NCBI RefSeq assembly: GCF_028898845.1
Contig: NZ_CP118574.1
Span: 3,100,001 to 3,164,000, forward strand
DNA length: 64,000 nucleotides
Reading direction: 5' to 3'
Origin: Streptomyces sp. WZ-12
GTDB lineage: Bacteria; Actinomycetota; Actinomycetes; Streptomycetales; Streptomycetaceae
Part shown: in pieces, positions 1-64,000 of the stretch
How positions within the stretch are numbered: the stretch's first letter is position 1
Layout: every line of letters starts with the position of its first letter
The notes under the pieces: model-generated
Told to the model about the DNA's origin: nothing
Seen by the model: the letters and a program-made list of their open reading frames with translations, nothing else
Databases searched by the model: none
Translations under genes and position numbers: made by a program

Positions 1-239
1 TACAGGCCCTTGACCGCGAGGTTGTCGGCCTCCGTGCCGCCCGCCGTGAAGACGACTTCACTGGGGCGCGCGCCCAAGGAGGCGGCGAGCGATTCCCGCG
101 CCTCCTCGACGGTGCGCCGGGCCCGCCGGCCGGCGGCGTGCAGCGAGGACGCGTTGCCGGTGACGGTCAACTGGGCGGTCATCGCCTGCACCGCCTCCGG
201 GAGCATCGGAGTGGTAGCGGCGTGGTCGAGGTAAACCAT
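1..239 (-). CDS. Cysteine desulfurase (NifS/IscS-type class V aminotransferase), N-terminal fragment
   Basis: This is the first 79 codons of a gene that runs off the left edge. The translation opens with the class V aminotransferase signature [10 protein letters not shown], followed by [10 protein letters not shown] (family GNPSSxHxxGR) and [10 protein letters not shown] (family FTSGxTEADN), which bind the PLP phosphate and substrate. Family members use PLP to remove sulfur from cysteine as a persulfide for Fe-S clusters and tRNA thiolation. The PLP lysine and active-site cysteine lie outside the window, so the subtype cannot be assigned. The ATG at 237-239 places the motif at the usual N-terminal position; no clear ribosome site precedes it. 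The thioesterase gene lies upstream on the same strand with a gap of about 120 bp. Confidence 0.9.
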
Positions 240-358
240 GGTGCGCTGATTCTACGAGCCGCCCCGGGGCGCGTACCCCGCGCGGGGGCGCATCGCCCAG
301 GGGCGCATGCTCTGGGCCGGGGCGCACGCCCCGCCCGGGGGCGTCGCGCGCCCCCGCC

Positions 359-1207
359 TCACGTCGCCAGGATCGTGCGGGCCAGTTGGCGGGACTGGGC
401 CACCAGGCGGTCCGCGGAGTCCCAGACCTCGGCGTCCTCTTCCAGGAAGCCGCCGGCCAGGTTGCGGGTGGTGATGGCGACCCGGAGCGGGCCGGGGGCC
501 GGGCGGTGCCGGACGTGGCAGGTCAGCTCGACGGTGGGGACCCAGCCGCGCAGGCCCAACTCGAAGGCGGTGGGCGGCAGTGCGTCCACGGTCAGGAGGA
601 GGGAGAGCGGGTCCGGGTCGCGGCCGTCGGCCAGGCCGAACCAGCCGCGCATCTCGCCCTTGCCGGACGGCGCGCCCACCGCCCAGCCGACGGTGGCCGG
701 GTCGAGCCGGATGTCCAGCCGCCCGGCGATCGCCGTGCTGCCGGGGATGGCCGGCCGGCCGTCGGGGGCGCTGTCCGTGCCCAGGCAGTGCTCGTAGGGC
801 GGGAGGGCCGGGGGCTTGGCGGTGGTGCGGACGTCGTCGGGGAGGGCGGCGAGGTCGCCGTAGGTGGCGAGCACCCGGATCCGCTCGACCTCGGTGCCGT
901 CGTCGGCGTACTGGACGAGGGTGGCGGTGCCGGTCGAGAGGGTGCGGCCGGTGCGGACCACCTCGGTGCGGACGGTGGCCGGGCCGGGCACGGACGCCGT
1001 CAGGTAGTGGGCGGTGACGGTGAGCGGGTCCGGGTGCGGGAGCGCGTCGCCCAGGGCGCGGCCGAGCAGGGCGAGGAGGTAGCCGCCGTTGACCGCGTTG
1101 ATGATCGTCCAGCCCGCCGAGAGGTCGGCGGCGTAGACGCCGGGAGCGCGCCGGGTGACCGCGGTGTCGCGGTCGAACTCGCTGTTTCCTACGGTCACCG
1201 TTGCCAT
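359..1207 (-). CDS. Acyl-CoA thioesterase family protein (double HotDog, TesB-like)
   Basis: The 282-residue protein has the layout of bacterial TesB-like/4HBT_3 thioesterases: an N-terminal HotDog half with NGGYLLALLGRAL near residues 40-52 and the strand LTVTAHYLTASVPG near 62-75, then a second HotDog half ending in a typical strand and VAQSRQLA. Such enzymes hydrolyse acyl-CoA; the substrate cannot be read from sequence. The ATG at 1207 has a poor ribosome site. A short palindrome 24 bp upstream (1231-1242) resembles a TetR-family operator, which would suit fatty-acyl responsive control, but no TetR gene is in the window. The divergent neighbour is a TRIC channel gene. Confidence 0.8.
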   Translation of the reverse strand: MATVTVGNSEFDRDTAVTRRAPGVYAADLSAGWTIINAVNGGYLLALLGRALGDALPHPDPLTVTAHYLTASVPGPATVRTEVVRTGRTLSTGTATLVQYADDGTEVERIRVLATYGDLAALPDDVRTTAKPPALPPYEHCLGTDSAPDGRPAIPGSTAIAGRLDIRLDPATVGWAVGAPSGKGEMRGWFGLADGRDPDPLSLLLTVDALPPTAFELGLRGWVPTVELTCHVRHRPAPGPLRVAITTRNLAGGFLEEDAEVWDSADRLVAQSRQLARTILAT

Positions 1208-1230
1208 GGCGGCACGCTACACGGATCGAT

Positions 1231-1242
1231 TACCGACCGGTA
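1231..1242. promoter_or_regulatory. Candidate TetR-type operator in the thioesterase/TRIC divergent region
   Basis: TACCGACCGGTA is an imperfect palindrome (5 of 6 positions pair). It lies 24 bp upstream of the thioesterase start and 83 bp upstream of the TRIC start. ACCGACCGGT-type palindromes are common operators of actinobacterial TetR regulators, including those acting on acyl-CoA genes. The regulator is unknown. Confidence 0.35.
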
Positions 1243-1324
1243 GTGTCAATTTCAAGGAACGGGACGGGAGTCGGGCGGGGCCCGTGAGCGGAGTGATCCA
1301 CTCCGCTGCTGCCATCATGACCGC

Positions 1325-1948
1325 ATGCTTCATGTGCTCTACCTGGTCGGGATCGCGGCCTTCGCCGCGAGCGGCGTGCTGGCGGCCTTCCGCGCCAACA
1401 TGGATCCCTTCGGCGGCCTGGTCCTCGCGTTCGCCGCCTCCATCTCCGGCGGCACGCTCCGCGATGTGATCCTGGACCGACGGCCGCTGTACTGGACGCA
1501 CGACTGGGTGCTGCTGACGGTGATCATCTGCGTCGGCGTGGGCACCATCGTGTACCTGCGGTTCTGGTCCCTGCCGCGCAAGTCGCTGCTGGTGGTGGAC
1601 GCGATCGGGCTGTCCGTGGTCACCGTCATCGGCGCCCGCGCGGCGATCTCGGCGGGCGTCACCCCGCTCGCGGTGATCATCCTCGCGGTGCTCACCGGCG
1701 TGACCGGCGAGGTGATCCGCGACGTGCTGTGCGGGGAGTTCCCGCCGCTGCTGCTGCGCGAGGACGTCTACGCCATCGCGGCGCTCGCCGGCGCCTGTTG
1801 CTACCTCCTGCTGTACCGCCTCGGGATCGGCGCCTCGGTCGCCGCGATGGTCTCGGCGGGGCTGGTCTTCGCCCTGCGGATGGGCGCGGTCTACTTCGGG
1901 CTGCACCTGCCCCGACCGCAGCAACTGCGCGGCCGGGGCGCGGAGTAG
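1325..1948 (+). CDS. Trimeric intracellular cation (TRIC/YadS, UPF0126) channel family membrane protein
   Basis: The 207-residue protein is almost entirely hydrophobic, with about seven predicted membrane segments. It carries the family's two internal repeats, each with a glycine-rich signature: SISGGTLRDVILDRRP near residues 39-54 and GVTGEVIRDVLCGEFPPLLLRED near 125-147. Prokaryotic TRIC homologues form homotrimeric K+/cation channels in the inner membrane; the physiological role in Streptomyces is not established. The ATG at 1325 gives the usual family N-terminus, though its ribosome site is weak. It ends 16 bp before the convergent M1 peptidase stop. Confidence 0.85.
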   Translation: MLHVLYLVGIAAFAASGVLAAFRANMDPFGGLVLAFAASISGGTLRDVILDRRPLYWTHDWVLLTVIICVGVGTIVYLRFWSLPRKSLLVVDAIGLSVVTVIGARAAISAGVTPLAVIILAVLTGVTGEVIRDVLCGEFPPLLLREDVYAIAALAGACCYLLLYRLGIGASVAAMVSAGLVFALRMGAVYFGLHLPRPQQLRGRGAE

Positions 1949-1964
1949 GACGCCGGCTAGCCGG

Positions 1965-3395
1965 TCACTGACCCGGCAGCGCCGGGCGGCTCGGGGTGTC
2001 CAACCAGGTGTGGAAGAAGGCACCGAGCCGCTGCCCGGAGACCTTCTCGGCCAGCGCGACGAAGTCGGCGGTGTTGGCGTTGCCGTAGCGGTGCCGGGCG
2101 GTCCAGGCCGGCAGCAGCCGGAAGAACGCCCGGTCGCCGATGCGTTCGCGCAGCGCCTGGAGGGTCATCGCGCCGCGCTGGTAGACCGCCTGGGAGAACA
2201 TGGTGTCCCGCTTCGGGTCGGCGACCGTGATCTTCCAGAACGGGTCGTCCGCCGGCACCGACCGGTACGCCTTGCGGAACGCGTCGTGGGCCGTGGTGGT
2301 ACCGCGGTGCTCGGCCCACAGCCACTGGGCGTAGCTGGCGAAGCCCTCGTTGAGCCAGATGTCCTTCCACTGCTTGACCGAGACCGAGTCGCCGAACCAC
2401 TGGTGCGCCAACTCGTGAACGATGGTGGTCTCGTTGCGGACCGCGGAGTAGGCCGGCTTGGACTGCACCTCCAGGGAGAAGCCCGCCTCCGGCATGTCGT
2501 CCACGATCGCCCCGGTCTCCTCGAACGGGTACGGCCCGAAGAGCTTCGCCCAGTAGTCGGTGGCCTCCGCGGTGATGGCGTAGACGTCGACCTTGCCGGT
2601 GGGCAGGGTCGGGTCGGTGGCCACGTAGATCGGGGTGCCGCCGGGGGTGGTGCCGGTGCGCACCCTGAACTTCCCGATGGTGGCGGTCGCCAGGTACGGC
2701 GCCATCGGGCGGCTCTCCCGCCAGTGGTACCAGGCACGGCCGCCGCGCTCGCCGGAGCCGACCAGGCGCCCGTTGGAGACCCCGGTCAGCCCCTTGGGGG
2801 CGTCGATGTGGATGTCGTAGGTGGCCTTCTCGGCCGGGTGGTCGCTGGACGGGAACCACGTCGAGGCCGCGTTGGGCTCGCAGGCGACGAACACCCCGTC
2901 CTTGGTCTTCATCCAGCCGTACTTGGAGCCGAAGACGATCGGGCCGCTGAGCGGCTCGGGGACGCCGTGGTAGACGACGGTCACCGCGAACCGCCCGCCG
3001 CGCCGCAGGGCGCGGCCCGGCCGGACGACGAGTTCGTCACCGGTTCTGGAGAAGTGCGCCGGCCGGCCGTTGACCCTGACCCGGTCGACGGTCAGCTTCT
3101 GGAGGTCCAGGTCGAACGTCGAGAGGTCCTGGGTGGCCCGGGCGGTCAGGGTGGTGCGGCCGTCGAGCCGGCCCGAGTCGGGGTGGTAGCTGACGCCCAG
3201 GTCGTAATGGAGCGGGGTGTAGCCCCCGTTGCCGAGGTTCGGGAAGTACGGGTCACCGATGCCGGGGGCGCCCGGGGTCGGGTGCGGCGCCGCGCCGACC
3301 GCCCCCGGGGCGGCGGCGAGCGAGGCGGCCGCGGCCACGGCGGTGGCCAGGGCCAGCAGTCGGGAGGTGCGACGCGCAGAACGGGAGAGTGCCAT
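1965..3395 (-). CDS. Secreted M1-family zinc metallopeptidase
   Basis: The 476-residue protein starts with a twin-arginine-containing signal peptide (RR at residues 8-9, a hydrophobic stretch, then Ala-rich cleavage region near 35). The N-terminal half is the beta-sandwich domain of M1 peptidases. The catalytic domain has HELAHQWFGD near residue 327 and NEGFASY about 19 residues beyond the second His, together giving the HExxH-18-E zinc site. A canonical GAMEN exopeptidase motif is not obvious. It is shorter than eukaryotic M1 enzymes and lacks the large C-terminal helical domain. It is the last gene after the oligopeptide importer (99-bp gap), so it could generate peptides that the importer takes up. 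AAGGGACGG precedes the ATG. Confidence 0.9.
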   Translation of the reverse strand: MALSRSARRTSRLLALATAVAAAASLAAAPGAVGAAPHPTPGAPGIGDPYFPNLGNGGYTPLHYDLGVSYHPDSGRLDGRTTLTARATQDLSTFDLDLQKLTVDRVRVNGRPAHFSRTGDELVVRPGRALRRGGRFAVTVVYHGVPEPLSGPIVFGSKYGWMKTKDGVFVACEPNAASTWFPSSDHPAEKATYDIHIDAPKGLTGVSNGRLVGSGERGGRAWYHWRESRPMAPYLATATIGKFRVRTGTTPGGTPIYVATDPTLPTGKVDVYAITAEATDYWAKLFGPYPFEETGAIVDDMPEAGFSLEVQSKPAYSAVRNETTIVHELAHQWFGDSVSVKQWKDIWLNEGFASYAQWLWAEHRGTTTAHDAFRKAYRSVPADDPFWKITVADPKRDTMFSQAVYQRGAMTLQALRERIGDRAFFRLLPAWTARHRYGNANTADFVALAEKVSGQRLGAFFHTWLDTPSRPALPGQ

Positions 3396-3494
3396 GAGCC
3401 GTCCCTTCGAATACGCGGATCCAACATGAACAACCGCGCCGACTCTGCACTCTCCCGCCCTCCGCCACCCAGGACTTTGCCAAGTCGTCAGGTG

Positions 3495-4621
<1,127 letters not shown>

Positions 4622-4625
<4 letters not shown>

Positions 4626-5737
4626 AGCTTCGGCGCAATCTCTTCGGTCCAGATCCGGTCCCGTTCCGGTTGCGGGAGGTGGCAGGCGGAGAAGTGCCGG
4701 CCGTCGACCTGTTGGAGTTCGGGGCGCACCGTGCGGGTGAGGTTGTCCTTGGGGAGGTCCGCGTACGGGCAGCGGGGGTTGAAGGCGCAGCCGGACGGCA
4801 CGTTGATCAGGCTGGGCGGGGAGCCCTTGACCGGGATCAGCCGGTCGGACTGGTCCCGGTCGATCCGCGGCATGGAGCCGAGCAGGCCCCAGGTGTAGGG
4901 GTGCTGCGGGGTCGCGAACACCCGGTCCGACGGGCCCCGTTCGATGCACCGGCCGCCGTACATCACCAGCAGGTCGTCGGCGAGCTCGGCGACGACTCCG
5001 AGGTCGTGGGTGATGATGATGACCGCCGAGCCGAACTCCTTCTGCAGGTCGCGGATCAGGTCCAGGATCTGCGCCTGGACGGTGACGTCCAGGGCGGTGG
5101 TCGGCTCGTCGGCGATCAGGAGCTCGGGGTTGTTGACCAGCGCCATGGCGATCATGGCGCGCTGGCGCATGCCGCCGGAGAACTGGTGCGGGTGGTCGTC
5201 GACCCGTTTGTCGGGCTGCGGGATGCCGACCCGGTCGAGCATCTCCACGGCCCGCTTGCGCGCGGTCTTCTTGTCGACGTCGTGGTGGACGCGGTACGCC
5301 TCCACGATCTGGCTGCCGACGCTGTAGAAGGGGTGCAGCGCGGAGAGCGGGTCCTGGAAGATCATCGCCATCTGGCGGCCGCGCAGCCGGCGGACCTCGT
5401 CGGGGTCGGCGGCGACCAACTCCCGGCCGTCCAGCCAGATTTCGCCGGACATCCGGACCTTGCTGCGCTGCTGTCGGGAGGCCCGGTGCAGGCCCATGAT
5501 GGCCAGCGAGGTCACCGACTTGCCGGAGCCGGACTCACCGACGATGCCGAGCGTCTTGCCCTTCTGAAGGCTGAAGGTCAGCCCGTCGACGGACTTCACC
5601 AGGCCGTCGTCGGTGGGGAAGTGCACCGTGAGGTCGCGCACTTCGAGAAAGGCGGAGGGGGCGGCGGGGGTCGTGGGTCCGGCGCCCGTCGCGGCCTCCC
5701 CCGTCGCCGTGGTCTGGTCCTCGAAAGAGTCGGTCAA
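4622..5737 (-). CDS. Oligopeptide/dipeptide ABC transporter ATP-binding protein (OppD/DppD-type)
   Basis: A 371-residue ATPase with Walker A GESGSGKSV, Q-loop FQDPLSALHP, signature FSGGMRQRAMIAMAL, Walker B LLIADEPTTALD, H-loop IITHD and the cysteine motif NVPSGCAFNPRCPYAD typical of peptide importers. The start is most likely TTG at 5737: it overlaps the upstream permease stop by four bases (TTGA), has GTGAGG as a ribosome site about six bases upstream, and leads straight into the conserved domain. The longer open frame upstream reads through the permease out of frame and has no family similarity. It pairs with the following ATPase to form the two nucleotide-binding subunits. Confidence 0.92.
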
Positions 5738-6744
5738 GTGAGCCTCACCCGCGGGTCGATGGCGGCGTACAGAACGTCCACCACCAGGTTGCACAGGACG
5801 ATGAAGAACGCGGCGAGCAGGGTGACGCCGAGAATGTTCGGCAGGTCGTTGGCGTTGATGGAGTCGACCGCGAAGGCGCCGACTCCCTTGAGCGAGAAGA
5901 CCTGTTCGGTGATGAGCGCACCGCCGAGCAGCAGGCCCAGGTCCATGCCGAAGACGGTGACGATCGGGGTCAGCGCGGCCCGCAGGCCGTGCCGGATCAC
6001 CACCCGGCGCTCCCGCAGGCCCTTGGCCCGGGCGGTGCGGATGAAGTCCTCGCTCAGCGTCTCCAGCATGCCGGCCCGGGTGAGCCGGGCGTAGAGCGCC
6101 GAGTAGAGGAACGCCAGGGTGACCCAGGGCAGGAACATGGTCCGGGCCCAGCCCACCGGGTCCGTCAACAGCGGTATGTAGTCGCTGCGTTGGAAGAGCG
6201 GCCACTGGTAGGTGAACAGGGCCAGGGCCAGCGCGCCGGTGAAGAACATCGGGAGCGAGACGCCGGCCAGCGCCACGCCCATCGCCGCCCGGTCGAAGAA
6301 CGAGCCGGGGCGGAGCGCGGAGAGCACGCCGGTGGCGACGCCGGAGACCACCCACAGCACGGCGGCGCCGGCGGCCAGCGACAGCGTCACCGGAAGCCGC
6401 GACTGGATCTCCGGCCAGACCTCGATATGGGTCTTGAAGGAGTAACCGAAGCACGGCACATGGCACTTGGCCGCCTCCGGGCCGAACTTGTAGTCGACGC
6501 CGACGAAGATGCCCTTGAGGAATTCCCAGTACTGCTCGTACACGGGCTTGTCCAGGCCGAGGTTCTTCTTGACCGCGGCGATGTCCGCGGGCGTGGGGGC
6601 CTTTCCGATGTACTGCTGGGCAAGCTGGTCGGTGGTCTGCCCGGCCAGTTTCGGCAGCAGGAAGAAGATGCCGAAGGTGACCGCGCTGACGATCAGCAAC
6701 AGGATCACCGCGCTGATCAACCTGCGGATGAGGTACGAGAACAC
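5734..6744 (-). CDS. Oligopeptide/dipeptide ABC transporter permease (OppB/DppB-type)
   Basis: A 336-residue inner-membrane permease. The N-terminus MFSYLIRRLISAVILLLIVS is the classic first membrane segment of this family, followed by a large external loop (residues about 35-110) and five more membrane segments. The EAA cytoplasmic loop is seen as EDFIRTARAKGLRERRVVIRHGLRAAL near residues 220-250. The external loop contains two close cysteines (KCHVPC), which is unusual and may form a disulfide. The gene lies between the lipoprotein gene (78-bp gap) and the first ATPase (4-base overlap). Confidence 0.93.
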   Translation of the reverse strand: MFSYLIRRLISAVILLLIVSAVTFGIFFLLPKLAGQTTDQLAQQYIGKAPTPADIAAVKKNLGLDKPVYEQYWEFLKGIFVGVDYKFGPEAAKCHVPCFGYSFKTHIEVWPEIQSRLPVTLSLAAGAAVLWVVSGVATGVLSALRPGSFFDRAAMGVALAGVSLPMFFTGALALALFTYQWPLFQRSDYIPLLTDPVGWARTMFLPWVTLAFLYSALYARLTRAGMLETLSEDFIRTARAKGLRERRVVIRHGLRAALTPIVTVFGMDLGLLLGGALITEQVFSLKGVGAFAVDSINANDLPNILGVTLLAAFFIVLCNLVVDVLYAAIDPRVRLT

Positions 6745-6822
6745 GGGGATGCGGCGCCGGTGCCGCGGGCCGGGAGCGAGTGGCCCGCGGGCACCAATGC
6801 CTTCACCTGCCTTCCAGGGCTG

Positions 6823-8571
6823 CTACTTCTTGACGCCGATGTTGAGGTAGTCGTACTCACCGCTCCAGGCCGAGCTGGACGCCAGGTTGGTGGCCTTCGG
6901 CGAGCGGTACATCAGGACCTTGAAGTAGGTCAGCGGGACGATCGCCGCCTGCTCCATCGCCTTGCGGTCGATGTCCGCGTACGCCTTCTCGCGGGCGGCC
7001 TGGTCGGTGTTGGCGATGGCCGTGTCGAGCAGGTTGTTGATCTCCGGGTCGTCCAACTGGGAGAGGTTGGAGTTGCCGGACTGGCTGATCGCCTTGCCGT
7101 GGAGGATCTGCTGGAGGTAGCCGTAGCCGGTCGGGAAGTCGGCGCCCCACTGCATCATCATCAGGCCGACGTTGTTGGACTTGTCGAAGGCCGGCACGCC
7201 GGCGTAGTCCGAGAAGTACTTGCTGGTCGGGTACTGCTGGAGCTTGGCGTTGATGCCGATCTTCTTCAGCGAGCCGATGATCGAGGTGGCCGCGTCGACC
7301 TCGTCCTGGCGGTCGTTGCGGGCCAGGATGGTGGTGGAGACGTTGCCGGCGCCGCACTGCTTCCAGTGCGCCTTGGCCTGGGTCAGGTCCAGGTTGTCGC
7401 CGGTGTACTTCTGCGGGTACAGGTCGTACTTCTGGTAGCCGGCGATGTCGGTGGGCAGGACCGTGGAGGCGATGTCACCGCGGATCGGGCCGCCGAGCGC
7501 GGTCTGCACGGCCTTCTTGTCGATGGCGTACTCGACGGCCTTGCGGCACTCCGGCTTGTCGAACGGCGCGACCTTGGTGTTGATGGCGGTGTAGACCAGG
7601 CGCTGACCGAGCGCGTTGTCGGTGTTGGCCTTCTGGCCGGGGTCGGTCAGCAACTGCGCCTGGGTCTGGGCGTCGACGCCGCGCCCTGCCATGTCGACCA
7701 GGGTGTTGCCGGACTGGAGGTCCTTGTCGATGGTCGACTGGGCGACCTTCAGGTTGAGCACGATCTTGTCCGGGAGCTGCTTGCGCAGCGGGTCGGTCGC
7801 GGCCGACCACTGCGGGTTGCGGACCAGGGTGAGCTGCTTGCCCTCCTGGTAGTTCGCGAACTTGTAGGAGCCGCTGGAGACCACGGACTTGGTGTAGTCC
7901 GCGCCCTTGTCCTTGGCCTGCGGGACGGGCGCGGTCTGCGGGGCGCTGACCAGGTAGTCGAACTCGGCGAACGGTTTCTTCAGGTGGAAGACGATGGTCT
8001 GCGCATCCGGCGTCTCGATGGACTTGAGCCCTTCCTTGCTCTTGTCCTTGTAGGGGCCCTTGTAGCCGCCGTCGTTGTCCTGGAGGAACTGCTGGAAGTA
8101 GTTCGGGCCCAGCGAGAGGATGTCGCGGGCGAAGTTGCTGCGCTCCACCGCGTACTTGACGTCCTGCGAGGTGACGGGGGTGCCGTCCTCGAACTTGACG
8201 CCCTTGCGGAGCTTGTACGTCCAGGTCTTGCCGCCGTCGGCGGACTTGCCCATCGACTCGGCGAGGTCCGGGACCAGTTGCTCGCCCTTGGTGCCGGGGC
8301 CCGGCTTGAAGGTGGTCAGCGGACGGGCGTACAGACGGCTGAAGTTGTAGACGAAGGCGTAGTAGGTGTTGCCCGGGTCGAAGGACTCGGGGGCGTCGCT
8401 CATCGCGTAGGTGACGGTGCCCCCCTTCGCGTCCGAGGCGTTGACGACGCCCTTGGTGGCGGCGTTGGCCCCGGCGGAACTGTCCGAGGACCCCTTTCCG
8501 CTACAGCCGGCCAGCAGGAGGCCCGCGCTGGTGATGGCCGCGATGGTCGCGACCGGAAGTGACCTTCGCAT
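6823..8571 (-). CDS. Oligopeptide-binding lipoprotein (solute-binding protein family 5)
   Basis: The 582-residue protein has a lipoprotein signal peptide with the lipobox LLAGC (lipidated Cys23) and the family 5 fold: an N-terminal lobe with SFDPGNTYYAFVYNFSRLYARPL near residues 65-87, then LVPDLAESMG and WTYKLRKGVKFEDGTPVTSQDVKYAVERS. Family members capture peptides or nickel/opine-type ligands at the outer face of the membrane; peptide is most likely here given the OppB/C/D/F partners. It sits between the two permease genes in the operon. The ATG at 8571 is followed by charged residues and a hydrophobic core, as expected for a signal peptide. Confidence 0.92.
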   Translation of the reverse strand: MRRSLPVATIAAITSAGLLLAGCSGKGSSDSSAGANAATKGVVNASDAKGGTVTYAMSDAPESFDPGNTYYAFVYNFSRLYARPLTTFKPGPGTKGEQLVPDLAESMGKSADGGKTWTYKLRKGVKFEDGTPVTSQDVKYAVERSNFARDILSLGPNYFQQFLQDNDGGYKGPYKDKSKEGLKSIETPDAQTIVFHLKKPFAEFDYLVSAPQTAPVPQAKDKGADYTKSVVSSGSYKFANYQEGKQLTLVRNPQWSAATDPLRKQLPDKIVLNLKVAQSTIDKDLQSGNTLVDMAGRGVDAQTQAQLLTDPGQKANTDNALGQRLVYTAINTKVAPFDKPECRKAVEYAIDKKAVQTALGGPIRGDIASTVLPTDIAGYQKYDLYPQKYTGDNLDLTQAKAHWKQCGAGNVSTTILARNDRQDEVDAATSIIGSLKKIGINAKLQQYPTSKYFSDYAGVPAFDKSNNVGLMMMQWGADFPTGYGYLQQILHGKAISQSGNSNLSQLDDPEINNLLDTAIANTDQAAREKAYADIDRKAMEQAAIVPLTYFKVLMYRSPKATNLASSSAWSGEYDYLNIGVKK

Positions 8572-8662
8572 GTGCTCGGTGTCCCCTTCGTTCGTCGAGA
8601 AACGTCGGATCGAAACGGCTTCGAAAACGGGTGCAGAGTGGGGGGATGAAGGCCGGCGCCGG

Positions 8663-9661
8663 TCAGCGGCTGCGCGGGTCCAGCGCGTCCCTCAGTCCGT
8701 CACCGAGCAGGTTGAACGCGAGCACGGTGACGAAGATCGCGAGGCCGGGAACGATCATGTACTGGGGGTCGACCTCGTAGTACTTGACCGCCTGGGTGAG
8801 GGTGCCGCCCCACGACGACTGGGGCGGCTGGATGCCCACGCCCAGGAAGCTCAGCGCCGCCTCGAAGAGGATGTTGGAGGGGATCAGCAGCGTCGAGTAG
8901 ACGATGATCGGCCCCACGAGGTTGGGCAGGAGTTCCCGGAAGAGGATGAACGGGCCGCGGGCGCCCAGGCCGCGGGCGGCAAAGACGAACTCCCGCTCCC
9001 GCAGCGACAGGGTCTGGGCCCGCACGATCCGGCCCATGTAGGGCCAGTTGAAGAAGCCGATCACGAAGATCAGCACCGAGATGTGCAGCGGCAGCCCGGA
9101 GAGCCCGAACGCGCCGCCCTGGAGCGACGCGGAGATCGCGATGGCGAACAGCAGCAGCGGGAAGGCGAGGAAGACGTCCATCAGACGGCTGATGAAGGCG
9201 TCCACCCGGCCGCGGTAGAAGCCGGCGATCACGCCGAGGACGGTGCCGATGGCCACCGACAGCAGCGTCGCGCCGAACGCCACCAGCAGCGACACCCAGG
9301 AGCCCTCCAGGATCCGGGCGAGCAGATCGCGGCCGAACTTGGGGTCCACGCCCAGCAGGTGGTCGAGCCCCATCCCGCCGAAGTCGCCCTTGGGCAGCGT
9401 GGTGTTGGGGTCGATCAGGTCCTGGTGGGGCTGGTTGGGGTCCAGCCCGAACAGGTGCTGGAGCGGGCGGGAGAGGGTGGCGACCAGGATGAGCAGGACG
9501 ACGACGATGCCGCCGGCCATGGCGACCTTGTCGCGGCGGAAGCGCAGCCAGGCGATCTGACCGAGCGAGCGCCCCTCGATGCGCTTGCTCTCGACGCCTT
9601 CCAGCACCGCCTCCGGCTGCGCCTGCGCAGCCGCGCCGGTGGTCTCGATCGGTGCGGTCAC
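8663..9661 (-). CDS. Oligopeptide/dipeptide ABC transporter permease (OppC/DppC-type), first gene of the operon
   Basis: A 332-residue permease with a cytoplasmic N-terminus carrying the family motif SLGQIAWLRFRRDKVAMAGG (residues about 32-51), a first membrane segment, a long external loop and five further segments. The EAA loop is REREFVFAARGLGARGPFILFRELLPN. The chosen GTG at 9661 follows a GAGGGGGG purine run 11 bases upstream; codons further upstream lose the coding bias. As first gene of a five-gene set (C-A-B-D-F) its upstream region must hold the operon promoter. The usual Opp/Dpp order is A-B-C-D-F, so the C gene has moved to the front here. Confidence 0.92.
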   Translation of the reverse strand: MTAPIETTGAAAQAQPEAVLEGVESKRIEGRSLGQIAWLRFRRDKVAMAGGIVVVLLILVATLSRPLQHLFGLDPNQPHQDLIDPNTTLPKGDFGGMGLDHLLGVDPKFGRDLLARILEGSWVSLLVAFGATLLSVAIGTVLGVIAGFYRGRVDAFISRLMDVFLAFPLLLFAIAISASLQGGAFGLSGLPLHISVLIFVIGFFNWPYMGRIVRAQTLSLREREFVFAARGLGARGPFILFRELLPNLVGPIIVYSTLLIPSNILFEAALSFLGVGIQPPQSSWGGTLTQAVKYYEVDPQYMIVPGLAIFVTVLAFNLLGDGLRDALDPRSR

Positions 9662-10071
9662 GGTGCTCTGAACCCCCCTCGGCCGACGGTGGCCGGCCTG
9701 TGCCCGCCGCGGTAGCGGCCTGGTGGTGACCCCTCTGGTGCTCACCTGCCGCCATCTCACCCCGTACGCAGGTGAGTTGACATCGCGGACGGGTCGTCGA
9801 CTGGCGCAGGGACGCCGGTGGGGATGGCGCTCGTACACAGGACCGAAGTCCTTGGAGCGGGAGTCTTCATCCGAGTTGCGATCACTCACCAGCCCTGGCC
9901 AGGAAAGGATGCGCAACTGTGATGTGACCCACGGCCTTCCGTTATGCGAACAACGGAGCGGTTTGAGCGGTGCACCGGATGGCCGAAAAAAGCGTCAACT
10001 GCCGGTGGAATAAGGCCAATTCACTCGGGGAGGCGGGCAGGCGCCGGCAGGACTGTGGGCGCCGGTCGGGC
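9662..10071. other. 410-bp intergenic region upstream of the oligopeptide importer operon
   Basis: No credible gene. It must hold the leftward importer promoter and the end of the SseB-like gene. The clear structure is an inverted repeat, CTCACCTGC (9741-9749) and GCAGGTGAG (9768-9776), separated by 18 bases and about 80 bp upstream of the permease start. It would form a hairpin in the leader mRNA or could be an operator. I could not assign -35/-10 boxes with confidence. Confidence 0.6.
9741..9776. repeat. Inverted repeat (9-bp arms) in the importer leader
   Basis: Perfect 9-bp arms CTCACCTGC and GCAGGTGAG around an 18-base loop that itself contains another GGTGAG-type element on the minus strand. 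It lies between the probable promoter and the first importer gene, so it is positioned to act in leader RNA or as a repressor site. Confidence 0.6.
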
Positions 10072-10860
10072 TCAGTAGGCGCGGGGGTAGCCGTAGCCGT
10101 AGGTGGGTCCGGGAGCCGGCTGGGCGTAGCCGTCGCGGTCGAAGAACGGGCGGGCGCAGGCCCGCATCCACATGCCGACCGGGTCGTACTCGTCGTTCAT
10201 GGCGACGGTGGACACCGGCAGGCCGTCCGGCACCGCACCCATCGACTGCTGGATCAGCATCCGGGCGGCGTCCACCGACGGCTGCCCGGTGTCGTAGAGG
10301 TCCAGGCCGATCGCCAAATACGGGGCGCCGAGGGCGGGTTGCACCCAGGCCCGGCGCAACGACCGTACCGGGGGCGTGCGGTGGGCGTGCTGCGCGAGCA
10401 GGGCGTAGAACTGCGGGATGTCGATGACCGGTTCGCTGATCCGCAGCGGACCGGCGGGCAGCCGGTCCAGGCCGCCGGCGATCCGGCGCAGGTCGAGCCA
10501 GGGGACGCCGACGCCGCCGCCGGGGGCGTGCGGGTTGAGCCACAGGCCCCAGCGGTCGGGGAAGAGGGAGGCGGCGATCTCGGGTCCGGTGACGACCTCG
10601 TGGTCGCGGGTCCAGCCGGAGGCGGCGAGCTCGGCGGCGGAGGTGACGCAGGGGGCGTAGCCCAGCCCGTCGACCTCCATGTTCCCGTACTGGGCGTCGG
10701 GTTGGCCGGTCCGGCCGTGCCACAGGAGCATCCAGACCTGCCCGTGCGCGAGGGCGCCCAGCATCGCCTCGTAGGCGTCGTAACGCCCGGGCGAGACCTG
10801 TCGCAGCATCTGCTCGACCTGGTCGGCCGCCGCCGCTCCCTGTTGCGCACCCGCGCTCAC
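10072..10860 (-). CDS. SseB-family protein (enhanced serine sensitivity, SseB C-terminal-like)
   Basis: A 262-residue soluble protein. The middle and C-terminal parts match SseB-type proteins: TSAAELAASGWTRDHEVVTGPEIAASLFPDRWGLWLNPHAPGG-like segments and a conserved block near residues 190-235 with MNDEYDPVGMWMRACARPFFDRDGY. It ends in a Gly/Tyr/Pro-rich tail. The GTG at 10860 is preceded by a strong GGGAGGAGGGA ribosome site. SseB in E. coli is named for serine sensitivity when overproduced; its biochemical role is unknown. It lies just downstream of a second SseB-like gene (53-bp gap) and faces the gcv-glyA-sdaA serine/glycine genes, a context that supports a link to serine metabolism. Confidence 0.8.
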   Translation of the reverse strand: MSAGAQQGAAAADQVEQMLRQVSPGRYDAYEAMLGALAHGQVWMLLWHGRTGQPDAQYGNMEVDGLGYAPCVTSAAELAASGWTRDHEVVTGPEIAASLFPDRWGLWLNPHAPGGGVGVPWLDLRRIAGGLDRLPAGPLRISEPVIDIPQFYALLAQHAHRTPPVRSLRRAWVQPALGAPYLAIGLDLYDTGQPSVDAARMLIQQSMGAVPDGLPVSTVAMNDEYDPVGMWMRACARPFFDRDGYAQPAPGPTYGYGYPRAY

Positions 10861-10913
10861 GTGGTCCGTCCCTCCTCCCGGCCGGGCGCCCGCCCGCCCG
10901 TCGTCCCACCAGC

Positions 10914-11759
10914 TTACGAGTGGTCCCGTGTGTAGAAGGGCCGCACGCGCTCCAGCATCCAGTCGGCGACCGGGTCGCCCTGGGCGACGTCGAGCAGGAC
11001 GAGTTGGACCGGCCAGGGCACCGGCACCTGGCCCAGGGCCCGCCCGAGGGCGGTCAACGCCTCGTCGCGGGCGGTGCCGTCGTGCAGCCGCTCGGGGGCG
11101 ACGTCGAGTTGCACGCCGACGAAGAGCGCCGGCGTGTCGCCCTCGACGCCGGCCAGCGCGCGGCGGGCGGCCAGCACGATGCCGGCGGCGGAGAACGCGA
11201 GGCCGGCGGCGGCCAGGAAGTCCACCGGCTCGTCCTGCCAGTCCGGTTCGAAGAGCCGCACCCGGGCGCCCGCGGTCTGCGGGCCGTCCAGGTCGGTCCG
11301 TCCGGTACGGCACAGTTCGGCGACCGCGGGCGGCGGCAGCGGGACGCCGACGGTGCCGTCCGGGTTGACCGCGAGGCCCACCAGCGGCGGCAGGCCGCGG
11401 GCGAACTCCCGGGCGGGCGCGACGGTGTAGGACAGGTGCGTGCCGACGACCCGCCGGAACTCCTGCTCGGAGCTGAAGACCGGGACGTAGGCGGCGCCGC
11501 CGATCTCGACGGTCGGCACGTCGAGGCCGGGCGCTCCCAGGCCCGCGCCGTCCGGGCCGCCGCCCTCGGGCAGCGGCACCCATACCCGGCTGCGGCCCAG
11601 CACCTCCACGATCCGGCCGCCGGCCTCGGGGTGCCCGACCGAGGCGGTCAGCACCTCCTCCAACTCGTTGGCCGGCCAGGCCGCGTGCGGTATCCCCTCG
11701 TCCGGGACGTTCCCCGGCACCGGACCGCCGTGCTGCGGTGCATTGTCCGGATAGTTCAT
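10914..11759 (-). CDS. Enhanced serine sensitivity protein SseB-like
   Basis: The 281-residue soluble protein has the SseB N-terminal domain (ANELEEVLTASVGHPEAGGRIVEVLGRSRVWVPLPEGG, residues about 25-65; then YVPVFSSEQEFRR and FARGLPPLVGLAVNPDG) and an SseB C-terminal domain ending WMLERVRPFYTRD. It is paralogous in plan to the next gene downstream: both end in a similar RPFFDRD/RPFYTRD segment. The start is ATG 11759 with a GGGTGG purine run six bases upstream; GTG at 11768 is an in-frame alternative without a ribosome site. The function is unknown; the position next to a glycine-riboswitch gcv operon is suggestive. Confidence 0.8.
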   Translation of the reverse strand: MNYPDNAPQHGGPVPGNVPDEGIPHAAWPANELEEVLTASVGHPEAGGRIVEVLGRSRVWVPLPEGGGPDGAGLGAPGLDVPTVEIGGAAYVPVFSSEQEFRRVVGTHLSYTVAPAREFARGLPPLVGLAVNPDGTVGVPLPPPAVAELCRTGRTDLDGPQTAGARVRLFEPDWQDEPVDFLAAAGLAFSAAGIVLAARRALAGVEGDTPALFVGVQLDVAPERLHDGTARDEALTALGRALGQVPVPWPVQLVLLDVAQGDPVADWMLERVRPFYTRDHS

Positions 11760-11888
11760 CTCACCCACCCATTACTGGCCGCGCTGCCCGGCCGACTTCG
11801 CTGGGGCGGTCCGCGGGCCCGCCCGGTGGATTAAGACCCTAACGGGCGACCGGCCGGTCATCGAAGCCGGTGGCGGGGGTGCGGCCGG

Positions 11889-12599
11889 TCAACCGAAGGT
11901 GACGCGCGCCAACTCCCGCGCGCAGCGCCGGTCCAGCAGCACCACGGAGCGCACGCCCTTCGGGAGCCGGGCCGCCCCGGCCCGGGCCACCAGGCGGCGC
12001 ACCGCCCGGCGGTGGCGGGCGAAGGCGTACCGCGACACCCCGCGGCCGCGGGCCCGTTGGCCGCCGCGGGCCACCGCGGGCGGCACGTCGAGGAGGACCA
12101 GGTGCAGCCCCCGGCCGCCGCGCCGGGCCGCGCGGGCCAGCCAGCGGCGCACCCACGCCCACGTCCCGCAGTCGTGCACCACCACGCTGCCGCCGGAGCG
12201 CAGCGCCCGGTGCAGCGCGCGGTAGTGCGCGACCCGGACCAGCGGTCGGTAGAGGGCGTAGGGGAGGCGGTGCAGCCGGCCGTGCTCCCAGCGGTCGCGG
12301 GCGTCCTGGGAGTCGACGCGGTGCACCGGGGTGCCCCGCTCGTCGCGCGCGGGCACCACCCGTCGCATCAGGGTGCTCTTGCCGCTGCCGGGCAGGCCGG
12401 AGACCACGACGAGATCGCCGGGCGGGAAGCGGAGCACGGGGTGCGGGGGGCGGCCCGGGCCCCGCAGGTCGGTGCAGGGCGGCCGGTCGGCCCGGTGGCG
12501 GGGGCGCGGCTCCCGGGGGCCGCCCAAGGCCGGCTCCGGAACCGGGGTTTCCGGGGGCGCGGCACGCGCCGTCCCCGCGTCCGTCGCCTCGCCGTGCAC
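11889..12599 (-). CDS. P-loop NTPase (AAA/kinase-like ATP-binding protein)
   Basis: The 236-residue protein has a Walker A GLPGSGKST at residues 68-76 and a hydrophobic strand with acidic residue SVVVHDCGTW about 70 residues later that may serve as Walker B. This matches small P-loop kinases of the zeta-toxin/gluconate-kinase-like type. Its first ~60 residues are Pro/Arg-rich and probably unstructured, and the C-terminal half is Arg-rich. The substrate is unknown. No antitoxin-like partner lies beside it, so a toxin role is not supported. It is divergent to the riboswitch-controlled gcvT with the SseB pair downstream. Confidence 0.65.
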   Translation of the reverse strand: MHGEATDAGTARAAPPETPVPEPALGGPREPRPRHRADRPPCTDLRGPGRPPHPVLRFPPGDLVVVSGLPGSGKSTLMRRVVPARDERGTPVHRVDSQDARDRWEHGRLHRLPYALYRPLVRVAHYRALHRALRSGGSVVVHDCGTWAWVRRWLARAARRGGRGLHLVLLDVPPAVARGGQRARGRGVSRYAFARHRRAVRRLVARAGAARLPKGVRSVVLLDRRCARELARVTFG

Positions 12600-12890
12600 C
12601 GTGCGCGCCCCTCCCCGATGGCCCCGAACCGGGTTCCGACCCGGCCCTCCCGCAGCCCGTGCAGAGTGTCAAGAAAGGGTAATGCGTAGCGAGAGAGGTG
12701 CAAGGGAGAGGCAGGGGATACGACCGGGGCGGGGGCGGCCGGCGGGACCTCGCGACCGGGATAACCGGGAACGGAGCACCGGCCGGGGCTCCTGTAACGG
12801 GCGATCCCGTGTAATGATGTGGCCGCCACGGGCGGGCTCGAACGTCAACTCGTGGGCAGTCAGCCAATTCCATACCGGCCGCTTGAATCC
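12600..12890. other. Divergent intergenic region upstream of the glycine riboswitch
   Basis: About 290 bp without a credible gene between the P-loop gene and the riboswitch. It must hold the gcvT promoter; an AT-richer patch GTGTAATGAT near 12810 could be a -10 region, but no good -35 is visible. The low-coding-bias text argues against a gene. Confidence 0.5.
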
Positions 12891-13098
12891 GCGCGGGAGA
12901 GTCCCCGGCCGCCACGGCGGGGCGCCGAAGGAGCAAGTCCTCCCTTGAATCTCTCAGGCCCCTATACCGCGCGGGCGAGGCAGATCTGAAAAGCGAGTCG
13001 CGGCCCGGCCGACGGGACGGCTCCACCCAAGGTGCAAACCGGGCCCGTCCGCGGGATCCCGGTGAACCTCTCAGGTTCCGATGACAGATGGGGAGACC
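12891..13098 (+). promoter_or_regulatory. Tandem glycine riboswitch upstream of gcvT
   Basis: Two glycine aptamers lie in series. Aptamer 1 (about 12891-12992) begins with CGCGGGAGAG and has GCCGAAGGAGCAA and AATCTCTCAGGC, the conserved glycine-riboswitch core elements. Aptamer 2 (about 12993-13098) has CCAAGGTGCAAA, CCTCTCAGGTTCCGATGACAGATGGGGAG. The spacing between the repeated CTCTCAGG motifs is about 120 nt. Glycine binding in this class switches on glycine-degrading genes. It ends about 33 bases before gcvT. The GGGAG ribosome site (13117-13121) is just downstream, so translational or anti-termination control is possible. Confidence 0.9.
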
Positions 13099-13131
13099 GT
13101 CTTGTCACCCATGCCCGGGAGCCCGTAAGCG

Positions 13132-14250
13132 ATGACTGAAGCCCCCCGCCGCACCGCGCTGGACGAAACCCACCGCGCGCTCGGCGCGACCATGACCGAC
13201 TTCGCCGGCTGGGACATGCCGCTGCGCTACAGCAGCGAGCGCGAGGAACACCTCGCTGTGCGCACCCGCGCCGGCCTCTTCGACCTCTCCCACATGGGCG
13301 AGCTCACCGTCACCGGCCCGCAGGCCGGCGCCCTCCTCGACCACGCGCTGGTCGGCAACCTCGGCGCCCTGAAGGTCGGTCGGGCCCGCTACACCATGAT
13401 CTGCGCCGCCGACGGCGGCATCCTCGACGACCTGATCGTCTACCGCCTCGGCGAGACGGAGTTCATGGTCGTCGCCAACGCCTCCAACGCCCAGATGGTG
13501 CTGGACGCGCTGATCGACCGGCAGGCCGGCTTCGACGCCGCCGTCCGCGACGACCGGGACGCCTACGCGCTGCTGGCGGTGCAGGGCCCGGAGTCCCTGA
13601 GCATCCTCAAGAAGCTGACCGACGCCGATCTGGACGGGCTGAAGTACTACGCGGGGCTGCCCGGCACGGTCGCCGGCGTCGAGGCGCTGATCGCCCGCAC
13701 CGGTTACACCGGTGAGGACGGCTTCGAGCTGTTCGTCCGCCCCGCGGACGCGGTCGCCCTCTGGACCGCGCTGACCGAGGCGGGCCGGGACGTCGGCCTG
13801 GTCCCGTGCGGCCTGTCCTGCCGCGACACCCTGCGCCTGGAGGCGGGGATGCCGCTGTACGGGCACGAACTGACCACCGCGCTCACCCCGTTCGACGCGG
13901 GTCTGGGCCGGGTCGTGAAGTTCGAGAAGGAGGGCGACTTCGTCGGGCGGGCGGCGCTCACGGCGGCCGCCGAGCGGGCCGGGCAGGCCCCGCCGCGCAC
14001 GTTGGTCGGCCTGATCGCCGAGGGCCGCCGGGTGCCGCGCGCCGGCTACCCGGTCGTCGCCGCCGACGGCACGGTGATCGGCGAGGTCACCTCGGGGGCA
14101 CCCTCCCCCACCCTCGGCAAGCCGATCGCCATGGCCTACGTCGACGCGGCGCACTCCGCGCCCGGCACCGAGGGCGTCCGGGTGGACATCCGCGGCACGC
14201 ACGAGCCCTACGAGGTCATCGCGCTGCCCTTCTACAAGCGGCAGAAGTAG
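13132..14250 (+). CDS. gcvT: Aminomethyltransferase (glycine cleavage system T protein)
   Basis: The 372-residue T protein transfers the aminomethyl group carbon from lipoyl-GcvH to tetrahydrofolate, releasing ammonia. Family landmarks: [23 protein letters not shown] at the N-terminus, [15 protein letters not shown] near residues 48-62, a [10 protein letters not shown] segment near 192-201, [21 protein letters not shown] near 225-245, and the C-terminal [19 protein letters not shown] element. The length is normal. GGGAG (13117-13121) precedes the ATG. The tandem glycine riboswitch directly upstream indicates glycine induction. gcvH follows; gcvP is absent and must lie elsewhere. Confidence 0.97.
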
Positions 14251-14372
14251 CGGGCGGCGCCGGCCGGGCCGCGGTGCCCGCCGCGGACCCGCGCCACCGT
14301 GCCCGGCGCCACCCGTCTCACAGGGCAAGACCCCATGCACGACCACACCCCCGCGTACAGGAGAATCGAGCC

Positions 14373-14750
14373 ATGGACAACCCTCAGCAGCTCCGCTACA
14401 GCAAGGAGCACGAGTGGCTGTCGGCCGCCGAGGACGGCGTCTCGACGGTCGGCATCACCGAGCACGCGGCCAACGCCCTCGGCGACGTCGTCTTCGTGCA
14501 GCTCCCCGAGGTCGGGGCCACCGTCACCGCGGGCGAGTCCTGCGGTGAGCTGGAGTCGACCAAGTCCGTCAGCGACCTCTACTCGCCCGTGACCGGCGAG
14601 ATCACCGAGGTGAACGAGGACGTCGTCACCGACCCCTCGCTGGTGAACTCCGCCCCGTTCGAGGGCGGTTGGCTGTTCAAGGTGAAGCTCACCGGTGAGC
14701 CGGAGGACCTGCTCACGGCCGACGCGTACACCGCCTTCACCACCGGCTGA
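14373..14750 (+). CDS. gcvH: Glycine cleavage system H protein (lipoyl carrier)
   Basis: A 125-residue carrier protein. The lipoyl attachment lysine is Lys64 in [14 protein letters not shown], the same position as in E. coli GcvH, and the N-terminal SKEHEW motif is present. The lipoate arm shuttles the aminomethyl intermediate between the P, T and L proteins. AGGAGA (14359-14364) sits eight bases before the ATG. It lies 122 bp behind gcvT, within riboswitch-controlled transcription. A strong hairpin (14756-14787) follows its stop codon. Confidence 0.97.
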
Positions 14751-14755
14751 CACCC

Positions 14756-14787
14756 CGGCCCCGGCCGCCACCGCTCGGCCGGGGCCG
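14756..14787 (+). terminator. Intercistronic hairpin between gcvH and glyA
   Basis: Perfect 12-bp arms CGGCCCCGGCCG (14756-14767) and CGGCCGGGGCCG (14776-14787) with an eight-base loop and no U-tract. It may terminate part of the riboswitch transcript or protect the mRNA end, giving glyA a different level from gcvTH. Confidence 0.6.
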
Positions 14788-14825
14788 CGGCGCCCCGCCC
14801 GCTCCGTCACTCTCCAGGAAGTCTC

Positions 14826-16085
14826 ATGTCGCTTCTGAACAGCTCCCTGCACGAGCTCGACCCCGACGTCGCCGCCGCCGTCGACGCCGAGCTCCACCGT
14901 CAGCAGTCCACCCTCGAAATGATCGCGTCGGAGAACTTCGCTCCGGTCGCCGTCATGGAGGCCCAGGGCTCGGTCCTCACCAACAAGTACGCCGAGGGCT
15001 ACCCGGGCCGCCGCTACTACGGCGGCTGCGAGCACGTCGACGTGGTCGAGCAGATCGCCATCGACCGGATCAAGGCGCTCTTCGGTGCCGAGGCCGCCAA
15101 CGTCCAGCCGCACTCCGGCGCGCAGGCCAACGCCGCCGCGATGTTCGCGCTGATCAAGCCGGGCGACACCATCCTGGGTCTGAACCTCGCCCACGGTGGG
15201 CACCTCACCCACGGCATGAAGATCAACTTCTCCGGCAAGCTGTACAACGTGGTGCCCTACCACGTCGACGAGAAGACCAACCTGGTCGACATGGAGGAGG
15301 TCGAGCGCCTCGCCAAGGAGCACCGCCCGAAGCTGATCGTCGCCGGCTGGTCCGCCTACCCGCGCCAGCTCGACTTCGCCGCCTTCCGCCGGATCGCGGA
15401 CGAGGTCGGCGCGTACCTGATGGTCGACATGGCGCACTTCGCCGGCCTGGTGGCCGCGGGCCTGCACCCCTCCCCGGTGCCGCACGCCCACGTCGTGACC
15501 ACCACCACCCACAAGACGCTGGGCGGCCCCCGCGGCGGTGTCATCCTGTCCACCGCCGAGCTGGCCAAGAAGATCAACTCCGCGGTCTTCCCCGGTCAGC
15601 AGGGCGGCCCGCTGGAGCACGTGATCGCCGCCAAGGCGGTGTCCTTCAAGGTCGCCGCGTCGGAGGAGTTCAAGGAGCGCCAGCAGCGCACCCTGGAGGG
15701 CGCCCGGATCCTGGCCGAGCGCCTGGTCCAGGACGACGTCAAGGAGCACGGCGTCTCGGTGCTCTCCGGCGGCACCGACGTCCACCTCGTCCTGGTCGAC
15801 CTGCGCGACTCCGAGCTCGACGGCCAGCAGGCCGAGGACCGCCTCCACGAGGTCGGCATCACCGTCAACCGCAACGCGATCCCGAACGACCCGCGGCCCC
15901 CGATGGTCACCTCCGGCCTGCGGATCGGCACCCCGGCCCTGGCCACCCGCGGCTTCACGGTCGAGGACTTCCGCGAGGTCGCCGACATCATCGCCGAGGC
16001 GCTCAAGCCCAGCTACGACCGCGAGGCGCTCCAGGCCCGGGTCACGGCGCTGGCCGAGAAGTACCCGCTGTACCCGTCGCTGTGA
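14826..16085 (+). CDS. glyA: Serine hydroxymethyltransferase
   Basis: The 419-residue PLP enzyme interconverts serine and glycine using tetrahydrofolate. The PLP lysine is Lys230 in [16 protein letters not shown]. Other family blocks are [19 protein letters not shown] near residues 34-52, [21 protein letters not shown] near 60-80, and [12 protein letters not shown] near 98-109. AGGAAG precedes the ATG. It lies 75 bp behind gcvH, so read-through would bring glycine cleavage, its one-carbon product and serine formation under shared control; sdaA then degrades serine. Three consecutive hairpins follow. Confidence 0.97.
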
Positions 16086-16090
16086 CGAAC

Positions 16091-16123
16091 CGGTCACCGG
16101 GGTGCCACGGCCCCCGGTGACCG
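16091..16123 (+). terminator. Hairpin 1 downstream of glyA
   Basis: Perfect 12-bp arms CGGTCACCGGGG and CCCCGGTGACCG around a nine-base loop, starting six bases after the glyA stop. No U-tract, as is common for Streptomyces terminator-like stems. Confidence 0.6.
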
Positions 16124-16125
16124 AA

Positions 16126-16155
16126 GCGGCGGGCCGCCCTTCCGCGGCCCGCCGC
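16126..16155 (+). terminator. Hairpin 2 downstream of glyA
   Basis: Perfect 12-bp arms GCGGCGGGCCGC and GCGGCCCGCCGC around a six-base loop, directly after hairpin 1. Confidence 0.55.
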
Positions 16156-16163
16156 CGCACCGC

Positions 16164-16192
16164 GCTCCGGGCCGAACTGCCCGGCCCGGAGC
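16164..16192 (+). terminator. Hairpin 3 downstream of glyA
   Basis: Perfect 11-bp arms GCTCCGGGCCG and CGGCCCGGAGC around a seven-base loop. It is the third stem in series; together they should strongly stop or stabilise transcripts. Confidence 0.5.
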
Positions 16193-16424
16193 CGCCGTTG
16201 ACCTCCCCGGACCGCCGGCCCCGACGGCCCCGCACCCCGCCGCCCGGCCGGCTTCACCGCCGCTGTTCTCCCGCCGGCCCTCCCGGCTTCTCCCGCCCGC
16301 CGCCTCCCGTCCGGCGGCAATCCCCGGCGAGCGGGTTACGCTCGACAGTCGGGCCGGAAACACCCCGTCCTGCCCCGATCTGCGCAACCGTCCAACCCCG
16401 AGCAGACAAGGGAGTACCGCCCCC

Positions 16425-17807
<1,383 letters not shown>

Positions 17808-17821
17808 CCCGCGGCACTGCG

Positions 17822-17867
17822 CGCCCCGGGCGCCGGCAGGGAGGAACTCCCGCCGGCGCCCGGGGCG
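17822..17867 (+). terminator. Terminator hairpin downstream of sdaA
   Basis: Arms CGCCCCGGGCGCCGGC (17822-17837) and GCCGGCGCCCGGGGCG (17852-17867) are perfect over 16 bp, with GGGAG/CTCCC extending the stem inside and TTT just after. It lies 14 bp beyond the sdaA stop and before the convergent small gene. Confidence 0.8.
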
Positions 17868-17894
17868 TTTGCGCGGGCCGCCGGCGGACCGGCC

Positions 17895-18179
17895 CTACCG
17901 CCCGATCTCCCAGGCGAACGGCGGGAGTTCGCAGGCCCGGACGTAGATGTCCAGGGCCTGGGCGGCGGGGACGAAGGGGTGGACGCGGGCGCCGTCGAGG
18001 CCGGGGAGCAGCCGGGCGCAGTGGTGGACGCAGCCGGCGACCTCCCGGCCGTGCTGGTCGACGAGGGTGGCGGCGTCGGGCGGACCGTCGCACGGGGTCG
18101 GGTCGGCGGGCGCGGCGGCGGGGCAACGGTGGGGGCCGCCCATCGGGGCGACCGGCGGGATGCTCGTCTGCTGCTTCAT
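17895..18179 (-). CDS. Hypothetical small protein (94 aa)
   Basis: I do not recognise this protein. It is 94 residues with four cysteines (HRC, PC, GCVHHC) in its first two thirds and no signal peptide or membrane segment. The ATG at 18179 has a GGGGGGATC purine run upstream. It is the last gene on the minus strand behind the two PAP2 genes (142-bp gap) and could be part of that transcript. The C-terminal ALDIYVRACELPPFAWEIGR looks folded rather than random. It could bind metal through the Cys/His cluster, but that is inference. Confidence 0.55.
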   Translation of the reverse strand: MKQQTSIPPVAPMGGPHRCPAAAPADPTPCDGPPDAATLVDQHGREVAGCVHHCARLLPGLDGARVHPFVPAAQALDIYVRACELPPFAWEIGR

Positions 18180-18320
18180 TGCGATCCCCCCAGGGCTTGC
18201 GCGGTCAACGGGTGCGGGCGCGGCACCGGCGGTGGCCGGGCGCGGCCTCCGGTGCTCAGCACAGTGGCTGCTCATCGCGGCCGAGGTCCATGCGGCCTTG
18301 GGCAAGACCTGGGCCGATCG

Positions 18321-19049
18321 TCAGCGATTCATGGGCAAGCTGCTCGGAGGGCTTGCGCGGCCCCCGTCGGGCGGCGGGACGACCAGGGGGTCGAGCAGCA
18401 GCGCGAGGGCGAGCAGGGCGGCGGCCAGCAGCCAGCCGGCCAGCACGTCGCCGGCCCAGTGGACGCCCAGGTAGACCCGGGTGAGGCCGACGCCGACGGC
18501 CCACAGGGCGAGCAGCGCGCACCAGGGGCGGCCGGTGCCGGGGCGGCTGCGGTGCAGCACGCCCCAGGCCAGCAGGCCGGCGGCCAGCGCGGAGGTGGTG
18601 GAGTGGCCGGAGGGGAAGGAGTAGCCGGTGGCGCCGCCGATCCAGTCCGCGGCCGGCGGCCGGGGGCGGGCGAGCAGCTCCATCAGGCCGTAGCGGACGG
18701 CCTGGCAGGCGGCGAGGACGAGCACCGCGCCGGCCGCCGCGCGGAGCCGGCCGCGGGCGTCGCGGGCGGCCAACAGGCCGGCGAGGAGCGCCATCAGGTA
18801 GGGGACGACGCCGGTGCCGGTGGCGGTCAGGGCGCTCGCCAGGGAGCGCAGCGGCTCCCCGCGGTGGGCCAGCGCCCAATGCAGCGCGCCCCGTTCGGGA
18901 GCGAACGGGGCGCCGTGCCGCGCGGCCGTGGTGACGGCCAGGGCGGCGAAGAGGGCGGCGAGGACGGCCGCCAGGACGAGCAGGTGCCTCGGGGGCGCAC
19001 CGAAGCGCGGGCCGGTGGCCGGCTCCGGCGGCGCCCCCGAGGGCGTCAC
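18321..19049 (-). CDS. PAP2-family membrane phosphatase (motif-1 lysine replaced)
   Basis: A 242-residue protein with about six membrane segments. Motif 2 SFPSGHS (residues about 143-149) and motif 3 TRVYLGVHWAGD (near 188-199) are intact, with the nucleophilic His and its Asp partner. Motif 1 should be K-x6-RP; here the segment is LMELLARPRP, with Met at the lysine position (codon ATG), so the phosphate-binding Lys is missing. Family members dephosphorylate lipids such as undecaprenyl pyrophosphate or phosphatidic acid. The GTG at 19049 overlaps the previous stop by four bases, so it is co-translated with the intact PAP2 gene; a regulatory or partner role is possible. Confidence 0.85.
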   Translation of the reverse strand: MTPSGAPPEPATGPRFGAPPRHLLVLAAVLAALFAALAVTTAARHGAPFAPERGALHWALAHRGEPLRSLASALTATGTGVVPYLMALLAGLLAARDARGRLRAAAGAVLVLAACQAVRYGLMELLARPRPPAADWIGGATGYSFPSGHSTTSALAAGLLAWGVLHRSRPGTGRPWCALLALWAVGVGLTRVYLGVHWAGDVLAGWLLAAALLALALLLDPLVVPPPDGGRASPPSSLPMNR

Positions 19050-19705
19050 CGGGGGGACACCAGGGGGCGCAGCGGGGTCTCCAGTACGCGTTCGACGAGC
19101 GGGGCGGCCCGCCGGGCGAGCGGCATCAGGACCGCGGCCACCAGGGCGCCGACGATCAGGCCGACCAGCACGTCGTGCGGGTAGTGGGCGCCGACCCAGA
19201 CCCGGGAGGCGCCCATCAGCAGCGCGGCCGGGATGGCGATGGCACCGAGCCGGCGGTCCAGCAGCAGCAGCGCGATGGCCGCGGAGGCGGCGATGACGGA
19301 GTGGTTGCTGGGGAAGGACCAGTCACCCATGGGCGGGCACGGCTCGACGGTGATGACGTCGTGCAGGGTCTGGCAGGGGCGCTGTTCGTGGAAGAAGCTC
19401 TTGATCACGTCGTTGGCCACGTAGGCCAGGACCACGATGACCGGGACGGCCAGCGCCATCGCCATCGTCACGGGGGCGGAGTACCGGCCCTCCCCCGGGC
19501 CCAGCCGGCGGCGGGAGCTGCCGCCGAGCCGCTGCCGGGCGCGCCACCAGCCGGCCAGCATCAACAGCGCGAAGACCCCCAGCCCGAAGTCGGTCCAGTA
19601 GGAGACCAGGACGTTGAGGAAGTGCGGCATGTCCTGGGCGAAGCCGGTTACGGACTTGTACAGGCCGCCGTCGATCGAGGCTCCGCCGAGGGCGAGGTCG
19701 GTCAC
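19046..19705 (-). CDS. PAP2-family membrane phosphatase (all three motifs present)
   Basis: A 219-residue membrane protein with complete motifs: KSFFHEQRP (K-x6-RP), SFPSNHS (PSGH with Asn), and SRVWVGAHYPHD. This is the layout of BcrC/undecaprenyl-pyrophosphate phosphatases and related lipid phosphatases, with the active site facing outside. The loop between motifs 1 and 2 has two cysteines (QRPCQT and VEPCPP) that could form a disulfide. It starts at GTG 19705 with GGAG upstream. It lies 106 bp behind the DedA gene on the same strand, which suggests one transcript with DedA first. Confidence 0.88.
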   Translation of the reverse strand: MTDLALGGASIDGGLYKSVTGFAQDMPHFLNVLVSYWTDFGLGVFALLMLAGWWRARQRLGGSSRRRLGPGEGRYSAPVTMAMALAVPVIVVLAYVANDVIKSFFHEQRPCQTLHDVITVEPCPPMGDWSFPSNHSVIAASAAIALLLLDRRLGAIAIPAALLMGASRVWVGAHYPHDVLVGLIVGALVAAVLMPLARRAAPLVERVLETPLRPLVSPR

Positions 19706-19811
19706 TGGGCTTACTCCTTGGCGGGTCGATGCGTGGTGCGTGGGCTGGGGCTACCGGGCGGCCTCGATGGGCGCCGACCGCCGGTGTGCACCAGCAAGTG
19801 TGCCGGGTCGT

Positions 19812-20537
19812 TCAGGGTGCCGGTGGCGCGGTGGCGGGATCCGGCGCATCGGTGGGCTCCTCGTCCGACCCGCGGGACGCGCCGCGCCGGCGGGAACGGA
19901 GCACCTCCAGGGCGATCGGGGTCAGTGATGCCAGGACCACCAAGCCGACGACGGGCAGCAGGTAGCGGTCGACGTTGGGCACCGACGAGCCCAGCGCGTA
20001 TCCCGCGAAGGTGAGGCCGAACGTCCAGATCAAGCCACCGATGATCTGCCAGAGGGCGAAGCTGCGGGCCGGCACGTTCAGGGCGCCGGCGAGCGGGTTG
20101 AGCACGGTGCGGACGATCGGCACGAAGCGGGCCAGCACGATCGCCTTGGCGTGGCCGTAGCGGGCGAGGTACTCCTCGGCGCGGGCGGCGCCCTCCTGCA
20201 GCTTGCGGGAGCGGCCGCGGGCGAGCAGGGCGCGGCCGCCGCGGCGGCCGATCCAGTAGCCGGTCTGCGAGCCGAGGAGCGTGCCGACCGCCGCGGCGGC
20301 CAACACCTGCGGCAGGGCGAGGTGGACGGCGCCGCCGACGCCGGGCGCGCACAGCAGCCCGGCGGTGAACAGCAGCGAGTCGCCGGGCAGGAAGAAGCCG
20401 ACCAGGAGGCCGGTCTCGGCGAAGAGGACGACGGCGACCCCGAGCGCGCCGAAGGCGGCGAGCAGGGAGCCGGCGTCGAGGACGTTGACCGCCTGGGTGA
20501 CGGTGTCGACGTGCAGTGCAGCGGCCGCTACGGCCAT
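19812..20537 (-). CDS. DedA-family membrane protein (VTT/SNARE-associated domain)
   Basis: A 241-residue integral membrane protein with DedA features: FAETGLLVGFFLPGDSLLF near residues 38-56, the YLARYGHAKAIVLARFVPIVRTVLNPLAGA block near 120-149 with the conserved ARF-x3-R-x3-P motif, and four or more membrane segments. Some DedA members (UptA/PopT-type) flip undecaprenyl phosphate; others affect membrane homeostasis. The start ATG 20537 is preceded by GGGAGGGG; frames further upstream are antisense to blaI. A Gly/Ser/Asp/Pro-rich tail follows the last segment. It leads an apparent operon with two PAP2 phosphatases and shares the operator region with blaI. Confidence 0.88.
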   Translation of the reverse strand: MAVAAAALHVDTVTQAVNVLDAGSLLAAFGALGVAVVLFAETGLLVGFFLPGDSLLFTAGLLCAPGVGGAVHLALPQVLAAAAVGTLLGSQTGYWIGRRGGRALLARGRSRKLQEGAARAEEYLARYGHAKAIVLARFVPIVRTVLNPLAGALNVPARSFALWQIIGGLIWTFGLTFAGYALGSSVPNVDRYLLPVVGLVVLASLTPIALEVLRSRRRGASRGSDEEPTDAPDPATAPPAP

Positions 20538-20590
20538 GTCAGTGGCCCCTCCCATAATGGGTTGTGGGCCTGCCGAGCGGCGGACCCACC

Positions 20591-20627
20591 GTCTACAGTT
20601 CCGTAGACGGTCTACGGAACTGTAGAC
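20591..20627. promoter_or_regulatory. Perfect 37-bp palindrome, candidate BlaI operator shared by blaI-M56 and dedA
   Basis: GTCTACAGTTCCGTAGAC (20591-20608), one central base, then the exact reverse complement (20610-20627). Each arm also contains a TAC-type dyad, GTCTAC...GTAGAC, so it holds two dyads in tandem, as in BlaI/MecI operators, whose core is TACA/TGTA. It lies 25 bp upstream of blaI and 54 bp upstream of dedA. The embedded TACAGT on both strands could be the -10 box of each promoter. Confidence 0.8.
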
Positions 20628-20651
20628 GACGGAAAGGGTGGAGGCCGTTCC

Positions 20652-21101
20652 ATGTCGGAGACACCACCCGCGCAGCGCCGCCCCGCCGGCGAGCTGGAGG
20701 CGAGCGTGCTGGCGGCCCTCTGGGCGGCCGGCGGCCCGCTGACCCCGGCCGAGGTGCAGGGCGAGCTGGACGGCCGGCTGGCCCGGACGACCGTCACCAC
20801 CATCCTCAGCCGGCTGCACGACAAGGGCGCGGTCTCCCGCACCCGGGCCGGCCGCGGCTTCGCCTACTCCCCGATACACGACTCCGCCGGGCTCACCGCC
20901 CGGCGGATGCGCAGCGAGCTCGACAAGCAGGACGACCGCACCACCGCGCTCGCCCGCTTCGTCTCCGAGCTGACCACCGAGGACGAGCGACTGCTCCGCG
21001 CGCTGCTGGACGAGGCGGAGCCGGGGGATGCGGCTGCCGACGGCGCGGGCCCGCACGGCGCCGCCGACGGCCACCGCCCCGCACCCGGGGCCACGTCGTG
21101 A
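20652..21101 (+). CDS. BlaI/MecI/CopY-family winged-helix repressor
   Basis: The 149-residue protein has the BlaI winged helix at residues about 10-75: GELEASVLAALWAAGGPLTPAEVQGEL then RTTVTTILSRLHDKGAVSRTRAGRGFAYSP (recognition helix and wing), followed by a dimerisation region up to about residue 120 and an Ala/Gly/Pro-rich tail. In the family the repressor is cleaved or inactivated through its M56 partner. GGAGG (20639-20643) precedes the ATG. Its stop overlaps the M56 gene start by four bases, as expected for a repressor/sensor pair. Confidence 0.93.
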   Translation: MSETPPAQRRPAGELEASVLAALWAAGGPLTPAEVQGELDGRLARTTVTTILSRLHDKGAVSRTRAGRGFAYSPIHDSAGLTARRMRSELDKQDDRTTALARFVSELTTEDERLLRALLDEAEPGDAAADGAGPHGAADGHRPAPGATS

Positions 21102-22057
21102 TCTTCGCCGTCTGGGTCCCGCTGCTGATGCCGCTGCTGGCGGTGCCCGCCGCCCGCCGGCTCGCCGAGTCGCTGCCGCCGCGGGCGGCGGCCTGGCTGC
21201 TGACCGGCTGCGCCGCCGTGCTCGCCGCCTGCACGGCCGCGGCGCTCGGCCTGCTCGCGGTCGCCGGGGCGCTGCGGCTGCCGCCGGTCGCCGCCTTCGG
21301 CCACCTCCAGCGCGGGCTGCCGGGCACCGACGCGGTGGTGACCGTCCCGGCCGCCCCGATCGCCGGCGCGCTGCTGGCCTGCGGCGTGATCGCCGTCGCC
21401 CGCCGCGCGCTGCGGCACCGCGCCGAGCTGCGCGCCGCCCGGCGCGCCGCCGACGGCCACGCCCTCGCCGGCGACCTGTGCGTCCTGCCGGACGCGGTGC
21501 CCGACGCCTACGCCCTCCCCGGCCGCCCGGACCGGGTGGTGGTCACCGCCGGGATGCTGCGCGCGCTGCCGTCGGCCGAGCGGGAGGCCCTGTTCGCCCA
21601 TGAGCGCGCTCATCTCGCCGGCCGCCACCACCTCTTCCTGCTGACCGTCGCGCTGGCCGCGGCCTGGCACCCGCTGCTGCGCGGCCTGCGCGCCCCGCTG
21701 GCGTACGCGCTGGAGCGCTGGGCGGACGAGGCCGCCGCCTCCCGGGTGGGCGACCGCCAGCTCACCGCCCGCGCGATCGGCCGCGCCGCGCTGGCGACCC
21801 GCACTCACCCCGCGGCCCCGCCCCGCCCCGGCCCCGCGCTCGCCGCGACGACCGGCCCGGTCCCCCGCCGCGTCGCCGCCCTGCTCGGCCCCGAGCCCCC
21901 GACGGCCCGCCCCCGCCGCGCCGTCCCCGGTGCCCACCGCCTGATAGCCGCCGCCCTACTGGCCTGCGTCGCCTTCTCCGCCGCGGGCGCGGTGGACGCC
22001 GCGGCCGACCTCCACCAGAACGTGGAAACGGCGCAGGGCGAGCATCCGGGGCGGTAG
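21098..22057 (+). CDS. M56-family (BlaR1/MecR1-like) membrane metallopeptidase
   Basis: The 319-residue membrane protein has the zinc motif HERAH at residues 168-172 and a downstream glutamate in LERWADEAAA near residue 206, as in BlaR1-type proteases. Membrane segments are visible near residues 1-20, 30-60 and 88-110 and a last one near 290-310. It lacks a C-terminal penicillin-binding sensor, so the signal is not a beta-lactam bound in BlaR1 fashion; the sensor may be the membrane part itself. Start GTG 21098 overlaps blaI (GTGA). The gene ends at a hairpin shared with the convergent kinase gene. Confidence 0.92.
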   Translation: MIFAVWVPLLMPLLAVPAARRLAESLPPRAAAWLLTGCAAVLAACTAAALGLLAVAGALRLPPVAAFGHLQRGLPGTDAVVTVPAAPIAGALLACGVIAVARRALRHRAELRAARRAADGHALAGDLCVLPDAVPDAYALPGRPDRVVVTAGMLRALPSAEREALFAHERAHLAGRHHLFLLTVALAAAWHPLLRGLRAPLAYALERWADEAAASRVGDRQLTARAIGRAALATRTHPAAPPRPGPALAATTGPVPRRVAALLGPEPPTARPRRAVPGAHRLIAAALLACVAFSAAGAVDAAADLHQNVETAQGEHPGR

Positions 22058-22067
22058 GGCGGAGCAC

Positions 22068-22093
22068 GGAGCGGCGGACAGCCCCGCCGCTCC
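22068..22093. terminator. Hairpin between convergent M56 and histidine kinase genes
   Basis: Perfect 10-bp arms GGAGCGGCGG and CCGCCGCTCC around a six-base loop, 11 bp after the M56 stop. It has no U-tract but is positioned as a bidirectional terminator in the 166-bp convergent gap. Confidence 0.6.
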
Positions 22094-22223
22094 CCACCCG
22101 GCGCCCGGACCGCACGGCGCCCCGCGGACACCAGGGCGAGCCCGTCAACTCCCGCCCGGCGCCCGGCCGTTGGCGCCCCACGAGTGCACGGCACCCCGTA
22201 ACGCCCCGCCACGGCAGGCCCGC

Positions 22224-23729
22224 TCACCCCACCGCGCCCCCGACCTCCTCCGCCCCTTCGTCGGCCGGCTCCGGGGCGTCCCTCGCGACCGTGAAGCCCA
22301 GGCGGGCGCCGCCGCCGGGGCGGGGAGCGGCGAAGGCCCGGCCGCCGTGGGTCAGGGCTATCTCACGGACGATGGCCAGGCCCAGGCCCGAGCCGGGGAG
22401 GCCGCGGGCGGCCGGGGCGCGGTAGAAGCGGTCGAAGACGTAGGGCAGGTCGCACTCGGCGATGCCGGGGCCGCGGTCGAGGACCTCGACGCGGGCGCCG
22501 GTGACCACCACCTCGATCGGCGCGGTCCCCTCGGCGTCGAACTTGGCGGCGTTCTCCAGGAGGTTGCCGACCGCCCGGTGCAGGGCGGCCGGGCGGCCCG
22601 CGACCACCGCCGGGCGGTCGGTGCGCACGGTGATCTCCCGGCCGGTGCGCCGGCGGGTCGCGGCCACCGCCCGCTCGACGACCTCGGCCAGGTGCACCTC
22701 GGACGCCGGGTCGTCGCCGTGCTGTCCGGCGGCCAGCGCGACCAACTCGTTGACGAGATCGGTCAGTTCGCGGGCCTCGCCGGACAGGTCGGCGAGGAGC
22801 TCCTCGCGGGCGTCCGGCGGCAGCTCGTCGAAGCGCTTGAGCAGCGAGATGTTGGTGCGCAGCGAGGTCAGCGGGGTGCGCAGCTCGTGCCCGGCGTCCT
22901 GGACGAGCCGCTGCTGGTCGCGGATCGCGACGGTCAGCCGGCCGAGCATGTCGTCGAAGGCCCGGCCGAGCCGGGCGACCTCGTCCCGGCCGGTCACCGG
23001 CACCTGCACATCGACCCGGCCGTGCCCGGCGACGCTCTCCGCGGCCGCGGTCAGATGGACCAGCCGCCCGGTGATCCGGCGGGCCAGCCACCAGCCGACG
23101 GCCCCGGCCAGCGCGATCACCCCGGCGGCCAGCAGCACGGTGCGCTGTTGGAGCGCGGCGAGCAGGTCCTCGGTGCCGCTGAACTTCTGGGCGACCTGGA
23201 CGGCGCCGCGGCCGCCGCCGAGCGCCACCGTGGCGACGTGGTACTCCGTCTCGCCGACGACGGCGACCCGTTCCTCGAAGCGGCCGGCCTCCCGCTGGGC
23301 GGCCAGGCGGCGTTCGCCGTCGCCCACCGGGAGCGCGGGGCGCCCGGCCTCGGCGATCCGCCCGTCGGCGGTGAGCACCTGGACGTCTGTGCGGGTGGCG
23401 CCGGCCAGTTCGTCCCGCGGCCCGCCGGGGTCGCGGCCGGGGCCGGTGGCGTAGTCGGCGACCGTGTGCGGCTCCTGTTGCACCTGGGCCCGCAGGTCCT
23501 GGACGACCTCGGTGAAGAACGACTTCTCGTCCATCCGCACCAGCCGGGCCGCCGCGTCGTAGCTGAGGAACCCGACCAGCACCGTCACCCCGGCGGCGCC
23601 GGCGGCGAAGGCCAGCGCGAAGGAGGTGCGCAGGCTGGCCGGCTTACGGGCGCGCAGCCAGGCAGCCAGCCACCGGCGGACCCGGTGGGTCCCCGGCAGC
23701 CGGGCGGACGGACCGCGGCGCCCGGACAC
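22224..23729 (-). CDS. Sensor histidine kinase (MprB-like, OmpR-linked)
   Basis: A 501-residue kinase: membrane segment near residues 35-60, an external sensor region to about 190, a second membrane segment near 190-212, a HAMP region (RRITGRLVHLTAAAESVAGHG...), HisKA with the phosphorylated His in DAGHELRTPLTSLRTN near residue 278, and an HATPase with N-box RAVGNLLENAAKF, G1 VLDRGPGI and G2 GSGLGLAIV. The GTG start lies one base after the response-regulator stop. The architecture resembles mycobacterial MprB-type envelope-stress kinases; the signal is unknown. The Glu-rich C-terminal tail is unusual. Confidence 0.92.
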   Translation of the reverse strand: MSGRRGPSARLPGTHRVRRWLAAWLRARKPASLRTSFALAFAAGAAGVTVLVGFLSYDAAARLVRMDEKSFFTEVVQDLRAQVQQEPHTVADYATGPGRDPGGPRDELAGATRTDVQVLTADGRIAEAGRPALPVGDGERRLAAQREAGRFEERVAVVGETEYHVATVALGGGRGAVQVAQKFSGTEDLLAALQQRTVLLAAGVIALAGAVGWWLARRITGRLVHLTAAAESVAGHGRVDVQVPVTGRDEVARLGRAFDDMLGRLTVAIRDQQRLVQDAGHELRTPLTSLRTNISLLKRFDELPPDAREELLADLSGEARELTDLVNELVALAAGQHGDDPASEVHLAEVVERAVAATRRRTGREITVRTDRPAVVAGRPAALHRAVGNLLENAAKFDAEGTAPIEVVVTGARVEVLDRGPGIAECDLPYVFDRFYRAPAARGLPGSGLGLAIVREIALTHGGRAFAAPRPGGGARLGFTVARDAPEPADEGAEEVGGAVG

Positions 23730-23730
23730 C

Positions 23731-24462
23731 TCAGTCCTCCCGGAGGACGTAGCCGACGCCGCGCACCGTGTGGATCAGCGGCCGGCTGCCCGGCACGTCC
23801 ACCTTCCGCCGCAGATAGCCGACGTAGACCGCGAGGTTCTTCGAGCCGGGTCCGAAGTCGTAGCCCCATATCCGGTCGTAGATCGTCGAGTGGTCCAGGA
23901 CGATCCCGGCATTCCGGGCCAGCAGCTCCAGCAGCTCGAACTCGGTGCGGGTCAGCTCCAGTTCGCGCTCCCCGCGCCAGGCGCGCCGCGAGGGGCCGTC
24001 GATCCGCAGGTCGGCCGCCTCGACGACGCCGCTCTCCGCGGCCCGGGCGTCGTACCCCTCGCCGGGCCCGGCGCCGTCGGCCGCCCGCGACGGCTGGGCG
24101 GTGCGCCGCAGCAGCGCCCGCAGCCGGGCGAAGACCTCCTCGATCTCGAACGGCTTGACCACGTAGTCGTCGGCGCCGGCGTCGAGTCCGGCGATCCGGT
24201 CCGCGGTCTCGACCCGGGCGGTGAGCATCAGGATCGGGGTGCGGTCCTGTTCGGCGCGGAGCACCTGGCAGACCTGGAGCCCGTCGATCCCCGGCATCAT
24301 CACGTCCAGCAGGATCACGTCCGGCCGTTCGCGGTGGGCGGCGGCCAGCGCCTGGATGCCGTCGGCGACGGCGGTGACGCGGTAGCCCTCCAGGGTCAGC
24401 GCGCGTTCCAGCGCGGTGCGGATGGGGCGGTCGTCCTCGGCCAGCAGCACGGAGTGGGTCAC
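23731..24462 (-). CDS. OmpR-family response regulator (MprA-like)
   Basis: The 243-residue protein has a receiver domain with acidic pocket EDD (residues 9-11), phosphoacceptor Asp in VILLDVMMPG near residue 53, Thr in LTAR and Lys in VVKPFEIEE near 104-112, then a Gly/Ala-rich linker of about 35 residues and a winged helix with the transactivation loop (TRTEFELLELLARN, HSTIYDRIWGYDFGPGSKNLAVYVGYLRRKV, IHTVRGVGYVLR). Its stop is directly followed by the cognate kinase. The ATG at 24462 begins the canonical receiver strand. Confidence 0.95.
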   Translation of the reverse strand: MTHSVLLAEDDRPIRTALERALTLEGYRVTAVADGIQALAAAHRERPDVILLDVMMPGIDGLQVCQVLRAEQDRTPILMLTARVETADRIAGLDAGADDYVVKPFEIEEVFARLRALLRRTAQPSRAADGAGPGEGYDARAAESGVVEAADLRIDGPSRRAWRGERELELTRTEFELLELLARNAGIVLDHSTIYDRIWGYDFGPGSKNLAVYVGYLRRKVDVPGSRPLIHTVRGVGYVLRED

Positions 24463-24745
24463 CCGGCAAGTCTGCCAAGGCCCCCCTCCCTGGTGCGGGT
24501 CCCCCCGCGCGGCCGACCCCCGCCGGGCGCTTTCTTACCGCGCTCTCACCCGCGCTTACCGGCCTCTCACCCGGGGCACGCCCTCGGCTTACCCGCCCCC
24601 GGGACGGTGGCCGGTGCCGGACGGGCCGCCCACGGGACCGGCCGGCCGCCGCACGGACGGCCCGGCGCCGAGGGGGCCCGGGCGCCGATACCGACACCCG
24701 TGGCCGCGCCCCCGGAACACCTCGCAGAGACCCCGCACGACACCT

Positions 24746-25999
24746 ATGAAGATCACTTTCCTGCTGCACAACGCGTACGCCGTCGGCGCCCCGCTGCGCG
24801 CCACCCTCGCGCTCGCCGCCGCGCTCGCCGACCGCCACGACGTCGAGCTGGTCTCGATGCTGCGCCACCGGGAGGTCCCGCGGTGCGCGGTGGACCCCCG
24901 GCTGCGCCTGGTGCCGCTGGTGGACACCCGGGTGGGCAGCGACGACATGGCGCACCCGCTGTTCGGCGCGCCCGCGCTGGACTTCCCGCGCGCCGATCCG
25001 CACCACCACCAGTACAGCCGGCTGGTCGACCTCCGGGCCGCGGAGTTCCTGCGCGGCACCGACGCCGACGTCCTCATCGGGACCCGGCCGGGCATCAACG
25101 CCTATCTGGCCCGCTTCGGCCCCCGCCGGGCCCTGCGGATCGGCCGGGTGCCGCTGCGGTACGACGCGCACGGCGCCCCGCTGCTGGCCGAACTCGTCGG
25201 CCCCTACCGGGCGTTGGACGCGCTGGTCACCACCACCGAGGCGGAGGCGGCCCATTGGCGGGCGCGGCTGTCGCTGCCCGGTGTGCGGGTGCTGGCGGTG
25301 CCGACCGTCGTCCCGCCGCCGGACGCCCCGCCGACCGGCCCGGACGCGGAACCGGCGGCGGCCCGCGCGGCGGAGCGGGGCGCGCCGACGCTCGTCGCGG
25401 CCGGCCCGCTCGTCCCCGGCGAGCGCTTCGACCTGCTCGTCGAGGCGTTCTCCGCGGTCTGCGCCCAACACCCGGGCTGGCGGCTGCGGATCCACGGCGA
25501 GGGCCCGGAACGCGCCCGGCTGCGCAGCCTGATCGACGGGCTGGGGCTGGCCGGGCGGGCGGAGTTGGCCGGGCCGCGGACGCCGGACGGGGCGGAGTTC
25601 GCGGGCGCGACGCTCGCCGCGTCGGCCTCCGACGCCGAGGCGTCCGGGCCGGCCCTGGCCGAGGCGATGCGGCGCGGCGTCCCGGTCGTCGGCATCGGCC
25701 GGCCGCCCGGCCCGACGGAGCTGCTCCAGGACGGCGGCGGGGGCGGGGTGTTGGTGCCGCCCGACGACGGACGAGCCCTGGTGGGGGCGCTGTTGGAGCT
25801 GGCCGAGGACCCGGAACGGCGCCGGGCGATGGCCACGGCCGCGCTGGAGAGTGCCCGCCGGCACGGCCCAGGGCAGGTCGCCGAGTGCTACCGGGCGCTG
25901 ATCGCGGAGCTGCGCGCCACCCGCCGGGCCCGGTTCGTCCGCCGCGTGTTCAGCCTGGCCCTCGCCCCGGCGCCGGCCCGCAGAAACGAACGAAGCTGA
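24746..25999 (+). CDS. Glycosyltransferase, group 1 (GT4-like)
   Basis: A 417-residue GT-B fold protein. The N-terminus MKITFLLHNAYAVGAPLRATLALAAALADRHDVELVSM is the typical Rossmann start; the second domain has the donor-binding region ASASDAEASGPALAEAMRRGVPVVG near residues 292-315, with the E-x7-E motif, and a PTELLQDGGGGGVLVPPDD segment. No membrane segment or signal peptide. The sugar donor and acceptor are not clear, and no polysaccharide cluster surrounds it. The ATG at 24746 is supported by family N-terminus, but its ribosome site is weak; an Arg-rich tail ends the protein. Confidence 0.85.
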   Translation: MKITFLLHNAYAVGAPLRATLALAAALADRHDVELVSMLRHREVPRCAVDPRLRLVPLVDTRVGSDDMAHPLFGAPALDFPRADPHHHQYSRLVDLRAAEFLRGTDADVLIGTRPGINAYLARFGPRRALRIGRVPLRYDAHGAPLLAELVGPYRALDALVTTTEAEAAHWRARLSLPGVRVLAVPTVVPPPDAPPTGPDAEPAAARAAERGAPTLVAAGPLVPGERFDLLVEAFSAVCAQHPGWRLRIHGEGPERARLRSLIDGLGLAGRAELAGPRTPDGAEFAGATLAASASDAEASGPALAEAMRRGVPVVGIGRPPGPTELLQDGGGGGVLVPPDDGRALVGALLELAEDPERRRAMATAALESARRHGPGQVAECYRALIAELRATRRARFVRRVFSLALAPAPARRNERS

Positions 26000-26216
26000 A
26001 ACGGCCGGACGAACAGGACCGGTCCACCCACCCGTCCCTCCCACCCCACACACCCCAACCGCGCCTCACGTCACCAACTCGCCGGCGCCGTCGGGAACTT
26101 CGGCGCGGCAATCTGGCGTCTCCGGTCGTGAACATGCTGAACTGCTGAGGGGGCGACTGCCGCTTCGCGCAGATGACGCTTCGCTTTTCCGTAGGTCCGA
26201 CGGCAGGAGGCCGCTC

Positions 26217-26771
26217 ATGCTGCACGGTGTCGATGTCAGCTCCTACAACACCGGATATTCCGCCACGGGACTGGACTTCGTCCTGATCAAGGCGACCGAG
26301 GGCCGCTCCTACGTCAATCCGCACCAGTCGGCGCAGGCGGCGCGGGCCCGCGAGGCGGGGGCCGTGGTCGGCTTCTACCACTTCCTGTGGCCGGGCAACA
26401 TCGCCGCCCAGGCCCGCTACTTCGTGGAGAGGTGCGCGTCGGCGCACGGCGACGTCCTGGCCGCGGACTGGGAGACCACCGGCGCCGGCTCCTACGCCAG
26501 CAACGCGCAGAAGGACCAGTTCCTCCAGGAGGTCAAGAAGCTGCGCCCCACCCACCGGGTGCTGCTCTACTGCAACCGCGACTTCTGGCTGCACCGTGAC
26601 ACCACCTCGTACGCCGCGGACGGGCTGTGGATCGCCGACTACGTCGCGGCCGGGCACCCGCGGATCAAGGCGAAGTGGCGGATCCACCAGTACACCGACA
26701 CCCCGCTGGACAAGAACGTCGCCTCCTTCGGCAGCAGGGCCGAGCTCAAGAAGTGGGCGCACCCCGCATAA
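26217..26771 (+). CDS. GH25-family lysozyme-like protein without a signal peptide
   Basis: A 184-residue single-domain protein with GH25 landmarks: LHGVDVSSYN at the N-terminus (catalytic-site Asp), VLIKATEG near residues 23-30, FYHFLWPG near 55-62, the acidic pair AADWET near 81-86, and QYTD near the C-terminus. GH25 enzymes cleave peptidoglycan between N-acetylmuramic acid and N-acetylglucosamine. Unlike most secreted muramidases it has no signal peptide or cell-wall domain and starts right at the catalytic core. GGCAGGAGG precedes the ATG. nadE lies 99 bp downstream on the same strand. Confidence 0.9.
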   Translation: MLHGVDVSSYNTGYSATGLDFVLIKATEGRSYVNPHQSAQAARAREAGAVVGFYHFLWPGNIAAQARYFVERCASAHGDVLAADWETTGAGSYASNAQKDQFLQEVKKLRPTHRVLLYCNRDFWLHRDTTSYAADGLWIADYVAAGHPRIKAKWRIHQYTDTPLDKNVASFGSRAELKKWAHPA

Positions 26772-26870
26772 ACTTCTCGGGCAGTACCCCGATACGCCTG
26801 GCCGACACCGCGCGCGACCCGATCCCGCGGTGGGTGAACAGCGCGTGACGAAGAGCGTGAAGGAGCACCC

Positions 26871-27701
26871 GTGACGGACCCGGCGGCCAAGGCCCTGCAG
26901 CAGGAGATAGCCCAGGAACTCCGGGTGACCGCGGAGTTCGACGCCGCCCGGGAGATCGAGCGCCGGGTGTCCTTCCTCACAGCGCAGCTCACCTCCACGG
27001 GGCTGCGCTCCCTGGTGCTGGGGATCAGCGGCGGGGTCGACTCCACCACCACGGGTCGGCTCTGCCAGCTCGCCGTGGAGCGGGCCCGCGCCGAGGGGCA
27101 CGACGCGACGTTCTTCGCGATGCGGCTGCCCTACGGGGTGCAGGCGGACGAGAAGGACGCCCAACGGGCGCTGGACTTCATCCGCGCCGACCGCCTGCTG
27201 ACCGTCGACGTCCGGCCGGCCAGCGATGCCGCGCTGGCCTCCGCGCTGGACGGCGGCGTCGCCTTCCGCGACGCCCACCAACAGGACTTCGTGCACGGCA
27301 ACATCAAGGCCCGCCAGCGCATGATCGCCCAGTACGCGGTGGCGGGCGCGGAGGCCGGCCTGGTGGTGGGCACCGACCACGCCGCCGAGGCGGTCTCCGG
27401 CTTCTTCACCAAGTTCGGCGACGGCGCGGCCGACGTGGTCCCGCTGACCGGGCTGACCAAGCGCCGGGTGCGCGCCGTCGCCCGAGCCCTGGGCGCCCCC
27501 GCCGAACTGGTCGAGAAGGTCCCGACGGCCGACCTGGAGACCCTCGACCCGGGCAAGCCCGACGAGGACGCGCTGGGCGTCAGCTACGACCAGATCGACG
27601 ACTTCCTGGAGGGCGAGCCGGTCGAGGAGGCCGCGTTCGAGGCGATCGTCCGGCGCTACCGCCTCACCGCCCACAAGCGGGCGCTGCCGATCGCTCCCTG
27701 A
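26871..27701 (+). CDS. nadE: NH3-dependent NAD+ synthetase
   Basis: The 276-residue enzyme makes NAD from nicotinate adenine dinucleotide, ATP and ammonia. It has the ATP pyrophosphatase P-loop [12 protein letters not shown] near residues 47-58, [34 protein letters not shown] near 165-199, and a C-terminal [12 protein letters not shown] segment. Length matches ammonia-dependent NadE (about 275 residues), with no amidase domain. GTG 26871 has AGGAG (26861-26865) five bases upstream. Confidence 0.96.
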
Positions 27702-27704
27702 CGG

Positions 27705-27729
27705 CGGGCGGGCCCACCGCGCCCGCCCG
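27705..27729 (+). terminator. Hairpin downstream of nadE
   Basis: Perfect 9-bp arms CGGGCGGGC and GCCCGCCCG around a seven-base loop, four bases after the nadE stop; no U-tract. Confidence 0.55.
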
Positions 27730-27845
27730 GCACCGTCCCGTCACACGACGGCCAGGCGACGGTCATCGCCGCGGTGCTAAACCATGGCCCGCAGCGGGCA
27801 TGCATCCGGCCATGGGAAGCCACGAAGTGCGATCGGAAGATCAAC

Positions 27846-27867
27846 TGTCAGTGGGGCCGCCTACTCT
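27846..27867 (+). promoter_or_regulatory. PafBC-type (RecA-independent DNA-damage) promoter
   Basis: TGTCAGTG (27846-27853), exactly eight bases, then TACTCT (27862-27867). This fits the actinobacterial RecA-NDp consensus tTGTCRGTG-N8-TAnnnT recognised with PafBC, except the first base (C instead of T). The start codon at 27875 lies about seven bases past the -10 box, so the mRNA is probably leaderless. Confidence 0.75.
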
Positions 27868-27874
27868 CCACGGT

Positions 27875-28237
27875 ATGGGTGACGCACGCCTGCACGAACT
27901 CCAGACCGCGCTGACCGCTGCCTGTGACCTCGCCTCCGCGCTGCACTCGGCGCCGACCCGGCAGGACGCCGACGAGCTCGTCGACGTCCTCCGCCGGGCG
28001 CTGAGCGCCGCCAGCTCGCTGGGCGGACCCACCCCCGGCCCGACGGGCTGCGCCCTGCATCCCAACGGCGCGGTGGATCCCCTGCACGGCGACCCCGAGG
28101 ACCCACTGCCCCCGGGCTACGGCAAGTGCCTGCTGTGCAACGACCGCAGGCGCCGGGCGGACGCCCACCCCGGGCACGTCCGCCCGATCGCCCGCCGGCG
28201 CCCGCATCCGGACTGGCACCGTCGGCTCAGCGCATAG
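27875..28237 (+). CDS. Hypothetical small protein with Cys/His cluster (probable DNA-damage-inducible gene)
   Basis: I do not recognise this 120-residue protein. Residues about 1-48 form a helix-rich part (HELQTALTAACDLASALHS, DADELVDVLRRALSAASSLGG); the second part has CALHPN, then GKCLLCNDRRRR and HPGH, which may be a small zinc-binding site made of a Cys-x2-Cys knuckle plus His and Cys. The tail is basic (RPIARRRPHPDWHRRLSA). ATG 27875 is favoured because GC3 bias begins around it and a PafBC-like promoter ends seven bases upstream. Longer starts at 27812 or 27851 are less likely. The function is unknown; regulation suggests a link to DNA damage. Confidence 0.65.
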   Translation: MGDARLHELQTALTAACDLASALHSAPTRQDADELVDVLRRALSAASSLGGPTPGPTGCALHPNGAVDPLHGDPEDPLPPGYGKCLLCNDRRRRADAHPGHVRPIARRRPHPDWHRRLSA

Positions 28238-28264
28238 GGCCCGCCCCGGCGTGGGCCCGCGCGG

Positions 28265-29149
28265 CTAGCCGGACGCGCCGTCAAAGTCGTCGGACTCCGC
28301 CGCGCCGCGCCGGGCCCCGGCGTCCCGTTTGCGGTCCGGGCGCAGGGCGATCCAGCCGAGCACGGCGGCGACGGCCAGCGCGGCGACCGCCAGCAGGACC
28401 GCGTTCGGCACGGCGTTGCCCAGTTGGGCCGCCCACTTCTCCACCCTCATGTCGGAGTCCGCGTCGACGATCCCGGGCAGCGCGCTGGTCCCGTTGAAGG
28501 TCAGGAACAGCACGCCGATGCCGATGAAGAACAGCCCGGAGATCACCGACGTGGTGTGCAGCCGCAGCCGGCCGAGCGCGAACTCGCGGCCGCGCAGCCA
28601 GCCCCGGGTGCCGAGCCGGAAGCGGTCCCAGAGCAGGGCGAGCACGAAGAGCGGCAGCGCCATGCCCAGCGCGTAGACGGCGAGCATCGAGGCGCCGTAG
28701 ACCGGGGAGCCGCTGACCGCGGTCACGGTCAGCACCGAGCCGAGGATCGGCCCGGCGCAGAAGCCGGCCAGGCCGTAGACGCAGCCGAGCAGGAAGGTCG
28801 ACAGGGCGGTGCGCGGGGTTATCCGGGCGGCCGCCTCCTGCGCGCGCCGGGAGGCGAAGCCCAGGCCGACGATCTGCGCCAGGCCGAGCGCGATGACCAG
28901 CCAGCCGCCGACCGCGATCAGCAGGTCGCGGTTGCCGTTGAAGAGCTTGCTGGCGGCGGTGCTGGCAGCGCCCAGCGGCACCAGGGTGGTGGCCAGCCCC
29001 AGGTAGAACACCCCGGTGCGGGCCAGCAGCCGGCCGGGGCTGGCCAGCGAGTAGGCGAAGAACGCCGGGAGCAGCAGGGCGCTGCACGGGCTGATCAGCG
29101 CGAGCGCCCCGCCGAGGAACGCGGCGAGGTAGCCGATGTCGCCGGTCAC
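28265..29149 (-). CDS. CcdA-type thiol-disulfide electron transporter (cytochrome c biogenesis transmembrane protein)
   Basis: A 294-residue membrane protein with about six membrane segments in the CcdA/DsbD-like domain. The two redox cysteines appear in ALISPCSALLLPAF (Cys near residue 21) and GLAGFCAGPILGS (Cys near 136), as in CcdA. A further segment follows near residues 255-280, then an Arg/Asp-rich tail. The family carries electrons across the membrane to reduce external thioredoxin-like proteins. The GTG at 29149 overlaps the stop of the thioredoxin-like gene by four bases, so the two are coupled. Confidence 0.9.
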   Translation of the reverse strand: MTGDIGYLAAFLGGALALISPCSALLLPAFFAYSLASPGRLLARTGVFYLGLATTLVPLGAASTAASKLFNGNRDLLIAVGGWLVIALGLAQIVGLGFASRRAQEAAARITPRTALSTFLLGCVYGLAGFCAGPILGSVLTVTAVSGSPVYGASMLAVYALGMALPLFVLALLWDRFRLGTRGWLRGREFALGRLRLHTTSVISGLFFIGIGVLFLTFNGTSALPGIVDADSDMRVEKWAAQLGNAVPNAVLLAVAALAVAAVLGWIALRPDRKRDAGARRGAAESDDFDGASG

Positions 29150-29910
29150 TTGCCGGCCCCCGCGCCCTTGTGGCGCGCGCTCGCGGCGGCCTGCTCGATG
29201 GTCTGCTCGAAGAGCCGGGTCTCCTGCGCGCCGGCGACCGGCCGGCCGTTGATCAGGAAGGACGGGGTGGACTGCACGCCGATCTGGTAGCCCTCCTCCT
29301 GGTCCTTCTTCAACGCCTGCTCGGCGGCCGGGGAGTTCAGGTCGGTGCGGAACTTGTCCAGGTCGGGCACGCCGGCGGTGCGGGCCAGCTCGACCAGCTT
29401 GTCCTCGGCGAGCGCGTCGCCCTTGCGGGTCTTGGCGTAGAGCTCGTCGTGCAACTGCCAGAACTTGCCCTGCTGGCCGGCGGCCCAGGAGGCGCGGGCG
29501 GCGCGCTCGGAGTCGGCGCCGTAGATGGTGAAGTTGCGGAACTCGATCCGCAGGGTGCCGTCCTCGACGTACTTCTTGACCAGGTCGGGCTTGGTCTCGC
29601 GGTTGAAGCGGCCGCAGAACGAGCACTGGTAGTCGGCGTATTCGACCAGCACGACCGGGGCGTCGGGCTTGCCGAGGGCCAGCGGGTCGCCGGCGGTGCG
29701 GCGGCTGGTGCGCTTGGCGAGGTCGTCGTACAGCTTCTGCTGGCCGTCGTCCTCCTGGGGCGTGACGGAGGCGGCGGCGCCGGGGGCGGTGTCCCGACCG
29801 TTCTCGACGGCCTTGCCGACCGCGACGGCGACGGCGATCACCGCCACCACCAGCGCGAGGACCGCGCCAACGGCGGCGAGTTTGCGGGCAGGGGAAGCGG
29901 AAGCGGGCAT
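29146..29910 (-). CDS. DsbA-like membrane-anchored thiol oxidoreductase
   Basis: A 254-residue protein with an N-terminal membrane anchor (residues about 9-34) and a thioredoxin/DsbA-type domain. The active site is CSFC in VEYADYQCSFCGRFNRETKP near residue 95, and the cis-proline loop is QSTPSFLINGRPVAG near 214-228. AGGAG precedes the ATG at 29910. Family members catalyse dithiol exchange outside the membrane; the CcdA-type partner encoded immediately downstream would provide reducing power, so a reductase role (as in ResA/cytochrome c or repair) is also possible. Confidence 0.92.
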   Translation of the reverse strand: MPASASPARKLAAVGAVLALVVAVIAVAVAVGKAVENGRDTAPGAAASVTPQEDDGQQKLYDDLAKRTSRRTAGDPLALGKPDAPVVLVEYADYQCSFCGRFNRETKPDLVKKYVEDGTLRIEFRNFTIYGADSERAARASWAAGQQGKFWQLHDELYAKTRKGDALAEDKLVELARTAGVPDLDKFRTDLNSPAAEQALKKDQEEGYQIGVQSTPSFLINGRPVAGAQETRLFEQTIEQAAASARHKGAGAGK

Positions 29911-29968
29911 GCGAAAGCTCCTGTGCTGCGAAAGGGGTGTACGGGATGGGCGGGCCGGGCGGGGCGGC

Positions 29969-30391
29969 CTATATCCGCAGTACGGGCAGGAGCGCGGTGT
30001 GGTCCGTGGCCGGGCCGCCGTCGGTGGGCGGGCGGGCCAGGGCGAAGGTCCGGGGGAGGTCGGCGGCGAGCGGCCCGGGGCCCGTGACGTCCGGAGCGAG
30101 CGGCTCGGCGCGGTGCGGGGCCGGCAGCGGGGCGGCCTCACCGGGGCTCGGCGCATGGCGGCCGGAGCAGTGCTTGACGCCGTCGGCCACCGCGATCGGG
30201 GCGGTGGCGGCCGACGCCGTGGCGGACGCGGTGTTCGGGCCCGCGGGGGCGCTCCGCCAGATGTCGGCGGCCGCGGCGGCGCGGCCGGCCAGCCACGCCT
30301 GGTCGCCGCCGATCCGGCAGAGCAACGGGCCGAACGCGACCGCGAGGAGGAACAGCAGGGTCAGCGGCGCGGAGCGGCGCAGCCGGCGCAT
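29969..30391 (-). CDS. Hypothetical small protein with N-terminal membrane segment
   Basis: I do not recognise this 140-residue protein. It begins MRRLRRSAPLTLLFLLAVAFGPLLC, a signal or anchor with a cysteine at its end, followed by an Ala/Pro-rich, mostly disordered tail with few cysteines (KHCSG) and no known domain. GGGAGGGATC precedes the ATG at 30391. It is upstream of the DsbA-like and CcdA-type genes (58-bp gap) and probably in the same operon; it may be a substrate or partner of that thiol pair, but this is inference. Confidence 0.65.
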   Translation of the reverse strand: MRRLRRSAPLTLLFLLAVAFGPLLCRIGGDQAWLAGRAAAAADIWRSAPAGPNTASATASAATAPIAVADGVKHCSGRHAPSPGEAAPLPAPHRAEPLAPDVTGPGPLAADLPRTFALARPPTDGGPATDHTALLPVLRI

Positions 30392-30779
30392 GATCCCTCC
30401 CCCTCGGTGTCGGTCCGTGTCGTCTGGGTCCGTGTCATTCGGAACGTCCCATCCTACGGACCGCCGGCGGCGGGTGACCGCGAACGGCGGCGGACGGCTG
30501 CGAACGGCGGCGGTGGCATAGCTCACCCCACTACGCCCCTCATTTGATGGCGAGTTGTCGGGCTATGCCCTCTTTGTCGGCTTTGGTCGGCGGCGGGGCG
30601 GCCTGCGATAGTCGTCCGCGGCGACCCCCCGTTGGCGCGGGCCCGGTCGCATCCGGCCGCGCGGGCCACCCCTTCCGCCCGCTGACGGCCGGGAACCGGG
30701 GCTCGCCCCGCGGCATCCCGCGGGACGGCCCCGGTCCCGTTTCGCGGGGAGGGCGACGCCCCCGGCGGTCAGCGGTCGG
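30392..30779. other. 388-bp intergenic region with two short direct repeats
   Basis: No gene. Features: GGTCCGTGTC occurs twice (30412-30421 and 30427-30436, 15-bp period) just upstream of the small-protein start; GCGAACGGCGGCGG occurs twice (30480-30493 and 30500-30513). An eight-bp inverted repeat GGCATAGC/GCTATGCC (30515-30522 and 30562-30569) also lies here. These may be operators, but no consensus is recognised. Confidence 0.5.
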
Positions 30780-31307
30780 TCAGCGGTCGGTGACCCGGAT
30801 CTCGAACCAGGTCGTCTTGCCGCGCGGCAGCAGGTCCACGCCCCAGCGGTCCGAGAGCTTGTCGACGAGGAAGAGCCCGCGCCCGCTGACGTCCATCGCC
30901 TGCACCGGCATCAGGCAGGGCAGCCCGCGCGAGGGGTCGCGCACCTCCACCCGGATCCAGCCACGGCGGCGCAGTATCCGCAGCCCGAACGTCCGGGCGC
31001 CGGTGTGCCGCACGGCGTTGCCCACCAGCTCCGAGACCAGCAGCACGGAGTGCTCGGCGAGTTGGGGCGTCAGGGACCACTGCGTGAGGAGGATGGCGGC
31101 GGTCAACCGGCGCGCGATGCGGGCGGACTGGGGGCGCGAGGGGAGCCTGACCTCGCCCAGGGTCGGGTCGCCGACCAGGTCGAGCCCGGCGGGCACCGGT
31201 CCGACCGGGGCCGGGGGCGGCTGCCCCTCCGTGCCGGGAATCCCCCAGCGTGCGGCGGCCGTTCCGCTCCGCGGCCGCGGCTGCTCCGTTCCATCCAGGC
31301 CCGCCAT
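30780..31307 (-). CDS. ATP-binding protein, RsbW-like anti-sigma/HATPase_c_2 family
   Basis: The 175-residue protein has an N-terminal Pro/Gly linker (about 45 residues) followed by the HATPase_c_2 fold: HSVLLVSELVGNAVRHTGA (N-box, residues about 85-103), the acidic VEVRDPSRGLPCL, and GRGLFLVDKLSDRWGV (G2 loop) near 145-160. Such proteins are common in Streptomyces and act as serine kinases on anti-anti-sigma factors or as response components; no partner antagonist is adjacent. The ATG at 31307 has a GGGGG stretch five bases upstream. Confidence 0.85.
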   Translation of the reverse strand: MAGLDGTEQPRPRSGTAAARWGIPGTEGQPPPAPVGPVPAGLDLVGDPTLGEVRLPSRPQSARIARRLTAAILLTQWSLTPQLAEHSVLLVSELVGNAVRHTGARTFGLRILRRRGWIRVEVRDPSRGLPCLMPVQAMDVSGRGLFLVDKLSDRWGVDLLPRGKTTWFEIRVTDR

Positions 31308-31581
31308 GCCCCCATCATGACCGCTCGTCAGCGCGTTGGGGGGCGGAACCGGTGGAATCCACTGTCCGGAATCACCGACTCCGCGCCTCCCTCGCGACAT
31401 ATGCCAACGGCAGCGGATGGCCGGCGCCACCCCGTTGACCTGCGGCGCTCCCGTGTGGGCGACGACGGCTCAACGGCCGCCGGCGAGGCCCCGTTACGGT
31501 GTACCGGGCGTTTCCGCAATTCGCCCACACGAGGCATGGCGTACCGGCCACTTCACATACGCCACGTCAACAACAGCCGCC

Positions 31582-32349
31582 TCAGAGGAACTTGGCTTTG
31601 CCCGGCCCGTCCTCGACGAAGCTGCGCATCCCGATCTCCCGGTCCTCGGTCGCGAACAGCCCGGCGAACCAGTTGCGTTCGACCGTCAGACCGGTCTCGA
31701 TGTCGGTCTCCAGCCCGGCGTCGACGGATTCCTTGGCGGCCCGCAGCGCCAGCGCGGGACCGGACGCCAGCCGCGCCGCCCACGCGTGCGCCTGCGCGCG
31801 GACCTCCTCGGCGGGCACCACCCGGTCCACCAGGCCGATGGCGAGCGCCTCGTCGGCCTTGACGTGCCGGCCGGTGAAGATCAGGTCCTTGGCCTTCGAC
31901 GGGCCCACCAGCCGGGCCAGCCGCTGGGTGCCGCCGGCGCCCGGGATCAGGCCGAGCAGGATCTCGGGCTGGCCCAACTTGGCGTTCTCCGCGGCGATCC
32001 GGAAGTCGGCGCAGAGCGCCAACTCGCAGCCGCCGCCGAGGGCGTAGCCGGTGAGCGCGGCGACCACCGGCTTGGGGATCCGGGCCACGGCGGTGAACGC
32101 GTCCTGTAGGGCCTTGGCCCGCACGATCATCGCGGCGTGGTCCATGGCCTGCATTTCCTTGATGTCCGCGCCGGCCGCGAACACCTTCTCGCCGCCCCAG
32201 AGGACGACCGCGCGGACGTCGTCGCGGCGGCCGGCCTCCTCGGCGAGCTCGCGGAGCCGGTCCTGGGTGGCGATGTCCAGGGCGTTCATCGGCGGGCGGT
32301 CCAGGCGGATGGTGCCGACGCCGTCGGCGACCTCAAGATGCACAGTCAT
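31582..32349 (-). CDS. Enoyl-CoA hydratase/isomerase (crotonase) family protein
   Basis: A 255-residue crotonase-fold protein. The oxyanion-hole sequence is GEKVFAAGADIKEM near residues 52-65 and TGYALGGGCELALCADFRIAAE near 100-121; catalytic Glu-type positions are in GQPEILLGLIPGAGGTQRL near 125-143. Family members hydrate enoyl-CoA in beta-oxidation; other crotonase functions are possible. It lies alone between the RsbW-like gene and the L,D-transpeptidases. No obvious regulator is visible. Confidence 0.93.
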   Translation of the reverse strand: MTVHLEVADGVGTIRLDRPPMNALDIATQDRLRELAEEAGRRDDVRAVVLWGGEKVFAAGADIKEMQAMDHAAMIVRAKALQDAFTAVARIPKPVVAALTGYALGGGCELALCADFRIAAENAKLGQPEILLGLIPGAGGTQRLARLVGPSKAKDLIFTGRHVKADEALAIGLVDRVVPAEEVRAQAHAWAARLASGPALALRAAKESVDAGLETDIETGLTVERNWFAGLFATEDREIGMRSFVEDGPGKAKFL

Positions 32350-32451
32350 GCCGGCAGGTTAGTACGCGTTAACGCCCGCACGCCGCCCCGCCTCCGGCCG
32401 TACCGCCCGCGCGGCACCCGGCCGCCCGCGTCCCTCCTCCCGGCTACGCCC

Positions 32452-33678
32452 TTACCCGGCCCGCCACTTGGCCCAGGAGAGGTTCCAGTCGCCGAAGCCG
32501 TTGTCGGGCTGGACGGTGCGGTCGTGCGAGTTCCTGACGATGACGAGGTCGCCGATGAGGGAGTTGCGGTAGAACCAGGCCGCGGGGGTGTCGGGGTCGC
32601 CGCCGCCGCGCCGGTCGTAGAGGCCGACGCAGCCGTGGCTGGCGTTGCGGGTGCCGAACGTGGCCCGGCCGGACCAGTAGTTGCCGTGGATGAAGGTGCC
32701 GGAGGCGCTCAGCCGCATCGCGTGCGGGACGTCCTTGATGTCGTACTCGCCGCCGTAGCCGACGGTCTGGCCGTTCATCCGGGTCACCAGGCTCTTCTCG
32801 CTGATCACCATCTGGCCGTTGTAGGTCTCGGTGCCGGGGGCGCCCGCGGTGATCGGCACGGTCTTGAGGGTCTTGCCGTCGCGCACCACCGTCATCTGCT
32901 TGGTCCGGGCGTCGACGGTGCTGACCTGGCTGCGGCCGACGGTGAACGAGACCTGCTTGGTCTGGGTGCCGTAGACGCCGGGGCGGCCCTCGACGCCGTT
33001 GAGGTCGAGGCGGAGGGTGACCTTGGTGCCGGGCGCCCAGTACTTCTCAGGGCGGAAGTCGAGGCGGTCGTTGCCGAACCAGTGGCCGACGATCGGGACG
33101 GCGGGCCGGGCGGTGACCGTGACGGCCCGCTCGACGGCCCGGGGGTGGGTGATGCCGCGGCTGAAACGGATCGAGACCGGCATCCCGACGCCGACCCGTT
33201 GGCCGTTCTCGGGGCTGTACTCGCCGATGAAGGTGTTCTTCGGGACGAGGGTGGTGAACGAGGCGTGCTCGGCGGCCTGTCGGCCCCGGCGGTCCACCGC
33301 CACCGCTTCGACGGTGTACCGCGTCGAGGCGCCGAGGTGGGTGCTGGGCCGCCACAGGGCGCCGCCGCCGGATATCTCGCCGTCGACCTCGTTACCCTTG
33401 GCGTCGGTGACCTTCACCGAACGCAGCTTCCCCTGCTGGGCGGTGACCTTCAGGGCGCCGCTGGTGGCCACCTCCCGGGCGCCGTCCCCGGGCGCTATCA
33501 CCACGGCGGCCTGTGAGGCGGTCCCCGCCGTCGACCGCCCGCTCGGCGCGCCGTCCGCGTCGCCGCCGCAGGCGGAGACCAACAACAGCATGGGAGCGAG
33601 CAGTAGCACGAGCGGACCGCCCGCGCGGCGCGCCGGCGACCGGCGCACCGGCTCCCCCGGCATCGGTTGGACGTTCAC
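32452..33678 (-). CDS. L,D-transpeptidase lipoprotein with Ig-like domains (Ldt-type, copy 1)
   Basis: A 408-residue cell-wall cross-linking enzyme. It has a lipoprotein signal with lipobox LVSAC (Cys near 37), two Ig-like domains (residues about 60-250), and a YkuD catalytic domain with MHGNYWSGRATFGTRNASHGCVGL (the His and catalytic Cys motif H-x16-18-SHGC) near residues 340-365. It builds 3-3 peptidoglycan cross-links, replacing penicillin-sensitive 4-3 links. The GTG 33678 has an AAAGGGG site; codons upstream are less biased. A candidate promoter is at 33752-33779. A paralogue lies upstream. Confidence 0.93.
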   Translation of the reverse strand: MNVQPMPGEPVRRSPARRAGGPLVLLLAPMLLLVSACGGDADGAPSGRSTAGTASQAAVVIAPGDGAREVATSGALKVTAQQGKLRSVKVTDAKGNEVDGEISGGGALWRPSTHLGASTRYTVEAVAVDRRGRQAAEHASFTTLVPKNTFIGEYSPENGQRVGVGMPVSIRFSRGITHPRAVERAVTVTARPAVPIVGHWFGNDRLDFRPEKYWAPGTKVTLRLDLNGVEGRPGVYGTQTKQVSFTVGRSQVSTVDARTKQMTVVRDGKTLKTVPITAGAPGTETYNGQMVISEKSLVTRMNGQTVGYGGEYDIKDVPHAMRLSASGTFIHGNYWSGRATFGTRNASHGCVGLYDRRGGGDPDTPAAWFYRNSLIGDLVIVRNSHDRTVQPDNGFGDWNLSWAKWRAG

Positions 33679-33751
33679 GACTGGCCCCTTTCCCCCTCGC
33701 ACGGCCCGCGACTGGCCCGCGCCCGGGCGACGCCGACCGGGTGCGTGCCGC

Positions 33752-33779
33752 TAGATAACCACACCGCACCGACAGTCAA
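33752..33779 (-). promoter_or_regulatory. Candidate promoter for L,D-transpeptidase copy 1
   Basis: On the minus strand TTGACT (33779-33774) is a near-perfect -35 box; TATCTA (33757-33752) after a 16-bp spacer is a plausible, AT-rich -10 region. Transcription would start about 70 bp before the GTG. The region is otherwise GC-rich, which makes the pair stand out. Confidence 0.5.
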
Positions 33780-33883
33780 CTCCCCGCGCTGGTAGGCGTT
33801 TAGTCGCGTGCGGCGGGTGGGGCCGCGGGCAAGCGTACGAGCGCCCGGTGGCTCGCGCCGGGGCGCGAGGGGCCGGGGCCGGT

Positions 33884-35158
33884 TCAGTTCCGCGCGCTGC
33901 CCGCCCGCCAGGCCGACCACGGCATGTTCCAGCCGCCCAGGCCGTTGTCGGCGGCGACGGTGCGGTCCGGGGAGTTGTGGACCACCACGGTGTCGCCGAC
34001 GATCGAGTTCCGGTACAGCCAGCCGGCCGGGGTGTCCGGGCCGCCGCCCCGGATGTCCTTCAACCCCACGCAGCCGTGGCTGGTGTTGAGGCCGCCGAAG
34101 ACCCGCGGCGAGGCCCAGTAGTTGCCGTGCAGGAAGGTGCCGGAGCGGGTCAGCCGCATGGCGTGCGGCACGTCCGGGATGTCGTACTCGGTACCGAAGC
34201 CGACGGTGTCCCCGTCCATCCGGGTCACCGCGTGCCGCTCCAGGATCACCATCGTCCCGTTGTAGGTGGGGTTCTCCTCGTTGCCTGCGGTCACCGGCAG
34301 GACGGCGAGCAGCCGACCGTCGCGGTGGACGGTCAGCGTGTGCCGGGCGGCGTCCACGACGCTGATCTGGTCCCGGCCCACCTGGTAGTGGAGGGTCTTG
34401 TGCTGGACCCCGTAGGAGCCGGGGCCGGTCCGCACCTCGCGCAGCCGCAGTTGGACGGTGAGGCGGGTGCCCGGCCGCCAACGGGTGCGGGGGCGGAAGT
34501 CCAGCCTCCGGTGGCCGAACCAGTGCGGGGCGATCTCGACGGCGGGCCGGGCGCTGACCGTGACCGCGCGCTCGACGGCGGCGCGGTCGAGCACCGGCCG
34601 GTTGAAGACCAGCGAGAAGATCAGGCCGGTGCCGACCGTGGTGTCGCTCTCCGGCGAGTAGAAACCGAGGACGCGGTGCGCGGGCGCGAAGGTGGTGAAG
34701 GTGGTGCGCCGGCTGGTGCGGCGGCCGGCGCCGTCCAGCGCGACCGCGTCCACGGTGTACCGGGCGCCGAGTTCGAGGGAGTCCGACACCGGGCGCCAGA
34801 TCGTGCCGTCCCGGGAGATCCGGCCGGCGACCGGCTGCCGGCCGCCGCCGGCGGTGCGGTTGACCTCGACCCGCTCCAACCGGCCCGTCGGCACCCGGAC
34901 CTCCAACCGCCCGTTGGCCCGTACACCGCGCGCGCCATCTCCGGGGACGATGCGGATGGCCTCCTCCGGGGCGGGCGGCGCGCCCCCGAGGAAGAGGTCA
35001 GGTTGGGCGCAACCGGTCAGCGCCACCGCGCCGGTGAGCGCGGCCAGCAGTGCGCGGGTGGTACGGCGCAGGCGGTGCGGCCGGCGGCCCGTCGGCGCGC
35101 GGCCCGCGGCGCGGCCCTGGGGGGCGCCCCCTGGTCGATGGTCCTGATGACCGGTCAT
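33884..35158 (-). CDS. L,D-transpeptidase lipoprotein with Ig-like domains (Ldt-type, copy 2)
   Basis: A 424-residue paralogue of the downstream gene. The signal peptide ends in lipobox LTGC (Cys near 50) after a long basic n-region, followed by Ig-like domains and the YkuD domain with FLHGNYWASPRVFGGLNTSHGCVGL near residues 355-380 (catalytic His and Cys). TVGFGTEYDIPDVPHAMRL precedes it. The two proteins align over their full length but differ in their loops, so they are diverged rather than a recent duplicate. ATG 35158 has a weak ribosome site. It is divergent to glgX. Confidence 0.93.
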   Translation of the reverse strand: MTGHQDHRPGGAPQGRAAGRAPTGRRPHRLRRTTRALLAALTGAVALTGCAQPDLFLGGAPPAPEEAIRIVPGDGARGVRANGRLEVRVPTGRLERVEVNRTAGGGRQPVAGRISRDGTIWRPVSDSLELGARYTVDAVALDGAGRRTSRRTTFTTFAPAHRVLGFYSPESDTTVGTGLIFSLVFNRPVLDRAAVERAVTVSARPAVEIAPHWFGHRRLDFRPRTRWRPGTRLTVQLRLREVRTGPGSYGVQHKTLHYQVGRDQISVVDAARHTLTVHRDGRLLAVLPVTAGNEENPTYNGTMVILERHAVTRMDGDTVGFGTEYDIPDVPHAMRLTRSGTFLHGNYWASPRVFGGLNTSHGCVGLKDIRGGGPDTPAGWLYRNSIVGDTVVVHNSPDRTVAADNGLGGWNMPWSAWRAGSARN

Positions 35159-35437
35159 ACGCCGGATTGTGACGGATGATGCGCGAGTTGGACGGTATGC
35201 CGCGTATCGGAATGTCATGGACGCGCCGCGAGCGCGGGCGGGGCGGACCCGGGACGACGGAACTCCGCGGAGATCCGTCAGCAGCGCCTTAAGCGTGAGG
35301 CAACGCCCGGTTGCGGGCAGAACAACGGTGCAGCACCGCACCGCGGGCGGCGGCCCCGCGCACGGCCGGGACGCCCCCGGCCGACGACCGGGCGCCACCG
35401 CCCGGACCTGAGTCCTTCAGCCGCAGGAGGCCGGCAC

Positions 35438-37747
<2,310 letters not shown>

Positions 37748-37871
37748 CGGGACCAGCGCTCCGGGTCGGTGACCGGGTACCTGAATCCACGTCAACGAGC
37801 CCTGCAACAAGGAGTTTTACCGGCCCCGACCCATCCCGTTCCGGCCGCTCCGGCGCAATCCGCGTGAGCGA

Positions 37872-37893
37872 TGTCAGTGGGGCACCGTACGCT
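37872..37893 (+). promoter_or_regulatory. PafBC-type (RecA-independent DNA-damage) promoter of the ABC exporter
   Basis: TGTCAGTG (37872-37879), exactly eight bases, then TACGCT (37888-37893). It matches tTGTCRGTG-N8-TAnnnT except the first base (A for T). The start codon at 37902 is nine bases past the -10 box, again implying a leaderless mRNA. The spacing and -35-like motif are the same as in front of 27875. Confidence 0.75.
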
Positions 37894-37901
37894 CGCGGGT
37901 G

Positions 37902-39797
37902 ATGGCCACGACCATGCGTTCGACGTCCAGCGACGGGCGGACCGGAGCGGTACGGCGCTCCGCGGTGCGCTCGCTCCTACGCCTGTGGCCGTTCGTCCGG
38001 CCGGTGCGGGCGCGGCTGTTCACCGCCGCGGGCGTGGCGGTGGTGGCGTCGTGCATCTCGGTGGTCATCCCGCTGGTGCTCAAGTGGCTGGTGGACGGCC
38101 CGGTGACGCGCGGGGACACCGGCGGGGTGTGGCGCGGCGGCGGGTATCTGCTGCTGCTCGGGCTCGCCGAGGCGGCGCTGTTCGGGCTGCGGCGGTGGCT
38201 GGTGGCGCGCCCCACGGCCGCGGTGGAGGCGTCCATGCGGGACGCGCTCTACCGCCATGTGCAGCGGCTGCCGGTGGCCTTCCACGACCGCTGGGCCTCC
38301 GGGCAGTTGCTCTCCCGGGCCACCACCGATCTCCAACTGCTGCGCCTTTTCCTGGTGTTCCCGATGACGTTCCTGTTGGTGAACGGCGCGACCATCGTGG
38401 TCGGCGGGGTGCTCCTGCTGGCTCAGCGGTGGACGCTGGGACTGGTGCTGATGGTGCCGGTGGTGCCGCTGATGGTGTTCTGCTCGGTCTTCCAGGCGAG
38501 GTACGGGCGGGCCGCCCGGCTGGCGCAGGACCAGGTCGGCGATCTGACCACGGTCGTCGAGGAGTCGGTGCTCGGCATCCGGATCATCAAGGGGTTCGGG
38601 CGGCACCGCAGCCAGGCCCGCGCGTTCCGGGAGCTGGCCGGCGCGGTCCGCACCACCGAACTGGCCAAGGCCCGGCTGCTGTCGGTGCTCTGGGGCGTGG
38701 GCACCCTCCTGCCGGAGCTGGCGCTGGCCGCCGCGCTGGTGCTGGGCACGGTCCAGGTGGCCGACGGGCAGGTGTCCGCCGGCACCCTCGTCGCCTTCCT
38801 GTCGACGGCGCTGGCGCTGCGCTGGCCGGTGGACTCGATCGGCTTCCTGCTGGCGATGAGCAGCGCCGCGGCGACCGCCGCCGACCGGTACTTCGAGGTG
38901 CTGGACGAGCCGCCGCTCCAGGAGGACGGCCCGCCCCCGCGCCGGCCGGGCGCGCGCCCCGAACGGGCCGGCGGCGGGCTGGTCTTCGAGGGGGTGGAGT
39001 TCCGCTACCCGGATGCTCCCCCCGGGGCCCCGCCGACCCTGCGCGGCGTCGATCTGCACGTCCGCCCCGGGGAGACGATGGCGCTGGTCGGGGCGACGGG
39101 CAGCGGCAAGACCACGCTCACGGCGCTGGTGCCGCGGCTCTACGACCCCACCGCGGGCCGGATCACCCTGGACGGCCGGGATCTGGCCACGCTCACCCGC
39201 GAACAGGCCCGGGCGCTGGTCGCGGTGGCCTTCGAGGAGCCCACCCTGTTCTCCACGACGGTGGCGGAGAACGTCCTGATGGGCACCGCGGACGACCTCG
39301 CGGACGGCGCCGTGGGCGGCACCGCGCGCGGCACGGCGGCGGACCGCTCGGCGGATCTGCGGCGGGCACTACGGGTCGCGCAGGCCGAGGAGTTCGTCGC
39401 GGCCCTCCCCCGGGAGGCGCACACCGAGGTCGGCGAGCAGGGGATGAGCCTGTCGGGCGGGCAGCGCCAACGGCTGGCGCTGGCCCGCGCGGTGGTCGGC
39501 CGGCCGCGGTTCCTGATCCTCGACGACCCGCTCTCCGCGCTGGACGTGCACACCGAGGCGCGGGTGGAGGCGGCGCTGCGCGAGGTGCTGGCCACCACGA
39601 CGGCCCTGGTGGTCGCCCACCGGCCGTCCACGGTGCTGCTGGCCGACCGGGTGGCGCTGCTGTCCGGCGGCCGCATAGCCGCCGTCGGCACCCACCGCCA
39701 ACTCCTGCGGGAGAGCCCGGAGTACGCGGCACTGATGTCGGGCGGCCCGGAGCGCGGCGGAAGCCCGGGGCAGCACGAGGGGGAGGGCGCGCGATGA
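37902..39797 (+). CDS. ABC transporter, fused permease/ATP-binding protein (exporter half 1)
   Basis: A 631-residue type-IV exporter half-transporter: six membrane segments (residues about 25-320, with RATTDLQLLRLFLVFPMTFLLVN typical) and a nucleotide-binding domain with Walker A GATGSGKTT, signature LSGGQRQRLALARA, Walker B FLILDDPLSALD and H-loop VAHR. Start ATG 37902 is used because the promoter above implies leaderless translation; GTG 37899 is directly before it. The final four bases overlap the start of the second half-transporter (ATGA). Substrate unknown; the heterodimeric pair resembles multidrug/lipid exporters. Confidence 0.93.
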   Translation: MATTMRSTSSDGRTGAVRRSAVRSLLRLWPFVRPVRARLFTAAGVAVVASCISVVIPLVLKWLVDGPVTRGDTGGVWRGGGYLLLLGLAEAALFGLRRWLVARPTAAVEASMRDALYRHVQRLPVAFHDRWASGQLLSRATTDLQLLRLFLVFPMTFLLVNGATIVVGGVLLLAQRWTLGLVLMVPVVPLMVFCSVFQARYGRAARLAQDQVGDLTTVVEESVLGIRIIKGFGRHRSQARAFRELAGAVRTTELAKARLLSVLWGVGTLLPELALAAALVLGTVQVADGQVSAGTLVAFLSTALALRWPVDSIGFLLAMSSAAATAADRYFEVLDEPPLQEDGPPPRRPGARPERAGGGLVFEGVEFRYPDAPPGAPPTLRGVDLHVRPGETMALVGATGSGKTTLTALVPRLYDPTAGRITLDGRDLATLTREQARALVAVAFEEPTLFSTTVAENVLMGTADDLADGAVGGTARGTAADRSADLRRALRVAQAEEFVAALPREAHTEVGEQGMSLSGGQRQRLALARAVVGRPRFLILDDPLSALDVHTEARVEAALREVLATTTALVVAHRPSTVLLADRVALLSGGRIAAVGTHRQLLRESPEYAALMSGGPERGGSPGQHEGEGAR

Positions 39798-41701
39798 CGA
39801 CGACTCAAACCGGGCGGCCGGCCGACGGCCCGGGGAGCCGACTTCCGGGGCGGCGGTCCGCCCCGGGCGACACGGCGCCCGGCGCCCCACCCGACGCACC
39901 GGGCGACGCCCCGGACGCCGTGGCGGCGGATCTGCTGCCCACCCCCAAGGGCGCCTCGCGCGCCCTGTTGGGCTCCCTGCTCGCCCCGCACCGCGGCCGG
40001 GTGGCGGCGGCCACTCTCGCGCTGCTGCTCCAACAGGCCGCGGCGCAGGCCAGCCCGCTGCTGGTCGCCTATGCGCTGGACCGCGTGGTGCCGGCCCTAC
40101 GGGCGGGCGACCGCGGCCCGTTGCTGGTGCTGGCCGTGGTGGCGGGCCTGAGCGCCGTGGCGTCCGGCGGCCTCCAGTGGGTCTTCGTCCGGCTCTCCAC
40201 CCGGGCCGGCCAGGACGTGCTGCTGGACCTGCGGGGCCGGATCTTCCGGCACGCCCAGGCGCTCGGTCTGGACTTCCACGAGCGCTACACCTCCGGCCGG
40301 CTCATCTCCCGCTCCACCACGGACATCGAGGCGCTCCGCGAGCTGTTGGAGGAGGGCCTCCAGGAGCTGGTCACGGTCGTCCTCTCGACCGTCTACATCA
40401 CGGTGACCCTGCTCTGGCTGGACGTCGGCCTGGGCGCCGCGGCGCTGCTCTCGGCGGTGCCGCTGGCGCTGCTGGTCAGCTCGTTCCGGAACCGCTCCGA
40501 GCGGGCCTACCGCGCCAAGTCCACCGCCATCGCGGCGGTCATCGTGCGGATCACGGAGACCCTGGGCGGCATCCGCCCGGTGCAGGCGTTCCGCCGCGAG
40601 CGGGCCAACGACGCGGCCTTCGACGGGCTCAACTCCCGCCACCGGCAGGTCAACGGCGACGCGATCCTGGAGATGGCCCGCTTCGTCATCGGCTCCCGCG
40701 CGGTGGCCAACACCGCGGTGGCCGCGATCGTGCTGTGGGGCGCCTACCGCGTCGCCGACGGCTCGCTCGCCCTCGGCGTGCTGGCCGCCGCGACGCTCTA
40801 CCTCCGCCGGCTCTACGACCCCATCGACCGGCTGGGCGTGTTCCTGAACGCCTACGAGTCCGCGGCCGCCTCCCTGGAGAAGATCGCCGGGCTGCTGGCC
40901 CAGCGGCCGACGGTGGCCGAGCCGGCGGCCCCGCGCGCGCTGCCGCCGGCCGCCCCCGACCGGCCCGGCCGCGAAGTGGCCTTCCGCGGCGTCCGGTTCG
41001 GGTACCGCACCGGCGGCGAGGTGCTGCCGCCCTTCGACCTCACGCTGGCCGCCGGCACCACCGTCGCGGTGGTCGGCGCCACCGGGGCCGGCAAGTCCAC
41101 CCTGGCCCGGCTGCTCGCCCGGTTCCACGACCCCACCGACGGCCGGGTGGTGCTGGACGGCGTCGATCTGCGCGAGCTGTCCGGGGCCGAACTGCGCCGC
41201 GCGGTGGTGATGGTGACCCAGGAGGCGTTCCTGTTCTCCGGCACGGTCGCCGACAACATCGCGCTGGGCCACCCGGACGCCGACCGCGCGCAGATCGAGC
41301 GGGCCGCCCGGGCGATCGGCGCCCATGACTTCATCACCGCCCTCCCGGACGGCTACGACACCGACGTCCGCAAGCGCGGCGGCCGACTCTCCGCCGGCCA
41401 ACGGCAGTTGGTCAGTTTCGCCCGGGCGCTGCTGGCCGACCCGGCGGTGCTGCTCCTGGACGAGGCGACCAGTTCGCTGGACATACCGGGCGAGCGGGCG
41501 GTGCAGCGGGCGATGGGCGCGGTGCTGCGCGGCCGCACGGCCCTGGTGATCGCGCACCGGCTCTCCACGGTGGAGACCGCCGACCGGGTGCTGGTGATGG
41601 CCGACGGCCGCATCGTCGAGGACGGCGCCCCGGCCGCGCTGATCGCCGGCAACGGCCGGTACGCCGCGCTGCACCGGGCATGGCGGGACAGCGTGGCCTA
41701 G
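39794..41701 (+). CDS. ABC transporter, fused permease/ATP-binding protein (exporter half 2)
   Basis: A 635-residue half-transporter. It has a long N-terminal disordered stretch (residues about 1-50, Pro/Ala/Asp rich), six membrane segments, and a nucleotide-binding domain with Walker A GATGAGKST, Walker B VLLLDEATSSLD and H-loop IAHR. Its signature is LSAGQRQLVSFARA, with Ala replacing the usual second Gly of LSGGQ, as often seen in one subunit of asymmetric heterodimeric exporters. It overlaps the partner by four bases, so the two are co-translated. Confidence 0.93.
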   Translation: MTTTQTGRPADGPGSRLPGRRSAPGDTAPGAPPDAPGDAPDAVAADLLPTPKGASRALLGSLLAPHRGRVAAATLALLLQQAAAQASPLLVAYALDRVVPALRAGDRGPLLVLAVVAGLSAVASGGLQWVFVRLSTRAGQDVLLDLRGRIFRHAQALGLDFHERYTSGRLISRSTTDIEALRELLEEGLQELVTVVLSTVYITVTLLWLDVGLGAAALLSAVPLALLVSSFRNRSERAYRAKSTAIAAVIVRITETLGGIRPVQAFRRERANDAAFDGLNSRHRQVNGDAILEMARFVIGSRAVANTAVAAIVLWGAYRVADGSLALGVLAAATLYLRRLYDPIDRLGVFLNAYESAAASLEKIAGLLAQRPTVAEPAAPRALPPAAPDRPGREVAFRGVRFGYRTGGEVLPPFDLTLAAGTTVAVVGATGAGKSTLARLLARFHDPTDGRVVLDGVDLRELSGAELRRAVVMVTQEAFLFSGTVADNIALGHPDADRAQIERAARAIGAHDFITALPDGYDTDVRKRGGRLSAGQRQLVSFARALLADPAVLLLDEATSSLDIPGERAVQRAMGAVLRGRTALVIAHRLSTVETADRVLVMADGRIVEDGAPAALIAGNGRYAALHRAWRDSVA

Positions 41702-42050
41702 GGCGCTTCTGACGGATCTCCGGCACCGGTCAACTCCCGCCGCGCCACACGGCGTTGACCACCCCCTACCCACCCGGGCGTCCGGTTTACGGACACAGAT
41801 TTCGCCCAACGGACGTTTTCCGGCCATTTAGTTGAACGGTGCCTGACAATCACGCATCGACGGTGGCACTCTTCCCGGCAGTCGCTCCCCGGACCCCCAC
41901 GGCACCGCCCCGGGCGGCCGCGACCCCGGTTCACACCGCTTCCCCCCACACGCTCCACCGTTCTGCCTCGCTCTGCCCGGACGGCCCCTCCGCCGCCCGG
42001 TCCCCCCTTGGCCGCCCGGCTCGTCTCGCGGCCCCGCAGAAGGAGTCAGT
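41702..42050. other. 349-bp intergenic region with a hairpin and the M4 protease 1 promoter
   Basis: No gene. A hairpin GGTCAAC...GTTGACC (41728-41760, with inner CGCCG/CGGCG pairing) can end the ABC exporter transcript. The M4 leader follows; CTGACA (41843-41848) and TCTTCCCG (41870-41877) are shared with the leader of the second M4 gene. Confidence 0.6.
41843..41877 (+). promoter_or_regulatory. Candidate promoter/leader element shared by both M4 protease genes (copy 1)
   Basis: CTGACA (41843-41848, five of six to a TTGACA -35 box) is followed by TGGCACTCTTCCCG (41864-41877). The same elements occur in front of the second M4 gene at 44285-44318 with a similar GGACG-TTT-CGG block before. CACTCT is a possible -10 at an 18-bp spacer. 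Confidence 0.45.
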
Positions 42051-44084
42051 GTGAGAAGCACCCCCCATAGACCCCGCCCGCAGCGGCGCGCCGTGGCGAC
42101 CGGCGCGCTGGTTGCGGTCACCGCCCTCCTGGCCGTCGGCGTCCAGGCGGGCACCGGTGCGGCGGCCGCGCCGCACCGGAACACCCCCGCCCCGCACGCG
42201 GCCCCCGCCGCCGGCGCGCTGCCCGCCAAGCTCTCCCCGTCGCAACGGGCCGAGCTGCTCCGCACGGCGCACGCCACCACCGACGCCACCGCCCGGCGGC
42301 TCCAACTCGGCGCGCAGGAGAAGCTGGCCGTCAAGGACGTCGAGCAGGACGCCGACGGCACCGTGCACACCCGCTACGAACGCACCTACCAGGGGCTGCC
42401 GGTGCTCGGCGGCGACCTCGTCGTGCACACCGCCAAGGGCGGCGCCGTCAAGGGCGTCACCAAGGCCACCCGGGGCGCCCTCAAGGTCGCCTCCGTCACC
42501 CCGAAGGTCGCGCCGGCCGCGGCCGAGGCCAAGGCCGTCTCCGCTTCCCGGACGCTCGGCGCGAAGAAGGCCGACGCCCAGACCCCGCGCAAGGTGATCT
42601 GGGCCGCCGACGGCACCCCGGTGCTGGCGTACGAGACCGTGGTCGGCGGGACCCAGGACGACGGCACGCCCAACCAGTTGCACGTCATCACCGACGCCAC
42701 CACGGGCAAGAAGCTCTTCCAGTACCAGGGCATCGAGAACGGCATCGGCAAGAGCGAGTACAGCGGTCAGGTCACCCTCGGGAGCTCCGGCTCGGCGCCG
42801 AGCTTCACGCTGACCGACACCGCCCGCGGCAACCACAGGACCTACAACCTCAACCACGGCTCGTCGGGCACCGGTTCGCTGTTCACCAACGCGACCGACA
42901 CCTGGGGCGACGGCACCCCGAGCAACCCCGAGACCGCGGCCGTCGACGCCGCCTACGGTGCCCAGGAGACCTGGGACTACTACAAGAACGTGCACGGCCG
43001 CACCGGCATCCGCGGCGACGGCGTCGGCGCCTACTCCCGCGTGCACTACGGCAACAGCTACGTCAACGCGTTCTGGGACGACAGCTGCTTCTGCATGACC
43101 TACGGCGACGGCCAGGGCAACAACAAGCCGCTGACCGCGCTGGACGTGGCCGGCCACGAGATGTCGCACGGCGTCACCGCCGCCACCGCCGGCCTGGAGT
43201 ACAGCGGCGAGTCCGGCGGCCTCAACGAGGCCACCTCGGACATCTTCGGCACCGCGGTGGAGTTCTACGCCAACAACCCCGCCGATCCCGGTGATTACCT
43301 CATCGGTGAGAAGATCGACATCAACGGCGACGGCACCCCGCTGCGCTACATGGACAAGCCCTCCAAGGACGGCGCCTCGGCCGACTACTGGTCGAGCGAC
43401 GTCGGCAACCTCGACGTGCACTACTCCTCCGGCGTCGCCAACCACTTCTTCTACCTGCTGTCCGAGGGCAGCGGCCCCAAGGACATCGGCGGCGTCCACT
43501 ACGACAGCCCGACCTACGACAACCAGCCGGTGCCGGGCATCGGCCGGGCCAACGCCGAGAAGATCTGGTTCAAGGCGCTCACCCAGTACATGAACGCCAA
43601 CACCGACTACGCCGGCGCCCGCACCGCCACCCTCCAGGCCGCCGCCGACCTCTTCGGCCAGGGCAGCGCCACGTACAACACGGTCGCCGACACCTGGGCG
43701 GCCGTGAACGTCGGCTCCCGCACCACCCCGGGCGGCGGCGACAGCGTCTTCGAGAGCACCGCCAAGGTGGCCATCCCGGACCGCGGTGCGGCGATCACCT
43801 CGCCGATCGCGGTCAGCCGCGGCGGCCAGGCCCCCGGCGCGCTGAAGGTGACCGTGGACATCAGCCACGCCTTCCGCGGCGACCTGGTCATCGACCTGCT
43901 GGCCCCGGACGGCACCGCGTACCGGCTGAAGAACGCGAGCGCCTGGGACTCGGCGGCCGACGTCAAGACCACGTACACCGTCAACGCCTCGGCCAAGGCC
44001 GCGAGCGGCACCTGGAAGTTGCGCGTACAGGACGTCTACGCGGGCGACGCCGGCACCCTCAACGGCTGGAAACTGACGTTCTGA
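42051..44084 (+). CDS. Secreted M4-family zinc metalloprotease with C-terminal P domain
   Basis: A 677-residue preproprotein. A signal peptide (residues 1-40), an FTP/PepSY-type propeptide (with LQLGAQEKLAVKDVEQDADGT near residues 83-103), then the M4 catalytic domain: NAFWDDSCFCMTYGDG, HEMSHGVT (HExxH near residue 368) and GLNEATSDIFG (third zinc ligand Glu), with a further His in VHYSSGVANHFFYLL. A P domain (proprotein convertase-type beta sandwich) ends the protein (residues about 560-677). The GTG at 42051 follows GAAGGAG. It secretes and activates by cleavage of the propeptide. A shorter paralogue follows. Confidence 0.95.
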   Translation: MRSTPHRPRPQRRAVATGALVAVTALLAVGVQAGTGAAAAPHRNTPAPHAAPAAGALPAKLSPSQRAELLRTAHATTDATARRLQLGAQEKLAVKDVEQDADGTVHTRYERTYQGLPVLGGDLVVHTAKGGAVKGVTKATRGALKVASVTPKVAPAAAEAKAVSASRTLGAKKADAQTPRKVIWAADGTPVLAYETVVGGTQDDGTPNQLHVITDATTGKKLFQYQGIENGIGKSEYSGQVTLGSSGSAPSFTLTDTARGNHRTYNLNHGSSGTGSLFTNATDTWGDGTPSNPETAAVDAAYGAQETWDYYKNVHGRTGIRGDGVGAYSRVHYGNSYVNAFWDDSCFCMTYGDGQGNNKPLTALDVAGHEMSHGVTAATAGLEYSGESGGLNEATSDIFGTAVEFYANNPADPGDYLIGEKIDINGDGTPLRYMDKPSKDGASADYWSSDVGNLDVHYSSGVANHFFYLLSEGSGPKDIGGVHYDSPTYDNQPVPGIGRANAEKIWFKALTQYMNANTDYAGARTATLQAAADLFGQGSATYNTVADTWAAVNVGSRTTPGGGDSVFESTAKVAIPDRGAAITSPIAVSRGGQAPGALKVTVDISHAFRGDLVIDLLAPDGTAYRLKNASAWDSAADVKTTYTVNASAKAASGTWKLRVQDVYAGDAGTLNGWKLTF

Positions 44085-44184
44085 CAGCGGTCGGTCACCT
44101 TCCGGTCACCGTGATGTGACAGGGCGGGTCAGCACCGGACGCATCCACCCGATCACGACAACTGATCGACCGCACGGCCACGTT

Positions 44185-44218
44185 GGGCGCCGCTCCCGGA
44201 CCTCCGGGGGCGGCGCCC
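44185..44218 (+). terminator. Hairpin downstream of M4 protease 1
   Basis: Arms GGGCGCCGC and GCGGCGCCC, continued inside by CCCGG/CCGGG, around a four-base loop; about 100 bp after the M4 stop and before the promoter of the second M4 gene. Confidence 0.65.
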
Positions 44219-44284
44219 CACTCCGTTATCCGGACAACGCGCGCCCCTGGACGGACGATTTTCGGTCAACCTCTTAACAGACTC

Positions 44285-44318
44285 CTGACATGCACCCGCT
44301 CAACTGGCAGTCTTCCCG
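44285..44318 (+). promoter_or_regulatory. Candidate promoter/leader element shared by both M4 protease genes (copy 2)
   Basis: CTGACA (44285-44290) and TGGCAGTCTTCCCG (44305-44318) match copy 1 at nearly the same spacing. CAGTCT at a 17-bp spacer is a reasonable -10. Similarity extends upstream through a GGACG-TTTTCGG-like stretch, so the duplication probably included the promoter. Confidence 0.45.
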
Positions 44319-44379
44319 ACGCATGTCACACCCGCATCGCTTTGCACCCCCACCACTTGGCAAAGTTGAAGGAGCACGC

Positions 44380-46011
44380 GTGACCCCCCACATATCCCGC
44401 AAGACCCGGGTGACCGGTGCCGCGGCCGCCGCGGCGGCCCTGCTCGTCGCCGGCATCACCGCGGCCGGCACCGCCGGCGCCGCGCCCGCCCCGGCCGCGC
44501 CGAACGGCGCCCCGCTCGCGCTCAGCACCTCGCACCACACCGAGCTGATGCACACGGCGAGCGCCGCCGCCGCGCAGACCGCCGCGGCGCTGAACCTGGG
44601 GTCCCAGGAGAAGCTGGTCGTCAAGGACGTCATGAAGGACGCCGACGGCACCGTGCACACCCGCTACGACCGCACCTTCGCCGGCCTGCCGGTGCTCGGC
44701 GGCGACCTGGTCGTGCACACCGCCAAGGGCGGCGCCGTCAAGGGCGTCACCAAGGCCACCGACAAGAAGGTCGCGGTCGCCTCCACCACCCCGAAGATCG
44801 CCCCGAAGGCCGCCGCGCTGGCCGCCCAGTCGGACGCGACGAAGACCATCGGCGCCAAGAAGGCCGACGCCCAGACCCCGCGCAAGGTGGTCTGGGCCGC
44901 CAAGGGCACCCCGGTGCTGGCGTACGAGACCGTGGTCGGCGGCCTCCAGAAGGACGGCACGCCCAACCAGTTGCACGTCATCACCGACGCCAACACGGGC
45001 AAGAAGCTCTTCCAGTACCAGGGCATCGAGACCGGCGTCGGCAACAGCGAGTACGCCGGCAAGGTCGACCTGTCGACCAAGAAGGGCAGCAACGGCTACG
45101 AGCTGACCGACGACAGCCGCGGCGGCCACCAGACGTTCAACCTCAGCGGCAGCGAGAGCGGCGACGGCAAGCTGTTCACCAAGTCGACCGACACCTGGGG
45201 CGACGGCAAGCCGAGCAACCCCGAGACCGCGGCCGTCGACGCCGCCTGGGGCGCCCAGGAGACCTGGGACTACTACAAGGAGGTGCACGGCCGCAGCGGC
45301 ATCAAGGGCGACGGCAAGGGTGCCACCTCCCGCGTGCACTACGGCCAGAACTACGTCAACGCGTTCTGGGACGACAGCTGCTTCTGCATGACCTACGGCG
45401 ACGGCCAGGGCAACAACAAGCCGCTGACCGCCCTTGACGTCGCGGGTCACGAGATGTCGCACGGCGTCACGTCCGCCACCGCCGGCCTGGAGTACAGCGG
45501 CGAGTCCGGCGGCCTCAACGAGGCCACCTCGGACATCTTCGGCGCCTCCGTCGCGTTCCACGCCAAGAACCCGACCGAGCCGGGCAGCTACTTCATCGGC
45601 AAGAAGATCGACATCAACGGCGACGGCAAGCCGCTGCGCTACATGGACAAGCCCTCCAAGGACGGCCAGTCCCTGGACAGTTGGACCCCGGACGCCGGCA
45701 ACGTGGACGTCCACTACTCCTCCGGCATCGCCAACCACTTCTTCTACCTGCTGTCCGAGGGCAGCGGCCCGAAGGACGCCAACGGCGACCACTACGACAG
45801 CCCGACCGCCGACGGCTCGAAGGTCACCGGCATCGGCCGGGACAAGGCCGAGAAGATCTGGTACAAGGCGCTGACCGCGTACATGACCTCGACCACCGAC
45901 TACAAGGCGGCCCGCGAGGCGACCGTCAAGGCGGCCACCGACCTCTACGGCAAGGACAGCGCCGAGGTCAAGGGCGTCGAGTCGGCCTGGAACGGCGTCG
46001 CGGTCAAGTAA
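44380..46011 (+). CDS. Secreted M4-family zinc metalloprotease (no P domain)
   Basis: A 543-residue paralogue of the previous gene: signal peptide (residues about 1-32), propeptide, and catalytic domain with the same NAFWDDSCFCMTYGDG, HEMSHGVT, GLNEATSDIFG and VHYSSGIANHFFYLL blocks. It stops directly after the thermolysin-like domain and lacks the P domain. Many lysines replace Arg/Ala residues of copy 1. GTG 44380 is chosen because AAGGAG (44369-44373) is just upstream; the longer frame to 44290 is unlikely. Confidence 0.94.
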   Translation: MTPHISRKTRVTGAAAAAAALLVAGITAAGTAGAAPAPAAPNGAPLALSTSHHTELMHTASAAAAQTAAALNLGSQEKLVVKDVMKDADGTVHTRYDRTFAGLPVLGGDLVVHTAKGGAVKGVTKATDKKVAVASTTPKIAPKAAALAAQSDATKTIGAKKADAQTPRKVVWAAKGTPVLAYETVVGGLQKDGTPNQLHVITDANTGKKLFQYQGIETGVGNSEYAGKVDLSTKKGSNGYELTDDSRGGHQTFNLSGSESGDGKLFTKSTDTWGDGKPSNPETAAVDAAWGAQETWDYYKEVHGRSGIKGDGKGATSRVHYGQNYVNAFWDDSCFCMTYGDGQGNNKPLTALDVAGHEMSHGVTSATAGLEYSGESGGLNEATSDIFGASVAFHAKNPTEPGSYFIGKKIDINGDGKPLRYMDKPSKDGQSLDSWTPDAGNVDVHYSSGIANHFFYLLSEGSGPKDANGDHYDSPTADGSKVTGIGRDKAEKIWYKALTAYMTSTTDYKAAREATVKAATDLYGKDSAEVKGVESAWNGVAVK

Positions 46012-46033
46012 CGTCACGTCACACCACGGGCAT

Positions 46034-46060
46034 CAACGGGCCGCGCACCGCGGCCCGTTG
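46034..46060 (+). terminator. Hairpin downstream of M4 protease 2
   Basis: Perfect 12-bp arms CAACGGGCCGCG and CGCGGCCCGTTG with a three-base loop, 22 bp after the stop codon and followed by the stronger terminator. Confidence 0.65.
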
Positions 46061-46075
46061 ACCGCAGCGCACCGC

Positions 46076-46121
46076 GCCGGCGTGGCCGGGGGGAACTCCC
46101 CCCGGCCACGCCGGCTTTTTT
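46076..46121 (+). terminator. Strong intrinsic terminator after the M4 pair
   Basis: Perfect 18-bp arms (46076-46093 and 46098-46115) with a four-base loop, followed by TTTTTT (46116-46121). This is a textbook intrinsic terminator and isolates the glg block from the proteases. Confidence 0.95.
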
Positions 46122-46639
46122 CGGCCGCGCCCCGGCGCCCGCAGGCCGGTCGTCGCCGGTCCGTACCGCCGGGTCCGTCGATATGGCCGATTCCAGCCCC
46201 GCAGGCGCTCTTGTACGGACCCCTGTGCGGCGAGAGGCTGCGGTGGTGGCGCCGACGGGCCCCGGCGCGGCGACGGACTTCCGCACACCGCAACTCCGCT
46301 GTGATCACACCGAGTTGAGGAGTCGCATGCCGAACCGTGTCAGCACCGCTCCACCGCCGCCCACCACGGCGGCACCCCGGGCCCCTGGGAGCGCACCACG
46401 TGAGCGGCTACGAATCGGTAGTTCACATTCCCCCGGCTTTCCCGGCCGCCGCCCACGGGAAGGCTCCTGTGGTACGCCGCGCCGCGCCCCCGGACGGCGG
46501 GGCCCGATCCGACCCACCGCGCCGTCCGCCAGCGGAGTGAAAGCGGACAGGAGCGCCGATGCCCGCACCCCGCACCCCCACTACGGAGCCGATACAAAGG
46601 ACAAAACCCCGCAAAGCACCACAATCCCCAGGTGAGCCC

Positions 46640-48639
46640 ATGATCGGTCGCATCCCCGTACTGGACATCCGCCCGCAGATCGATTGCGGTCGCCGCCCGG
46701 CGAAGGCCGTGGTGGGCGAGACCTTCGAGGTCTCCGCCACGGTCTTCCGAGAAGGCCACGACGCGGTCGCCGCCAACGTGGTGCTGCGCAACCCGGCGGG
46801 CCGCTGCGGCCCGTGGACCCCCATGCGGGAGCGGGCGCCGGGCACCGACCGGTGGGCGTGCCGGGTCACCCCCGACGTCGAGGGGCGCTGGACCTTCACC
46901 GTGGAGGCGTGGTCCGACCCGATCGCCACCTGGCGCCGGCACGCCGGCATCAAGATCCCGGCCGGCATCGAGCCCGAACTCGTCCTCGCCGAGGGCGCCG
47001 ACCTGCACGAACGGGCCGCCGCCGAGGTCCCCAAGAGCGACGGCCGGGAGGCCGTGCTGGCCGCCGTCGACGCGCTGCGCAACGCCGCCCGGCCGGCCGC
47101 CACCCGCCTGGCCACCGCGCTCGCCCCGGAGGTCACCGGCGCCCTCGACCGCCACCCGCTGCGCGAACTCCTCACCGTCTCCCGCCCGATGCCGCTGATC
47201 GTCGAGCGCCGAAGAGCCCTGTTCGGCTCGTGGTACGAGCTCTTCCCGCGCTCCGAGGGCGCGGTGACCGCCCCCGACGGAAGCGTCGTCGGCGGCACCC
47301 TGCGCACCGCCGCCGAACGACTGCCGGCGATCGCCGCGATGGGCTTCGACGTGGTCTACCTCCCGCCCGTCCACCCCATCGGCACCACCCACCGCAAGGG
47401 CCCCAACAACACGCTCTCCGCGGGCCCGCAGGACGTCGGCTCCCCCTGGGCCATCGGCTCGCCGGCCGGCGGCCACGACGCGCTCCACCCGGACCTGGGC
47501 ACCTTCGCGGACTTCGACCACTTCGTGCGCACCGCCCGCGACCTGCGGATGGAGGTGGCGCTGGACTTCGCCCTCCAGTGCTCCCCCGACCACCCCTGGG
47601 TCAGGCTGCACCCCCAGTGGTTCCACCACCGCGCCGACCGCACCATCGCCTACGCGGAGAACCCGCCGAAGAAGTACCAGGACATCTATCCGCTCGCCTT
47701 CGACGCCGACTTCCGCGGACTGGTCCGGGAGACCGAGCGGTTGCTGCGCTTCTGGATGGCCAAGGGCGTGCGGATCTTCCGGGTGGACAACCCGCACACC
47801 AAGCCGGTGGCGTTCTGGGAGAAGGTGCTCGGCGACATCAACCGCACCGACCCCGATGTGCTCTTCCTGGCCGAGGCGTTCACCCGCCCCGCGATGCTGC
47901 ACACCCTCGCGCAGATCGGCTTCCAGCAGTCCTACACCTACTTCACCTGGCGCAACACCAAGCAGGAGCTGACCGAGTACCTCACCGAGCTGACCGGCGA
48001 GAGCGCCGGCTACCTGCGGCCCAACTTCTTCGTGAACACCCCCGACATCCTGCACGCCCACCTCCAGGAGGGCGGCCGCCCGGCCTTCGAGTCCCGCGCC
48101 GTCCTGGCCGCCACCCTCTCCCCCGCCTGGGGCGTCTACGCGGGCTACGAGCTGTGCGAGGCGACCGCGGTGCGGCCCGGCAGCGAGGAGTACCTGGACT
48201 CGGAGAAGTACCAACTCCGGCCCCGCGACTGGGAGAAGGCGGCCCGCGAGGGGCGCACCATCGCCCCGCTCATCACCGCGCTCAACCGCATCCGTCGTCG
48301 CCACCCCGCCCTGCAGCAGCTACGCAACCTGCACTTCCACCACGTCGACAACGACGCCGTCCTCGCGTACTCCAAGCGCGCCGGGGACGGCGACGGGACC
48401 GACACGGTGCTCACGGTGGTCAACCTCGACCCGCACCACACCCACGAGGCAACGGTGTCGTTGGACATGCCGGAACTCGGCCTCGGCCGGCACGAGTCCT
48501 TCCCGGTGCGCGACGAGCTCACCGGCGACACCTACCACTGGGGCAGGGACAACTATGTGCGCCTGGAGCCGGGCAGCTCGCTCGCGCCCGCTCATGTGCT
48601 GTCGCTGCGACCGTCCTCACCGATCGGAGGGTCACCCAA

Positions 48640-48643
<4 letters not shown>
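46640..48643 (+). CDS. glgE: Maltosyltransferase GlgE (alpha-1,4-glucan:maltose-1-phosphate)
   Basis: The 667-residue GH13_3 enzyme transfers maltosyl from maltose-1-phosphate to alpha-glucan. Motifs follow S. coelicolor GlgE1: [44 protein letters not shown] (nucleophile Asp), [11 protein letters not shown] (acid Glu) and [17 protein letters not shown]. The start is ATG 46640 with AGGTGAG upstream, because codons from 46559-46639 (ATA, AAA, CAA, AGG) lack the usual bias; the MPAPRTP start at 46559 with AGGAG is an alternative and gives 694 residues. The treS start overlaps the stop by four bases. Confidence 0.95.
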
Positions 48644-50367
<1,724 letters not shown>

Positions 50368-50708
50368 CCGACCGTGCCACCACCGGGCACGGGCCCCGTA
50401 AAGACCCGCGCCCGTACGCGACCGAGCCGCGCGTACGGGCGTTTTTCGACCTTTCGCCCGGGCACCCTCCCGGTACCGCTCGGGCTGGGCGGGCCGTGGT
50501 CGGCCCCCTCGGCCCGGCACGCGGGGCCTCCTGCTCGTCGGGGCTCGGGCGACGCCACCGAGCAGCGAAGCGAACGCCGAGAAACGCCGGGAACGCGCGC
50601 GCGTAAGGACGATCTCGCCCGACACGTCCCACACCACCGCACCGTAAAGGCCGCATTCCGGGACACTTTGCCCTGTCTGTCGTGTGCCCGGGGAAAGGAC
50701 GCGACGCC
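50368..50708. other. 341-bp gap between treS and mak
   Basis: No gene. It holds a strong terminator (50409-50446) near its start; the remaining 260 bp must provide a separate promoter for mak-glgB. A GGGGAAAGGA ribosome site precedes the mak ATG. Confidence 0.65.
50409..50446 (+). terminator. Intrinsic terminator between treS and mak
   Basis: Perfect 12-bp arms CGCCCGTACGCG (50409-50420) and CGCGTACGGGCG (50430-50441) with a nine-base loop, then TTTTT. It should split the glg genes into two transcripts. Confidence 0.9.
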
Positions 50709-52163
50709 ATGTCGGATACCGCCTCGACCCGCGCCACCCGCCACGCCCCCGACCGCTCGCCGGTCACCGCACCCGATCTGCTCTCCTCGCTGGCGCCGCT
50801 GCTGGCCGAATGGGTGCCGCGGCAGCGGTGGTTCGCCGGCAAGGGCCGGCTGCTCACCGGCTTCGCGCTGGTCTCGGCGACCGAACTGCTGCCGGGCACC
50901 GACGAGGGCGGCGCACCCGGCCTGCTCCACCTGCTGGTCCGCGCCCAGCAGAGCGCCCCGCCCAGCCGCACCCCGGCCGGCGGCGACTGCTACCAACTGC
51001 TGCTGGGCACCCACCCCGCGCCGCCGCCGCACCTGGCACCCGCGGTGGTCGGCCGCCCGGCCGGCGGCCCGCTGCGCGGCCGCACCGTCTACGACGCGCT
51101 GCTGGACAACCGGCTGTGCGGGCTGCTGCTGGAACGGCTGCGGGCGCCCGGCCGGATCGGGGCGCTGCGCTTCTGCCGCGAACCGGTCCTGGACATCCCC
51201 TCCGGGCTGACCGCCCGGCCGATCGCCGTGGAGCAGTCCAACTCCTCGGTCGTCTATGGCGATACGTTCATCCTGAAGGTCTTCCGGCGGATCGAGCCGG
51301 GGATCAATCCGGACCTGGAGCTGCCGCGGGCGCTGGCGGCCGCCCGGTGCGCCCGGGTGCCGGCGCCCGCCGCGTGGTTCGAGTCGGTGCCCGGCGAGGG
51401 CGGCGAGGCGACCACCCTGGGCGTGCTCCAGCCGTTCCTCGCCGGCTCCACCGACGGCTGGCAGTTGGCCCTCAACGCGCTCGCGGTGCGGGCCGACTTC
51501 ACGCGCTCGGCGCGGGCGCTGGGTCACGCCACCGCCGAGGTGCACACCGCGCTCGCCCAGGCCCTGCCGACCACCGAGCTGCGCCGCCCGCAGTTGGACG
51601 CGATCGCCGCGCAGATGAACGAGCGGCTGGAGTCCACCGCCCGCGCGGTGCCGGTGCTCCAGCCCTACCGGGCGCCGCTGCGGGCCGCGTTCGACGCGCT
51701 CGCCACGATGGGGCACGACGGCCGGAGCTGGGCCGCCCAGCGCATCCACGGCGATCTGCACCTGGGGCAGACGCTGCGCACCGCCGAGGGCGGCCGCTGG
51801 GCGCTGATCGACTTCGAGGGCGAACCGGTCCGGCCGCTGGCCGAGCGGCGCCGCCCACAGCCGGCCGTCCGCGATGTCGCCGCGATGCTCCGCTCGTTCG
51901 ACTACGCGGCCCGCAGCGGGCCGGCCGGCGGCGACCCGTGGGCGCTGGAGTGGGCTCGCCGCACCCGCGCCGCGTACTGCCTGGGCTACGCCGAGGCCGG
52001 CGGCCTGGACCCGCGCTCGGCCCCCGAGTTGATGCGCGCCTACGAGACCGACAAGGCCGTCTACGAGGTGCTGTACGAGGCCCGGCACCGGCCCGACTGG
52101 CTGGCGGTGCCGATGGCGGCGATCCGACGGCTGGCGGCCCTCGGCGACCAGGGGGCCGGCTGA
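50709..52163 (+). CDS. mak: Maltokinase
   Basis: The 484-residue kinase phosphorylates maltose to maltose-1-phosphate, the GlgE substrate (also called Pep2). Landmarks: [13 protein letters not shown] near residues 37-49, [21 protein letters not shown] near 176-196, [14 protein letters not shown] (Brenner-type catalytic motif) and [14 protein letters not shown] (Mg-binding). ATG 50709 is followed by a disordered N-terminus before the conserved domain. glgB follows at 76 bp, so the two are likely one transcript separate from glgE-treS. Confidence 0.93.
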
Positions 52164-52239
52164 ACCCGCGCCCGGCCGTCCCGTACGCCGCCCGTCGCCC
52201 GCACCGACCGACCGATCCCCGCCCGAGGAGGCCCCGCCC

Positions 52240-54561
52240 GTGACTGCCCGCCCGTCCCCTCCCCCTCCCGCCCCGGACGGCGCCTCGCCCGCGTCGCCGC
52301 CGTCCCGGACCGCCACGCCCGCACCCGCACCCGCGTCCCGTGTGCAGCCGGCCGGCGGCGGTTCCGAAGTGCGCCGCGCCGAGCCACTGTCCGCTCAGGA
52401 CCGCGGGCGGCTGCTCGCCGGGGCGCACCACGACCCGCACGCCCTGCTCGGCGCCCATCCGGTGCCCGGCGGGCTGCTGCTGCGCACCCTGCGGCCGCAC
52501 GCCGAGTCCGTCACGGTCATGGCGCCGGGGCTGCGGGTGCCGCTGCGCTCCGAGGGGGACGGGCTGTTCGCGGGGGTGCTGCCGCTGCGCGAGATCCCCG
52601 ACTACCGGCTGCGGGTCGACTACGGCGACACCGCGCTGACCGAGCGGGACCCGTACCGCTTCCTGCCCGCGGTCGGCGAGTTGGACCTGCACCTGTTCCG
52701 CGAGGGCCGGCACGAGGAGCTGTGGCGGGCGCTCGGCGCGCGGGTGATGACGCACCAGGGGGCGACCGGCACCCGCTTCACCGTGTGGGCGCCCAACGCC
52801 CAAGGGGTGCGCGTGGTGGGGAACTTCAACTACTGGGACGGCACCGGCTCCCCGATGCGGTCGCTGGGCTCGTCCGGGGTGTGGGAGCTGTTCCTGCCCG
52901 GCCTCGGCGAGGGCGAGCTCTACAAGTTCGAGATCACCCGGCCGGACGGGACCCGGACGGTGCGGGCCGACCCGATGGCCCGGCGCACCGAGTGCCCGCC
53001 GGCCACCGCCTCGGTGGTGCACGACTCGCACTACACCTGGCGGGACGAGGCATGGATGGCGCGGCGCGGCGAACGCCCGGTGCACACCGCGCCGTTCTCC
53101 GTCTACGAGCTGCACCTGCCCTCCTGGCGTCCCGGGCTGACCTATCGCCAACTGGCCGCCCAACTGCCCGGCTACGTCAAGGACCTGGGCTTCACCCACG
53201 TCGAGTTCATGCCGGTCGCCGAGCATCCCTTCGGCGGCTCCTGGGGCTACCAGGTGACCGGCTTCTACGCGCCGACGGCCAGGATGGGCACCCCCGACGA
53301 CTTCAAGTTCCTCGTCGACGCCCTGCACCGTGCGGGCATCGGCGTCCTGATGGACTGGGTGCCGGCGCACTTCCCGCGGGACGACTGGGCGTTGGCCGAG
53401 TTCGACGGGCGGCCGCTGTACGAGCCCGGGGACCCGAACCGGGCCGCCCACCCGGACTGGGGGACGCTGGAGTTCGACTACGGCCGCACCGAGGTGCGCA
53501 ACTTCCTCGTCGCCAACGCGGTGTACTGGTGCGAGGAGTTCCACATCGACGGCCTGCGGGTGGACGCGGTCGCCTCGATGCTCTACCTCGACTACTCGCG
53601 CGAGGACGGCAGTTGGACGCCGAACGCGCACGGCGGGCGGGAGAACCTCGACGCGGTCGCGTTCCTCCAGGAGATGAACGCGACGGTCTACCGGCGCTGT
53701 CCCGGCGTCGTCACCATCGCCGAGGAGTCCACCGCCTGGGACGGCGTCACCCGCGCCACCCACCACGTCGGCCCGGGCGGCTTCGGCGGGCTGGGCTTCG
53801 GGCTGAAGTGGAACATGGGGTGGATGCACGACTCGCTCGGCTACGTCGAGAAGGAGCCGGTGCACCGCAAGTACCACCACGGCGAGATGACCTTCTCGAT
53901 GATCTACGCCTACTCCGAGAACTACGTGCTGCCGATCTCGCACGACGAGGTGGTGCACGGCAAGCGGGCGCTGGTGTCGAAGATGCCCGGCGACTGGTGG
54001 CAGCAGCGCGCCAACCACCGGGCGTACCTGGGCTTCATGTGGGCCCACCCGGGCAAGCAACTGCTCTTCATGGGGCAGGAGTTCGCCCAGGGCGCGGAGT
54101 GGGCCGAGCGGCACGGCCCGGACTGGTGGCTGCTGGACCCGTCCTACGAGGCGGAGCCGGACCACCGGGGCGTGCGCGACCTGGTCCGCGAGCTGAACCG
54201 CCGCTACGCGGCCACGCCCGCGCTGTGGGAGCGGGACACCGACCCGGAGGGCTTCTCCTGGATCGACGCGGACGCCGGCGAGGACAACGTCTTCGCCTTC
54301 CTGCGGTTCGCCGACGACGGACGCCCCTTGATCGCGGTCAGCAACTTCTCGCCCGTGGTCCGGCACGGCTACCGGTTGGGCGTCCCCGGCGACGTGCGCG
54401 TCTGGCGGGAGGTGGTGAACACCGACGACCCGCGCTACGGCGGCAGCGGCGTCGCCAACCCCGAACCGCTCAAGGCCGAGCCGGTCGCCTGGCACGGCCG
54501 CCGCACCTCGATCCCGGTGGTGCTGCCGCCGCTGGCGACGCTCTGGCTGGCGCCGGCGTAG
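52240..54561 (+). CDS. glgB: 1,4-alpha-glucan branching enzyme
   Basis: The 773-residue GH13_9 enzyme makes alpha-1,6 branches. After a Pro-rich 45-residue extension, an N-terminal domain ([18 protein letters not shown]) and CBM48 precede the barrel with [21 protein letters not shown] (nucleophile Asp), TIAEESTAW (acid Glu) and [12 protein letters not shown]. The GTG 52240 follows GAGGAGG. It ends at a bidirectional hairpin facing dctA. It branches the linear alpha-glucan made by GlgE. Confidence 0.96.
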
Positions 54562-54596
54562 GACGGGCCCGACGGGCGACCGTCGGGCGATGCGCG

Positions 54597-54629
54597 GAAG
54601 GGGCGGGCGCGCGCGGCGCCCGCCCCTTC
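54597..54629. terminator. Bidirectional terminator between glgB and the DctA gene
   Basis: Perfect 14-bp arms GAAGGGGCGGGCGC and GCGCCCGCCCCTTC around a five-base loop, in the convergent 113-bp gap; followed by TCTCCCCTCC on the plus strand. Confidence 0.75.
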
Positions 54630-54674
54630 TCCCCTCCTGCGCCCCCGAGGGCGCCGTCCGGCGCGGGCCGGCGG

Positions 54675-56075
54675 TCAGACCGCGGCGGACGCCTTGCCGG
54701 CGTCGGCCGGGGCGGCGGGGGCGCCGTCGGCCGGCGCGCCGTGGTCGTCGGCGGTCAGCGTCCGCTCGTCGAACGGCAGCCGGCCGGCGAGCACTTCGCC
54801 GACCCGCTCCTTGTCGATCTCCTTGGTCCAGGTGCCGATCAGGATGGTGGCCACCGCGTTGCCGGCGAAGTTGGTCATCGCCCGGGCCTCGCTCATGAAG
54901 CGGTCGATGCCGACGATCAGGCCGACGCCGTCGACGAGTTCGGGGCGGTGCGACTGGAGGCCGCCGGCCAGCGTCGCCAGGCCCGCGCCGGTGACCCCGG
55001 CCGCCCCCTTGGACGCGATGATCATGAAGACCAGGAGGGAGACCTGCTGGCCGAGGGAGAGCGGCTTGTCCATCGCCTCGGCGACGAACAGCGCGGCCAT
55101 GGTCAGGTAGATGGCGGTGCCGTCGAGGTTGAAGCTGTAGCCGGTCGGCACGGTGATGCCGACGACCGGGCGGCTGACGCCCAGGTGCTCCATCTTCGCG
55201 ATCAGCCGGGGCAGCGCCGACTCCGAGGAGGAGGTCGACAGGATCAGCAGGAACTCCCGGCCCAGGTACTTCAGCAGCGCGAGCACGTTCACGCCGGCGA
55301 CCAGCCGGAGCAGCGTGCCCAGCACCACGACGACGAAGAGCAGGCAGGTCAGGTAGAAGCCGACCATGATGACGGCCAGCGACTTCAGCGCGGCCACACC
55401 GGTGGCGCCGACCACCGCGGCCATCGCGCCGAACGCCCCCACCGGCGCCGCCCACATGATCATCGACAGCACCCGGAAGACCAGCTTCTGGACGTGGCCG
55501 ATGCCGCGCAGCACCGGCGCCCCGGCCGGGCCGAGCGCCTGGAGCCCGAAGCCGACCAGCAGTGCCACCAACAGGGTCTGGAGCACCTCGCCCTGGGTGA
55601 GCGCGGAGACCAGGGAGGTCGGGATGATGCCGAGCAGGAAGTCGGTGGTGGACTCGTGGGCTTCGGCGGTCTGGGCCTGGCCGGCGTGCCGGAGCGCGTC
55701 GGTCAGGTGCAGGCCGGAGCCGGGGTCGAGGAGGTTGCCGACGAGCAGGCCGATGGCGAGCGCGACGGTGGACATCACCATGAAGTAGCCGAGGGCCAGC
55801 CCGCCGACCGCACCGACCTTGGCCGCCTTCCGGACCGAGCCGATGCCCAGCACGATCGTGCAGAAGATGACGGGCGAGATCATCATCTTGATGAGGTTGA
55901 CGAACCCGGTGCCGACCGGCTTGAGCTGCACCGCGAAGCCGGGGGCGGCCAGGCCCACGACGATGCCGAGCAGCACCGCGCCGATCACGGCGAGGTACAG
56001 GAAGTGGGTCCGGTCCCGCTTGGCCGGTGGGGCGTCCTCGGCGGTGCCCCGGGACGACGGGGTCTGTGCGGCCAC
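54675..56075 (-). CDS. dctA: C4-dicarboxylate:cation symporter, DctA family
   Basis: A 466-residue sodium/proton-coupled carrier of the DAACS family. Motifs are the serine-rich loop STSSSESALPRLIAKMEHLG near residues 283-303, PTGYSFNLDGTAIYLTMAALFVAEA near 312-336, and the C-terminal ELVDGVGLIVGIDRFMSEARAMTNFAGNAVATI. Eight or more membrane segments and re-entrant loops fit. Probable substrates are succinate, fumarate and malate. The GTG at 56075 has AGAAAGGCAGG upstream. A CitAB-type two-component system is divergent, as commonly seen for dctA. Confidence 0.92.
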   Translation of the reverse strand: MAAQTPSSRGTAEDAPPAKRDRTHFLYLAVIGAVLLGIVVGLAAPGFAVQLKPVGTGFVNLIKMMISPVIFCTIVLGIGSVRKAAKVGAVGGLALGYFMVMSTVALAIGLLVGNLLDPGSGLHLTDALRHAGQAQTAEAHESTTDFLLGIIPTSLVSALTQGEVLQTLLVALLVGFGLQALGPAGAPVLRGIGHVQKLVFRVLSMIMWAAPVGAFGAMAAVVGATGVAALKSLAVIMVGFYLTCLLFVVVVLGTLLRLVAGVNVLALLKYLGREFLLILSTSSSESALPRLIAKMEHLGVSRPVVGITVPTGYSFNLDGTAIYLTMAALFVAEAMDKPLSLGQQVSLLVFMIIASKGAAGVTGAGLATLAGGLQSHRPELVDGVGLIVGIDRFMSEARAMTNFAGNAVATILIGTWTKEIDKERVGEVLAGRLPFDERTLTADDHGAPADGAPAAPADAGKASAAV

Positions 56076-56187
56076 GGCTGGCCTGCCTTTCTGACGGGGG
56101 CACGGTTCCGGGCCGCTTTCTGCGGCTCGCGGCGCGGAACGAGTCCCGGCGACTATGCACGGCGGTGTGGCGGCCGTCACCCTTGCG

Positions 56188-56204
56188 TACATTTCGTTCA
56201 TGTA
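56188..56204. promoter_or_regulatory. Palindrome between dctA and the CitA-type kinase
   Basis: TACAT-TTCGTTC-ATGTA: perfect 5-bp arms with a seven-base centre in the 154-bp divergent region. It is AT-rich against the background and well placed to be the operator of the response regulator encoded next door. The consensus for this RR family is not known to me. Confidence 0.5.
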
Positions 56205-56229
56205 AAAGTGACCCGGCAGACTGTTCCGC

Positions 56230-57882
56230 ATGAACCCGCCCCGTCCCCGCCGGCCGCGGCGGCTGCGCGGCCCGCGCAGCCTCGCCGGGCAACTCTTCGC
56301 CATGCAGGTGGTCCTGGTGGCGGCGGCGGTCCTGGGCTGCGTCGTCTTCGCCTACGTCAACGCCGGGCGGCAGGCGGAGGAGACCGCGCGGCGGCAGGCG
56401 ACGGCGGCGGCCACCGCCGTCGCCGACTCCCCGGCCGTGGTGGCCGCGGCCCGCACCAAGGACCCGACCGCCGCGCTCCAGCCGTACAGCGAGCGCCTGC
56501 GGCGGGACGCCGGGGTGGACTTCGTCGTGGTGATGGCGCCGGACGGGACGCGCTGGACGCACCCGGAGCCGTCCGCGATCGGCGGGAAGTACCTCGGCCA
56601 CATCGGGCCCGCGCTGCGCGGCGAGGTCTTCCGGGAGACCCACCAGGGGGTGCTCGGCCCGTCCGTGCGGGTGGTCGCCCCGGTCCGCGACCCCGAGCGG
56701 GGCGGCGCGATCACCGCGCTGGTCAGCTCCGGGATCACCATCGCCACCATCGGCGAGCAACTGCGGGACCAGGTCCTCGCGCTGGTCGGGGTGGCCGCGG
56801 CGGCCCTGGTCCTGGGCGGCGCCGGCACCTACGTGATCAACGCCCGGCTGCGCCGGCACACCCACGGCATGAACACCGCGGAGCTGTCCCGGATGTACGA
56901 CTACCACGAGGCCGCGCTGCACGCCGTCCGCGAGGGGTTGTTGATGGTGGACGCGGACGACCGGGTCGCGCTGATCAACGACGGCGGGCGGGAGTTGCTC
57001 GGGCTGACCGGGGACGCGGTGGGCCGGCCGGTCGCCGGGCTGGGGCTGCCGGAGCCGCTGACCGGGGCGCTGCGGGCGGCCGGCCCGCGCGTCGACGAGC
57101 TGCATCTGACCGGCGAGCGGGTGCTGGTCGTCAACTCCGCGCCGGTCTCCGGCGGGCAGCACCGCGGCAGCGTCGTCACCCTGCGCGACCACACCGAACT
57201 CCAGGCGCTGTCCGGCGAGTTGGACTCCGTACGCGGCTTCGCCGAGGCGCTGCGGTCGCAGGCACACGAGGCGGCCAACCGGCTGCACACCGTGGTGTCG
57301 CTGATCGAACTGGGCCGGGCCGAGGAGGCGGTGGCATTCGCCACCGCCGAACTGGAGCTGGCGCAGGCGCTGACCGACCGGGTGGTGGGCGCGGTCGCCG
57401 AGCCGGTGCTGGCCGCGCTGCTGCTGGGCAAGGCCGCGCAGGCCAACGAGCACGGCGTGGAGCTGGTGTTGACGCCGGACAGCCGGATCGACGACGGGGT
57501 GCTGCCGCCGGGCCTGCCCGCCCGCGACCTGGTGACGGTGCTAGGCAACCTCGTCGACAACGCCCTGGACGCCGCCGCCGCGCCTCCGGGGGACGGCGCG
57601 CCGCCCCAGGTGCGGGTCACCGCGCGGGCCGACGGCGGCGAGCTGCTGCTGTGCGTCGTGGACAACGGGCCCGGGGTCGCCGCGGACGCCACCGAGGAGG
57701 TCTTCCGGCGCGGCTGGAGCACCAAGGAACGCGCCGGCGGCGGCCGCGGGTTGGGGCTGGCGCTGGTCCGGCAGGCGGTGCACCGGCACGGCGGCACGGT
57801 CCGGCTGGACCGGGGGCCCGAGGGCGGCGCCCGGTTCACCGTGCAGTTGCCGCTGCGGGCGGCGGAAGGCGCGGACCGGTGA
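56230..57882 (+). CDS. Sensor histidine kinase, CitA/DcuS-like
   Basis: A 550-residue kinase with the DcuS/CitA layout: membrane segment near residues 23-43, an external PAS-like (sCache) sensor of about 130 residues with DFVVVMAPDGTRWTHPEPSAIGGKY, a second membrane segment near 182-203, a cytoplasmic PAS domain (VDADDRVALINDGGRELLGL), the phosphorylated His in SQAHEAANRLHTVVSLIELG near residue 344, and an HATPase with LGNLVDNALDA, VVDNGPGV and GRGLGLALV. Family members sense C4-dicarboxylates or citrate, which fits the divergent DctA. Its stop overlaps the response regulator by four bases. Confidence 0.93.
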   Translation: MNPPRPRRPRRLRGPRSLAGQLFAMQVVLVAAAVLGCVVFAYVNAGRQAEETARRQATAAATAVADSPAVVAAARTKDPTAALQPYSERLRRDAGVDFVVVMAPDGTRWTHPEPSAIGGKYLGHIGPALRGEVFRETHQGVLGPSVRVVAPVRDPERGGAITALVSSGITIATIGEQLRDQVLALVGVAAAALVLGGAGTYVINARLRRHTHGMNTAELSRMYDYHEAALHAVREGLLMVDADDRVALINDGGRELLGLTGDAVGRPVAGLGLPEPLTGALRAAGPRVDELHLTGERVLVVNSAPVSGGQHRGSVVTLRDHTELQALSGELDSVRGFAEALRSQAHEAANRLHTVVSLIELGRAEEAVAFATAELELAQALTDRVVGAVAEPVLAALLLGKAAQANEHGVELVLTPDSRIDDGVLPPGLPARDLVTVLGNLVDNALDAAAAPPGDGAPPQVRVTARADGGELLLCVVDNGPGVAADATEEVFRRGWSTKERAGGGRGLGLALVRQAVHRHGGTVRLDRGPEGGARFTVQLPLRAAEGADR

Positions 57883-58583
57883 GCGGCCGGGGGCCCGACG
57901 CGGCGGGCGCCGAGGCGATCCGCGTCCTGGTCGTCGAGGACGATCCGGTCGCGGCGGCCGCGCACGCCCTGTACGTGGGGCGGGTGCCCGGCTTCGCGGT
58001 GTCCGGCACCGTGCACTCGGGCACCGAGGCCCGCCGCCACCTCGAACACCACCCGGTCGACCTGCTGTTGCTCGACCTGTTCCTACCGGACGGGCACGGG
58101 CTCCAGTTGGTGCGGACGCTGCGCGCCGCCGGGCACGGCGCGGACATCATCGCGGTGACCTCCGCCCGCGATCTGGCGATGGTCCGCGAGGGCGTCTCGC
58201 TGGGCGTCGTCCAGTACGTGCTGAAACCGTTCACCTTCGCCACCCTGCGGGACCGGCTGCTGCGCTACGCCGAGTTCCGCGCCACCACCGGGGAGGCCAG
58301 CGGGCAGGACGAGGTGGACCGGGCGCTGGCGGCGCTCCGCGCACCCCGCCCGGCCGCGCTGCCCAAGGGGTTGACCGCGGCCACCCTGCGGGCGGTGACG
58401 GACGTGCTGCGGGCCGCCGCCGACGGGCTGACCGCCACCGAGGCCGCCGCCGACGTGGGGATCTCCCGGATCACCGCCCGGCGCTACCTGGAGCACCTGG
58501 TGGAGAGCGGCCGGGCCGCCCGGGCGCCGCAGTACGGGCAGGTCGGCCGCCCGGAGTTGCGCTACCGCTGGTCGGGCCATTGA
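57879..58583 (+). CDS. Response regulator, CitB/DcuR-like
   Basis: The 234-residue protein has a receiver with VVEDDPVAAAAH (residues about 17-28), phosphoacceptor in LLLLDLFLPDG near residue 66, TSAR and YVLKPFTFATLRDRLL near 115-130, then a Pro/Ala-rich linker and a C-terminal HTH (LPKGLTAATLRAVTDVLRAA...GLTATEAAADVGISRITARRYLEHL). This is the CitB-type layout. GTG 57879 overlaps the kinase stop (GTGA). It probably activates dctA in response to C4-dicarboxylates. Confidence 0.93.
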   Translation: MSGRGPDAAGAEAIRVLVVEDDPVAAAAHALYVGRVPGFAVSGTVHSGTEARRHLEHHPVDLLLLDLFLPDGHGLQLVRTLRAAGHGADIIAVTSARDLAMVREGVSLGVVQYVLKPFTFATLRDRLLRYAEFRATTGEASGQDEVDRALAALRAPRPAALPKGLTAATLRAVTDVLRAAADGLTATEAAADVGISRITARRYLEHLVESGRAARAPQYGQVGRPELRYRWSGH

Positions 58584-58689
58584 CCCGGAGTGACCGGTGG
58601 CTTACTTTCAGCAGGCAGTAGGCCGTGGCTAGTTGACCGTGCGCGGCCGGTCCGCGACGGGTCGGCCGCGGTTCGTTGGAGGTCGTGCC

Positions 58690-60063
58690 GTGCGCTCCAC
58701 CGCTCCGCCCGGAAAGGTCCCGCTCCTCTTCGCCGCCGCCGCGCTGGCCGCCGGCACGCTCACCGGCTGCGGCAGCTCCGGCGGCGACCCGAACACCGTC
58801 ACGGTCGCCTTCATCAAGGACACCAACGCCAAAGTGACGGTCCGGGACGACTATCTCGCCCTGGTGGTGCGGCAGTTCGAGAAGGCCAACCCCGGCAAGA
58901 AGGTCAAGCTGATCCCGATCCAGGCGTCGGAGAACGACTACTACACCAAGATCCAGCAGATGATGCGCTCCCCGAAGACCGCGCCCGACGTGGTCTACGA
59001 GGACACCTTCCTGATCAGCTCCGACATCAAGGCCGGGCTGCTGCGGCCGCTGGACGAGCACCTCAACTCCTGGGCCGACTGGCGGCAGTTCGTGCCCACC
59101 GCCCGGGCCGCGGCCCGCGGGCAGGACGGGCGCACCTACGGCGTCCCGGACGGCACCGACACCCGCGGGCTGTGGTTCAACCGCACCGTCTTCGCCAGGG
59201 CCGGGCTGCCCGCCGACTGGCACCCCCGCACCTGGGACGAGGTCCTGGCCGCCGCCCGCGCCATCAAGCGGAAGGTGCCGGGGGTGATCCCGCTGAACGT
59301 CTTCACCGGCCGGGGCGCGGGCGAGGCCGCGGTGATGCAGGGCTTCGAGATGCTGCTCTACGGCACCGGGCGGGACCCGCTCTACGACCCCGGCGCGAAG
59401 AAGTGGGTGGTCGGCTCCCGCGGTTTCACCGACAGCCTCCGCTTCCTCGACACGGTCTACAAGGAGAAGCTGGGCCCGGACGTCTCCGACGCGCTGAGCC
59501 CCAACATCCAGACCAATGTGGCCGCCGAGCTGCTGCCGCAGCAGAAGCTGGCGATCGACCTCGACGGCTCCTGGCTCGGCCAGCAGTGGCAGCGCACCGG
59601 CGGCGGCAACCCCTGGCCGCAGTGGTCCCGCACCCTCGGCCAGGCGCCGTTCCCGACCCGGTCCGGCGCCCCGCCCGGCCGGGTCAGCCTGGCCGGCGGC
59701 TGGGCCTGGTCGGTGCCGGCCCGGGCGCTCCGCCCCGAACTGGGCTGGAAGGTGATCGAGACCCTCCAGTCGCGCGCCAATGCGCTGGACTGGTGCGTGC
59801 GGGGCGCCCAGATCGCCGTCCGCCGGGACGTCGCGGCCGATGCCCGGTACCGCACGGCGGTGCCGGGCATCGGCTTCTTCACCAAGCTGGTCGAGGTGAG
59901 CCGCTACCGGCCGGCGCTGCCGGAGTACCCGCAGGTCGCCGCGGCGATCGGGGAGGCGACGGAGTCCGTCACCGCCGGCGACGCCACCCCGGCGCAGGCC
60001 GCCGCCCGCTACGACCGGACGGTGCGCTCCCTGGTGGGCGGCGCGGTCGTCAACAAGCCGTGA
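58690..60063 (+). CDS. Sugar-binding lipoprotein of an ABC importer (family 1 solute-binding protein)
   Basis: A 457-residue lipoprotein with lipobox TLTGC (Cys near residue 27) after a short hydrophobic signal. The family 1 fold shows NTVTVAFIKDTN, VVRQFEKANPGKKVKLIPI near residues 58-75, APDVVYEDTFLISSDIKAGLLRPLDEHL near 100-127 and a YGVPDGTDTRGLWFNRTVF segment. GTG 58690 is chosen because GGAGG (58678-58682) is seven bases upstream and the signal peptide starts here. Substrate unknown but sugar-like. The stop is fused with the next start (TGATG). Confidence 0.93.
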   Translation: MRSTAPPGKVPLLFAAAALAAGTLTGCGSSGGDPNTVTVAFIKDTNAKVTVRDDYLALVVRQFEKANPGKKVKLIPIQASENDYYTKIQQMMRSPKTAPDVVYEDTFLISSDIKAGLLRPLDEHLNSWADWRQFVPTARAAARGQDGRTYGVPDGTDTRGLWFNRTVFARAGLPADWHPRTWDEVLAAARAIKRKVPGVIPLNVFTGRGAGEAAVMQGFEMLLYGTGRDPLYDPGAKKWVVGSRGFTDSLRFLDTVYKEKLGPDVSDALSPNIQTNVAAELLPQQKLAIDLDGSWLGQQWQRTGGGNPWPQWSRTLGQAPFPTRSGAPPGRVSLAGGWAWSVPARALRPELGWKVIETLQSRANALDWCVRGAQIAVRRDVAADARYRTAVPGIGFFTKLVEVSRYRPALPEYPQVAAAIGEATESVTAGDATPAQAAARYDRTVRSLVGGAVVNKP

Positions 60064-60917
60064 TGCGGCACCTGGTGCGCTGGTCGCCGCTGGCCCCGGC
60101 CACCGCGCTGCTGCTGCTCTTCCTGGCCGGCCCGGTCGGCTACTGCGCCTACCTCGCCTTCACCGACACCCAACTCACCGGCCAGGAGTCGGCGTCGTTC
60201 GTCGGGCTGGCCAACTTCCGCCACGCGGTGGGCGATCCGGAGTTCCGCAACGCCGTCCTGCTGACCGTGGTGTTCACCCTGATCTCGGCGGTGCTCGGGC
60301 AGAACACCCTGGGGCTGGCGCTGGCCGGGCTGCTGCGGCGCGCCTCGCGGCCGGTGCGGGCGGTGACCGGCACGGTGGTGATCACCGCATGGGTGCTCCC
60401 GGAGATCGTCGCCGGCTTCCTGCTCTACACCTTCTTCGAGCGCCGCGGCACCCTCAACGCGCTGCTCGCCTGGCTCCATCTCCCCGCCCAGGACTGGCTG
60501 TTCACCCTGCCCATCCTGGCGGTGTCGTTCGCCAACGTCTGGCGCGGCACGGCGTTCTCGATGCTGGTGTACTCGGCGGCGCTGGACGGCATCCCGCAGG
60601 AGGTCGCCGAGTCGGCGGAGATGGACGGCGCCCGCGGGCTGCGCCGGCTGTGGCACATCACCCTGCCGATGATCCGCCGCTCGGTCGGCACCAACCTGAT
60701 GCTCAACACCCTTCAGACGCTGTCGGTGTTCGGGCTGATCTGGGCGCTCACCCGGGGCGGCCCCGGCAACCGCAGCCAGACCCTCCCGGTGTTCATGTAC
60801 GACCAGGCGTTCGTGAAGTCGCTGATCGGCTACGGCACGGCGGTGGCGCTGCTGCTGCTCGTGGTGGGCGCGCTGTTCTCGGCGGTGTACCTGCGGCTGC
60901 TGCGGGAGGAGGTCTGA
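60063..60917 (+). CDS. Sugar ABC importer permease, MalF/UgpA-like
   Basis: The 284-residue permease has six membrane segments and the EAA loop EVAESAEMDGARGLRRLWHITLPMIRRS near residues 178-205. The start ATG 60063 shares one base with the previous stop and gives the short N-terminal cytoplasmic tail normal for this family. The partner permease follows with the same one-base overlap. No ATPase gene is present, so a shared ATPase (MsiK-type) may energise the pair. Confidence 0.94.
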   Translation: MRHLVRWSPLAPATALLLLFLAGPVGYCAYLAFTDTQLTGQESASFVGLANFRHAVGDPEFRNAVLLTVVFTLISAVLGQNTLGLALAGLLRRASRPVRAVTGTVVITAWVLPEIVAGFLLYTFFERRGTLNALLAWLHLPAQDWLFTLPILAVSFANVWRGTAFSMLVYSAALDGIPQEVAESAEMDGARGLRRLWHITLPMIRRSVGTNLMLNTLQTLSVFGLIWALTRGGPGNRSQTLPVFMYDQAFVKSLIGYGTAVALLLLVVGALFSAVYLRLLREEV

Positions 60918-61771
60918 TGCGGGCCGGACGACGGCGGTGGTCGCCGGTGCGCGCCGCGGTCCGGCGGCGCCTGGCGGCCGACGCCGCGCTGCTGGTCGTC
61001 GCGGTGGCGTTCGCGGTGCCGCTGGCGTGGCTGGTGCTGGCGTCGCTGGACGAGCGGGCGACGCTGCGGGTGCACCTGCCCACCTCCCCCACGCTGCACA
61101 ACTTCTCGGCGGTGCTCACCGACGAGATCACCTTCACGCCGATGCTCAACAGCCTGCTGATCTGCGGCGGGGCCACGCTGCTCACGGTGGCCTGCGCGGC
61201 GCTGGCCGCCTACCCGCTGTCCCGCTTCCGGTCCCGCTTCGCCCGGCCGTACCTGCTCACCGTGGTGTTCTCGGCCTGCCTGCCGGTCACCGCGGTGATG
61301 GTCCCGGTCTACGCGCTGTTCGTCCGGGTGAACCTGATCGACACCCGCTACGGGACGGCGCTGTTCCTGGCCGCCGCCCAACTGCCGTTCGCGATCTGGC
61401 TGATGAAGAACTTCATGGACGGCGTGCCCACGGTGCTGGAGGAGGCGGCGTGGACCGACGGCGCCTCCCGGCCGCAGGGGCTGCTGCGGATCGTGCTGCC
61501 GCTCATGGCGCCGGGCGTCGGCGTGGTCGCGGTCTATACCTTCATCATGATGTGGGGGAATTTCTTCGTCCCGTTCATGCTGCTGCTCTCCCCGGAACAA
61601 CTCCCGGCGTCGGTCAGCATTTTCACTTTCTTCGGGAATTACGGGGCCATCGCCTTCGGTGAACTCGCCGCATTCTCGATCCTGTACTCGACACCGGTGC
61701 TCCTTCTCTACATCCTTATTTCCCGGCGGTTGGGCGGCGGATTCGCCCTCGGCGGCGCCGTGAAGGGGTGA
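60917..61771 (+). CDS. Sugar ABC importer permease, MalG/UgpE-like
   Basis: The 284-residue partner permease has six membrane segments; its EAA loop is EEAAWTDGASRPQGLLRIVLPLMAPG near residues 174-199, and the FAIWLMKNFMDGVP segment is typical of MalG-type subunits. Start ATG 60917 overlaps the previous stop by one base. It is the last gene of the three-gene importer set. Confidence 0.94.
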   Translation: MRAGRRRWSPVRAAVRRRLAADAALLVVAVAFAVPLAWLVLASLDERATLRVHLPTSPTLHNFSAVLTDEITFTPMLNSLLICGGATLLTVACAALAAYPLSRFRSRFARPYLLTVVFSACLPVTAVMVPVYALFVRVNLIDTRYGTALFLAAAQLPFAIWLMKNFMDGVPTVLEEAAWTDGASRPQGLLRIVLPLMAPGVGVVAVYTFIMMWGNFFVPFMLLLSPEQLPASVSIFTFFGNYGAIAFGELAAFSILYSTPVLLLYILISRRLGGGFALGGAVKG

Positions 61772-61928
61772 TCCGTCCCGCGTGGAATCCCTGGTCGGCG
61801 GGGTAGTCGCGCGGGCTCGGCACCGAAATCCGGCCCGCGGGCGGGCCCCTCTCGTACGTTCCCCCAACCGCCAACCTTGGACATCCGCACGATGGGTCCG
61901 CGGCATCGCCCTCCCCTACCGTGTGCCG

Positions 61929-62657
61929 GTGAGCACGGACGACGGGGAAGCCCGCAGACCCCCTTTCAATGCCGCCGCCGCCCGCCGACTGCGCGAGGCC
62001 CTCGGCATGACCCACGCCCACGTCGCCTACGGAATCTGGGCGGCCTACGGAAAACGTCTGGAACCGGCGGCGGTGGCGTCCTGGGAATTGGGCGAGACCT
62101 CCCCCACCGAGGCGGAGTTGGCCGCGTTGGCCGGCGCCCTGTGGTGCGCCCCCGCCGAGCTCCTCGGCGCCCCCGAGACCCTCCGCGAGTACCGGCTGGC
62201 GCTCGGCCTCGCCCCCGCCGATCTGGCGCGCCGGATCGGCATGGACGTGGCCGGGTACGGGCACCTGGAGGCCGGCGGGCGGTGGCGGGGCACCGACCGG
62301 CAGGCGGCGGCGCTGGCCGAGGCGTTGGCGCTGCCGCTGCCCGCGCTGATCCGCTTCACCGACCAGGAGGACCGCCTGGTCGAGCTGTTGACCAGCGCCG
62401 CCACCACCCGCTGGCAGGGCTACGTCCGCCCGGTCGGCAAGCTGGCACCGCTGCCCAAGGAGCGCCTGGCAACGGCCCTCCAGGAACTGCACGAGGAGTA
62501 CCACGCGACGATGGCCGCCTCGCTGAGCTGGACCGGCGGCCGGGCCCCGGACGAGGCGGGCAGGGCGGGCCGGGGCTTCCTCGACGGCATCCTGGCGGAG
62601 TTCTGGCGCCGGGCCGACGGGCCGACACCCGGGCCGCGCGACGGGGACGGGCCCTAG
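61929..62657 (+). CDS. XRE-family helix-turn-helix protein (two HTH-like regions)
   Basis: The 242-residue cytoplasmic protein has two HTH regions: RRLREALGMTHAHVAYGIWAAYGKRLEPAAVASWELGETSP near residues 17-57 and REYRLALGLAPADLARRIGMDVAGYGHLEAGGRW near 83-116. The C-terminal part resembles other Streptomyces regulators of this type. It probably regulates nearby genes, but no operator is visible. GTG 61929 is chosen over GTG 61923; no ribosome site is seen for either, and a TACCGT hexamer at 61917-61922 could be a -10 box that makes the mRNA leaderless. Confidence 0.75.
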   Translation: MSTDDGEARRPPFNAAAARRLREALGMTHAHVAYGIWAAYGKRLEPAAVASWELGETSPTEAELAALAGALWCAPAELLGAPETLREYRLALGLAPADLARRIGMDVAGYGHLEAGGRWRGTDRQAAALAEALALPLPALIRFTDQEDRLVELLTSAATTRWQGYVRPVGKLAPLPKERLATALQELHEEYHATMAASLSWTGGRAPDEAGRAGRGFLDGILAEFWRRADGPTPGPRDGDGP

Positions 62658-62857
62658 GAGCCCCAAGGGCCGCGCGTCGGTCTGCGGGTGGACGGCCGTC
62701 CGTCCAGAGATGGACGCGGGCGCCCGGCATGGCACTTGCGGCCGGTCCGGCTTTCGGTCCCTGCGGGCGAAGCCCCGGGCGGGGTGCGGCATCGAGGATG
62801 GGAGCACGGCGTTCCCGCCGAGTCCTTCCCGTCCCTTCACCTTCCTGGGAGTTCGTG

Positions 62858-63649
62858 GTGCCGCACGCCGCCGTCCCCCGTCCCGTTTCCCCCCTCCGGC
62901 CCGCCACCCCGGCCGTCGCCGCCCGCGCCACCAACCTGAGCAAGGTCTACGGCCAGGGCGAGACCCGGGTGGTGGCGCTGGACTCCGTCTCGGTGGAGTT
63001 CGGCCGGGCCCGCTTCACCGCGATCATGGGCCCCTCCGGCTCGGGCAAGTCCACCCTGATGCACTGCATGGCGGGGCTGGACTCGGTCACCTCCGGCTCG
63101 GCCCGGATCGGCGACATGGAGCTGGCCTCCCTGGGCGACAAGCAGTTGACCCGGCTGCGTCGGGACAAGATCGGCTTCATCTTCCAGGCGTTCAACCTGC
63201 TGCCGACGCTCACCGCGCTGGAGAACATCACGCTGCCCATCGACATCGCGGGCCGCCGCCCGGACCGGGAGTGGGTCGGCCGGGTCGTGGACACCGTGGG
63301 GCTGTCGGAGCGTCTTAAGCACCGGCCGGCCCAGCTCTCCGGCGGCCAGCAGCAGCGGGTCGCGGTGGCGCGGGCGCTGGCCGCCCAGCCGGAGATCATC
63401 TTCGCGGACGAGCCGACCGGCAACCTCGACTCCCGCTCCGGCGCGGAAGTCCTGGGCTTCCTGCGGGAGTCGGTCCGGGCGATGGACCAGACCGTGGTGA
63501 TGGTCACCCACGACCCGGTCGCCGCCGGCTACGCGGACCGGGTGGTCTTCCTCGCCGACGGCCGGATCGTCGACGAGCTCCACGAGCCCACCGCGGACGC
63601 CGTGCTGGACCGGATGCGCCGCTTCGAGGCCGCGGGCCGGACGAGCTAG
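62858..63649 (+). CDS. ABC transporter ATP-binding protein, MacB/LolD-like
   Basis: The 263-residue ATPase has Walker A GPSGSGKST near residue 65, Q-loop FIFQAFNLLPTLTALENI, signature LSGGQQQRVAVARAL, Walker B IIFADEPTGNLD and H-loop VTHD, with the GNLDSRSG tail of the LolD/MacB class. A 30-residue Pro/Ala extension precedes the domain. GTG 62858 has GGGAG (62847-62851) six bases upstream; GTG 62855 is too close to it. An FtsX-type permease gene follows. Confidence 0.93.
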   Translation: MPHAAVPRPVSPLRPATPAVAARATNLSKVYGQGETRVVALDSVSVEFGRARFTAIMGPSGSGKSTLMHCMAGLDSVTSGSARIGDMELASLGDKQLTRLRRDKIGFIFQAFNLLPTLTALENITLPIDIAGRRPDREWVGRVVDTVGLSERLKHRPAQLSGGQQQRVAVARALAAQPEIIFADEPTGNLDSRSGAEVLGFLRESVRAMDQTVVMVTHDPVAAGYADRVVFLADGRIVDELHEPTADAVLDRMRRFEAAGRTS

Positions 63650-63773
63650 CGGCACACCGGACGCGCCGACCGCGCCAACTGGCCGGCCGGCCCCGCGAGT
63701 TGGCCATGTCCGGCCACCGCCGCCCGTACCCGAGCCCCGCCCGGGCCCCGTACCCAGGATTGACACCACCACC

Positions 63774-64000
63774 ATGTTCAGAACCGCCCTGCGCAACGTC
63801 CTCGCGCACAAGGCCCGCCTGTTGATGACCGCGCTCGCGGTCCTGCTCGGCGTCGCCTTCGTCGCGGGCACCCTGATCTTCAGCGACTCCGTCGGCGAGG
63901 CCGTCAAGAACGCCTCCGCCAAGAACCTCAAGGACGTCGCCGTCTCCGTCCAGGCCGCCTCGGACCCCGATGCCGGCCCCGGCCCCGGGAAGGACGGCAA
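63774..64000 (+). CDS. FtsX/MacB-type ABC permease, N-terminal fragment
   Basis: The first 75 codons of a permease cut by the window end. It begins MFRTALRNVLAHKARLLMTALAVLLGVAFVAGTLIFSD, the first membrane segment typical of FtsX-like permeases, then enters the external region. With the ATPase upstream (124-bp gap) it likely forms a MacB-like macrolide/lipoprotein-type transporter; its substrate is unknown. Ribosome site weak (AGGA). Confidence 0.85.
   Translation, partial: MFRTALRNVLAHKARLLMTALAVLLGVAFVAGTLIFSDSVGEAVKNASAKNLKDVAVSVQAASDPDAGPGPGKDG

Follow-up and report, generated by a model that had tools for sequence, protein, structure and literature searches.

Does a BlaI-type repressor in Streptomyces sp. 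WZ-12, paired with a membrane protease, control a neighbouring set of DedA and PAP2 genes as well as its own? From a gap of 114 bp in the window (the whole 64,000-nucleotide stretch of DNA that was analysed), dedA and two PAP2 genes run leftward, and blaI and an M56-like protease gene, which overlaps blaI by 4 bp, run rightward. The order and strands agree with those claimed in an earlier note on this DNA. The features of the locus are as follows.

18321–19049, minus strand: PAP2b, second PAP2 phosphatase gene of the operon (Pfam PAP2, 8.8e-19)
19046–19705, minus strand: PAP2a, first PAP2 phosphatase gene of the operon (Pfam PAP2, 4.3e-24)
19812–20537, minus strand: DedA (VTT-domain) protein (Pfam VTT_dom, 3.1e-23)
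20554–20559, minus strand: CATTAT, possible -10 element for dedA (from sequence comparison with relatives)
20590–20628, strandless: perfect palindrome of 39 bp containing the tandem operator
20592–20607, strandless: operator site A, TCTACAGTTCCGTAGA
20611–20626, strandless: operator site B, TCTACGGAACTGTAGA, 19 bp from site A
20652–21101, plus strand: BlaI/MecI-family repressor (Pfam Penicillinase_R, 1.1e-23)
21098–22057, plus strand: M56/BlaR1-like membrane zinc metalloprotease (Pfam Peptidase_M48, 1.4e-10)
24740–25999, plus strand: glycosyltransferase, possibly a loose associate (Pfam Glycos_transf_1)

No Rfam family matched at gathering thresholds between positions 15000 and 27000 of the window, and a sigma-70 consensus scan, which called one weak terminator inside dedA, found no promoter. 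The CATTAT before dedA is kept in nearer relatives and missing in many others.

A tandem operator and its neighbours

The intergenic region had been described as holding a perfect palindrome of 37 bp (20591–20627); a perfect palindrome is present, but its true extent is 39 bp, with 19-nt arms around a 1-nt centre. It is the longest perfect palindrome with a gap of 0 or 1 in the window (the runner-up has 10-nt arms), and since arms of 19 nt would be expected ~2e-5 times by chance, a pure-chance origin can be rejected. Perfect symmetry can likewise be rejected as the functional feature because relatives preserve only the half-sites and their spacing: the full palindrome is found at none of 42 BlaI loci when the 330 bp before blaI are searched, and the best operator palindrome there, in L034, measures 17 bp. 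What is conserved is a unit of two 16-bp sites, each TCTACn6GTAGA, 19 bp apart, and both sites stand in this register at 26 of the 30 BlaI loci in the set at 67–94% identity.

At all 30 of these loci the neighbour divergent from BlaI is DedA (26) or PAP2 (4), evidence for a conserved linkage of BlaI with DedA/PAP2; four genomes without DedA at the locus retain one or two operator sites beside PAP2. Scanning with the tandem pattern alone gave matches in 86 of 295 Streptomyces genomes, with none for a reversed-pattern control. The pattern was absent from all 354 genomes outside Streptomyces, so that no class-wide operator was seen. Among the matches listed, DedA or PAP2 points away within 700 bp at 73 of 75 tandem-operator places (the 30 loci, 40 further listed places of the 295-genome scan and five new ones from a wider scan, with five listed second places left out); distances run to tblastn matches and do not exclude a further small gene in the interval. 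At 25 of these 73 places there is no BlaI within 700 bp, and in L109 and L130 BlaI lies 1.3–1.5 kb from the tandem operator. The DedA/PAP2 arrangement was seen in one of 39 control stretches, and that stretch also contains BlaI, M56 and UppP. Thus the same putative operator switch is one that recurs beside DedA/PAP2 genes in other Streptomyces species.

The repressor itself falls clearly within the Penicillinase_R winged-helix family (84.2 bits against a Pfam cut-off of 22.6), and a profile of 12 BlaI sequences matches the solved structures 2g9w, 1p6r, 1sd6, 1sd4 and 1okr, the closest being 2g9w, which we take to be Mycobacterium tuberculosis BlaI Rv1846c. Where the operator lacks a nearby BlaI, a repressor encoded elsewhere could act in trans. 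We assembled 22 genomes, namely 21 of the 22 that have a DedA/PAP2 place without a near BlaI (G059 was left out) and G137, whose place L098 has neither DedA/PAP2 nor a near BlaI. All 22 encode a BlaI homologue, although such presence alone says little. The operator site lies upstream of the best-match BlaI's own gene in 17 of the 22 and is absent there in the other 5. Eight trans BlaI proteins, hand-picked from those with an upstream site, all fell in the DedA-linked clade of a tree from which L084 and L251 were dropped for a stop within the translated match; TerD-linked BlaI proteins form a separate clade in this tree. The operator is thus conserved, and it is repeatedly linked to DedA/PAP2 genes and, both in cis and in trans, to BlaI. 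Taken together, linkage, operator conservation and the sites at trans BlaI genes strongly support the suggestion that the palindrome region serves both directions, with BlaI acting on the dedA–PAP2 operon as well as on its own.

Similar sites at other genes

Similar sites, mostly single, also precede Ter, FTR1/EfeO and DUF347 genes, and so the regulon may be wider. More fully, the genes so preceded are TerD, TerB, FTR1–EfeO, DUF347 and NiCoT, which have no known carrier-recycling role. A somewhat unlikely reading is that related BlaI–M56 pairs read one operator type before Ter, FTR1–EfeO–DyP iron-uptake, DUF347 and dedA–PAP2 genes as part of a wider regulon for envelope or metal/redox stress, with metal, pH or membrane damage as the signal and carrier recycling as one output. 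Such a regulon would fit the sites found elsewhere in the window genome (exact or with one mismatch), which lie at EfeUO, in the gaps that separate DUF347 from EfeO genes and GlsB–TerD from ADH, and within a BlaI2–M56–TerD–TerB cluster. It would also fit the 25 DedA/PAP2 operator places without BlaI within 700 bp, of which 7 face EfeUO, 2 DUF347 and 1 NiCoT. Against it stand the 73 of 75 tandem places that, among the matches listed, go with DedA/PAP2, and the separate clade of the TerD-linked BlaI proteins. Moreover, a strict single-site pattern, examined in 20 stretches drawn from the matches listed (22 of 30 genomes matched, and the reversed pattern matched in one, G286), showed 24 of 25 sites without a partner at 19 bp. 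Since tandem places go with DedA/PAP2 and single sites are mostly unpartnered, two repressors may divide the sites between them.

Candidate sensor and enzymes

The protease carries HERAH at 168–172 with E206 and D210, the HEXXH and downstream E and D of a membrane gluzincin; H168, E169, H172, E206 and D210 are invariant in 21 aligned sequences, and the E-to-D spacing is that of BlaR1 (H201, H205, E242, D246). The top Foldseek matches of its model are BlaR1 chains, with probabilities of 0.94–1.00 but E values of 0.06–0.44. Pfam gives Peptidase_M48 only, with no match to Peptidase_M56, and a search of the genome with PF05569 at E 1e-3 did not list this gene; NCBI labels an orthologue as an M56 family metallopeptidase. 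The view that it lacks a beta-lactam sensor domain holds: Pfam matches no C-terminal penicillin-binding domain, and the model stops 7 residues after its last long helix (277–312).

PAP2 phosphatases are recognised by the catalytic motifs KX6RP, PSNH and SRx5HxxxD. PAP2a has all three (K102-x6-RP, PSNH and SRx5HxxxD; 12 aligned sequences), and PAP2b has an invariant Met in place of the first-motif Lys, with the other motifs present (10 aligned sequences). Neither DedA nor either PAP2 protein reaches the NCBIfam cut-offs of UptA, SepP and PgpB (DedA scores 52.3 bits against 250 for UptA), and searching by sequence turned up no convincing relative of DedA among solved structures. DedA has E41 and D53, 12 apart, and R137 and R143, 6 apart; in 13 aligned sequences E41, R137 and R143 are invariant, and L083 has Glu at D53. 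The counterparts in YghB are E39, D51, R130 and R136, and the window protein thus has both acidic and both basic residues of the re-entrant helices that the available text of PMC10127716 gives for COG0586 undecaprenyl phosphate (Und-P) flippases.

UppP/BacA is absent from 3 of 30 genomes, namely the window genome and those of two close relatives; in these, the only known route to Und-P that remains is by way of PAP2 enzymes. This suggests that some PAP2 protein handles undecaprenyl pyrophosphate (C55-PP), not necessarily PAP2a or PAP2b; the genome holds 8 DedA and 7 PAP2 genes in all, so the dedA–PAP2–PAP2 operon may not be the principal set. UppP lies within 5 kb of BlaI in 8/48, against 0.2 expected, a count based on 77 BlaI rows with E below about 1e-22. 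A glycosyltransferase–UppP pair lies opposite BlaI–M56 under tandem sites of the same spacing in L253, L255 and L257, and the DedA beside it in L257 is a remnant without the stretch bearing R137 and R143. The glycosyltransferases of these three loci, and one in L124 that the operator separates from DedA, are 51–54% identical to that in the window. UppP as a general member of the regulon is not supported: TCTACn6GTAGA occurs at only 1 of 30 UppP loci (chosen by best score), although two unlinked UppP genes (L214, L258) do carry the site, and the UppP link is mainly with other BlaI pairs having TTTAC or CCTAC half-sites.

It is quite improbable that the locus instead concerns phospholipid handling, with DedA scrambling or flipping phospholipid, the PAP2 proteins acting as phosphatidylglycerophosphate or phosphatidate phosphatases, and BlaI–M56 guarding membrane lipid balance. 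PAP2 substrate range is not readable from sequence, the top NCBIfam model of PAP2b is PgpB, and the best solved relatives of PAP2a are PgpB proteins. However, BlaI–M56 pairs elsewhere flank UppP, which to our knowledge is not a phospholipid phosphatase. DedA, moreover, matches the Und-P subfamily COG0586 in these residues and does not show the phospholipid-type COG0398 pattern (available text of PMC10127716). The lipid-carrier part of the earlier proposal gains indirect support from the DedA residues, the lack of UppP/BacA and the BlaI–M56 pairs beside UppP. Since similar sites precede Ter, iron-uptake and DUF347 genes, the case for a sensor of the lipid carrier alone is not made. We consider it probable that dedA–PAP2–PAP2 serves to recycle the lipid carrier used in cell-wall assembly.

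A putative switch over lipid-carrier recycling

On comparative grounds, we lean towards a model in which BlaI and the M56 protein together switch lipid-carrier recycling, in both directions of transcription. BlaI dimers would occupy the two adjacent sites and repress dedA–PAP2–PAP2 leftward and blaI–M56 rightward. When a signal arises from the membrane or a late stage of the cell wall, the M56 protein, as a BlaR1-type metalloprotease without a beta-lactam sensor domain, would inactivate BlaI by proteolysis. Loss of BlaI would let DedA and PAP2 increase the return of the carrier, PAP2 converting undecaprenyl pyrophosphate to Und-P on the outer side and DedA flipping Und-P back inside; from binding to signal and substrates, we infer these steps. 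That BlaI controls its own gene only, with the dedA operon a bystander kept adjacent by descent, is highly improbable: site B lies nearest blaI and a possible -10 of dedA's own stands about 30 bp from the operator, but 25 DedA/PAP2 places retain the tandem operator without BlaI within 700 bp, and the four genomes lacking DedA at the locus still have sites beside PAP2.

The switch resembles BlaI–BlaR1 and MecI–MecR1 of staphylococcal beta-lactam resistance in that its repressor belongs to the same Pfam family. The known staphylococcal order is blaR1–blaI, whereas here the repressor gene comes first; the protease has no penicillin-binding sensor domain, and the predicted targets are DedA and PAP2 rather than beta-lactamase or PBP2a. 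Common to both is a membrane zinc protease with HEXXH..E..D (PMC9834060, available text). No described BlaI–DedA/PAP2/UppP system was found among the listed titles and abstract openings of an open-access collection, a scope that leaves subscription papers outside. In Bacillus subtilis, bcrC and uptA belong to the SigM response, a sigma-factor system in which we know of no BlaI and no M56/BlaR1-type protease. That response is cited as governing lipid-carrier use (title of Roney and Rudner 2024, as listed in PMC12826051), and the likeness lies in stress control of such use, here putatively by BlaI and a protease. The M. tuberculosis BlaI regulon extends beyond one operon, to blaC, atpH, sigC, ftsQ and Rv1303 (PMC8265638, PMC12565901, available text); the main text of PMC12565901 does not mention DedA. 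DedA and PAP2 domains are fused in some COG0586 proteins (PMC10127716, available text), whereas the window has separate genes beside a repressor–protease pair. The main text of a Streptomyces coelicolor study of cell-envelope antibiotic transcriptomes (PMC3123327) mentions neither DedA nor BlaI.

BlaR1-like proteases without a sensor domain are offered a role by the putative dedA–PAP2 switch. Tentatively, and in our view unlikely, such proteases in Streptomyces might sense the lipid carrier directly or register a lack of it, the M56 membrane part reading carrier state, removing BlaI and turning on recycling; this design would recur in distinct BlaI clades whose enzymes for the same step are unrelated (PAP2 versus UppP), and could move on plasmids as a cassette. 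DedA proteins have been tied to Und-P flipping only recently, and several are often kept per bacterium. Regulatory or environmental specialisation has been raised as a possible cause of this redundancy (PMC10127716, available text); one putatively regulated DedA set, with its operator, is found here in 86 of 295 sampled Streptomyces genomes. Should the switch respond to a shortage of carrier, antibiotics that trap undecaprenyl phosphate or pyrophosphate would have a convenient reporter in it.

The locus and its tandem operator

The host genome (9.5 Mb in two contigs, completeness 100) carries, at the locus under study, two divergent gene sets whose coordinates bear out the gene order claimed in the earlier note, with DedA and two PAP2 genes to the left of a 114-bp gap and BlaI and M56 to the right:

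18321-19049, leftward, PAP2b, the second PAP2 gene of the dedA operon
19046-19705, leftward, PAP2a, the first PAP2 gene
19812-20537, leftward from the 114-bp gap, dedA
20652-21101, rightward, blaI
21098-22057, rightward, M56-like protease gene, overlapping blaI by 4 bp
24740-25999, rightward and beyond the two sets, glycosyltransferase (GT) gene

Relatives of this GT accompany UppP opposite BlaI-M56 at loci L253, L255 and L257; at L124 the relative lies on the other side of the operator from DedA.

The dedA-blaI gap contains a palindrome that is perfect, as had been claimed, although it extends over 39 bp (20590-20628) rather than 37 bp. The second-longest palindrome in the window has arms of only 10 nt, and arms of 19 nt are expected by chance about 2e-5 times. 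The palindrome is composed of two copies of TCTACn6GTAGA spaced 19 bp apart, site A (20592-20607) and site B (20611-20626).

The top-scoring named relatives of the window's BlaI come from Streptomyces sp. CB02959 and S. noursei. Using the BlaI protein alone as query we gathered 42 loci, and at all 30 with 67-94% BlaI identity the divergent neighbour is DedA (26) or PAP2 (4; L037, L039, L045 and L046), so that the linkage in related genomes, a check named beforehand, was found to be conserved; over the full set DedA is the divergent neighbour in 27/42. Both sites keep the 19-bp register in 26 of the 30, a single site is kept in L037, L039 and L055, and L045 has two sites at 25 bp. Full palindrome symmetry is retained in none of the BlaI-found loci examined, and the 12 more distant loci (L059-L070) have one such site in three cases and none in nine. 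The 18 distinct operator 41-mers agree at 30 columns, of which the search pattern itself fixes 12, and vary at the inner bases.

Distribution of the operator among genomes

Scanning with the pattern CTACn6GTAGn5CTACn6GTAG, without use of protein information, gave matches in 86/295 Streptomyces genomes, and the reversed pattern, used as a control, gave none in the same 295. A class-wide draw gave matches in 10/394 genomes, all within its 40 Streptomyces genomes. At 73 of the 75 operator places inspected (in 69 genomes) a DedA (58) or PAP2 (15) match lies within 700 bp and points away from the operator, the exceptions being L098 and L112. BlaI lies within 700 bp at 48 of the 73 DedA/PAP2 places and at neither of the exceptions; the remaining 25 have no BlaI within that distance (in two of them, L109 and L130, it is 1.3-1.5 kb away) and are faced by FTR1-EfeO (7), DUF347 (2), NiCoT (1) or other genes. 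Of 39 control stretches selected by features other than the tandem site (UppP, also called BacA, in 30 and one-mismatch matches in 9), only L247 (G161:C8) has DedA or PAP2, with UppP, BlaI, M56 and PAP2 together. The scanned genomes are mutual relatives, and place counts are therefore not independent events; because the partner genes vary among places, they show despite this kinship that the operator, as judged from sequence, goes with DedA/PAP2.

The block also occurs on a Streptomyces linear plasmid (L260, NZ_CP109189.1), where NCBI annotates PAP2, DedA, BlaI/MecI/CopY and M56 with transposase genes on either side, and where both operator sites are present, 19 bp apart. On a second plasmid (L261, NZ_CP108443.1) the frames at the DedA and M56 positions are short and annotated as hypothetical.

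We took 22 genomes having an operator place without BlaI within 700 bp, and each of them encodes a BlaI homologue (best match 50-84% identity); taken alone, this is weak evidence for control in trans, because BlaI may be common across the genus. The motif [AT]CTACn6GTAG[AT] lies upstream of the best-match BlaI's own gene in 17 of the 22 and is absent in 5, and the eight of these 17 BlaI proteins that were taken into the tree all fall inside a supported (100/97) clade of DedA-linked BlaI proteins. For joint control, the best evidence in this analysis is that one operator is apparently common to the repressor's own gene and to an operon not linked to it. Very probably BlaI controls both sides of the gap.

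Possible extent of the regulon

Two readings are open to the regulon: it may be a wider envelope/metal response instead of a narrow carrier one, or BlaI paralogues with near-identical operators may split it, with the tandem form belonging to DedA/PAP2. Speaking against a narrow scope, similar half-sites precede TerD, TerB, a second BlaI-M56 pair, DUF347, EfeO/DyP, FTR1-EfeO, TatA and others, and a TCTAC-type site is found in only 1/30 UppP loci fetched by score. As to a split among paralogues, 24 of 25 sites in 20 single-site stretches have no partner at 19 bp. Related loci in the window's own genome (G000) are:

L022, G000:C1:4757369-4760294, second BlaI-M56 pair; TerD is its divergent neighbour and TerB lies nearby
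L024, G000:C1:347159-350100, third BlaI-M56 pair
L025, G000:C1:1254102-1254117, operator-like site flanked by a DUF347 gene and an EfeO-like gene
L026, G000:C1:1277620-1277635, exact TCTACn6GTAGA with a GlsB-TerD pair on one side and an alcohol dehydrogenase gene on the other
L027, G000:C1:1212193-1212208, operator-like site preceding an FTR1-EfeO fusion gene; a DyP peroxidase comes next

L022 has three single sites, one exact and two with one mismatch, and since their half-site type matches that of the window operator, this locus may cross-talk with the window's BlaI. The L026 arrangement is found again in genome G191 (L201). The L024 pair is divergent from genes that, judged by eye, resemble a diacylglycerol glycosyltransferase followed by a polysaccharide deacetylase.

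A response regulator, often with a kinase, follows PAP2 or DedA at L103, L108, L110, L119, L120, L121, L124, L135 and others. It matches the window's regulator at 33-38% and is possibly a second regulator of the DedA/PAP2 set.

The probable switch and its candidate output

BlaI-protease switches as such are already known, and M56 partners without a sensor domain are common. In the titles and abstract openings of the open-access papers searched, we found no description of such control over DedA-PAP2. The window's BlaI is an ordinary Penicillinase_R protein (Pfam) whose profile retrieves, among solved structures, 2g9w together with those of staphylococcal BlaI and MecI. Pfam assigns the protease to M48, not M56, and NCBI names an orthologue M56. 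Its HERAH168-172, E206 and D210 are invariant over 21 aligned sequences; the BlaR1 counterparts are H201, H205, E242 and D246, with equal E-to-D spacing (PMC9834060). The protease model (pLDDT 89) has long helices and a loop near residues 59-78, and its Foldseek top matches are BlaR1 chains, with high probability and weak E-values. The chain ends right after the last helix, and the modelled protease therefore has no penicillin-binding sensor, which agrees with the earlier claim that a beta-lactam sensor domain is missing. By alignment DedA has E41, D53, R137 and R143, in the spacing described for the Und-P (undecaprenyl phosphate) flippase subfamily (PMC10127716). PAP2a has all three PAP2 motifs; in PAP2b a Met, invariant among 10 sequences, replaces the first-motif Lys, and its putative activity may differ for this reason.

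In the mechanism we consider most likely, BlaI dimers would sit on both operator sites and keep the promoters of the two gene sets blocked. Site B probably overlaps blaI's own promoter; a sigma-70 consensus scan found no promoter. The membrane part of the protease would sense stress, tentatively carrier or late wall stress, leading to removal of BlaI and the simultaneous opening of dedA-PAP2-PAP2 and blaI-M56, whereupon DedA and PAP2 would accelerate carrier return.

Und-PP (the pyrophosphate) is reported to be dephosphorylated by BacA and PAP2 proteins and Und-P to be flipped by DedA/DUF368 proteins (PMC12826051), and DedA-PAP2 fusion proteins have been reported (PMC10127716). UppP/BacA was detected in 27 of 30 genomes searched, with no match in G000, G175 or G265 (94% complete), the latter two having the same locus as the window; G000 still has seven PAP2 genes. 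In 22 genomes, 8/48 UppP matches have a BlaI no more than 5 kb away, versus 0.2 expected under uniform placement (P 6e-11, a value that ignores kinship of the genomes). At L253 and L255 a GT-UppP pair faces BlaI-M56 across two variant sites, again spaced 19 bp. L257 has the same layout plus a DedA remnant ahead of GT (L257:4152-4622), which is probably inactive because an internal deletion has removed the part bearing R137 and R143. UppP is directly divergent from the BlaI-M56 pair at L252, and at L254 BlaI, M56, PAP2 and UppP follow in succession, and blaI, PAP2 and UppP are each preceded by TTTAC-type sites. The tree includes seven BlaI proteins linked to UppP, and six of these group in another clade, apart from the DedA-linked one.

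Because of the DedA subfamily, the missing UppP/BacA and the presence of UppP beside other BlaI-M56 pairs, we lean towards carrier recycling as the output of the switch. Since BlaI-M56 pairs adjoin UppP as well as DedA/PAP2, the predicted picture is one in which non-homologous enzymes for one carrier step recur beneath this switch type.
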